NCBI GenBank assembly: GCA_018334055.1
Contig: JAGXSS010000005.1
Coordinates: 1-37,699, forward strand
Length of the DNA: 37,699 bases
Reading direction: 5' to 3'
Origin: Peptococcaceae bacterium
Lineage (GTDB): Bacteria; Bacillota; UBA994
Within the stretch, counting starts at the first letter, position 1. The number at the start of each line of letters is the position of its first letter. Shown here piece by piece: positions 1 through 37,699 of the stretch. The notes under the pieces are model-generated. The model was not told the origin of the DNA, did not search any database, and was given only the letters and a program-made list of their open reading frames with translations. Both the position numbers and the translations under genes were made by a program.

Positions 1-85
1 CCCCTTTTTTGAGCGCCACACTAGGGAGGTACGAGGAAGTAGTGCAAGCCATATTCGTAAGCCCTCTCACTGCAACCCTAATTTG

Positions 86-107
86 GCACTTCGCGAAGGC
101 GAGGTGC
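86..107. other. Stem-loop downstream of thrB
   Basis: A nine-pair stem (86-94 with 99-107, one G-T pair) closes a GAAG loop. It lies just past the thrB stop codon. A T-rich run follows it on the plus strand but not on the minus strand, so it fits better as the terminator of a plus-strand gene outside the window, or as a plain 3' hairpin. Bases 1-119 otherwise show nothing I can call. Confidence 0.35.
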
Positions 108-119
108 TTTTGCTTTGTT

Positions 120-1016
120 TTACTGTACTATGGATGCCCCTGTGCTGCTCTGCTCAAGAATTTGGAAGCGGGAGGTTATGCCCTGCATGGCGAAGCCGGC
201 TACCATACTCTGGCCTACTGCGGAGGCATCGGCATGGGTGACTATCGCCAACATGGTTGGGCCTGCGCCAGAAAGCATAACGGCTGCGGCGCCCTGGCGC
301 AGGGCATTGGTGCATACTACAGCGAAGCCGGGGATCAGGTATTGACGGTAGGGCTGGTGCAGTCTATCCTGAGATGCTAAGGATAAGAGCTCAGAGTCCC
401 CAAGCTCGAGGGCCTTTGTCATTATTACAGAGCGGGATAGGTTGAATACGGCGTCCTCATAGGGCACAGTTGCCGGCAAGGCCTTACGCGCTAGGTGCGT
501 GGATAGCTTGAAATCTGGCACGCAAACGACAAACATGAGAGCGGGATAAACCCTTAGGGGAACAGCTGTAACACGACTGCCTTGGGTCACAGAGGCCACT
601 GCTCCGCCTAGCAGAGCTGGGGCCACGTTATCGGGGTGTCCTTCTATCTCGGTGGCTAGGTCAAGAAGCGCGCCGGCTGTTAGTGGCTCAGGCACAAAAG
701 TATTAGCAGCCATCAGCCCACCGATTATAGCCGCTGAACTACTGCCTAGCCCGCGGCTAAGGGGTATTTCGTTGTGTAGTCTAAGGGTAATGCTTGGAGG
801 CACTACCCCCGCACAAAACCACAGTCTACATGCCGCCTTCCACACTAAGTTGTCGCTAGTAAGAGGCAGGTCCCCTACCCCTTCCCCACCAATTTCGATG
901 CCCCACGTATGAGAGGGCAGCATTTCTACAGTGTTGTATAGCGACAACGCTAACCCTAAGCAATCAAAACCCGGGCCTAGGTTAGCAGTAGTGGCGGGAA
1001 CCCGTACTTTTACCAT
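120..1016 (-). CDS. thrB: Homoserine kinase
   Basis: Cytoplasmic GHMP-family kinase that phosphorylates L-homoserine with ATP to give O-phosphohomoserine, the substrate of threonine synthase. The protein has 298 residues, about the usual family length. The N-terminus carries PATTANLGPGFDCLG, the glycine/serine-rich ATP loop reads PLSRGLGSSSAA, and the C-terminal GHMP motif reads MLSGAGPTMLAI. The ATG lies one base past the thrC stop, so the two genes form an operon and are probably translationally coupled. No frameshift or missing motif was seen. Identification is secure. Confidence 0.96.
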   Translation of the reverse strand: MVKVRVPATTANLGPGFDCLGLALSLYNTVEMLPSHTWGIEIGGEGVGDLPLTSDNLVWKAACRLWFCAGVVPPSITLRLHNEIPLSRGLGSSSAAIIGGLMAANTFVPEPLTAGALLDLATEIEGHPDNVAPALLGGAVASVTQGSRVTAVPLRVYPALMFVVCVPDFKLSTHLARKALPATVPYEDAVFNLSRSVIMTKALELGDSELLSLASQDRLHQPYRQYLIPGFAVVCTNALRQGAAAVMLSGAGPTMLAIVTHADASAVGQSMVAGFAMQGITSRFQILEQSSTGASIVQ

Positions 1017-1017
1017 A

Positions 1018-2058
1018 TTAGCTCCATAAGGCCTTTTCTATGCTCTCGCGATTCGCATCTACCAGCTGGGGTTGCCTGACTCCTGTGATAGCACTTTCTG
1101 GATCTTTCAGGCCATTTCCGGTAAGCACACAGACCACGGTAGTTTCCCTTTTAAAGTAGCCACGGGTATAGAGTTTAAACACACCTGCAAGGGATGCCGC
1201 CGAAGCTGGCTCACAGAAGATACCCTCGCTTCTACCCAACAAGCGGTAGGCAGCGAGTATCTCGTCGTCTGTTACCTCCTCGATAACGCCGCCAGATTCA
1301 TTCCGGGCTGCAACGGCGGTCTCCCAGCTGGCGGGATTGCCGATGCGAATGGCGGTAGCTATTGTCTCTGGATCTTTTATGGGGTAGCCTCGAACTATGG
1401 CTGCGGACCCCTCGGCCTCAAAACCGAGCATGGCAGGAAGACCAGCGGTTGCCGCTCTTTCCTTAAAGCCCTTCCAGTAGGCTGAAATGTTGCCCGCATT
1501 GCCTACAGGGATAGCTAGACAGTCTGGAGCCTTGCCCAACTGCTCTATTACCTCAAATGCAGCTGTCTTTTGGCCTTCAATACGATAGGGGTTGATCGAG
1601 TTTACAAGGGTAAGGGGGTAGTCCACCACCAAGTCCCGGGTAATCTCCAGGACCTCGTCAAAGTTTCCGCGCACTGAGATAACCGTGGCACCATAGTGGA
1701 GAGCCTGGGCCAGTTTGCCAAGAGCAATCTTTCCATCAGGAATTAACACCACGCACCGCATACCAGCCCGGGCCGCGTAGGCGGCGGCAGAGGCTGAGGT
1801 GTTACCTGTGGATGCGCATATGACTGCCTCTGACCCTTTTTCTTTGGCTTTGCTCACAGCCAGTGTCATGCCTCGGTCCTTAAAAGAACCGGTGGGATTA
1901 GCTCCTTCATACTTAATGTATAGGGTGAGTTTTGGGTACGACTTGCCTATGCTCTCTAGCCTGACGAGGGGGGTATTTCCCTCGCCGAGGGAAATGATGG
2001 GCGTGTTATTGCTGACCGGAAGGTAATCCCGGTATTTGTTTATCAGCCCTTGCCACAT
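1018..2058 (-). CDS. thrC: Threonine synthase
   Basis: PLP-dependent fold-type II enzyme that converts O-phosphohomoserine to threonine. At 346 residues it has the size of the short bacterial ThrC class. The PLP lysine lies in [11 protein letters not shown], the phosphate-binding region reads [14 protein letters not shown], and a C-terminal loop reads [17 protein letters not shown] ribosome site precedes the ATG by about eight bases. It is first in the thrC-thrB pair. Homoserine dehydrogenase, often a neighbour, is not in the window. The immediate upstream region leads into an IS remnant, so the native promoter region is short. Confidence 0.96.
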
Positions 2059-2146
2059 GGTTCATCACTCCAGTTTCATACGTTTACCCATAGTATTCGC
2101 GTGTCTGCCCTGCTTGCCCTTGTTGGAAGAGGGGCAATTTGATAGG

Positions 2147-2152
2147 ATTATA
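2147..2152 (-). promoter_or_regulatory. Possible -10 box for thrCB
   Basis: On the minus strand a perfect TATAAT lies about 90 bases upstream of the thrC start. I do not see a good TTGACA-like -35 at 16-18 bases, so the call is weak. No leader peptide with threonine/isoleucine runs or T-box-like structure was recognised in the 116-base gap. Confidence 0.3.
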
Positions 2153-2174
2153 ATGGTGGGGACGTCAGACTTTG

Positions 2175-2820
2175 TCACAGTGCTGTTTCCAAGTAGCCGA
2201 TTCGCGCCATAAAGACCGTGCAAGCGGTCACCATTGCTGGCTTATCGGAGAGAGCAAAATGAGCAGAAGAAAGGGCAGACAGTCTCTGTCTCAGTCCACT
2301 ATTCCCTGGGATGTTTATCGCTCGTTTCAAGTTGTACGCCAAAAATAGCAACGCAACTTCACCCCGAACCTTTTGCATGGTGCGGAGCAAGAAGTAGTAC
2401 CCATTCATGGCTCGCTTGATTGTACCGAAGGGATGCTCGACCATCATCTGTCGCTTTCTGTAGAGGTTAGGGTTGGCGACTGTTCGCTCGTCTACGTCGC
2501 GGCAGGCTTTCTGGTAAGGGCTAATCCATATTCTCCGATACTTACCCTGCGGTGCATTTCGCCCTATACCCACACATTCTACATGCCTTCTTGTTCTCGT
2601 AAACTCGCGCCTCTGTCACGCCTGTGCGGGAGAGCCTGCTGCCGGCAGGACAGGTAAAGTAGTCGGGGCCTTCTGTGCAGGTGAATTTGTCTAGCTTGTA
2701 CTCAGGATCGGGAACTTCTCTGCCAGCCTTCTGCTTAGCGACAATATCTGTAACCCGAGTTTGGCGACATTTAATTCCATGTGTAGGTCTTGCAGTGACT
2801 TTGGGCGTTTGAAGCCATCT
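2175..2820 (-). pseudogene. IS1182-family transposase, 3' part, frameshifted
   Basis: Two overlapping minus-strand frames together encode the C-terminal half of a DDE transposase of the IS1182 type. The upstream frame ends in a cysteine cluster (CPAG, CRMCGYRAKC). The downstream frame continues with GKYRRIWISPYQKACRDVDE, MMVEHPFGTIKRAM and LLFLAYNLKRAI. A frameshift near 2545-2570 separates them. The N-terminal half, including the first catalytic aspartates, is gone: the sequence runs into the start of another IS near 2820-2855. It is a dead element. Family assignment rests on the HPFGTIKR and YNLKRA motifs. Confidence 0.8.
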
Positions 2821-2854
2821 TTGTAGTAGTGAATATGCTGCAAGGGAGGACGCT

Positions 2855-4386
2855 ATGTTCCTTAAGAAAGTGAAGAAAACCCATAAGGGCAAAGTGTATG
2901 AAACCTATGCTCTGACTGAGTCCTATCGCGAAGGCGGGAAGGTAAAACATCGCAACATCGCTAGTCTCGGAGCTCTGGCTCCGGAGCAAATCCAGCGCAT
3001 GCAGTTCGTCCTGAAAGCGCAACGGATCGACGGTGCGTTTGTAGGGCATTTGTCCGATGTAGTAGCCAAGCAACATTTTCGCTTTCTTGATGTGGCTGTA
3101 CTTGATGACTTTTGGAAACAATTCGGGCTAGACCAATTCTTCGCTGAGCTACCCTACGCTGAGTCAATGGTTGTCAATCGTTGCCTAGATCCTAAGAGTA
3201 AGATTAACATTAAGGACTGGACTAACAAAACCGTCCTGCCAAGACTGCATGGTTCTGACCACGTCGATGGATACGGTGTCTACCGGGCCCTAGATTCAAT
3301 TGCTGACCGAGAGGCCGAGTTGCAGAGACACATTGCAGAGCGGTAATAGCTTTAGTAGTCACACCTGAGGGGTATCCCTTGTACTGGCAGGTGCTGCCCG
3401 GCTACACACATGACGCTACTACAGTGAAGGATTTGCTACGGGTTCTCAAAGACCGACTTGGCATTGAGCAATGCCTGATGGTATTTGACCGTGGCATGGT
3501 CTCAGTAGAGAACCTTCAAGCTATTTCAGCGCAGAATCTGACCTATGTCTCAAAAGAGAGTCTTCTTGCCCGTGGCTTTAGTGTCTATGACAAGAACCTG
3601 GTTTACCGGGAGCATGTTGACGATGGTAAGCGATTTGTTCTGGCCTTCAATCTGCAGCTATGTTTAGACTAGCGGCAGACTAGATCACAACAGATAGGGA
3701 AGGCAGAAGCGTTTCTCTCAGCCCTAAACGAGAATCTTAGTAAAGCGGGCAAGAGCCGGGTTCGCGATACGACTGAGGGCAAGATAGAAAAAGGGTTCAA
3801 GAGATGGGGAATGAAGAAGATAATCACGTGGCATCTAGAGCCTACTGTTGTTAGTTTTCAGCCTTCTCGAGGAAACGCCCGAGACGTAAGCACTTTCCGT
3901 ATTGTGTATTCAATCAATCAGGAGGCACTTCGGGAAAAGGGAAAGATGGACGGCGTGTTTTGTTTCGTGACCAATGACCTCTCGGACAATCTATCATGCC
4001 ATAGGGTGATTGAAGATTACAGACGAAAGAATAAGATTGAAGAGGCGTTCCGGGAGATCAAAAGCTACCTTCGCCTAAGGCCTTTTTATCTCACTCGAGC
4101 GAGAAGGGTCCGGGCCCATGTGACAATCTGCGTGCTCGGTTATCTCCTACTGAATGCACTAGAAGAAAGGCTTGCGTCTTCATCCGTTAAGCTCAGTGGC
4201 CCATCGACGTTAGAGATGCTCCGCGAGTGCCAAGTCAACCGTATTGGTCCGCATGACAGTGAAGCTTTCGTGGAGAGCATTACGCAGCTGACCAAGGATC
4301 AGGTCGAGATACTAAACGAACTTCACCTCAATCACTTAACGAAAAAGAAGTACTTAAGCAAATTACTAAGACAGTCTGTCATGTAG
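2855..4386 (+). pseudogene. IS1634-like (IS4-group) transposase, broken
   Basis: Begins in one frame with MFLKKVKKTHKGKVYETYAL and ends that frame at 3346. It resumes in another frame from about 3340 (ALVVTPEGYPLYWQVLPG, then MVFDRGMVS) and continues to 4386 (IVYSIN, RRKNKIEEAFREIKSYL, the usual Y..R..IE.AFR region). The junction near 3340 lacks the segment normally carrying the first catalytic aspartate, so an internal deletion caused the frame change. A second lesion is an in-frame TAG at 3670-3672, after which the same frame stays open. A GGGAGG ribosome site precedes the ATG. Non-functional. Confidence 0.8.
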
Positions 4387-4433
4387 TAGCGAAAGCGCCA
4401 GAGTCACGACTCAGGGCCCTTGATGCTGCTGAC

Positions 4434-4622
4434 ATGGAAATATTTACCGCCAAACTCCGGTTTGTAAATGAATATTTTATTACGGAGTGTGCAAAGAAAA
4501 GTAAAGGTGGGCTTATGGGTACAAGATACATTGATTTAGTAGAAGTAGAAGATTTCAAGAAAGAAATGGCAGTTGGAGAAATTGCTGATCTGCTTAAGAC
4601 TAAAGAATGGAATGCAGGGTAA
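4434..4622 (+). CDS. Small unrecognised ORF or gene fragment
   Basis: Sixty-two residues, not recognised. The reading frame stays open upstream of the ATG to about 4380, directly behind the IS1634-like relic, so this may be the 3' piece of a gene cut by that element. The composition is charged with no membrane segment, and the C-terminus reads IADLLKTKEWNAG. No convincing ribosome site precedes the ATG, which favours a fragment. The DNA is AT-richer than thrBC. Confidence 0.35.
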   Translation: MEIFTAKLRFVNEYFITECAKKSKGGLMGTRYIDLVEVEDFKKEMAVGEIADLLKTKEWNAG

Positions 4623-4669
4623 TAGTGGCTGCTTTTGCCAATAGTTGATTGTATAGAGCGAGGTGCAGT

Positions 4670-5029
4670 ATGAAAATTAAATTGATATGGGCTAAATGTA
4701 GATTTCACAATAAACACTGGACAGATAATGAGATGGACTCCTATTGGGTTCAATGTACCATTGATGAGGCTAGGAACAGGGTGTTCTCATATTTATCTGA
4801 AGGACAAATTGAAGAAAGTATGAAAAATTGGGAACCGAAAGCAAATGATGATCTAATGAAAAATGAATCGGAGCATCTTTATTACCTTGTCTCACGGGAT
4901 TTACAATCAATAGAATCATTTCCTTGGTATTATCCTTTTTCAGGGCAATGGAATGCCTACTGCCCCTTTGATGAAATTGAAGAAATTAATATAAGTGATC
5001 TAAAAGAAATACTTGCATTATCAGTGTAA
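4670..5029 (+). CDS. Hypothetical protein, acidic, AT-rich
   Basis: I chose the ATG at 4670 (MKIKLIWAKC) over an upstream in-frame start because GAGGTG lies five bases before it. The 119-residue product is acidic and tryptophan/tyrosine-rich (WTDNEMDSYWVQC, FPWYYPFSGQWNAYCPF) with no membrane segment or signal peptide. I do not recognise the family. Small acidic orphans of this kind in IS-rich regions are often immunity proteins, but nothing here proves it. AT-rich codon use matches the flanking fragments and differs from thrBC, consistent with transfer. Confidence 0.5.
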   Translation: MKIKLIWAKCRFHNKHWTDNEMDSYWVQCTIDEARNRVFSYLSEGQIEESMKNWEPKANDDLMKNESEHLYYLVSRDLQSIESFPWYYPFSGQWNAYCPFDEIEEINISDLKEILALSV

Positions 5030-5050
5030 AAATTAAGAGTCTGACGAGCT

Positions 5051-5269
5051 ATGCAAATGAAGAATCATGTACTTGATGGAATAACGGGGTTGTGTGTAGC
5101 TGATGCATTAGGTGTGCCGCTTGAATTTATGAGCAGAGAAACACTTAGAAAGAATCCTGTTATAGGAATGAGAGGTTTCGGTACACATAATCAACCGGCA
5201 GGAACTTGGTTTGATGGTACAAGTATGGCGTTATGTCTCCTTGATAGCGTTGCCACTCAGCTAATTTGA
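5051..5269 (+). pseudogene. ADP-ribosylglycohydrolase, 5' fragment
   Basis: The first 66 or so residues match the N-terminus of DraG-type ADP-ribosylglycohydrolases, which remove ADP-ribose from proteins: DGITGLCVADALGVPLEFMS, then a GTWFDGTSMALCLLDS stretch where the family usually has a D-D-T metal-binding triplet (here D-G-T). The gene is cut near 5249 by a repeat also found at 34124-34222, and the last codons to the stop at 5269 come from that repeat. Most of the protein, usually 250-300 residues, is missing, so it cannot be active. No strong ribosome site is visible. Confidence 0.75.
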
Positions 5270-5347
5270 CAAGCGTTTTGCCACCGCCATTGTCGTGAAT
5301 GCTGAAGCGTCACTCCGTCAAATCGGTGACAATCATACCGCCAGTAC
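5249..5347 (+). repeat. Copy 1 of a ~100-bp interspersed repeat
   Basis: About 100 bases from GTTGCCACTCAGCTAATTTG to ATTAGGGG match the reverse complement of 34124-34222 at roughly 90% by eye. It truncates the ADP-ribosylglycohydrolase on its left and adjoins IS21-type ends on its right. I cannot assign it to a named element. It may be the end of an IS whose body has been replaced, or a small non-autonomous repeat. Confidence 0.65.
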
Positions 5348-5417
5348 CATTAGGGGTGTGTTTGGCAAGTAGGAAGTGCAGAGTTTGGCAACTAATTTGT
5401 GCATAGCGTCCTGTGCC

Positions 5418-5442
5418 TTCCCTGCCCCGAGGGGGCAGGGAA
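5418..5442. other. Perfect 11-bp stem-loop after istB
   Basis: TTCCCTGCCCC at 5418-5428 pairs with GGGGCAGGGAA at 5432-5442 around a three-base loop. It lies nine bases beyond the istB stop. A T-tract is absent in the istB direction, so it is a 3' hairpin rather than a clear terminator. Confidence 0.5.
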
Positions 5443-5450
5443 AATGGAAG

Positions 5451-6098
5451 TTATCGGACGAAATTCCTGCGTTCTAAAGCTTGTTTAAACCGGAAGCTCT
5501 CGCCCGCAAAGGCTAGGATGTGTGAGTGATGAATGAGCCGGTCGATGATGGCATTAGTGAGACGGTCGTCGCCAAAAACTTCATTCCAGCGACCTAGTTT
5601 CAAGTTCGAAGTTGTGATGATACTTTTGCTTTCATACGCGTTTGAAATTAGGCTAAAGAGCAGCTCCGAGGCTTTTTTGCTAGAGGGGATATAACCTACC
5701 TCGTCGAGGATGAGTAGATCTTTTTGGGAGAGACTTCGCAGAAACCGACTAAGCTGACCGCGCTCGTGACGCTCTACCAGTTCGTTGGTTAGGTTAGCCG
5801 TACGGTAAAACGCTACTTTCTTGCCACTGAGGCAGGCCTTGATGCCAAGTGCTGTGGCCAGGTAGGGCTTCCCTGTGCCTACAACTCCTAACAAGAGCAG
5901 ATTCTCTTTGGCGGGAATGAAATCAAGGGCCGGTATGTACTCCTTGGTGTTTGGTGAGGGGAAACCGGCTTGCTTGAGCACTAGCTCAAGCAGGCCCGTG
6001 ATGTATTGCTTGCGATCCATGTACTCTACCTGTTTCGCGAGAGCCGCTATCTGGCCTAATTTGAGCTGACGGCAAAGTTCTAGCAGTCGGTCGCTCAC
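5451..6098 (-). CDS. istB: IstB-like transposition helper ATPase, P-loop altered
   Basis: AAA+ DnaA-like helper of IS21 transposition, 215 residues against about 250 usually. The Walker A region reads GVVGTGKPYLATALG: the threonine after the P-loop lysine, which helps bind magnesium, is proline, and the usual GPPG is GVVG. Walker B is intact (LLILDEVGYIP). About 20 residues between the N-terminal segment and AGFPSPNTKEYIP appear missing. The start overlaps the istA stop by four bases. ATP binding is probably impaired, in line with the broken istA. Confidence 0.8.
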   Translation of the reverse strand: MSDRLLELCRQLKLGQIAALAKQVEYMDRKQYITGLLELVLKQAGFPSPNTKEYIPALDFIPAKENLLLLGVVGTGKPYLATALGIKACLSGKKVAFYRTANLTNELVERHERGQLSRFLRSLSQKDLLILDEVGYIPSSKKASELLFSLISNAYESKSIITTSNLKLGRWNEVFGDDRLTNAIIDRLIHHSHILAFAGESFRFKQALERRNFVR

Positions 6099-6856
6099 TC
6101 TATCTCACCCCCGGCAGACAGGCTGTTGTAAGCACTAAGGTTTGGCTTCCAGTCAACTACCTGGCGTGGGGTATAGCTCTCAAGCAGGGACGGGGTCTTT
6201 TGATCCGCAAGATGCAAGATGATGCTCTTCAATGTCGCATAGTCTGTACGGTTGCTCCCCAGGCCAATAGTGATGCTTCTTTCTACCTTTTTGAGCGGAT
6301 GTTCCTGGAGGAGACTGATAAGAATGTGAATTCTTTGAACATGGACTTGAGCCCTGCTAGGAAACATTCGGCGTTCTCTGTTGGCAGGTGCCGAGTAAGG
6401 CTGTCGTTACTATACGGGATGCTCATCACTAGTTTATGGACTACTCGTTCGTGGGTCTCATCGCCAGCAAGAACAGTTAACGTATCTCCAAAATCCACCT
6501 GTGCTGCACCGGGCACGTGTTCAATCCTTGCATAGGGCTCTTTCCTGACCAACTCTACCTTGATCTTTTTTACGTAGTGCCGCACGGTTCGGTCGGAGCC
6601 GGTGTAGGAGCCTTCTTCTTGGATTTGCCGGAATAAGACTGGGGTCTTACGACGGTACTTGCGCGGTCTTAGCTGGTCCTCCGCAAGCCAGGTCCTGAGA
6701 CGCTCCTCGTGTTCTGCTCCCATTACTTGGCGTTCCCTTTGCTGAGTAGGTTGCTGTTGGTCAGTTGATCTTCAGGCGTCGGGCAATTTCGCTGACATCG
6801 GCATCTTCGTTTTCTCGAATGTCCTTGATATAATTGCTTTGGGCCACTGTTAGCAT
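6095..6856 (-). pseudogene. istA: IstA transposase, frameshifted and internally deleted
   Basis: A strong GGAGGT site precedes an ATG at 6854-6856, and the product starts MLTVAQSNYIKDIREN with a helix-turn-helix start (VSEIARRLKIN). The frame then stops. It resumes in another frame as QRERQVMGAEHEERLRTWL and AAQVDFGDTL (first catalytic aspartate), then shifts again to RTDYATLKSIILHL and SYTPRQVVDWKP at the C-terminus. At about 254 codons it is half the usual 400-500. The second aspartate and the glutamate region are lost. Dead transposase. Confidence 0.8.
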
Positions 6857-6980
6857 TCCTCTCTCTACCTCCTGAGTTTTAAGCCTCAAGAGGGTATTGT
6901 TCAGGACGCTAGCAACTGGTTCCTTCTATAGCCGCCAACTCTGCACTTTTCGTTGCCAAACTTTGTACTTTTATATTGCC

Positions 6981-7301
6981 AGAAACTTGAGTGGCCTCAG
7001 CATTGGATTTATAGCGAAGGAACTTAAGAGAAGAGGTGTTAAACCGCCACAAGGTAAAGATATTTGGTCGAAAAAATCCGTTCAGACTGTGTTAGGAAAC
7101 GAAAAGTACATTGGACAGGTATTGTTGGGAAAGACCTACACCGGCGATTTCCCTAATAATAAGCAGTTCATGAATGATGGAGAACATGAGCAGTTTCTAA
7201 TGAAGGATGCTCACGAGCCAATCATGGATTCAGAGAAATTCGAGCAAGTCCAAGAGGAAATGAAACGCAGGAGAATATTGAAATTGTTAACGGAGCAGTA
7301 A
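6981..7301 (+). pseudogene. Serine recombinase, middle fragment
   Basis: The first codons lie at the IS21 right end. The protein reads LSIGFIAKELKRRGVKPP, then WSKKSVQTVLGNEKYIGQVL, the typical Recombinase domain of large serine integrases/resolvases (the K..V...L.N..Y.G pattern). The catalytic N-terminal resolvase domain is absent, replaced by the IS, and the zinc-ribbon and coiled-coil C-terminus is also missing. This is a remnant of an integrated element's integrase, evidence that this region once held a larger mobile element. Confidence 0.75.
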
Positions 7302-7379
7302 AAAGAAAAGAGACACGTTATAGCACTAAGCGTGAGAAGCAAGACTGAGCTAGGGTGTTTTGGACGGGGGGAGTGAGAG

Positions 7380-8126
7380 ATGGAAATATTAGATTCATAT
7401 GAGCGATTTATGGCCAAATTTAATATCGACAAAGATGATATGTATCAATTTGGGATAAGTGAAACAATTCTGCCTCCAATCGATTTGGTTGCACAAAATT
7501 GGGAAGAGCTTAAAAAAAGAATATTTAATAACGGGGCTGTTAAAATTCGTGGTTATGGCTGTGATGCTAAGGGGACGGAGTTGTATATAGTTTTATATAA
7601 GCATCTGTTTAATAATGCGAATGTTAAAAAAGATGCAACTAATAACATTGAGCCTCAAAAAATCATATCTATGTTAACAGGATACAAGCGGAATAGGAAT
7701 CTTTTTAATTACCAGGTGTCTCATATTTTCGGAAAAACAAAGAATATTTTTCTTTTTGAAGCGCCATGGAATATAGCACTTGTTCCTAAAATAATTGATC
7801 CTTTTACTGGACATGAGACTAAAGGAATTTGGCCGAAAGAATATCAGGAAAAATTTCTTTCATACTCAAGTGAAATTTATAAGGAATTTATTGATGATTA
7901 TAATCAACTTATAAGCAGCGCTGAAATTTCAGAGGGAATAGCCAAGCACATAGATGATCTAAAAAAGCAAGAAGGAGCGACAAGGGAAATTTTGCAATTT
8001 GAGAAAGATGTAATGGTTGAATTATCTACAATAAGACAATCCCTGAATAATGACGCTGTAGTTCAACCTGCTTATAAGCGCTACAATAAATGTGAGCCAA
8101 AAATGATGGAAACGCTCAGAAAATAG
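7380..8126 (+). CDS. Possible HNH-like nuclease-associated protein
   Basis: A GGGGGGAG site lies just before the ATG. The product has 248 residues and is AT-rich in codon use. The centre reads YQVSHIFGKTKNIFLFEAPW, followed by PKIIDPFTGHETKG. The SHI...TKN arrangement resembles bacterial proteins with a degenerate HNH-type fold, but I could not identify a complete catalytic set, so the function is a guess. The C-terminal third is helical and charged. The stop codon directly abuts the TGAGCCAC end of the next IS21 element, so the true C-terminus may have been cut. Confidence 0.5.
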   Translation: MEILDSYERFMAKFNIDKDDMYQFGISETILPPIDLVAQNWEELKKRIFNNGAVKIRGYGCDAKGTELYIVLYKHLFNNANVKKDATNNIEPQKIISMLTGYKRNRNLFNYQVSHIFGKTKNIFLFEAPWNIALVPKIIDPFTGHETKGIWPKEYQEKFLSYSSEIYKEFIDDYNQLISSAEISEGIAKHIDDLKKQEGATREILQFEKDVMVELSTIRQSLNNDAVVQPAYKRYNKCEPKMMETLRK

Positions 8127-8195
8127 TGAGCCACTTCTAGTCAAAAACCGATATAGTCAGAAGAGAAAGATAATGACTATACGGGAGGGAGAGGG

Positions 8196-9530
8196 GTGGC
8201 GATAGAATTGGAAATGTACGAAAAAATTCGATACCTGTACGAACATGAGGGCCGCACACAAAGAGCAATCGCTAGAATGCTGAGCGTATCGCGAAACACG
8301 GTCAAAAAGTATTGCGAAGGCGCACAAGTACCTTGGGAACGGCAAGGGGTTAGTGGCCGACAGCGCTACATCATCACTGAAGAGGTGTTGACATTTATTA
8401 AGGACTGTTTTGCTAAGGATAAGGACGAGAACATTAGGAACCAAGAACATACAGCCAAGCGGATTTATGACCGCCTTGCGGCTGAAAGGGATTTCAGAGG
8501 CGGGGCATCGACAATACGCAAGATTGTGGCTAACTTAAAGGAAAAGCAGGGTCTGGTCTTCGTCCCTTTGTCTTTTGATCCCGGTGAAGCTATCCAAAAT
8601 GACTGGGGGCAAGCTATGGTCTATCTCGCCGGTAAGAAAACAAAGGTGAACATTTTTTGCATGCGGGAGTGCTACAGTGCCGATATGTTCTGCAAAGCAT
8701 TCTATCGCCCGAATGAAGAAAGTTTTCTAGAGGCTCAAATTGACGGCTTTGAGTTTTTCCAAGGCGTAGCGCAGCGGATGATCTTTGACAACGCAAGGGT
8801 GGCGGTAAAAGAAGGCTTTGGGCCCCACGCCATCGTTCAGGATCGGTACAAGGCCTTAGCAGCTCACTACGCCTTCCATTGTGACTTTTGCAATGTATCA
8901 TCTGGGCATGAGAAGGGCTTGGTCGAAGGCCTTGTGGGCTGGGTCAGGCGCAATGTGTTTGTACCAATACCAAGAGTTGAAACCATAGACGAATTAAACG
9001 CTGAAATACTGCGTCGGTGTCTACAATATCGCAAGCACAGAATCGCTGGCAGGAACCAAACAGTTGGGGAGATGATTCTAGCGGCGCAGGTCAAGATGGC
9101 CTCACTCCCCCGATACCGCTTTGATCCAAGTAGAACCATCACCGCAAAAGCAGACGACTATGCAACGGTAAGATTTGATAGCAACAACTACTCCATCCCG
9201 GCAAAGTATGCTGGGAAAGAAGTCGGCGTCAAGGGCTATGGTAACGCGGTTATCATATTTTACCGCAACGAAGAGTTGGCCAGATATGCCCGCTGTTACG
9301 AGAAAGGCCAGACACAGTACCGTCTTGAGCATTACCTCGATTTAATTGAGAGCAGACCCCGCAGCGTGTTTAATGCTAGGCCAGTGAAAGATAATATCTC
9401 CGCTAGACTACTCGAGATGGGTCGTCGGCTGCTTGGGCCACGGGAGATGGTCAAGATGCTCAGGCTTTGCGTTGACCATGGAGAGGACAAGGTAATGGAC
9501 ATAATTAACAGCATCGATAAACCCGCTTAA
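8196..9530 (+). CDS. istA: IS21-family transposase IstA
   Basis: DDE transposase of 444 residues. An N-terminal helix-turn-helix (TQRAIARMLSVSRNTVKKY, about 24-42) is followed by the RNase-H-like core: first aspartate in IQNDWGQAMVYL, second in MIFDNARVAVKEGFG, glutamate in HEKGLVEGLVGWVRRN. The C-terminal beta-barrel region reads YATVRFDSNNYSIPAKYAGK. The GTG start follows GGGAGGGAGAGG. All catalytic residues are present and the frame is unbroken, so this copy could still be active in catalysis. It is read toward istB, whose frame opens before the istA stop. Confidence 0.93.
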   Translation: MAIELEMYEKIRYLYEHEGRTQRAIARMLSVSRNTVKKYCEGAQVPWERQGVSGRQRYIITEEVLTFIKDCFAKDKDENIRNQEHTAKRIYDRLAAERDFRGGASTIRKIVANLKEKQGLVFVPLSFDPGEAIQNDWGQAMVYLAGKKTKVNIFCMRECYSADMFCKAFYRPNEESFLEAQIDGFEFFQGVAQRMIFDNARVAVKEGFGPHAIVQDRYKALAAHYAFHCDFCNVSSGHEKGLVEGLVGWVRRNVFVPIPRVETIDELNAEILRRCLQYRKHRIAGRNQTVGEMILAAQVKMASLPRYRFDPSRTITAKADDYATVRFDSNNYSIPAKYAGKEVGVKGYGNAVIIFYRNEELARYARCYEKGQTQYRLEHYLDLIESRPRSVFNARPVKDNISARLLEMGRRLLGPREMVKMLRLCVDHGEDKVMDIINSIDKPA

Positions 9531-10281
9531 AGAATCAATCAAGCTATATGCAAAACAGCTTCGCACGCCCACCTTCCCCAATTACGAGCAGGTCATTAGA
9601 CAACTTTCACCCGGTGACGGATACGACAAATTCCTCTACGAACTTCTAAAACTTGAATCCACCAAGCGACAGGAAGCAGGACAAAGACGCCGGATCAAAA
9701 AGGCGCGTTTTCCGTTTATGAAGACCTTAGACGAATTTAATTACCACAAATTAGAGCATGTATCGCAGGCCTTTATCTGGGAGCTTGGTTCCTGTGATTT
9801 CATCGAGAAGAGACAAAACATTGTCATGATTGGGAATCCTGGCGCTGGAAAAACGCATCTTAGTATAGCGCTCGGGATGAAAGCCTGTTACGCCGGCTTT
9901 AACGTCCGCTTCTACACAGCAGTCAATCTGGCAAACGAACTGGCGGAGGCCTTACAATTTCACCGTGTTTCCAAACTTGAAAAAAGCCTAACCAAGGTTG
10001 ATTTGTTGATCATAGACGAGCTGAGTTATCTCACCTTCAACCGCCATCAATCCGAAATGCTGTTTCAGGTAATATCCGAACGGTCTGAAAGAGCGAGTGT
10101 TATCCTCACTACCAACCTCGAATTCTCAAATTGGACGAATTTGTTCGAGAGCGAAATCATGGTTGCCGCATTCATTGACCGCATAACCTTTCGCTCGCAC
10201 ATACTCAATATGAATGTCAAAGAATCTTACCGACTAGAACAGACATTAAAAACGAAAAGTCAGCAGAAAAGGGGGAGCTAA
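9517..10281 (+). CDS. istB: IS21-family helper ATPase IstB, start codon in doubt
   Basis: AAA+ helper that works with IstA to choose and activate target DNA. Walker A is GNPGAGKTH and Walker B is LLIIDELSYL, followed by TTNLEFSNW and a C-terminal arginine-containing FIDRITFRSHIL. Homology clearly extends upstream of the first ATG (9718) through LKLYAKQLRTPTFPNYEQ-like sequence. The family start would fall at 9517, overlapping the istA end, but the codon there is ATA. Either ATA, another non-standard start or the internal ATG at 9718 is used, or istB is crippled. From 9517 the protein would have 254 residues. Confidence 0.82.
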   Translation: MNPLKESIKLYAKQLRTPTFPNYEQVIRQLSPGDGYDKFLYELLKLESTKRQEAGQRRRIKKARFPFMKTLDEFNYHKLEHVSQAFIWELGSCDFIEKRQNIVMIGNPGAGKTHLSIALGMKACYAGFNVRFYTAVNLANELAEALQFHRVSKLEKSLTKVDLLIIDELSYLTFNRHQSEMLFQVISERSERASVILTTNLEFSNWTNLFESEIMVAAFIDRITFRSHILNMNVKESYRLEQTLKTKSQQKRGS

Positions 10282-10356
10282 AACAGAGCTACAGAATGTG
10301 TTCCCAAAAACCCTTTAGGCCGAGTTGCAAACAACCACGACTGCCCCCTCTAGTAA

Positions 10357-10410
10357 CCTTCTGGCGAAATCTTCACTCGGGCTACGCCCTCCCTTGATTT
10401 CGCCAGAAGG
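10357..10410. other. 15-bp inverted repeat inside the IS21 right end
   Basis: CCTTCTGGCGAAATC at 10357-10371 pairs perfectly with 10396-10410 around a 24-base loop. It lies between the istB stop and the TGAGCCAC end repeats. It could stop transcripts leaving the element or protect it from read-through. There is no T-tract. Confidence 0.6.
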
Positions 10411-10507
10411 GGTAGTTCGTCATCGCAGGTGGCTCAACTTTTTCCGAGCGAGTGGCTCAACATTTTCTTGACGTTCGCACGGCGACCACATTTCAAACTT
10501 CTTGGCG

Positions 10508-10711
10508 ATGATGAAGGGCGAGAAATATGCCAGGACGCTAAATGAGTATGCAACAAAATATTTCTTAGATCATATCCTTGAAGATTATGGCTTATCATCA
10601 CTACGCAAGGCCGTTGCAGCATGTAAAATGCATGCTGATTATTATGCAACACTGGGACATGGCAGACTGGTGTATGTTGAAAGGCTTGTCGAGGAGTATT
10701 CCGCTGTATGA
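10508..10711 (+). CDS. Small hypothetical ORF, possibly 5'-truncated
   Basis: About 67 residues from the ATG at 10508 (MMKGEKYARTLNEYATKYF). Not recognised. It is helical, with paired leucines and aromatic residues (DHILEDYGLSSL, HADYYATLGHG), and shows no membrane segment. It begins 49 bases after the IS21 end without a clear ribosome site, so the IS may have removed its beginning. The next gene follows with its own strong ribosome site. Confidence 0.4.
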   Translation: MMKGEKYARTLNEYATKYFLDHILEDYGLSSLRKAVAACKMHADYYATLGHGRLVYVERLVEEYSAV

Positions 10712-10769
10712 TTTTATTAGGTGAGTTGCGAATCTGCAAATTTGCTACAAACTAGGAGGTAGTTATACC

Positions 10770-11171
10770 ATGAGAACTATTGAAAACTTAATTGAGTTAA
10801 TGACAAATATTCAAAAAATTGATGAGTATTTGGCATCGAAAAAAGACCCAGAATTTAGTTTTGCCATAAATCTTGTTAAGAAAGGTACCTGCTTTGTAGC
10901 GACAAAAATAAATGACTCTTATAAGTTTTACCCGAGCAGATTCATTGGGTATGATAGCAATAGCATGGAAGCGCATCTTAATAACGAACATAGAGATGGG
11001 CGAGAGACAAATCCGGCAATTTCTGAAATACTAGGCAACAAGCCGATACCTAACACTGGATTAGATAAACTCTATAAGGAATATTGTGAAACCTTGGGTT
11101 TTACAGCTAATGATAAAGGGACATTCGGCGTAGAAAGAAAATATTGGAATGTGTTAACTGACATAAAGTAG
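10770..11171 (+). CDS. Hypothetical protein with PSRFIGY motif
   Basis: AGGAGGT lies about ten bases before the ATG, so this is very probably a real gene. It encodes 133 residues. The centre reads GTCFVA...YKFYPSRFIGYDSN followed by DGRETNPAISEILG, and the C-terminus contains GVERKYWNV. I have a weak recollection of the PSRF.GY / G..TNPAI pattern in proteins near restriction-type HNH nucleases, but cannot support that further. No signal peptide or membrane segment. AT-rich codon use matches the hypothetical genes at 4670 and 7380, suggesting shared foreign origin. Confidence 0.6.
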   Translation: MRTIENLIELMTNIQKIDEYLASKKDPEFSFAINLVKKGTCFVATKINDSYKFYPSRFIGYDSNSMEAHLNNEHRDGRETNPAISEILGNKPIPNTGLDKLYKEYCETLGFTANDKGTFGVERKYWNVLTDIK

Positions 11172-11200
11172 AACACTCCAGCAGCTATTTTATTGACTTA

Positions 11201-11480
11201 TTTCCGAGAACGGATAAAAGTTGTAAAACACTGTGGATATGTTTCCAAGAACGGGTGATGCCCATAAAACAGCTGTGGACATATTCCCACGAACGGAAAA
11301 TCGGCAAAACACAGACCTGACATCAATCTGATGCTATCGTTCCACGTTGAGACGGTAGTATTGATGTCAAGGGTGAAGAAGTGAGCGTGTAGAAAGTCCA
11401 GCAATACTGGGCTTTTCGAGGTTTGAGAGAAAAATCCGATGTGCTAAAATCGTAAAAATATCGGTTCGTGGGAATATGTC
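11201..11480. repeat. Repeat-rich IS-end relic (possible MITE)
   Basis: Three direct copies of TTYCCVAVGAACGG-like sequence lie at 11201-11213, 11242-11254 and 11284-11296, 41-42 bases apart, with CTGTGGA in the spacers. An inverted copy ends the unit: 11278-11295 pairs with 11463-11480 (18 bases, GACATATTCCCACGAAC and complement). Inside, TGACATCAAT at 11318-11327 is the inverse of 11360-11369. This is the architecture of IS ends with repeated transposase sites and no coding body, so it is probably an internally deleted element. The rest of the 11172-11619 gap shows no gene. Confidence 0.6.
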
Positions 11481-11619
11481 GAAAGGTATACTTTTAAAGC
11501 GTACAGAGCGATTTAGATGTCATAGTCTGACTAGTGGTCAGGTTGGATAACTTTTGGTTTTCCGGAGGTTGAGGAAATCGGCTTTCGACTAAAAAAACAC
11601 AAACAGGATGGAGGATGTA

Positions 11620-12705
11620 ATGGTGACACAACAAGTAAATAAAGATGTTCGCGGATTGAAGGAACAAATTGAAAAAATACTGATCAAAACAGCTAAAAAG
11701 ACAAAGACGTTGCAGTTTGCAATGAACCTACCGGCACTTGATCTCCGGTATTCTTATTCGAGCACGACGGCGAATCAACGGTTTCATAGTGCGAGTGTTG
11801 GCAAGCTGATGACTGCGACATTGATTTTTATAGCCATAGAACAAGGGAAGCTCACTTTAGAAACTCGCCTTAAAGATATCTTAACACCGGAAATGTTGGA
11901 GAAGCTTTTTGTGTATGATGGTCATGACTTTCAGGAAGAGATCAAGATAGTGCATCTGCTCGGGCACATGTCAGGGATTAACGACTATTTTGAAAGCAAG
12001 ACTTTTGATGGATCCGTATTCACCGATGACCTAATTAGAAATCCAGACACCTTTTGGAAACCTACAGACCTGCTGGATTATACTCGTGACCGGCAAAAGG
12101 CCATTGCTAGACCAGAAGAAAAGTTCTTTTATTCAGATACCGGATATGTCCTGCTTGGACTGATAGTTGAAACTGTATTTGCAGTGCCGTTTCATCAAGC
12201 ACTTGAAACCTATATCTTTTCACCCTGTGGGATGCAGGAGACAGATTTATGTTTTTACAGTGAAGGATTCGATCCTAAGGCATTGGCTCCATTATACATT
12301 AACGGCGTCGATGTGCACCGGTATACCAGTCTAAGCTGCGATTTCTCAGGTGGCGGCTTGTCAACCACGGCCGATGATCTTTTGAAATTTCTAGATCACT
12401 TTCAGAGTCAGAGTTTGATCAGTAAGCAATCTTTAGACCAGATGGCTCGTTTCGACCATCGTTATCGACAGGGCTTATATTATGGTCTTGGCATGATGCA
12501 AGTTCGCTTTGAGGGATTTTTCTTCCTGTTGAGAAACCTGCCGCGGTTACAAGGCCATATCGGCGTTACCGGCGTTCACGCATGGTACGATTCAACGACC
12601 AAGTCGACATTTGTCCTGAACGTGGGGAATACGAAGGACATGGTGTTGAGTTTCAAATTGCTCATTAATATCATGCAGTTGGTTTTTTCAGCTAGAATCA
12701 AATGA
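11620..12705 (+). CDS. Serine hydrolase, beta-lactamase/PBP-like
   Basis: Member of the class C beta-lactamase / penicillin-binding-protein-like serine hydrolases (esterase or peptidase). I prefer the ATG at 11620 (MVTQQVNKDVRG), five bases after GGAGG, over the one at 11608, giving 361 residues. Motifs: SxxK in HSASVGKLMTATLIF, a Tyr motif YSDTGYVLLG (YSN in most relatives), and the third box HIGVTG in place of KTG. There is no signal peptide, so it is likely cytoplasmic. An alpha/beta hydrolase follows after 15 bases, and the two probably form an operon. Substrate unknown. Confidence 0.85.
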   Translation: MVTQQVNKDVRGLKEQIEKILIKTAKKTKTLQFAMNLPALDLRYSYSSTTANQRFHSASVGKLMTATLIFIAIEQGKLTLETRLKDILTPEMLEKLFVYDGHDFQEEIKIVHLLGHMSGINDYFESKTFDGSVFTDDLIRNPDTFWKPTDLLDYTRDRQKAIARPEEKFFYSDTGYVLLGLIVETVFAVPFHQALETYIFSPCGMQETDLCFYSEGFDPKALAPLYINGVDVHRYTSLSCDFSGGGLSTTADDLLKFLDHFQSQSLISKQSLDQMARFDHRYRQGLYYGLGMMQVRFEGFFFLLRNLPRLQGHIGVTGVHAWYDSTTKSTFVLNVGNTKDMVLSFKLLINIMQLVFSARIK

Positions 12706-12720
12706 CTTTGTAAGAAGGGA

Positions 12721-13446
12721 ATGATACGAATAGAGACGAAAACAATATTTGTAAATGGAAATGATTTTGAATATGCAGTTATGGGTACTAGAAGCCCGGC
12801 TATCATATTAATTAATGGTGCTGGGGGGCCAATCGAAGGTTGGTATAAAATATGGGGGAAATTTGGACACGAGAGCGTATTATTCGCCTATAATCGATTA
12901 GGCATGGGGAAAAGCAGCAAGCCTAAGGAGCCACAGACCGGCATGGTGATGGTTAAAGATTTAAAAGAAATATTGCTAAGTTTAAAGATATACCCACCAT
13001 ACATTATTGTGGGGCATTCACTTGGCGGGTTTATTGCGCATTTATTCGCAATAACCTATCCTGATGATGTATGTGGAATCGTTTTTCTTGAATCTTCAAC
13101 GATCCAAGACGCCTTGAGTGAGAGAAAGAAAGAAAAAGCTATAGGAAAAAGTGATTTTTCTGAAGTTAGTCATGTACTATCCACAATAAATCAAATTCAA
13201 GAGTCGGGAATATTTCCTAATATTCCTATCACTGTGGTTGCAGGCAATAAACCAGCTTTCGGTTGGATTATGCCAAAGGCAGTAAAAGAGGGGCGAATGA
13301 ACCATCAAAAAGAATTACTGAGTCTTTCAGGACGTGGGAGAGTAACGATAGCAAGAAAAAGTGGTCATTTTCCTCAATTGTCGGAACCTGATTTGGTTAT
13401 TAATGAAATCAATAGTTTATTGCAGGAAGTAACGGATGATAAATGA
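12721..13446 (+). CDS. Alpha/beta hydrolase
   Basis: Alpha/beta-fold hydrolase of 241 residues. The oxyanion region reads LINGAGGPIEGW, the nucleophile elbow is VGHSLGG (Ser100), an acidic residue follows strand 6 in VVAGNKPAF, and the catalytic histidine is in ARKSGHFPQLSEPDL (His216). AAGAAGG lies a few bases before the ATG. It lies 15 bases after the serine hydrolase and is probably co-transcribed. Parts of a second homologous gene occur at 23210-23275 and 32854-33000, in the same residue order, so this hydrolase type has been duplicated in the region. The substrate cannot be told. Confidence 0.88.
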   Translation: MIRIETKTIFVNGNDFEYAVMGTRSPAIILINGAGGPIEGWYKIWGKFGHESVLFAYNRLGMGKSSKPKEPQTGMVMVKDLKEILLSLKIYPPYIIVGHSLGGFIAHLFAITYPDDVCGIVFLESSTIQDALSERKKEKAIGKSDFSEVSHVLSTINQIQESGIFPNIPITVVAGNKPAFGWIMPKAVKEGRMNHQKELLSLSGRGRVTIARKSGHFPQLSEPDLVINEINSLLQEVTDDK

Positions 13447-13478
13447 ATGTTACTACATAGATTTTCGACAACGCCTAG

Positions 13479-13566
13479 CTATGCTGGCGGGTTTATGCCA
13501 AGCGCTTCATAGAGCTGCTTCTGCTTAGAGAGAACCTCGCTGACTCGCAGTGCGTAACCCGGATTC
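13479..13566 (-). pseudogene. Transposase C-terminal relic
   Basis: On the minus strand a frame ending at 13479 reads NPGYALRVSEVLSKQKQ and then LYEALGINPPA before its stop. This looks like the extreme C-terminus of an IS transposase, family not fixed. No upstream coding part is recognisable. The remaining gap between 13447 and 13710 shows nothing else I can call apart from the helicase leader. Confidence 0.45.
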
Positions 13567-13731
13567 CTGCATGTGCTTTTTTATGTAGGACATGTATGAG
13601 ATGCTCAACTGAAACATGTTGTGAAACCCTGTATTTTCAATGGTTTATGCCAAATCGATAGTTACATCATAGATGCGGGTGGCGGGAATGCAGGTTGTAG
13701 TACGGCCTAAGTGAGAGTTGAGGTGGAGAAG

Positions 13732-16700
13732 GTGAAGCGCATCGCCTATGTGGACCTCGAAATCCACAGCAAGAAGAAGACCGTCTTGGATATTGGGGCG
13801 ACTGACGACAGTGGCGCCGAGCTACACTCAAAGTCTCTGCCAGCGCTTAAACAATTTCTCGTGGCACACGACTACATCTGTGGACACAATGTATTAGCGC
13901 ACGACTTGCTCTACATGCGCGAGGCACTGGCGGAACGCCCCATGTTGCGCTGGAACGTCATCGATACGCTATACTTGTCGCCGCTGATGTTCCCGAAAAG
14001 GCCATACCACAGCCTGGGCAAAGACGAAAAGCTTATGACTGGGGAGCTGAACAATCCCTTAGCAGACGCTAAAAAGACCAGAGAGCTATTGCAAGATGAA
14101 ATCTTGGCATTTCGCCGCTTAGATAACTCCCTGCAACAAATATATTACCAGCTCTTAAGAAAGCGCAAAGAGTTTCGTGACTTCTTTAGTTTCGTGGATT
14201 ATTACGCAAACGTTCCGGATACTGTCGGCCTTATTCAGGCGCGTTTTGCCGGGCTGGTGTGTGAGCGCGCCGATTGGGCTAAGCTGATGGCCACCGAACC
14301 TGTGGCGTTGGCCTATGCCCTTGCCGTCATCGACACCCGTGACAGGGCCTCCTTAACACCGCGGTGGGTGCTAAAGAACTTTCCGCAAATCGAGGCCATT
14401 ATGTATCTGCTCAGAAACAGGCGGTGCCTAAAGGGCTGTGCCTACTGCGATGAGTTCATAGATGCACACAAGGCACTAAAAAACTACTTCGGGTTTGACG
14501 ATTTCCGCAAATTTGGGGACGAACCACTGCAAGAAAACGCTGTCAGGGCCGCTATTGCGAACAAGTCTATTTTGGTCGTATTCCCTACCGGCGGGGGGAA
14601 AAGCGCTACTTTTCAGGTGCCGGCGTTGATGGCGGGGCAAAACGTGCGCGGACTGACCGTAGTTATATCGCCGTTACAGTCCTTGATGAAGGATCAAATC
14701 GACAACCTAGAAAAGATCGGCATCACCGATGCGGTAGCTATCAACGGGTTGCTTGACCCCATTGAGCGGGCCAAGGCGCTAGAGCGTGTAGAAGATGGCT
14801 CGGCGGCGATACTCTATATTTCGCCCGAGTCTTTGCGGTCGCGCACCATCAAGCGGATGCTCCTGGCCCGAACAATTGCTCGGTTTGTCATTGACGAAGC
14901 GCACTGTTTTTCGGCGTGGGGACAAGACTTTAGGGTGGATTACCTCTATATCGGGGAGTTTATCAAAGAGCTGCAGGTAGCAAAGCAGCTTGTGGACGGT
15001 ATTCCGGTATCTTGCTTTACCGCCACCGCTAAGCAAAAGGTAGTAGAAGATATTTGTGCGTATTTTAAAGACAAACTAGGACTAGAACTCGTGCTCTTTA
15101 CCACGAACGCGCCTCGCAAGAATCTTACTTTTCGCGTGTTGGAACGAATAAGCGACGAAGCCAAATATGAGACCTTGCGCAACTTAGTCCAAGAAAAAAA
15201 CTGCCCGGCCATTGTGTATGTTTCGCGCACAAAGACGGCCTTTGCTTTGGCGGATCGGCTCTCGCGGGATGGATTTGAAGCCTTGCCCTACCATGGCCAG
15301 ATGGATGTGCGCGAAAAGTCCGCTAACCAGAACGCCTTTATGGAGGGAAGGGTGCCCACCATAGTGGCGACCTCGGCTTTTGGCATGGGTGTCGACAAAA
15401 AAGACGTAGGGTTAGTCGTCCACTACGAAATCTCGGACTCCTTGGAGAACTATGTGCAGGAAGCGGGCCGTGCCGGCAGAGACGCGAATATAACTGCCGA
15501 TTGCTATGTTTTGTATCATGAGGACGACCTCAACAAGCATTTGACCTTGCTCACGCAAACCAAAATAAGTAGCAAAGAAATTCAACAAATTTGGCAGGCA
15601 ATAAAAGGCCTCACCCGTCTGAGAAAAAAAGTCTCACAGAGCGCGCTTGAGATTGCCCGCGCCGCAGGCTGGGACGAAGCCATGCATCAGCTAGAGACGC
15701 GGGTGAAAACGGCGATTGCCGCACTAGAGCAATCTGGTTATGTTAAACGCGGGCAAAATGTTACCCGCGTGTTTGCCGATAGCATTTTGGCCCGCAATGT
15801 TCAGGATGCTGTCGAACGGATTGACGCCTGTATGGAGTTTGATGACAGCGATCGTAAGGACGCCACGCGAATTATAAAGCACCTGATATCTAGCCGCAGC
15901 AAAAGCTTAGCTACGGGTGAGGACGATGAGGCGGTGGTGCAGGCCGACTATATGGCAGAAGTGCTCAGCATCAAGCTCGAAACAGTGATTAGGGTGCTGA
16001 CCAGCCTGCGTGGAGCAGGCATTTTGGCAGATGCTCAAGATCTCAGCGCCTTTATTCAGCGAAACGAAAAAGTGAACAAATCGTTAGATGTTCTGGTGTC
16101 TTATACCGGCATTGAAAGATACCTGGCGACTGTGGTCGATGAATCAGAGCAACTAGTAAATTTAAAGGAGTTAAACGAAGCAGCTGCGGCCTCGGGATGC
16201 TTAGCCACAAGTACGAAGAAGATTCGTGCCGTGCTTAATTTTTGGAAAATATGCAAGCTGGCAGAGTGCGCCAACGCTAGCCATTCAGCCAATCATGTTC
16301 ATCTCAGGGGCATACAGTCGGGCCCGCAATTGAGGCAACGTCTAGAGCGTCGCGGCGAAATCGCCAAGTTTATTCTAGGGTATCTGTATGCGCAAAGCCA
16401 TGCCAACAAGCCGGTGCCGGGCAAAGAGGAAGTGTTAGTGCAGTTCTCGGTGCATGAGCTAAAGCGATCTTACGAGGAGAGCCAAGACCTTTTCAAGACT
16501 AGAATTACGATTGACGATATTGAGGAGGCCTTGTTTTACCTATCGCGGATTGACGCACTAAAGATAGAGGGCGGCTTCCTCGTGCTCTACAACCCAATGA
16601 CTATCGAGCGCACCCACGAGGATCTTAAAAAGCGCTACACCAACGAAGACTACAGCCAGCTCGAGGGATATTACAAAAACAAAGTGCAGCAAATACACAT

Positions 16701-18537
16701 CGTCGGTGAATATGCGCGCAAGCTGATTGCCGATTATGAGCAAGCGCTGCAATTCGTAAACGACTATTTTCAGCTCAATTACTCGCGCTTTCTCGCCAAA
16801 CACTTTCCGGGGGCGCGGCAAGGAGAAATCAGTAGCAACATTACACCTGCCAAGTTTAGGCAGCTGTTTGGCGAGCTGTCGGTGGCACAGTTGCAGGTGA
16901 TTAACGATAAGGATAGCAAGTATATTTGCGTTTTGGCGGGACCCGGCAGCGGCAAGACACGCGTCTTGGTGCATAAATTAGCAGCGCTCGTCCTCATGGA
17001 GGATGTAAAGACTGAGCAGCTCTTGATGCTTACTTTTTCACGCGCTGCAGCCACCGAGTTTAAGGCCCGATTACGCGCGCTTATTGGGGTGACCGCTCAG
17101 TTCATTGAAATCAAGACTTTTCATTCCTACTGCTTTGATTTGTTGGGCAAAGTGGGGAGTATCGAAAAGTCCGAAGAGATTATACGGAGCACGATTGCGC
17201 GTATAGAGGCGGACGAGGTTGAGCAGAGCCGGCTGGCCAAGACTGTGCTGGTGATCGACGAGGCTCAGGATATGGATAAGGCGATATACGACTTGGTGAA
17301 GACCCTCATCGCTCAGAACGACGGCATGCGCGTCATCATGGTGGGGGACGATGACCAGAACATATTTCAGTTCCGACATTCGAGCTCGGAGTATATGGCT
17401 AGGTTTATTGAGGAACATGGGGCAAGAGAGCATCATTTGTTGGAGAACTATCGCAGCCAGGCCAATTTAGTAGATTTCGCTAACCAGTTTGCCGCGCAGA
17501 TGCAAGGTCGACTAAAGCGCGTGCCGATTCAACCCAAGCGACAAGAAAACGGCTCCGTACGGGTGGTTAGCTATAATAGCCGCAACTTGCTCTCGCCTTT
17601 GGCGGCCGCTATCGCCGGAGCCGACTTGAAGGGGACTACCGCCGCGCTAACACGCACGAACGAGCAAGCTATGCGATTAACCACTCTGCTGCAAGCGTGT
17701 GGGGTGCCCGCCAAACTAATACAAACCAATGACGGTTTTAAGCTGTACGACCTCGACGAAATGCGCTACCTGCTAGGGTTGCTCAAGGGGGACGGAACAC
17801 GTCCAGCGGTGGACGATGAAATTTGCGTAGCAGCACGACGAATACTACAGGATAAGTACAGGCGCAGTGCGATGCTCGAGCCAACTCTCCGCATGTTTCG
17901 TGCGTTCAGAGATGACAGTGGCAAAATAAAGTATATATCAGACTTCGAAACTTTTGTACGGGAGAGCCGGTTAGAAGACTTTTACAACTACCGCGGGGAA
18001 ACAATATTTGTCTCGACTATCCACAAAGCCAAGGGCAAAGAGTTTGACAATGTGTTTTTGCTCTTAGAGGGGCTATATAATCCCACTCAGGAAGATATAC
18101 GCCAGATTTATGTCGCCTTAACGCGGGCCAAAAAGAAGCTGGCCGTGCATTATAACGGCACTTTCCTCGACAATATCGATGTCGAAAATCTGGTCAAGCA
18201 AAAAGAACTGCAACACTACCCCGAACCTAAAGAGGTGTCGTTGCAGCTCGCGCTAGCGGACGTTTTCATTGACTTTTTAAGATGCCGTCAAGAAGTGGCC
18301 GCAGGGTTGCAAAGTGGCGACGCGCTTCTACATCACAAGGATGGTTGGGTCAATGCACAGGGCGATGTGGTCTTTAAAGCGTCCAAAAGCTTCATGGAAA
18401 AACAATTACAGCCTTTGCTAGATGGCGGGTATGCTTACACAGGTGCCAAAGTCAACTTTGTAGTTTGGCGGAAGCACCAAGAAACTGACCAAGAATTCCG
18501 CGTTATCTTGCCCGAAATCTCCTTGCGGAAGAACTGA
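13732..18537 (+). CDS. DEDD exonuclease-RecQ-UvrD fusion helicase
   Basis: A single ORF of about 1600 residues with three enzyme modules. Residues 1-130: DnaQ-like DEDD exonuclease (YVDLEIH, GHNVLAHDLLYM, NNPLADAKKT, the last with Asn where His is common). Residues about 250-650: RecQ-type SF2 helicase (FPTGGGKS, FVIDEAHCFSAWGQDF, FTATAK, QEAGRAGRD). Residues about 1060-1490: UvrD-type SF1 helicase (LAGPGSGKTR, VIDEAQDMD, GDDDQNIFQFR, STIHKAKGKEFD, YVALTRAKK). I favour the GTG at 13732 because GAGGTGGAG precedes it; an earlier GTG at 13711 is possible. Likely role: DNA repair, recombination or foreign-DNA processing. Confidence 0.92.
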   Translation: MKRIAYVDLEIHSKKKTVLDIGATDDSGAELHSKSLPALKQFLVAHDYICGHNVLAHDLLYMREALAERPMLRWNVIDTLYLSPLMFPKRPYHSLGKDEKLMTGELNNPLADAKKTRELLQDEILAFRRLDNSLQQIYYQLLRKRKEFRDFFSFVDYYANVPDTVGLIQARFAGLVCERADWAKLMATEPVALAYALAVIDTRDRASLTPRWVLKNFPQIEAIMYLLRNRRCLKGCAYCDEFIDAHKALKNYFGFDDFRKFGDEPLQENAVRAAIANKSILVVFPTGGGKSATFQVPALMAGQNVRGLTVVISPLQSLMKDQIDNLEKIGITDAVAINGLLDPIERAKALERVEDGSAAILYISPESLRSRTIKRMLLARTIARFVIDEAHCFSAWGQDFRVDYLYIGEFIKELQVAKQLVDGIPVSCFTATAKQKVVEDICAYFKDKLGLELVLFTTNAPRKNLTFRVLERISDEAKYETLRNLVQEKNCPAIVYVSRTKTAFALADRLSRDGFEALPYHGQMDVREKSANQNAFMEGRVPTIVATSAFGMGVDKKDVGLVVHYEISDSLENYVQEAGRAGRDANITADCYVLYHEDDLNKHLTLLTQTKISSKEIQQIWQAIKGLTRLRKKVSQSALEIARAAGWDEAMHQLETRVKTAIAALEQSGYVKRGQNVTRVFADSILARNVQDAVERIDACMEFDDSDRKDATRIIKHLISSRSKSLATGEDDEAVVQADYMAEVLSIKLETVIRVLTSLRGAGILADAQDLSAFIQRNEKVNKSLDVLVSYTGIERYLATVVDESEQLVNLKELNEAAAASGCLATSTKKIRAVLNFWKICKLAECANASHSANHVHLRGIQSGPQLRQRLERRGEIAKFILGYLYAQSHANKPVPGKEEVLVQFSVHELKRSYEESQDLFKTRITIDDIEEALFYLSRIDALKIEGGFLVLYNPMTIERTHEDLKKRYTNEDYSQLEGYYKNKVQQIHIVGEYARKLIADYEQALQFVNDYFQLNYSRFLAKHFPGARQGEISSNITPAKFRQLFGELSVAQLQVINDKDSKYICVLAGPGSGKTRVLVHKLAALVLMEDVKTEQLLMLTFSRAAATEFKARLRALIGVTAQFIEIKTFHSYCFDLLGKVGSIEKSEEIIRSTIARIEADEVEQSRLAKTVLVIDEAQDMDKAIYDLVKTLIAQNDGMRVIMVGDDDQNIFQFRHSSSEYMARFIEEHGAREHHLLENYRSQANLVDFANQFAAQMQGRLKRVPIQPKRQENGSVRVVSYNSRNLLSPLAAAIAGADLKGTTAALTRTNEQAMRLTTLLQACGVPAKLIQTNDGFKLYDLDEMRYLLGLLKGDGTRPAVDDEICVAARRILQDKYRRSAMLEPTLRMFRAFRDDSGKIKYISDFETFVRESRLEDFYNYRGETIFVSTIHKAKGKEFDNVFLLLEGLYNPTQEDIRQIYVALTRAKKKLAVHYNGTFLDNIDVENLVKQKELQHYPEPKEVSLQLALADVFIDFLRCRQEVAAGLQSGDALLHHKDGWVNAQGDVVFKASKSFMEKQLQPLLDGGYAYTGAKVNFVVWRKHQETDQEFRVILPEISLRKN

Positions 18538-18911
18538 TGCCCGCCAAAAGGGACTGTCCCTTTTGCCCCATGAACGATGGCTTCAGCTACCTTTTCGACG
18601 AAGTCGAGGAGAAGGCAATCAAGTATCGTCTGCCGTTTAACCCTCGGCAGAACCGGAAGTTGCTAGCAGTGCTCGAAGCCACCGATAGCGGCATTCAGAT
18701 TTCGCATGCACCGGATAAACAAAGCAGTGGGCGACTCAAGGTTGGGTTCAAGCTTCTTGGCCCGCGTGACGCCAAGGGGACATGCCTGGTGCCGAGCCGT
18801 TGGCTTGAAAGCCATATCGCTGTAATATCATCACTCACTTGGACGCGGGGGGTAGCGCTGCCATTACCCTCACCCATAAATGAATCAGTCCAGAATGTTA
18901 AAAGAAAATAG
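18537..18911 (+). CDS. Unknown small protein coupled to the helicase
   Basis: The ATG overlaps the helicase stop (TGATG), so it could be translated by coupling. The first dozen codons lie on a palindromic repeat (18545-18565), which weakens the case for that start; ATG 18570 (MNDGFSYLFDEVEE) is an internal alternative. The 124-residue product is not recognised. Visible stretches are KYRLPFNPRQNRKLLAVLE and GFKLLGPRDAKGTCLVPSRW. The last 30 residues look non-native, as if the gene ran into other sequence. It may be a truncated accessory gene. Confidence 0.45.
   Translation: MPAKRDCPFCPMNDGFSYLFDEVEEKAIKYRLPFNPRQNRKLLAVLEATDSGIQISHAPDKQSSGRLKVGFKLLGPRDAKGTCLVPSRWLESHIAVISSLTWTRGVALPLPSPINESVQNVKRK
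18545..18565. repeat. Palindromic repeat, copy 1
   Basis: CAAAAGGGAC, one base, then GTCCCTTTTG: ten-base arms. The same core occurs at 31132-31160 with longer arms. It looks like a REP-type intergenic palindrome of Clostridia and sits exactly at the helicase 3' end, where it could act as an mRNA hairpin. Confidence 0.7.
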
Positions 18912-19050
18912 TGAATATGCAGAGCTAATTTATGAGCAATTAATAGAGCGAGGCACGGATGTCCAGCAAGATGAAAATTTGTCAAATAGTGCATTTAGAG
19001 CGATGATTATGAGTCGGTATAAATACATTAAGAGCGTAGAGCACACCTGA
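18880..19050 (+). CDS. Very small ORF, unrecognised
   Basis: An ATG at 18880 opens 56 residues (MNQSRMLKENSEYAELIYEQ...) ending at 19048-19050. It overlaps the end of the preceding ORF in another frame. Composition is acidic and helical (IYEQLIERGTDVQQDENL, FRAMIMSRYKYIK) with AT-rich codons and reads like real protein, perhaps the C-terminal piece of a larger lost gene. No clear ribosome site. The rest of the gap to 19110 holds only the PspC leader. Confidence 0.35.
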   Translation: MNQSRMLKENSEYAELIYEQLIERGTDVQQDENLSNSAFRAMIMSRYKYIKSVEHT

Positions 19051-19109
19051 AACCACATCAATTCCTGAACGTATTACTTCTCAAGATGCTACAGGAAGGG
19101 ATGATTCTT

Positions 19110-19577
19110 ATGCAGAAGCGTCTTTACCGAAGTAGGGATAACCGCGTCATCGCGGGAGTGTGCGGCGGGCTGGCCGATTACTTTGGGCTTGACCCTACTT
19201 TGGTACGGGTAGGCATGGCAGCATTAGTGGTTTTTGACGGCATGGGGCTTGTCGCCTACATCGCCATGGCCTTAATTGTGCCCAAAGAGTCCATGCGGGT
19301 GGCGTCGCCGACCCAAGTGGTCGAGGCGAACATCGAGGAGCTGGCGGACACGGCAGAAGCATTTGGCGAGCGCATGGAGCAGGCTTTGACGTCAACGACG
19401 CGTCCCTCCCACGCGCCAAGAGCTGTGCTGGGCGCCGCGATTGTGGTGCTGGGTGCTTTTCTTTTGCTACGCAATTTTAACCTCCTATGGTGGATTGACC
19501 CGCGCTGGTTGTGGCCCGGTGTGCTTATTATGGGCGGACTTGCCGTAATCGCACATGACCTGAGGCGCAAGCTATGA
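19110..19577 (+). CDS. PspC-domain membrane protein
   Basis: PspC-type envelope-stress protein. I chose ATG 19110 (MQKRLYRSRDN) because AGGAAGGG lies nine bases before it; two earlier in-frame ATGs lack that spacing. Residues 1-60 form the PspC domain: VIAGVCGGLADYFGLDPTLV, then a membrane segment with GLVAYIAMALIVP. A charged linker (about 65-105) leads to two more hydrophobic stretches (VLGAAIVVLGAFLLL and WPGVLIMGGLAVIAH) of the LiaI/LiaF-like type. The stop overlaps the next ATG by four bases, so the two proteins are made together. Confidence 0.88.
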   Translation: MQKRLYRSRDNRVIAGVCGGLADYFGLDPTLVRVGMAALVVFDGMGLVAYIAMALIVPKESMRVASPTQVVEANIEELADTAEAFGERMEQALTSTTRPSHAPRAVLGAAIVVLGAFLLLRNFNLLWWIDPRWLWPGVLIMGGLAVIAHDLRRKL

Positions 19578-20476
19578 GCGGGGGGATCGTCCTAGTTTTT
19601 GCTGGGATCGTGCTGCTTCTGCGAAATTTCGGCTTCCTGCCCGCTGATATTTGGGGACATTTGTGGCGTTTGTGGCCGCTACTTGTAGTCGCGTTGGGCT
19701 TGGAAATCCTGCTTGGGCGGCGGGGAGGTAAGCTCGCGACTGTGCTCCTTATGGTCATGATGCTCGCAGCGGTAGGTTATTTTTTCTGGGCACCGGCGGC
19801 GCGGCCTAGCGAGTGGGGAAAAGGCGCGCGTGTCGAGCATTCCGAATTGCTGCGGGGGCTAACCGAAGCGCGGGTCGAAATCGACCTTAGTGCTGGCGTG
19901 CTCAACCTTGGCTCTCTGCCTGACGACTCGCCGTCTTTTTACCGCATGGTGACTTATGGTCATGCGCCAAGCATTGCCTTTACCGGGGGCGAACCGGGTC
20001 CTGCGGGACCGGGGCAATTGGTTATCGGCGCTACACGCGGCCGCCGCAGGGTAACGCTTGGCACCTCCCTTCTTGATAGATGGGAACTTGAGCTAAGCCG
20101 GGGCTTACCGCTCTCGCTCGACATAACTTCTGCGGCCGGCAGGGGCGAGATAGATTTAAGACACCTTGATGTATACGAGCTAAACCTAGTGCTTAACGCC
20201 AGCCATAGCTCGCTCTCTTTGCCGGCGCGGAATGGAATCTCAATCGTCCGCGTCACTGCCAATGCGTCAAACGCTGAAATCGTTATTCCTCACGACGTAG
20301 CCGCGCGAATCGTCGTTTCTCCGCAGGCTAGCTCTGTGCGCGTCGACGGCGCATGGAGCAGACAAGGCCAGGTCTACACGTCGTTTAACTTCGATACTTC
20401 GCCGCAAAAACTCGAGATTAGAATCGACGCCAATGCCAGCCGAGTGCATATTCGCCTCGCTGGAGCCACGCCATGA
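19574..20476 (+). CDS. LiaF-like membrane protein with beta-rich tail
   Basis: A 300-residue partner of the PspC gene, translationally coupled (ATGA overlap). Three hydrophobic segments at 3-16, 34-46 and 55-72 (GGIVLVFAGIVLLLRNFGF, LWPLLVVALGLEILLG, TVLLMVMMLAAVGYFF) match the LiaI-LiaF-like region. The rest (about 90-300) is a repetitive beta-strand domain with alternating patterns such as ARVEIDLSAGVLNLGSL, LNLVLNASHSSLSLPA and IRIDANASRVHIRL, as in DUF4097/toastrack-type adhesin-like folds outside the membrane. Probable role: sensing or damping cell-envelope stress with the PspC protein. Confidence 0.8.
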   Translation: MSGGIVLVFAGIVLLLRNFGFLPADIWGHLWRLWPLLVVALGLEILLGRRGGKLATVLLMVMMLAAVGYFFWAPAARPSEWGKGARVEHSELLRGLTEARVEIDLSAGVLNLGSLPDDSPSFYRMVTYGHAPSIAFTGGEPGPAGPGQLVIGATRGRRRVTLGTSLLDRWELELSRGLPLSLDITSAAGRGEIDLRHLDVYELNLVLNASHSSLSLPARNGISIVRVTANASNAEIVIPHDVAARIVVSPQASSVRVDGAWSRQGQVYTSFNFDTSPQKLEIRIDANASRVHIRLAGATP

Positions 20477-20683
20477 CGCGCGGACATCGACGCGCGGCCA
20501 TCGCGGGTTTTAGCGGTTTTCCCTGCCTGTCCCTGCCTGCTGCCCTTCGGTGTCATGCTCGGCCAGCCCAGGGCCGTATCGCACGGATTGCGGCGCGTGC
20601 TTGGTGAAGATAACAGTGCCGGAGTAGCCTTTTCTTTGCGCACCCCTTCTCTGAGCAAGCAATTTTTGGCCCAGCTCTCTTTT

Positions 20684-21508
20684 TTACACCAATTCCCCCG
20701 GAGGATTACCCGTGCGCTCGGGGACTATTTCCTTTTCGCGCAAAATCGCCTTCAGGCCCCGAGCGCGAGTAACTAGTCCTGCGCTTTCTAGGGTTTTTCG
20801 CGAAAGGGTGTTGTAGTACCAACATCCCGCCAAGGGCTTAAGGCCTTGATCATAACACCATTCCTTAAGACTCCACAAAATGTACTTGCCTACCCCTTGT
20901 TGACGATACTTAGCGCAAGTCACCATGCCAATGCTTGCATAGCCCACATGGTATCTGCTCAGCACAGATATCCCACAGCCCAAGAGCTCTTCTCCGGTAC
21001 GAAGCATGAAAATAGTTCCGCTCGCAATATCCGATTCATCGAAAAAGTTGTTGGTCTCCTGTTGAATATAGGGCAGATCTGCCAGAGTTGCCTGAGTAAA
21101 GTCAATGTTGTCAAAGCTGAGGTCTGGACGCTCAATTTGGAACCCATCCTGGAAGAAGTATGCGCCCTTCTCCTTGTCAAACTCCCAGTCCATAACTAGG
21201 CTGACTAAGAGCTGATCTGACGTCCGGAGGTATACATTCTTTATGTCCAGGCTCTTAACGGCCTCCTCAAAAATATCTTGGGCGGACCACAAGTAGCGAG
21301 CGTCTACATAGAAAAACCACAGGGTCTGTCCCTGAGCCCCTATAAACCCTATGTGGGTCCCTCGGTCTATAACTGAAAAGATAGTGCACTTGTCTAGATT
21401 ATCCTCTGCCCATGAATCCATGGGCTCGCTCAAGCTGTGTAAATAAGCCGTCAGCCACTCCCTGTTCTCCTTCAGACTTGATGGGATAAATTCGCATAGC
21501 ATTTTCAT
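20684..21508 (-). CDS. GNAT-family N-acetyltransferase
   Basis: A 274-residue protein with a C-terminal GNAT domain. The acetyl-CoA loop is YRQQGVGKYILWSLKEW, preceded by the strand GYASIGMVTC and followed by WYYNTLSRKTLESAGLV, the usual N...S....GF-like end. The N-terminal half (residues 1-140) resembles a degenerate first GNAT-like lobe. AAGGAGAGGA precedes the ATG by about eight bases. It is convergent with the PspC pair; the 207-base gap between them holds no gene that I can see. Substrate unknown. Confidence 0.85.
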   Translation of the reverse strand: MKMLCEFIPSSLKENREWLTAYLHSLSEPMDSWAEDNLDKCTIFSVIDRGTHIGFIGAQGQTLWFFYVDARYLWSAQDIFEEAVKSLDIKNVYLRTSDQLLVSLVMDWEFDKEKGAYFFQDGFQIERPDLSFDNIDFTQATLADLPYIQQETNNFFDESDIASGTIFMLRTGEELLGCGISVLSRYHVGYASIGMVTCAKYRQQGVGKYILWSLKEWCYDQGLKPLAGCWYYNTLSRKTLESAGLVTRARGLKAILREKEIVPERTGNPPGELV

Positions 21509-21550
21509 GAATTTGTCCTCTCCTTACAAAGCGCGAATTTTAAATTTAGA

Positions 21551-21697
21551 ATGACATGTGTCAACAAGAATGGCAAGAGATTGTGTGTATGCTGCGGTTC
21601 CGCGTGTAGCCGAGATGTCTTTCAAGATCGGCTGCTCAAGGCAGATTTTGGCAAGTTACCAAAAGGGTTGATTAAAGAAATTGTTAAGCGAAAGTAG
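21551..21697 (+). CDS. Small cysteine-rich ORF, probably a gene fragment
   Basis: Forty-eight residues from ATG 21551 to TAG 21695-21697. The first half carries five cysteines (MTCVNKNGKRLCVCCGSAC), the second half is basic and helical (LLKADFGKLPKGLIKEIVKR). The clustered cysteines could bind metal. No strong ribosome site, so it may be the 3' end of a lost gene. The rest of the 21509-21859 gap shows nothing I can call. Confidence 0.35.
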   Translation: MTCVNKNGKRLCVCCGSACSRDVFQDRLLKADFGKLPKGLIKEIVKRK

Positions 21698-21868
21698 ACC
21701 GAAAATTGACTACCTCTATGACGCTAACAGGATTCAACAGGGTACCAGAGCCGCTTGATAAATGCTTGGCGATAGCATCGAACGGATGGCACGATTAAAC
21801 GGTCGAAATTAACGGAGCAAAACACAGGACAAGAAAACGGACAAAGAAACAAAGAAGGGGTGAGAATA

Positions 21869-22504
21869 ATGCAAAAAATCGCACCTCATTTGTGGTATGA
21901 CAAAGAAGCCAAAGAAGCCAAAGAAGTAGCAGAGTTCTATATCGGTTTGTTTGACCAATCAAAACTCATCAGTACTACCGTTATCGGAGCGACGCCTTCG
22001 GGAAATACGGACATTGTAAGCGAAGTTCGATCTTCAGGTTGCCCCCACCATTTGCCACACTCCTCAATTGTCTACAGTGCGAAGGGAATGATAAGAAATA
22101 TGAGTGACTTTACCGCGTTTCCTGCCCTTGAAACAAGTCGGCTATTGCTCAGAAGAATGAGTCATGATGATGTCGAGGACTTATTTGCGATGCGCCAGGA
22201 CGCTCGTATGCATAAGCATACGGATACTAAACCAGACGAAACCGCCGCTGAAACCTTCGCCTACATTGATAAGATGAATCGGGGGGTTGATGGCAACAGA
22301 TGGCTCATTTGGGCAATTGAGCACAGGCAATCGCACAAGGTAGTTGGTACCATCTGTGTTTGGAATATCGATAGGGAAAACAATAGTGGTGAGCTTGGGT
22401 ATGGGATTGTCCCCGATTATCAGGAGCAGGGATTAGCCAATAACCGCGTTTATCGGCTAATCGTCTATGGCTTAGATCGCAGCACATGGAAACAAGGGGG
22501 TTAA
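21869..22504 (+). pseudogene. VOC-protein/GNAT chimera, both parts truncated
   Basis: From ATG 21869 (GGGGTGAG upstream) the first 50 or so residues match PhnB/demethylubiquinone-methyltransferase-like VOC proteins: [19 protein letters not shown], then [23 protein letters not shown]. The VOC fold breaks off near 22030. In the same frame a RimJ/RimL-type GNAT begins ([22 protein letters not shown] at 22099) and continues through [16 protein letters not shown], then ends abruptly without the second half of the acetyl-CoA domain. A hairpin (GATTAGCC...GGCTAATC, about 22431-22462) marks the break. Two decayed genes joined by deletion. Confidence 0.7.
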
Positions 22505-22508
22505 TCCA

Positions 22509-22934
22509 TTGGAGCACGTGATTAACAGGGTCCTAAAGGCCTTCGAGTTAACCGCTGATTTTTACAGCTTCATTCCCGAGGCCGGGTTAGCTTTGGCTAT
22601 CCTCGGTGCACCATCCAATAGGATTGGCGAACAGGCTTGGTGCATCGTTGGAGCTCGAGAAAGCTATTTAGCGGCGTTGAAAAGCGGGTCATGGAAAGGT
22701 TTCTCCTGTAGTTTGCAGGACTGTTTTGACAAACGGTTAATACTTAACAAGCTTGAACAGACTGCTCTGGACCTAATCGAACTTGTACGAACCTCTACAG
22801 CAGAGGAGTTAAACATCGGCCTACTCTTAGCGCTGCTGGAACACGAGGTCCAGCATCATGGGCAACTAATTCGTTACGCATATGCCAATAGACTAGGTTT
22901 TCCGAACAGCTGGAGTGCGCGCTATAGCGTGTAG
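22509..22934 (+). CDS. DinB-like (DUF1572-type) protein
   Basis: A 141-residue four-helix-bundle protein of the DinB superfamily, most of which are putative metal-dependent enzymes or thiol transferases. The start is TTG with GGGGG about nine bases upstream; GTG 22518 is an alternative. Characteristic stretches are APSNRIGEQAWCIVGARESY and LLEHEVQHHGQLIRYAYAN, the second giving the histidine metal-ligand pattern (H..QHHGQ). The C-terminus GFPNSW is also typical. It is apparently intact and follows the broken VOC/GNAT chimera by four bases. Confidence 0.8.
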   Translation: MEHVINRVLKAFELTADFYSFIPEAGLALAILGAPSNRIGEQAWCIVGARESYLAALKSGSWKGFSCSLQDCFDKRLILNKLEQTALDLIELVRTSTAEELNIGLLLALLEHEVQHHGQLIRYAYANRLGFPNSWSARYSV

Positions 22935-23135
22935 CACGCTGGGCAACTACTTTACGGCCAGCCTAAAATACGTCGCATTGATGCTACTGCTGCAACTCCG
23001 ACTCTGCCTCAACAAAATCATAAGCTAGCCAAATTATTGTGTCTATAGAGCGTTCCGAGTGGGAACAGAGCCTAAATTAGCTAAAACGACGCCCTAATAG
23101 CATCTTGCTACTACTGAAAAGGTGGTTTATCGTAG

Positions 23136-23156
23136 CGACGGTGTATTACACCGTCG
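23136..23156. repeat. Palindrome within a shared short repeat
   Basis: CGACGGTG, loop TATTA, CACCGTCG. The segment GTGTATTACACCG.CGTCCTT continuing to GCAGGA recurs at about 34230-34260, so it is part of a short interspersed sequence. The surrounding 22935-23210 shows no recognisable gene. Confidence 0.5.
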
Positions 23157-23209
23157 TCCTTAGTGCAGGAATCAACAGACCCAAACAAATTTTCCAAAGC
23201 TCGCGCCCT

Positions 23210-23275
23210 TCCCCAGCATCCCAATTGATGTCGCTGTTGGCAGCAAACCTGCATTTGGTTGGATTATGCCAAGGG
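23210..23275 (+). pseudogene. Alpha/beta hydrolase fragment 1
   Basis: The frame reads FPSIPIDVAVGSKPAFGWIM and then P, matching residues 165-185 of the hydrolase at 12721-13446 (FPNIPITVVAGNKPAFGWIM). Bases upstream are only vaguely similar and the match ends just after 23270. The next part of the same protein appears 9.6 kb away at 32854. It is a relic, not a gene. Confidence 0.7.
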
Positions 23276-23419
23276 CCAGCCCGCAAGGTTGGGCATCGTT
23301 AAGAATCAGGATTAGCAGGATGACGAAAGGGCTGAAAAGGGAAAACCAAGGCGATATTGAATATTACATATAGGCTAGTACCTAAGGCAAGCACAATGGA
23401 GAAAGTTGCGGAGTAAGGC

Positions 23420-23596
23420 GTGAAGACACTGTTTGAATTGTGTAAACCGCGGAGAAGTGTATTTGAGGAAACCAAAGGAGAAAGCCCATTAAATTTACCT
23501 GATCTCAGAGAAAGCAAGATTGAATGCGCTTCGTTCTTTTCGGTGTGGTCAAGCTCACTCCGGCCATGGGTGGCGGTAAGACGCACAATCGCCTAA
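23420..23596 (+). pseudogene. DUF499-type defence ATPase, N-terminal relic
   Basis: A GTG start with GGAG upstream opens KTLFELCKPRRSVFEETKG and LNLPDLRESKIECASFF, which resembles the N-terminus of large DUF499 ATPases that accompany DUF1156-type methyltransferases in phage-defence loci. Immediately after, in another frame (from 23545), VVKLTPAMGGGKTHN gives the expected P-loop, then both frames stop. About 40 residues are missing at the junction near 23540 and the rest of the roughly 1000-residue protein is gone. Assignment rests on the KPRRSVF and MGGGKTHN motifs; no search was possible. Confidence 0.55.
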
Positions 23597-23618
23597 AACG
23601 TCAAAAGTAGCCGGCCGG

Positions 23619-23756
23619 CCGTTTTTTGTTGGTCAAACGCCGCTGGAACTGCTGCTGGGCAAAGAAATGCTGGTGGTGGCCTGGGCGGTGGAGGACTGCC
23701 GGATTGTTCTAAGCGAAACTGAAAAAAGGAAATGCCTGCTTGAAGGATGGAGGTAG
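23619..23756 (+). pseudogene. Second relic, possibly DUF3780-like
   Basis: The frame reads RPFFVGQTPLELLLGKEM, LVVAWAVEDC and ends in KRKCLLEGWR. LLLGKE..V.AWA.ED resembles a segment of DUF3780 proteins that occur beside DUF499 ATPases, but the match is from memory and short. It lies directly before the five-gene operon, ten bases before its first ATG, so its end supplies the ribosome-site region (GGATGGAGG). Likely leftover of an older defence locus. Confidence 0.4.
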
Positions 23757-23783
23757 GCTAGTCAAATGGAGGGAAATAATGAA

Positions 23784-24572
23784 ATGGAAAACAACTCTAC
23801 GCATGGCTTTGAAAACGCACTAGCAAAAACGGAAAACGATGTAGACGCGACAGTAAAAGCCGCAACTTCTGTGCTCATCTCCTTAAAGAAAATTCATGGT
23901 GCAGTCAAGACAGGGAGCCTCCGTGAGCTCAAGAAAACGATAGAATCTACCGAGCAGGCCATCGCCGCGCTGAAGGAGCAATTTGCCAACACCAAGGAAG
24001 GGTGGGATTTCGACAGCGAAAGCTATATTGCCAGCAAGGCGTTTCCAGAGGAGCTTCTGGGAATGGCCGAATCTATGGGAGTGAAAATCTTTGAACAGGA
24101 TGAAAGCCTATACTGCTATCCTCTGCTCATTCGTATTTTGCCAAGTGAGCTTGCGGTTCAAATTGATAAGACCAAAAGTAGACATTTAAGGCCCTCGGCA
24201 TTAATCAAACATCTCAAGACATTACAGAATAAACCCGAAAGATTTAAGCCGGAGATGTTTCTAGAAAGTCTATTCTCGGCCTATTACACTCTCCGAAAAA
24301 GTCGCGGGATGGACCAAAGCGGCAAGGCGATGGTGATACCCCTTCTCGAGATATACAAGTTGTTGACGTTGCTTCCGGGGCAGGCCAAGGAATATCCACG
24401 ACAAGAATTTGCAAGGGACATTTATCTTCTTGACCGGAGTGGCGTAGCAAACACGAGGGAAGGGTTTGTCCTGAGGTTTTCGGACAGAGGTTCCTCCAGT
24501 CGGACCGTTAGAGTCATTACTCAGGAAGGGCAAGAAAAAATCTATTATGGGATTGCCTTTGCGAAGGATTAG
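23784..24572 (+). CDS. Operon gene A: coiled-coil protein of unknown function
   Basis: The first gene of the five-gene module. ATG 23784 has GGAGGG ten bases upstream; ATG 23766 is an equally in-frame alternative. Residues about 15-75 look like a helical coiled coil (LKKIHGAVKTGSLRELKKTI, TEQAIAALKEQF). A conserved-looking core follows: WDFDSESYIASKAFPEELL, YCYPLLIRILPSELAV, LRPSALIKHLKTLQ, and the end reads GQEKIYYGIAFAKD. No catalytic motif or membrane segment is seen. The position suggests a structural or recognition subunit for the ATPase and helicase downstream. Not a family I can name. Confidence 0.8.
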   Translation: MENNSTHGFENALAKTENDVDATVKAATSVLISLKKIHGAVKTGSLRELKKTIESTEQAIAALKEQFANTKEGWDFDSESYIASKAFPEELLGMAESMGVKIFEQDESLYCYPLLIRILPSELAVQIDKTKSRHLRPSALIKHLKTLQNKPERFKPEMFLESLFSAYYTLRKSRGMDQSGKAMVIPLLEIYKLLTLLPGQAKEYPRQEFARDIYLLDRSGVANTREGFVLRFSDRGSSSRTVRVITQEGQEKIYYGIAFAKD

Positions 24573-24584
24573 GAGGCATGTGGC

Positions 24585-25550
24585 ATGTACACCACTAAAA
24601 AAGAATGGTTAGACATGATTCGTGGCGAGTATCTGCATGATTTCGTTAAACGTGGCGGCGCAGCAGTAAAATTCTGTGTCCCGATGGAGGATGTTGACCA
24701 TAGCCAATTACTTGCGTCACTGCGCGCAGCATCCGAGGACGAAAGCTATATTTATGCATCGATTGATGCCGCTTCCACAAAAATTCACATGATTGACAAG
24801 CTGTTTCATGAGGTAGCTCGACAAATAGACTGGGATGATCTAGCAAATGTCTTTGTTCGCAAGATTTTTAGCCAAAAGAAATATCAGTTACCGGAGCACC
24901 GCGAGGACTTTAATCTGCAGAATATAGCATTGCTCAATGACCGTGAGGAGATGTTTTTACGAAACGAGCTGCATTCATACCTAGAAAAAGAAATATTTGG
25001 TGATTTCGCGATGAGTCAGGAGTTTAGAATTGCCATGGTTCGTCTCTGCCTAAATCAACTGGACACAGCGAGCGCGCCTGTTTATCTGAGCGCTGCGATT
25101 AAAGAATGGTTGCGCGGCGAGCTGCGGTTAATTTCAACTTTAAGGAAAGCCCTTATTTTTCAGAAAATAGCCCGGCATAATGCCCGGCATTTGTTGTTTT
25201 CTCTTACCCACTGGCTCAGGATAAACGGTAAGAGTGGCCTGATGCTCGTGCTTGATATTACTCGCTATCTCGCGGCGACTAGATCGAAGAATCCCGCTGA
25301 TGGTTTTTTCTATTCCACCCCTGCGGTGCTGGATGCCTATGAACTGCTTCGCCAATTCATCGACGGCACGGACGAAATGGAAGGCCTCCTTGTTATTGTG
25401 CTTGCGCCTAAGGAGTTTTTGAGTGATGACAAGCGGGGTTTGCGGGGTTATGACGCCTTAAAATTGCGAATTTGGGATGAAGTTAAAGACCGGCAAAGAC
25501 AAAATCCCATGGCGTCAATGGTTCGCCTAGCAAATCGGGTCGCAGACTAA
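24585..25550 (+). CDS. Operon gene B: BREX-ATPase-like protein lacking Walker A
   Basis: A 321-residue protein resembling the BREX ATP-binding (DUF2791/BrxD) family but without a P-loop: where GxxGxGKT would stand the sequence is FVKRGGAAVKFCVPMEDVDH. A Walker-B-like strand remains at about 217-228 (KSGLMLVLDITRYLA), without the usual DE. Other helical stretches: KIHMIDKLFHEVARQIDWDD, KALIFQKIARHNARHLLFSL, YDALKLRIWDEVKDR. GGAGG precedes the ATG by eight bases. I infer a catalytically silent ATPase subunit pairing with gene C. No frame damage. Confidence 0.75.
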   Translation: MYTTKKEWLDMIRGEYLHDFVKRGGAAVKFCVPMEDVDHSQLLASLRAASEDESYIYASIDAASTKIHMIDKLFHEVARQIDWDDLANVFVRKIFSQKKYQLPEHREDFNLQNIALLNDREEMFLRNELHSYLEKEIFGDFAMSQEFRIAMVRLCLNQLDTASAPVYLSAAIKEWLRGELRLISTLRKALIFQKIARHNARHLLFSLTHWLRINGKSGLMLVLDITRYLAATRSKNPADGFFYSTPAVLDAYELLRQFIDGTDEMEGLLVIVLAPKEFLSDDKRGLRGYDALKLRIWDEVKDRQRQNPMASMVRLANRVAD

Positions 25551-25569
25551 AGGTTGAGGGAGGTGCACC

Positions 25570-26835
25570 ATGAATATTGCTGACCGGGTGAAAAGTAAAC
25601 GTGCTATTGAAGCACTGCGCAATGGGGTGCCAAATCGAGACGCCGTCGCGGTGTTAGGTTCGAATCAGCCAGAGATAGAGGAGAAATTCCGACGGCAACT
25701 TCAAGGCACAAAGCGTATGCTTAGCGGCGGCAACGAAGGAATGTTAGTGGCGGGTGATTTCGGCACGGGAAAATCTCACCTCCTCGAATATCTCCGGCAT
25801 CTCGCCCTCGAGCAGAATTTTGTCTGCAGTAAAATTGTTGTTAGCAAAGAGACCCCTCTTTTTGAGCCTGCGAAGCTATTTCAGGCGGCGTTAGAAGCTG
25901 CCATTGTGCCCGGCAAACGGGGCAATGCGATGACCGAAATTGCCACTGCGCTGAAATTCAACAGCCAAGAGTATGCTGACTTTTATCAATGGACACACCG
26001 GGATGCCGGCCTTAATGCGAGATTTGCCGCTACGCTATTTTTATTTGAGCGAATGTCTAACGAGCCTGAGCTCAGCGACCGCATTATCCGGTTCTGGTCC
26101 GGTGCGAGAATAGAAGCTGGAGAAATTCGAAAATATCTTAAGGAATGTCGAGAACCGGTGACTTATAAGATTGAGAGAATTGCAGCGAACGAACTGGCTT
26201 TGCAAAGATTTGAGTTTGTTGCCCGTCTCATCTTGGCGGCAGGTTACTCCGGATGGGTCTTGCTGATTGACGAAGTGGAATTGATTGGCCGATACTCACT
26301 CTTACAGCGGGCCAAGTCCTATGCGGAACTTGCGCGGTGGATGGGAAAACCAGAAGGTTCAAGTGTCGCGGGTTTAACATCAGTCTTGGCAATCATACAA
26401 GCGTTCCAGAGCATCATCTTGGAAGGAAAAGATGACTTTGAAAAAGTACCTAACAAATTGCGGGCCAAGGGAACTGAAAACGAACTTCTTCTAGCCAGCC
26501 ACGCCGAAAGAGGAATGCGAATCATTCAAAACGAATCGATGCTTTTAAGAGCACCGGACAAAGAGTTGTTGGCGCAAACTTATGAAAAAGTTAAATCCAT
26601 ACATGCCAGCGCCTATGATTGGGAACCGCCGGCAGTGCAATCTATTGAGCAGATGAGCAGTGCGCGGATGCGGCAGTATGTAAAAGGATGGATTACGGAA
26701 TGGGACCTTAAAAGGCTTGATTCCGGCTATACTCCCACAATAGAGGTTGGGGGCCTTGAGCCTAACTATGCCGAGGATAAGAATTTAGAGGTAGAGACGG
26801 AAATAGGATTAGATAACAACAATAACCACGGCTAA
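25570..26835 (+). CDS. Operon gene C: BrxD/DUF2791-like AAA ATPase
   Basis: A 421-residue P-loop ATPase of the BREX ATP-binding (DUF2791) type. Walker A is GDFGTGKSH (62-70) and Walker B is GWVLLIDEVELI (228-239). The N-terminus reads RAIEALRNGVPNRDAV, and GLTSVLAIIQAFQS lies in the sensor region. The last 40 residues are acidic and asparagine-rich, probably flexible. GGGAGGTG precedes the ATG. Family members act in BREX type 2 and in TerB-linked loci, usually beside a helicase, as here. I infer it drives or gates DNA loading with gene B and the SNF2 helicase. All motifs intact. Confidence 0.85.
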   Translation: MNIADRVKSKRAIEALRNGVPNRDAVAVLGSNQPEIEEKFRRQLQGTKRMLSGGNEGMLVAGDFGTGKSHLLEYLRHLALEQNFVCSKIVVSKETPLFEPAKLFQAALEAAIVPGKRGNAMTEIATALKFNSQEYADFYQWTHRDAGLNARFAATLFLFERMSNEPELSDRIIRFWSGARIEAGEIRKYLKECREPVTYKIERIAANELALQRFEFVARLILAAGYSGWVLLIDEVELIGRYSLLQRAKSYAELARWMGKPEGSSVAGLTSVLAIIQAFQSIILEGKDDFEKVPNKLRAKGTENELLLASHAERGMRIIQNESMLLRAPDKELLAQTYEKVKSIHASAYDWEPPAVQSIEQMSSARMRQYVKGWITEWDLKRLDSGYTPTIEVGGLEPNYAEDKNLEVETEIGLDNNNNHG

Positions 26836-26856
26836 GCACGGGGGAGGTCACTTAAA

Positions 26857-27417
26857 ATGCCGATTCCTTTTCGTGATGCTGATGAATTAAGCGATTATGG
26901 CATAGCAGGATATTTAGCGATTCAGCCTGTAAAGGAAGGCTCTGGCTATCTGGCCGCTCTTTTTTTGATCAATGCACGCGGTGAACCGATAGAATTTACG
27001 TATAATCGCATCGAGACTCCACATACCTTTCTCTGGCGGCAAGAAGATCTAAAGCGCCACGCAGTAAAAAATGTAACCATGTCGCTTCTCTCTTTATGTC
27101 CCAAAGTACCGTGCCTGCTGTTTTGTCGCGCTGAAGAAGTCGGCAGCGAACTTTTCGGTCAAGATATACAGTTATCGATTCCTGTCTGCCGTATCGCGCC
27201 GGCAATTAAGCCCCTTCTTTACTCGGCAACCGAAGTACAAGAGCCGATAGAGGCGGAAGAACCCCTAAATCTCTTTTGGTATCCCGGAAAACCTCCTGAA
27301 GACTCAACCGAAGTGAAGCTTTTGCATGAATTGTTAAGCCGGGGCTTGCTCATTGAGCCCTTTGAGCGGGCATTGACCGGGCTGCGGGAGATAGCCCAGA
27401 TAAAGGGGCAGGGATAA
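26857..27417 (+). CDS. Operon gene D: small unrecognised protein
   Basis: A 186-residue acidic protein with GGGGGAGGT before its ATG. Its stop overlaps the helicase ATG (TAATG), so synthesis of the two is coupled, which suggests a complex. Visible stretches: GIAGYLAIQPVKEGSGYLAA, EFTYNRIETPHTFLWR, CPKVPCLLFCRAEEVGSELF, and a C-terminal helical LLHELLSRGLLIEPFERAL. No catalytic motif, signal peptide or membrane segment. Likely a mixed alpha/beta adaptor. Function unknown. Confidence 0.78.
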   Translation: MPIPFRDADELSDYGIAGYLAIQPVKEGSGYLAALFLINARGEPIEFTYNRIETPHTFLWRQEDLKRHAVKNVTMSLLSLCPKVPCLLFCRAEEVGSELFGQDIQLSIPVCRIAPAIKPLLYSATEVQEPIEAEEPLNLFWYPGKPPEDSTEVKLLHELLSRGLLIEPFERALTGLREIAQIKGQG

Positions 27418-29273
27418 TGCCGAAAGAGGCAATCTGGTGGGAGGAAAAGTTGGCTCATGCCTCTCCGAATGCGCGCTGGTTTGGGTTTTTTAGGCGGTCA
27501 GTAAAGCTCAACGAGCATATCCCTAGAGGGCTGTCCGTACCATCGGTAATTCTATCGGCTCCGCAAGGTTTATCTGCAGCGGATGGCGACGCATTGTCGT
27601 CACCGACTTCATTGCTGAGCCAATGTCTTATAGATGTGCCTATTAATCATATTTCTGGGCAGACGCAATCCGGCCACTTTGTCCGCGGCAGTGTGGCACT
27701 GGCCGGCGGTTTGTTAACCGAGAGTGCATTGGGGTCAAACTTGGCAATGCCGACACGCGGAGAGCCGGCCTCGCCACGTTGGCAAGTTAACAATAAGCAA
27801 GGTAAAGATAATCAGGCTGAACCGGAAATATCTCTTGCCAAGCGTTTAGCTTACTTGCTCCAACCGCCAACAGAAATCTTGCTATCAAAAAGCGGTCCGT
27901 TGGCATGGCCGTTGACTTTGTTCGATTATCAGATTGAAGGCATAAGAACCCTACTTTCGCGGGATGCCTTGTTGCTGGCAGATGACATGGGGCTTGGGAA
28001 GACCATTCAGGCGATAGGCGCACTACGCATCCTTTTTCTGCAACGCCGCATTGAGTCGTGTCTGCTGCTGGTCCCGGCGAGCCTAGTCGGTCAGTGGCGA
28101 AAAGAAATCCACTACTTGGCTCCGGAATTGCGTACCTCCACCATTCGCGGCACAACGACAGAGCGAACATGGCAATGGGCTGCGCCGGCCCATATTTATC
28201 TGACTAGTTATGAAACCTTCCGGTCGGATTGTACCGACAACGCTCAATCACCGCCCCGTCGCCGGGCATGGGGGGTTGTGATTCTTGATGAAGCACAGAA
28301 AATTAAGAATCGTGATGTGGAGATCAGTCGTAAATGCAAACTTCTGAATCGACAGCGGGCTTGGGCCCTTACGGGCACACCACTTGAAAATCAGGAAGAT
28401 GATCTCGCTTCTATTCTCGAATTTGTAACGAGTCTTAGAGAAGGGGAAACATCGCCGAGGCTCAAACCGGGTTTTGAACTCCGCGAAAGACATAACAGAT
28501 TACAGCTTCGCCGGAAGAAAAAAACCGTGCTCCCCCAACTTCCACCCAAAATAGTCAGTGAGATATCTCTAATCATGAATAGGCGGCAGCGCGAATGCTA
28601 TGAGCGGGCAGAAAAAGAAGGTATTATCCAGCTAAAGGCAAGCGGCGAGGATGTTAAAGTAGAAAACATTCTTGAGCTCATTATGAGATTAAAACAAATA
28701 TGCAATTTTTGTCCGTCAACAGGGAGTTCAGTGAAGTTTAATGATGTTCGAGAAAGGCTGACCACTCTCGTATCTCTGGGACACCGGGCGCTAGTCTTTT
28801 CTCAATTCACGGATTTTACCTATGGAGCAAGGGCCATAGCGTCGAACCTCAGGGATTTTAATCCGCTTCTGTATACCGGCGACCTTTCACAACTACATCG
28901 CGACATGATCATTAAGACCTTTAAAGACAACCGCGAGCATAAGGTGCTCATTCTTTCCCTCCGTGCCGGCGGACAAGGGCTGAATTTACAGGATGCGTCC
29001 TATGTTTTTCATTTTGACCGCTGGTGGAATCCTGCCGTGCTACATCAGGCTGAGGACCGAGCCCACCGCCTCGGCCAGACCTTCCCAGTTAATGTCTATA
29101 AGTACATTATCGAGGATACGATTGAGGAACGGATTGAGCAAATCTTAAAGACAAAGCAATTGCTTTTTGATGAATTGGTGGACAATGTTTCCATCGACCT
29201 CAAGTCAAAATTGTCAAGCGAAGAACTTTTCGGCTTATTTGGATTAGTCCCTCCGGAACGCTTGAAGTTATAA
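27417..29273 (+). CDS. Operon gene E: SNF2-family helicase/translocase
   Basis: A 618-residue SWI2/SNF2-type double-stranded DNA translocase. Residues 1-150 are not recognised and look poorly structured. Motifs: Q/I LADDMGLGKTIQAIGAL (Lys196), Ia LLLVPASLVGQW, II VILDEAQKIKN (DEAQ), III LTGTPLENQEDDL, IV RALVFSQFTDFT, V SLRAGGQGLNLQDA, VI HQAEDRAHRLGQ. Every core motif is intact. It is the last gene, coupled to gene D. Helicases of this type move along DNA in DISARM-like and other defence systems and in transcription-complex recycling; with genes A-D a defence or DNA-surveillance role is my inference. Confidence 0.92.
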   Translation: MPKEAIWWEEKLAHASPNARWFGFFRRSVKLNEHIPRGLSVPSVILSAPQGLSAADGDALSSPTSLLSQCLIDVPINHISGQTQSGHFVRGSVALAGGLLTESALGSNLAMPTRGEPASPRWQVNNKQGKDNQAEPEISLAKRLAYLLQPPTEILLSKSGPLAWPLTLFDYQIEGIRTLLSRDALLLADDMGLGKTIQAIGALRILFLQRRIESCLLLVPASLVGQWRKEIHYLAPELRTSTIRGTTTERTWQWAAPAHIYLTSYETFRSDCTDNAQSPPRRRAWGVVILDEAQKIKNRDVEISRKCKLLNRQRAWALTGTPLENQEDDLASILEFVTSLREGETSPRLKPGFELRERHNRLQLRRKKKTVLPQLPPKIVSEISLIMNRRQRECYERAEKEGIIQLKASGEDVKVENILELIMRLKQICNFCPSTGSSVKFNDVRERLTTLVSLGHRALVFSQFTDFTYGARAIASNLRDFNPLLYTGDLSQLHRDMIIKTFKDNREHKVLILSLRAGGQGLNLQDASYVFHFDRWWNPAVLHQAEDRAHRLGQTFPVNVYKYIIEDTIEERIEQILKTKQLLFDELVDNVSIDLKSKLSSEELFGLFGLVPPERLKL

Positions 29274-29406
29274 AGCGGTATTTTGACCAGTGCCACTTCT
29301 GCAGTTCTCTCATCCTGTGCTTCTGGCAACACTGACTGACTGTCGCTCTAATCACTAGACCGATTTGCATAATGCGGTTCCGGAGAGCCGCCATCACGGT
29401 CGTATA

Positions 29407-29472
29407 TGAGCCAGCGCCACGGTGAAAATGAGCCACTGTCATGGTACAAGTGAGCCACTCGTCTTGGTATGA
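29407..29472 (+). repeat. Three 22-bp IS21-type end repeats (lost IS)
   Basis: TGAGCCA starts at 29407, 29429 and 29451, exactly 22 bases apart, each followed by CAxGGTxx-like sequence. The same TGAGCCAC motif bounds the IS21 element at 8127-10459. No istA or istB is nearby, so this is a solo end of a second copy whose body was deleted. The remaining 29274-29700 gap holds no gene I trust; the overlapping short frames there disagree with one another. Confidence 0.65.
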
Positions 29473-29700
29473 AACCCTTGAAGGTCATGGTAACTCATGC
29501 TACTACGATGTTGCATTTACTCACGAGAGGGATGATGCACTTGTTTTTTTGGTGGCCTCGCCCTGTCCAGCTTGCTTTAGAACAAGGGCGGCTGGCATTC
29601 CGCCATCTAGTTGTGTTAAAGAGGGCGCTTTTCACAGGCACAAATTCTTGAACTAGCCAATCATGTCTTGGTAGGAAGTGCAAAGAAATGGGGGCTACTG

Positions 29701-30540
29701 ATGCCGAAGGCTAGCATCTTCTACTTTTCAGGAACGGGGAATACATGGTGGGTAGCCAACGAGCTAGCCGCTGCGCTTAGCCAGCGCCGCATTGAGGCCA
29801 GCGCGTACTCCATTGAGCAGATAGCGGCGGGACGCGCTGCGGAGTTAGTCGCCGCGTCAGACCTAGTTGGATTTGGCTACCCTATATACGGCTCCGACCT
29901 GCCTCTTCCTATGCAGCGCTTTATCGTTGAAATCGAAGTGCGCCCTGCTAAGCCCGCATTTGTATTTTGCACGCAGTGGCTGTGGTCGGGGGACGGAGCC
30001 AGCTTAGGGGCCGCTATGCTGAGAGCGCGAGGGTTCGAGGTACGGTGGGGAGAACACTTTCATATGCCAAGCAACGTCTCCGTGCCGGTTCTGCCCTGGC
30101 CCTTACACACCGACGCGCCTCCGGCCAAAGCAAAATACCTGCGGCATTCGTCGTTTCGCGTACAACGGCTTGCCGAGCACATAGCACAGGGCCGGCTATT
30201 CTATCGTGGGTTTAATACGCTTTCGACTGTGGCCGGGCTCTTGCAACGTGCCCCTTATCGCCGCCATCTGCACAAGTTCCGCGACGCCTTGGCACCGGAC
30301 CCGGCGCGCTGTACGCGCTGTACCCTTTGCGTGCGGCTTTGTCCCACCGACAATCTCCTTCTCGAGCATGACACAATCCGCACCGTAGGGCGGTGCGTAC
30401 TTTGTTTGCGCTGTTACAGCTTTTGTCCCGAGTATGCCATGCTTTACTGCGGCCGAGCGCATCGCCACGGGCCGCCCTTTAGGGGGCCTAGCTTAGGGTT
30501 TGACCCGTTCGCGCTTATCGGCCCACACAAGCGTTTTTAG
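29701..30540 (+). CDS. EFR1-type flavodoxin-ferredoxin protein
   Basis: A 279-residue electron-transfer protein. I chose ATG 29701 (MPKASIFYFSGTGNTWWVAN), five bases after GGGGG, over an upstream TTG that adds unrelated residues. The N-terminal flavodoxin-like fold binds FMN (YFSGTGNT phosphate loop). The C-terminus carries two 4Fe-4S motifs: CTRCTLCVRLCP and CVLCLRCYSFCP. This is the EFR1 architecture common in anaerobic Bacillota. Role: electron carrier, partner unknown. It probably belongs with the GNAT gene downstream only by position. Confidence 0.9.
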   Translation: MPKASIFYFSGTGNTWWVANELAAALSQRRIEASAYSIEQIAAGRAAELVAASDLVGFGYPIYGSDLPLPMQRFIVEIEVRPAKPAFVFCTQWLWSGDGASLGAAMLRARGFEVRWGEHFHMPSNVSVPVLPWPLHTDAPPAKAKYLRHSSFRVQRLAEHIAQGRLFYRGFNTLSTVAGLLQRAPYRRHLHKFRDALAPDPARCTRCTLCVRLCPTDNLLLEHDTIRTVGRCVLCLRCYSFCPEYAMLYCGRAHRHGPPFRGPSLGFDPFALIGPHKRF

Positions 30541-30622
30541 GGTGTGCGCTGTGCCTTGCAGTTGGCGTAGGTGCAGAGATAGCAGAGTAAGAACAATAGA
30601 CTTTTCGCAAGGGGGAAGCGGG

Positions 30623-31111
30623 TTGATAGACATATCCAATTGCAGCGTGCGCTTGGCCACAGAAGCAGATGTACCTGCTTTGCACCGCCTCGTGCGGGAA
30701 GCATATCGCGAGCACATCGGCCGCGGGCTTAACTTCACCGGCACCTATCAAGATGAAGGCATCACCCGTGAGCGCATGGAGGGTAATGACGTGTACTTGG
30801 TGTGTCAAGGAAGTGAGATTATCGCCACAGTTACGCTTGGCCGTGACGAAGAAAAGGACGGCGTGTTTGGGCTGTACGTCACGCAGCTGGCGGTGACGCC
30901 CATGTTAAAGCGACAAGGCCTAGGCAGATTGCTCCTCACATTAGCCGAAGAACGCGGCCGAGAACAGGGTGCTGCTTTCTTACGGCTTGACACCGCTATG
31001 CCCGCAACCCATTTGGTCGCCCTCTACCAGTCAGAGGGATATCAAGTGGTAGACGAAGTGCAGTGGGAGGGCAAGGCATATAAGAGCTGCATTATGGAAA
31101 AGCGGCTTTAG
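30623..31111 (+). CDS. GNAT-family N-acetyltransferase
   Basis: I chose TTG 30623 because GGGGGAAG lies just before it and the sequence upstream (from 30500) is unlike protein. The product is 162 residues: strand 1 SNCSVRLATEADVPALHRLV, motif A LAVTPMLKRQGLGRLLLTLA, motif B ALYQSEGYQVVDE. It matches the size of single-domain GNATs. It uses acetyl-CoA on an unknown substrate. The gene ends before a palindromic repeat (31132-31160). Confidence 0.87.
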   Translation: MIDISNCSVRLATEADVPALHRLVREAYREHIGRGLNFTGTYQDEGITRERMEGNDVYLVCQGSEIIATVTLGRDEEKDGVFGLYVTQLAVTPMLKRQGLGRLLLTLAEERGREQGAAFLRLDTAMPATHLVALYQSEGYQVVDEVQWEGKAYKSCIMEKRL

Positions 31112-31131
31112 CGAGGGGCGACCAACTCTAA

Positions 31132-31160
31132 GCGACAAAAGGGACTGTCCCTTTTGTCGC
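31132..31160. repeat. Palindromic repeat, copy 2
   Basis: Fourteen-base arms (GCGACAAAAGGGAC and its inverse) around one T. Same core as 18545-18565. It lies between the convergent GNAT and amidase genes, where a bidirectional hairpin could block read-through. Confidence 0.75.
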
Positions 31161-31192
31161 ACTGTCAAACAGCGACGGTTTAGTATGCTCGA

Positions 31193-32646
31193 TCATTGTT
31201 GTGACCCTAGGGAGGGAGCTATGCGGGCCTTGGTGTTTTGCTCGAAGGCATAGGCCAGCTTAATCAGCCTGTGCTCGCTGTAAGCAGTGCCGGTAAAGGT
31301 CAACCCTACGGGCCTTCCCTCAGCCGTATAGCCCGCTGGGACCGTCACTGAGGGGTAGCCAGCTTTGGCAGCTATGCCACAGCCCGCATTGCCGGGGAAA
31401 ACCAGAGCGTCCAACCGGTCGCGGGTTAAAGCCAGATCTACCCCCTGCTCGCGGCAGTAGAGACGGTTTTCTTGTAGCGACGTGATATATTCCGCTTCCG
31501 TCAGGGTCCCGCTCGTCTCCAGTGACTCCGCCAGCACAGTCTGACCGTACTTGAGTCGTACTGCGGGGTCTCTGCTGTTAAAGTCGATTACATCCGCCAG
31601 GCTATGCACCGGCACAAAGGGACCAGTCTTGGCCAGATAGGCGTTAATATTAGGCTTGAACTCATAGAGCAGCACCTTGTAGTCTCCCTGTTTTGCTTGC
31701 GAAGCGTACTCATCAACTTCGACGATTACCGCACCCAGACGGGTGAGGGCCGCGATCGTGCTGTCGTAAATCGCGGCGCGGGGGGCATCAAGGCTTGCAA
31801 AATACTGCCGCACGAGCCCCAGGCGCGCACCCTGCAAGGCGTCTAGGCTTAGGTCGGCGAGATAGTCCTCGACCTCGTGGCCTATTTGGGTGATGGTTAC
31901 GGGGTCTGTGTCGTCGACCCCGACCATAGCACCTAGCATAATGGCTGCATCGACCACGGTGCGGGCGATGGGACCGGGTGTGTCTTGACTGTGTGCAATG
32001 GGGATGATGCCTGAGCGGCTGACTAGCCCCACCGTGGGTTTGATGCCTACAACTGAGCACGAGTGCGCTGGGCTAAGGATGGAACCCGAGGTTTCGGTGC
32101 CCACCGCTAGGGGAGCAAAACCCGCGGCCACTCCCGCAGCCGAGCCCGAGCTGGAGCCGCCTACGTTAAATTCTCCGTAGGGATTTTTCACTTGACCCCC
32201 GCGTGAACTGTAACCGTTAGGCATATTTGCCGTCATGAAATTAGCCCACTCCGTCATATTAGCCTTGCCGAGAATCACTGCTCCGGCGCGCCGTAGCCGG
32301 GTGGCAACAAAAGCATCTTGGCCCGCCATATGGGTAGCTAGCGCTAAAGAGCCGGCGCTGGTGTGCATCTTGTCAGCGGTGTTGATATTGTCCTTGAGCA
32401 ACACGGGAATGCCATGCAAAGGGCCGAAGCTACCCGTCATCCGTTTTATGGCGTCCATGGCTGAAGCGATTTGCATGGCATCGGGGTTAATCTCGAGCAC
32501 CGCGTTGATACCGGCTCCGCATTTGTTGTGCTCCGCGATGCGCCTTAGGCAATGGGCCGTAAGCTGCTCCGCAGTGAGTTCTCCCTTCTGCATAACTTCC
32601 TGCAAATCGCGTAATGAGGCATTATCCAGCCAGCTGTCTTTGCCCA
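31193..32646 (-). CDS. Amidase-signature-family amidase
   Basis: Ser-cisSer-Lys amidase. GGAGGTG lies four bases before the ATG at 32644-32646 (MGKDSWLDNASLRDLQEVMQ), so I prefer it to a longer frame from 32728; this gives 483 residues. The catalytic lysine is in VLLKDNINTADK, the glycine/serine-rich signature reads GGSSSGSAAGVAAG and the cis-Ser/Ser pair TETSGSILSPA. It hydrolyses amide bonds; GatA-like and peptide amidases share the fold, but no GatB/GatC is nearby, so a catabolic or peptide amidase is likelier. No signal peptide seen. Confidence 0.9.
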
Positions 32647-32853
32647 TTCTGCACCTCCGCAACGTTTCATGACACATAGTTCTCCCACGAGCGTGCCGAA
32701 TCCTACCGATGTGGTAATAATTCCGCACACGAAACGAACTGTACTTCGCGGCTTTGCTCCCCGGGACAGTGACTTATCAAGTGCCTGCGGGAGCCGTTCT
32801 CGGCCAAAATCTGTCGGCCGGCAGAGATGCCTAGGGCAACAAAGGAAGCAAGG

Positions 32854-33000
32854 TTGAACCATCAAAAAGATTTATTAAGTCTTTCGGGACGAGGGATGGT
32901 AATGATAGCCGGAAAAAGCGGGTATTTTCCTCAGCTATCTGAGGCCAATTTGGTTATCAATGAAGTCAATAGCTTGCGGTCTGAAATGACCAATGCTTAG
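32854..33000 (+). pseudogene. Alpha/beta hydrolase fragment 2 (C-terminus)
   Basis: Forty-eight residues from NHQKDLLSLSGRG to VINEVNSLRSEMTNA and a stop. They match residues 193-238 of the hydrolase at 12721-13446. The catalytic histidine (SGHFPQL there) is tyrosine here (SGYFPQL), so the fragment was already decaying. It starts almost exactly where fragment 1 (23210-23275) ends. The bases 32647-32853 between amidase and fragment show no gene. Confidence 0.75.
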
Positions 33001-33024
33001 TGAGGGTTAAGTGATTTTATCATC

Positions 33025-33038
33025 GTAAGCGTCAAATG
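33025..33038 (+). repeat. Solo IS66-type end
   Basis: GTAAGCGTCAAATG is identical to the start of the IS66 element at 37375-37388. GTAAGCG is the known beginning of IS66-family terminal repeats. No IS66 genes follow here, so this is a remnant end. Confidence 0.55.
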
Positions 33039-33077
33039 CTACTTACCTCGCCCTTAGCCCTTCCGCATGAGATTCTG

Positions 33078-33113
33078 TTTTGCGATTTTGCTGAGCTCAG
33101 CAAAATCGCAAAA
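33078..33113. other. 36-bp perfect palindrome
   Basis: An uninterrupted palindrome with 18-base arms, centre GAGCTC, outer arms TTTTGCGATTTTGCT. It could be a bidirectional terminator stem: the arms end in T and A runs. It is flanked by gene relics only, with no intact gene within 200 bases. Confidence 0.7.
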
Positions 33114-33119
33114 ATGTGC

Positions 33120-33225
33120 CTATTCATCAAGCATAGGCGGCTCTTTTTTCTCTTTCAGCTTCTTAAGGTGTTCCTTGCCAATTTCGGCAATGCTCTTTTC
33201 GGGAGCATGAGGGCAAACGTTTTGC
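33120..33225 (-). pseudogene. Unidentified C-terminal coding relic
   Basis: The minus strand reads PEKSIAEIGKEHLKKLKEKK and EPPMLDE, then TAG at 33120-33122. It is strongly helical and lysine/glutamate-rich and looks like a true protein end. No start or family is recognisable; it loses sense near 33225. The remainder up to 33327 is featureless. Confidence 0.3.
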
Positions 33226-33327
33226 TGATGCTACTGTGCTAGATCTTACGCGTCCGGCTCTCGAAAGAGTGAAGTAGGTGGAGGAATTAGCTCCCACCAC
33301 ATCTGGTCTTAAACTCCCGAAGGCCAC

Positions 33328-34047
33328 ATGCTTTTTGAATTGCAGGCGCATAGCGAGGCTTTAGCTAGGTTACACTTGATGCTGCAGAACGGTTCTCTCG
33401 GGGTACTTACCGGAGAGGTCGGAGCAGGGAAGTCTACCCTAATCCGCCATCTGGTAAGCTCTCTGGATCCGCTACGGTTTCGACCTGCTTATCTGGCGCA
33501 AGCAGGGATGAGACCGAAGGATTCCTGCGGCGAGCTGCTCAGGCAGCTCGGAGAGGAGACTCCGTATTTCCTAGAGAAAGCGAGACTACTGTTTCACAAG
33601 ACTTTGTTACAGCGCTCACAGCAGGGAGATAAGTTCCTGGTGGACTTCCTTGATGAGGCGCAAGATGTTTCGTCTTCCTTATTACCGGAGCTCCGCTTTG
33701 CTTTAAACCAACACATGGACTCAACCTCACTGTTCTCCCTTATTCTCGTGGGTCAGCCTGAACTAAGGCGAGCTCTTAAGATTAATAAGCTCGCGGGTCT
33801 CACTGCCGAAGAAACCGCTAACTATATCCGTCACCAGATGAAGGGAGCAGGCTTCATTTCGCCTCTCTTTAGCGATAGCGCCATTAAACTCATTCACTCG
33901 GATACCAGGGGTATTCTCCGCCTCATTAACAATCTCTGTACGAATGCACTCTTTACGGTCCGTCAAAAAGGCACGGAGATAATTGAGTCTGAACTAATTA
34001 CCCGCATCATTCATGACTCAGCGCGCCAGCGCGGTCTAGCTACCTAA
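33328..34047 (+). pseudogene. ExeA/TniB-like transposition ATPase, truncated
   Basis: An AAA ATPase of the ExeA type, usually encoded beside Mu-like or IS481-type transposases. Walker A is GEVGAGKST and Walker B is VDFLDEAQDV, followed by LILVGQPELRRAL and LIHSDTRGILRLINNLC. About 20 residues normally lying between the LRRAL region and GLTAEET (the arginine-finger segment Q..RI) are missing, at KINKLAGLTAEET. The N-terminal 30-40 residues and any ribosome site are also lost. No transposase gene is adjacent. Probably non-functional. Confidence 0.65.
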
Positions 34048-34054
34048 ACAATAA

Positions 34055-34081
34055 CCCCCCCTTTCTAGGGGGCTTCTCCTT
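34055..34081 (+). terminator. Weak hairpin after the ATPase
   Basis: A CCCCC/GGGGG stem (about 34057-34072, loop TTTCTA) followed by a pyrimidine-rich run. It starts eight bases past the ATPase stop. Short stem and imperfect T-tract, so only a possible terminator. Confidence 0.35.
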
Positions 34082-34123
34082 TATCCACATATCCACATAA
34101 CCCACACTGACTGGCATGTGCCC

Positions 34124-34222
34124 CCCTAATAGTACTGGCGTTATGATTACCACCGATTTGACGGAGTGACGGTTCAGCATTCACGACAATGGCGGTGGTA
34201 AAACGCCCGTCAAATTAGCCGA
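34124..34222 (-). repeat. Copy 2 of the ~100-bp interspersed repeat
   Basis: Inverse of 5249-5347 with about ten differences. Here it follows the ExeA-like relic and precedes a GTGTATTACACCG segment also seen at 23140. The rest of the 34048-34407 gap holds no intact gene. Confidence 0.65.
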
Positions 34223-34407
34223 GAGGCAACAGTGTATTACACCGACGTCCTTGGAGCAGGACTGAGAGTAATTAAGAATGAAAAAAAGTAGAACTTACTT
34301 ACTGCAGTAAAATCATTATTACATTCAGTACGATGTTTTTCGTCTAGGAAGCTTTTGGAAAGTATTGGTGGGATAATTTTGAGAGCAAGCCATACGAGTT
34401 TTCCGTT

Positions 34408-34665
34408 ATGCAAACTGAGTCCAAAATTTCTGAAAACATATGCCGGCCGCTTTTAAAGGCGTTCGATAACAAGAAGCTGTCGAAAGGTCATTATGTGCAA
34501 CGGATCATCAATGATGAAAATTATATAGTTGGCGAAAACACCGCCTACGTTGTAAAGAATGCTGAGACGAATGTGGAAATTAAGAGAATAACTATTGCAC
34601 AAAATGATAAAGGCATTGATGTCGAAGATAGAATAAGAAAATTAAAGCTCATTTTGGAAAAATGA
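34408..34665 (+). CDS. Hypothetical protein, probably a 3' gene fragment
   Basis: Eighty-five residues from ATG 34408 (MQTESKISENICRPLLKAFD). The frame is open from 34348 and the upstream stretch (KYWWDNFESKPYEFSV) reads like protein, so the gene probably began earlier and was broken by the TAG at 34345-34347. The body has a beta-rich part (YIVGENTAYVVKNAETNVEI) and a helical end. No ribosome site. Not recognised. AT-rich. Confidence 0.4.
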   Translation: MQTESKISENICRPLLKAFDNKKLSKGHYVQRIINDENYIVGENTAYVVKNAETNVEIKRITIAQNDKGIDVEDRIRKLKLILEK

Positions 34666-34764
34666 ATGAGCATTGCGTGACACAAGAAGGCGAAGCATTA
34701 AATTTCCCTCTACGCTGCGCGCGCCTTTCGGTAACCTAAACCACGTTTTGGAGCTGACTGGCCG

Positions 34765-34791
34765 ATAAAAAAGACCCTATGATGGGGTCTT
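34765..34791 (-). terminator. Rho-independent terminator of the peroxiredoxin gene
   Basis: On the minus strand AAGACCC/GGGTCTT (34785-34791 with 34771-34777) closes a seven-base loop and is followed by a run of T (34770-34765). It overlaps the peroxiredoxin stop codon, so transcription ends right at the gene end. An intact terminator supports a gene still in use. Confidence 0.75.
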
Positions 34792-35218
34792 AAAGGTTGA
34801 GGTTTTTGATGATGAGGGTGGGCGCGGGAGCGCCATTTTGGCGGTGCAAGATGGTGCCGTCCTGTGAAATGGCAAAGACTGTACGTCGGATGCCAAGAAT
34901 GGGCATGCGCACGGCATAGAGCTTGCATACGGCCTTATCGGCATCGGTGAGTAACGGAAAGGGCAGGCCTAACTTTTCGCTGAATCTAATGTGGGATTTA
35001 AGAGAATCGGCACTAATGGCTGCGACCTGAAACCCTGAGGCTTGGATACTAGAATGGGCGTCACGCGCCACAGTAAGTTGGTTCGTTCAGCCCGGGGTGT
35101 CATCCTTGGGGTAGAAGATGAGCAGTAACGGGGATCTTATCAAAGCTTCCTGCAAACTAAAGTCACCGTGGGTGCCCGGTAAGGTGAAATCGGGGGCCTT
35201 TTGTCCTACTAAACTCAA
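34790..35218 (-). CDS. Bcp/PrxQ-type peroxiredoxin, candidate selenoprotein (in-frame UGA)
   Basis: A thiol-peroxidase fold that reduces peroxides. TTG 35216-35218 follows GGAGGT by six bases. The frame reads SLVGQKAPDFTLPGTHGDFS, LLLIFYPKDDTPG, then TGA (35087-35089), then TNQLTVARD, VAAISADSLKSH, FPLLTDADKAV. In the family that position is the peroxidatic cysteine (TPGCTNQL). Apart from this codon 44 the 142-residue frame is open and full length. A stem-loop lies at the right distance after the UGA. The resolving cysteine of CxxxxC is absent (Thr). I read it as selenocysteine. The alternative is a nonsense mutation of TGC/TGT. Confidence 0.75.
35057..35069 (-). promoter_or_regulatory. Candidate bacterial SECIS hairpin
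   Basis: In the mRNA GGCG, loop CGUGA, CGCC forms 18-30 bases after the UGA. A GU in a small apical loop 16-37 bases past the UGA is the bacterial SECIS pattern recognised by SelB. A flanking U-A pair with one bulged C can extend the stem. The stem is only four to five pairs, so folding should be checked. Confidence 0.5.
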
Positions 35219-35305
35219 CTCAACACCTCCTGAACCTGTTTGGGTCATACGTAATGTTTTCGCCATGAGCGCAGGCTATCCCTGCCAAGGCCAGAGTAGG
35301 TTAAG

Positions 35306-35365
35306 ATGTCGTAACGGGACGGAGGAATGCGACATAGCCACGCAGTGTCGCAACGGGACGGAGGA
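35306..35365 (+). repeat. Direct repeat pair, REP-like
   Basis: TGTCGYAACGGGACGGAGGA occurs at 35307-35326 and 35346-35365, 39 bases apart. The first copy is bracketed by ATGTCG and its inverse CGACAT (35306-35311, 35330-35335). The GGGAC core and GCGAC ends recall the palindrome at 31132-31160, so these are probably the same repeat class. Bases 35366-35722 show no gene. Confidence 0.55.
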
Positions 35366-35722
35366 GCAGTTTGCGTCGTCTTTTAGGGGATCTTTCGCAA
35401 CTACGCTTTGACCCGGCCGCATTTACTTTGGAAGTAGATTCAGCACACACAAGCCGCGCACAGCCATTTAACATGTAGATAGCACTAGAATGACTTCTAA
35501 TATGAGTTGCAATAGTATTTTTGCAAAAGCTGCGGTAAACTTAAGGTAGATCAATGTTTGGCAACTTTTTGTGGCATACTCGTCGCTTGCCATTTTCGGA
35601 ATTACCGATGTGCCTCTTTTTTCACTTATGCGTACTTAATCGCACACTATCCGATGGAAGGCTTAGGAAAGTATCAAGCCATGAAGATAATAAGTTGGAT
35701 GGTCTGATCGAGGGGGAAGCTG

Positions 35723-37159
35723 ATGATGGGCGAAGGGGACGGCGGAAAAAGAAATTTAAGCGAGCGCAATTTATCGGTTCTCGTTTTTTCGTTGTTCTTT
35801 TCTTGGACGCTGGCCTTTCCATTTGAAGGACAGATTTTATATTCGCTTGCCAGCGCTTTTGACTTAGCGCCAGATCAGATGGTCTTCGGGGCGATTGGCA
35901 TGCATTTTACTGGGTTGCTCTTATGTGGTTTTTTCATAAGAACGATGAGGGCTGCAAAGTTTTTGTTGCAGGGCTCAATTATTTTTTGCATCCTGGCATC
36001 GGGGATGTTTTTCTTTCCACCTTCCCTCCTTTGGAGCGCCGCAATTTTGTCAAGTTCCATTCTGTCTGGAGGATGTGTGGCTGCATGGGGGTATTTTTTA
36101 AAGAGCGGTACTCCAAAAAACGAGCGCATAAAGACTGTCGCGGATGGGCTCATTTATTCTAACATTCTGATGATCGCTATTAATATGACAGCCCTTCATC
36201 TTTCTCCCTATTTAGGGTTGGGTTTGTCCATGTTGTTGCTTGGGGTCGCGTTTATGTTTGCACTACGGCTTCCTCCTGATGATAGAATGTCTTCTTTCAC
36301 TTCGCCAGAACAGGAGGGAAGCTCCGAAAGCATTGCAAAGCCCCTGGCGTTTTTATGCCTCTTTATTGTGGTCATCACCATTAACTCAGGGCTGATGTAC
36401 CATGTGCTTAGCCCCGCGTATGCGCACCATGAATGGTTGACAAGCTGGTATTGGGCTATTCCCTACATTATTGCTCTTGGCATCATGAGAAATCTGCCTC
36501 GAAAAACAAACAGAACTTACGTGCTCTATGTAGCCATTGCCATGATCGGGTTCTCCTTTATTGCCTTTATGAGCCTTGATCGCTCCGCAGCAAGTTATCT
36601 TGTGGTCAATACACTTATGCTCGGAGCCTGCGGCGTATATGATTTGTTTTGGTGGAGCATTCTCGGAGAGATGATGAGCTTGGATAAAAATCCGGCCAAG
36701 GTTCTTGGTGCGGGGCTTGCTGCGAATGTACTTGGTGTCTTACTGGGCGGTCTGATCGGCAGTGCTATGACGTCAGCCAGCATGCAGACCCCAAATTCAA
36801 CACTGCTTGCTTTGGCGGTGGTTTGTGTTACACTGGTCATGCTTCCTCCGTTGAATGAACATCTAACTAGATTGCTTAAACATCATGTTTTTCTGACTGC
36901 GATTTCCGGATTGCTGCCGGAGTGGCAAAACAAAGTGATCGATAATCTGGCGGTATTAGGACAGCTTACGGAGCGCGAAAGCGAAATTGCGGCTCTGCTT
37001 CTCAAAGGGAAAACCTACAGAATGATCGCCGGTGAGCTACATATAAGTGAGAACACAGTGAAAACGCATATCAAAAACATCTATTCCAAATACAAAGTAC
37101 AAAGTCGAACGGAGCTAGTAAATGTTATGCTTGAGCAGCAATCTAATGTCCGCCTCTAG
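35723..37159 (+). CDS. Membrane-bound LuxR-type regulator
   Basis: A 478-residue protein with an N-terminal domain of about ten to twelve hydrophobic helices in MFS-like arrangement (residues about 18-390, for example SVLVFSLFFSWTLAFPF, FLCLFIVVITINSGLMYHVL) and a C-terminal LuxR/FixJ helix-turn-helix: LTERESEIAALLLKGKTYRM, IAGELHISENTVKTHIKNIY. GAGGGGGA precedes the ATG (35723 or 35726). Such MFS-LuxR proteins occur in Clostridia and Eggerthella-type anaerobes, where they probably sense a small molecule at the membrane. No target operon is adjacent in the window. Confidence 0.9.
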   Translation: MMGEGDGGKRNLSERNLSVLVFSLFFSWTLAFPFEGQILYSLASAFDLAPDQMVFGAIGMHFTGLLLCGFFIRTMRAAKFLLQGSIIFCILASGMFFFPPSLLWSAAILSSSILSGGCVAAWGYFLKSGTPKNERIKTVADGLIYSNILMIAINMTALHLSPYLGLGLSMLLLGVAFMFALRLPPDDRMSSFTSPEQEGSSESIAKPLAFLCLFIVVITINSGLMYHVLSPAYAHHEWLTSWYWAIPYIIALGIMRNLPRKTNRTYVLYVAIAMIGFSFIAFMSLDRSAASYLVVNTLMLGACGVYDLFWWSILGEMMSLDKNPAKVLGAGLAANVLGVLLGGLIGSAMTSASMQTPNSTLLALAVVCVTLVMLPPLNEHLTRLLKHHVFLTAISGLLPEWQNKVIDNLAVLGQLTERESEIAALLLKGKTYRMIAGELHISENTVKTHIKNIYSKYKVQSRTELVNVMLEQQSNVRL

Positions 37160-37188
37160 TCGGACATATTGATAAGCGGGCATTTTGC

Positions 37189-37223
37189 AGGCCCCTCACC
37201 CAAAAAGGTGAGGGGCCTTTTTT
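37189..37223 (+). terminator. Strong rho-independent terminator
   Basis: AGGCCCCTCACC (37189-37200) pairs perfectly with 37207-37218 around CAAAAA and runs into six T. It ends the LuxR-type gene. The gap on to 37374 holds only a small hairpin (37334-37353, ATCAGTC/GACTGAT). Confidence 0.92.
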
Positions 37224-37374
37224 GTACATCGCCCGATATGGTGATGCTATTTTATTAGAAAATTTTCTACTATAACATTGTAAGTTGACCAGGAATAGAG
37301 GAAGGGGGAGTTCGATACTGAGTGGGAAGCAAGATCAGTCTACCTGGACTGATATTGCAGATTACCAAAGAAAA

Positions 37375-37699
37375 GTAAGCGTCAAATGACACACACGTGT
37401 TCATTTCCCCTTTCTCATGGGAGAATCTCCTTAGGAGATTTGGTGAGGGGGGAACTTTTTATGACTCAAGAAGAACGTCGCAAAATGTGGGCCAGCCGAT
37501 TGGCCGAGTACCGGTCCAGTGACCAGAGCGTCAGTCAGTGGTGCCAGCAGCATGGGGTGAAAGAGCAGCAGATGTGGTACTGGCTGAAGAAGGAGCGCGG
37601 AGCAAAAGCACCGACCGAGTGGTTGCCGGTGGACCTTGGCGAGGAAGTCGGTAGTGTAACTTTACGAATCGCCCATGTGAACATCGAAGTTGGTCGTGG
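37375..37699 (+). mobile_element. IS66-family element, left end (runs off window)
   Basis: Begins with GTAAGCGTCAAATG, the usual IS66 terminal start, 86 bases before the first ORF. The element continues past the window end, so tnpB, the transposase gene and the right end are not visible. Confidence 0.8.
37461..37699 (+). CDS. tnpA: IS66 accessory protein TnpA, 3' end outside window
   Basis: GAGGGGGGAAC precedes the ATG. The protein begins MTQEERRKMWASRLAEYRSS and continues QSVSQWCQQHGVKEQQMWYW, the helix-turn-helix of IS66 OrfA/TnpA, then WLPVDLGEE. At least 79 residues of an expected 100-130 are present. TnpA works with TnpB and the DDE transposase TnpC in IS66 movement. Confidence 0.87.
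   Translation, partial: MTQEERRKMWASRLAEYRSSDQSVSQWCQQHGVKEQQMWYWLKKERGAKAPTEWLPVDLGEEVGSVTLRIAHVNIEVGR

What the first reader, a model, noticed from the sequence alone, without database searches (positions are those of the whole stretch)
23784..29273. Uncharacterised five-gene ATPase/SNF2 operon, candidate defence system
Five intact, tightly packed genes with strong ribosome sites: coiled-coil protein, BREX-ATPase-like protein without a P-loop, BrxD/DUF2791-like ATPase with both Walker motifs, small unknown protein, SNF2 helicase (coupled TAATG). Seen: gene order, motifs, spacing. Known: DUF2791 ATPases occur in BREX type 2 and TerB-linked loci, and SNF2 helicases in DISARM-like systems. Inferred: an active plus inactive ATPase pair loads or controls the SNF2 translocase on foreign DNA. 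No methyltransferase, BrxZ/PglZ or nuclease is present, so it is neither complete BREX nor DISARM. The effector is unclear; gene A or D may supply it.
Basis: partly seen in the sequence, partly recalled or inferred. Interest (0 to 1): 0.9.

Follow-up and report, generated by a model that had tools for sequence, protein, structure and literature searches.

The report
Mobile ATPase-pair plus SNF2 defence operon
A five-gene bacterial cassette pairs two BREX-like motor proteins with a DNA-tracking SNF2 enzyme; its first three genes recur in more than 100 other loci beside many different DNA motors, including CRISPR machinery, so it looks like an undescribed modular antivirus system.

Summary
In detail: five intact genes (A–E) lie at 23784–29273. 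B and C are paralogous BrxD-family ATPases, B without and C with a P-loop. E is an SNF2 motor. A and D match no family.

I surveyed 123 loci (some cut by contig ends); wherever A, B and C are all present they keep this order. They come from Bacillota-type lineages, Spirochaetes, Synergistes and two plasmids (Desulfomonile, a cyanobacterium). Partners by locus:
- PbeA-helicase-like SF2 helicase (66)
- UPF1/DNA2-like SF1 helicase (15)
- type I CRISPR-Cas operons (7)
- BrxL (2)
- BrxHI/SngC-like helicase (2)
- D+SNF2 (3, plus one partial)

Partner type follows A-B-C phylogeny. The A–E cassette recurs at 75–79% DNA identity in unrelated flanks, and all five genes are under purifying selection, including P-loop-less B.

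Best reading: a mobile anti-invader module in which an AAA+ pair plus adaptor A loads or licenses a DNA motor on foreign DNA. No published description was found. It is not BREX, Shango, DISARM or Zorya. Antiviral activity and the killing step are undemonstrated.

The parts
23784..24572 (+). Gene A: ~262-aa protein, N-terminal helical hairpin (coiled coil) plus alpha/beta C-terminal part; constant first gene of the A-B-C core
   Evidence: ORF; orthologues start at this ATG; found before B and C in all complete loci; AlphaFold2 mean pLDDT 89.7, no PDB match at E<1 and no viral match at E<0.05
24585..25550 (+). Gene B: BrxD/ORC-Cdc6-type AAA+ protein without Walker A motif (P-loop lost), 321 aa
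   Evidence: PF10923 43 bits; alignment shows GSGKT in most relatives, absent here, in L019, L215 and in the CRISPR clade
25570..26835 (+). Gene C: BrxD/ORC-Cdc6-type AAA+ ATPase with Walker A (GDFGTGKS) and Walker B (LLIDEVE), 421 aa, paralogue of B
   Evidence: PF10923 72 bits; invariant G65, G67, K68, D234, E235; hhalign B vs C probability 98.6%
26857..27417 (+). Gene D: 186-aa protein of unknown family, seen only next to this SNF2 gene
   Evidence: No Pfam/PADLOC/NCBIfam match; orthologues in L019, L130, L215 only; none in plasmids or viral contigs
27417..29273 (+). Gene E: SNF2-family SF2 DNA translocase, 618 aa, start overlaps the D stop (TAATG)
   Evidence: SNF2-rel_dom 157 bits, Helicase_C 72 bits; motifs conserved in relatives; PDB best match archaeal SNF2/Rad54 helicase 1z63
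23690..29278 (+). Extent of DNA homology with the cassette in other genomes (23690-29266 with L019, 23781-29278 with L215); flanks unrelated
   Evidence: blastn, flanking-protein comparison

Best explanation
A–E is a mobile anti-invader operon of an undescribed modular type. Its core, A-B-C, is a helical-hairpin adaptor (A) and two paralogous BrxD/ORC-Cdc6-type AAA+ proteins (B, C). I propose that B and C form a mixed AAA+ assembly in which C hydrolyses ATP and B is structural or sensory (inferred), held or targeted by A (inferred). This assembly loads or licenses a DNA motor on invading DNA, here the SNF2 translocase E with its small partner D (inferred). The motor is exchangeable: in other clades it is a PbeA-like SF2, a UPF1-like SF1 or a BrxHI-like helicase, or the core sits in a type I CRISPR operon or beside BrxL (shown by gene neighbourhood). 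The block would come from motor-driven clearing of, or interference with, foreign DNA replication or transcription, or from a nuclease supplied in trans (speculative).
For: A-B-C order is constant wherever all three genes are present, among 123 loci. Partner counts: SF2 F3 66, SF1 15, CRISPR 7, D+SNF2 3, BrxL 2, BrxHI-like 2, lone SNF2 1, HTH 3, none detected 24, many of them short contigs. Partner type follows A-B-C clades with UFBoot 99-100 for the SNF2, CRISPR, SF1, HTH, BrxL and F3 groups. CRISPR loci: I-B and I-D with A-B-C between cas3 and cas1, I-A/G-like with cas4, Cas6, others. BrxL. Plasmids: Desulfomonile beside AbiEi/AbiEii; conjugative Aulosira plasmid next to brxD-brxHI and an alkaline-phosphatase-domain gene. 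Mobility: cassette shared at 75-79% DNA identity with homology ending at its edges, absent from two congeners and most of the family. All five genes are under purifying selection. Published BrxD models propose loading of BrxHI (PMC12839542); Shango, with a SngB ATPase and SngC helicase, is a tested antiphage system (PMC10250203).
Against: No phage assay exists. No nuclease is visible in A–E. Nearest-neighbour genes of the SF2-type loci are mostly ordinary metabolic genes, with roughly ten defence-like genes among 108, and no matched control was run, so defence-island enrichment is not shown there. 24 loci show no motor nearby. B–C complex formation was not modelled. The loading mechanism is analogy only.
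Confidence: 0.6

Rival explanations
1. Housekeeping or stress DNA-repair operon: B/C act as a clamp- or helicase-loader for a chromosomal repair translocase, with no role in immunity.
For: SNF2, UPF1/DNA2-like and XPB-like helicases all have repair relatives (general knowledge); many SF2-type loci sit among metabolic genes.
Against: Patchy presence (17 of 398 phylum genomes), absence from congeners, the same cassette in unrelated flanks and another family, plasmid carriage, residence inside CRISPR operons and beside BrxL.
Confidence: 0.15
2. Plasmid- or mobile-element-directed exclusion: the complex tracks along and clears or represses plasmid or conjugative DNA rather than phage.
For: Motors without a visible nuclease suggest displacement or silencing; PbeABCD was reported to act without direct cleavage of viral DNA (PMC6459918).
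Against: Two copies are themselves on plasmids; no direct evidence either way. It shares the mechanism of the best explanation and differs only in target.
Confidence: 0.15
3. Regulator of an endogenous system such as CRISPR adaptation, acting in trans: A-B-C modulates cas genes or spacer uptake, and the SNF2 form is a derivative.
For: In the CRISPR clade A-B-C lies between interference and adaptation genes. The window genome has a (split) cas1 elsewhere, and L019's genome has cas1.
Against: Most A-B-C loci have no cas genes nearby; G108, G379 and G241 have no detectable cas1.
Confidence: 0.07

Closest known systems
BREX type 2 BrxD-BrxHI dyad
   Same: C and B belong to the BrxC/BrxD Pfam family PF10923; an AAA+ of this family sits next to a DNA helicase; a loader role has been proposed (PMC12839542). 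In Desulfomonile and Aulosira the A-B-C partner helicase is BrxHI-like.
   Different: Two paralogous ATPases plus A; no PglX, PglZ, BrxC or PglW seen here; the motor in the window is SNF2, not a Ski2/Lhr-like helicase.
Shango (SngA-SngB-SngC)
   Same: Three-part logic: accessory protein, BrxD-like ATPase, helicase; the PADLOC SngB model matches B and C weakly.
   Different: No TerB protein (A is unrelated to SngA); two ATPases; SNF2 instead of the SngC helicase.
PbeABCD / CxC-DndE systems
   Same: The commonest motor beside A-B-C (F3) resembles the helicase part of PbeA.
   Different: F3 showed no PLD nuclease domain in Pfam; A, B and C match no Pbe model; the window lacks F3 altogether.
Zorya / DISARM / DpdE SNF2 helicases
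   Same: E shares the SNF2 core; best PADLOC hits are ZorD and DpdE.
   Different: No nuclease fusion detected in E, no ZorA/B, no DrmA-C among A-D; E is below the NCBIfam cut-offs for ZorD and DrmD.
Type I CRISPR-Cas
   Same: One clade of the A-B-C core is built into I-A/G-, I-B- and I-D-type operons.
   Different: The window has no CRISPR-like array and no cas gene was recognised in the cassette or the flanking genes examined; the CRISPR clade is separate in the tree.

Membership tests
BREX (any type) | PglZ/BrxZ and BrxC core with a modification gene | tested here: not met
   Five flanking genes between 20.7 and 32.7 kb are two GNATs, an unknown, a ferredoxin/flavodoxin and an amidase; only two PF10923 proteins (B, C) in the whole genome.
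BREX (any type) | BrxD-family ATPase next to a helicase | tested here: met
   C (72 bits to PF10923) and SNF2 E in one operon; but C is far below the BrxD equivalog cut-off, 54 vs 350 bits.
Shango | TerB-domain protein SngA | tested here: not met
   No Pfam TerB hit in A; profile comparison of A with SngA of L032 gives probability 0.1%.
Shango | SngB ATPase and SngC-type helicase | tested here: not met
   SngB model gives only 36 bits to C and 24 to B versus 519 for a true SngB; SngC is not among the 25 best of E's 46 PADLOC matches.
DISARM | DrmA, DrmB, DrmC with DrmD or a methyltransferase | tested here: not met
   Only a general SNF2 similarity to DrmD, 80 bits against a 610-bit cut-off; no Drm protein among A-D.
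Zorya | ZorA-ZorB with a ZorD helicase | tested here: not met
   E matches only the helicase part of ZorD and is far below the 1500-bit cut-off; A-D have no Zor hits.
A-B-C motor-linked module (defined here) | A, B and C adjacent and in order | tested here: met
A-B-C motor-linked module (defined here) | DNA motor or DNA-targeting effector adjacent | tested here: met
   SNF2 E at 27417-29273; 96 of 123 loci have a helicase, CRISPR or BrxL partner within 4.5 kb.
A-B-C motor-linked module (defined here) | Protection against phage or plasmid | not testable with these tools
   Needs a bench assay.

The most novel reading that the evidence does not exclude
A-B-C is a general motor-adaptor of bacterial immunity: one AAA+ pair with a new-fold adaptor that, in separate clades, has been coupled to at least four helicase families (SNF2, PbeA-like SF2, BrxHI/Ski2-like SF2, UPF1-like SF1), to BrxL and to type I CRISPR-Cas, supplying a common step (loading, licensing or target sensing) that these systems share. 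B became a pseudo-ATPase independently at least three times.
Probability: 0.5. Interest if true: 0.85.

Novelty: new variant of a known kind. Interest (0 to 1): 0.72.

Why it matters
If right, one AAA+ core links BREX, Shango-like, Pbe-like, SNF2 and CRISPR type I defence as interchangeable front ends. That makes the open question of what BrxD/SngB ATPases do to their helicases directly testable: the same core can be assayed with four unrelated motors. It also marks a CRISPR-associated module (A-B-C between cas3 and cas1) for which I found no description in the literature held here, and it would let annotation tools recognise a system that current PADLOC and NCBIfam models miss.

Tried and rejected
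TerB/SngA identity of gene A: rejected. Known fold for A: Foldseek against PDB and BFVD gave no significant match. Fold of D: single-sequence AlphaFold2 model too poor to use (pLDDT 42). D relatives on plasmids and in viral contigs: none; 398 phylum genomes gave only three. Empty-site test: only the amidase is shared with relatives at this locus, so no syntenic empty site could be read. PDB sequence relatives: only marginal DnaA P-loop hits for B, none for C. Promoter/terminator scan uninformative: promoter-like sites fewer than in shuffles, terminator-like sites about twice the shuffled mean but scattered. Plasmid tblastn with E returned only general SNF2 proteins. Papers on DUF2791: none held. 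PMC12839542 and PMC10853773 describe neighbouring systems but not A-B-C in the passages read. The terascale CRISPR survey PMC10910872 mentions no such ATPase in its main text; its supplement was not readable.

Full report
1. Observation. The five ORFs are present and intact at the coordinates given. Spacing is 12, 19 and 21 bp, with a TAATG overlap between D and E, and each gene has a ribosome-binding-like site. Pfam: B and C hit PF10923 BrxC_BrxD (43 and 72 bits), E hits SNF2-rel_dom and Helicase_C, A and D hit nothing significant. PADLOC and NCBIfam place B and C nearest BrxD, then SngB, but far below the curated BrxD cut-off. Only these two PF10923 proteins exist in the genome.

2. B and C are paralogues. 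Profile-profile comparison of the two families gives 98.6% probability over 265 columns. C keeps Walker A and B. B in the window reads KFCVPMEDVDHSQLL where most relatives read GSGKTH. In the first set of 91 loci B keeps a P-loop in 84. It is lost in the SNF2 clade, in the CRISPR clade and in a subclade of the SF2 type (L044, L046, L048), so at least three independent losses are the simplest reading of the tree. B is nonetheless under purifying selection: dN/dS about 0.14 between window and L019 (dS is above 1 for four of the five genes, so the ratios are approximate).

3. The conserved unit is A-B-C. A search of 299 genomes of the phylum with B found 15 genomes, and reading outwards showed A before B and C after it in all but the weakest two, which are Shango- and BREX-like loci. 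One scan of 85,000 species genomes gave 286 relatives; in the 80 best, A, B and C again lie in order wherever the contig is long enough. Sources named there include Desulfosporosinus, Syntrophomonas, Lachnospiraceae, Sphaerochaeta and Synergistaceae.

4. Partners. In 64 loci of the first set a ~530-aa SF2 helicase (family F3) is encoded near A, divergently in 61. Pfam calls it ResIII/DEAD/Helicase_C and PADLOC likens it to PbeA. It has no strong match in the whole genomes of several non-F3 carriers, including the window's. Elsewhere A-B-C is followed by an ~870-aa SF1 helicase with AAA_11/AAA_12 and a topoisomerase-type zinc ribbon (15 loci), by BrxL (L025, L230), or by a BrxHI/SngC-like helicase on a Desulfomonile tiedjei plasmid and a conjugative Aulosira laxa plasmid. 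On the Aulosira plasmid the operon directly follows an alkaline-phosphatase-domain gene (by annotation), a BrxD and a BrxHI gene.

5. CRISPR-embedded copies. L022 reads cas8?-cas7(Cst2)-cas5t-cas3-A-B-C-small genes-cas1 (type I-B). L027 reads cas10d-cas7(Csc2)-cas5?-cas3'-A-B-C-DUF4282-cas1 with a 58-copy repeat array (type I-D). L170 reads cas3-cas8?-cas7(Csa2)-cas5?-A-B-C-cas4, with a short cas1 match between C and cas4. L169 has Cas6 after C. L213, L214 and L229 are further cases. Those with all three genes form one A-B-C clade with UFBoot 100, together with L225 and L212, for which the contigs are short. The subtypes differ while A-B-C stays the same.

6. The window type. A-B-C-D-SNF2 was found in L019 (another genus, same family), in L215 (another family, same phylum) and as C-terminus of C, D and E at the edge of a contig in a third genus, L130. 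Protein identities among the window, L019 and L215 are 71-81%, and D of L130 is 40% identical. DNA homology ends within about 100 bp of the operon on the left and a few bases on the right, and flanking proteins are unrelated. The congeners G136 and G216 lack A. This is the pattern of a mobile cassette. Caution: L215 is a 6.8-kb contig of a genome bin and could be mis-binned; the L019 comparison does not depend on it.

7. Gene A. With 67 sequences AlphaFold2 gives pLDDT 89.7: two long helices (15-49, 52-79) followed by a mixed alpha/beta part. Foldseek finds no convincing relative in PDB or the viral library, and sequence search finds only helical-bundle noise. It is not SngA. Gene D has no known relatives beyond its orthologues and its model is unusable.

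8. Mechanism (inferred). BrxD is classed as an ORC-Cdc6 AAA+ ATPase, proposed to load or activate BrxHI (PMC12839542), and inactive BrxB-like STAND modules are proposed as sensors there. By analogy C would be the active subunit, B a regulatory pseudo-subunit or sensor, and A the scaffold; together they would load or release the motor. That the partner can be one of four helicase families, BrxL or a CRISPR operon while A-B-C stays constant argues that A-B-C supplies a step common to DNA-directed defence rather than the killing activity. No nuclease is visible in A–E; D or a host nuclease could supply one, or translocation alone may suffice.

9. Novelty. In the open-access library I found no account of the A-B-C module. 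Subscription papers and supplements are outside reach, so prior description cannot be excluded. The kind of system (BrxD-type ATPase with helicase) is known from BREX type 2 and Shango, the latter with measured antiphage activity (PMC10250203). This is a new variant with an unusual modular breadth.

Noticed in passing
L022:1-16000, L027:1-19001, L170:6000-16100, L169:8555-12662, L213, L214, L229: A-B-C homologues sit inside or beside type I CRISPR-Cas genes of several subtypes, often between interference genes and cas1/cas4; B has lost its P-loop in all members where it could be read.
   Followed up: yes
L216-L224, L226-L228, L231, L234, L235: A-B-C followed by an ~870-aa UPF1/DNA2-like SF1 helicase with a topoisomerase-type zinc ribbon (some copies truncated by contig ends), apparently another undescribed form.
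   Followed up: partly
L025:1155-6336; L230:5920-11309: A-B-C directly followed by brxL; no other BREX gene was identified on the stretch seen.
   Followed up: partly
L024:624-10509: A-B-C followed by an unknown 437-aa gene, an HSP70-like gene, an unknown 545-aa gene and a metallo-beta-lactamase-fold gene in one direction.
   Followed up: no
L028, L029, L171: A-B-C preceded by a 346-418-aa gene (helix-turn-helix in two of them by profile) and no obvious helicase; a close trio within one family.
   Followed up: no
L116:1-7405: Viral-collection contig with a B homologue truncated at the contig start, next to a Mu-type portal gene; may be a prophage border.
   Followed up: no
G000:C98:15723-16594: The window's genome has a cas1 read in two overlapping pieces, so possibly frameshifted, on another contig.
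   Followed up: no
window 20684-22504 and 30500-31111: GNAT acetyltransferase genes flank the cassette; one (21860-22504) also matches a 3-demethylubiquinone methyltransferase domain at its N-terminus. The 30500-31111 assignment is from reading the ORF only, not a search.
   Followed up: partly
window 13711-18537: A 1608-aa ORF with weak similarity to proteins on unrelated contigs of relatives (L134, L135); not identified.
   Followed up: no
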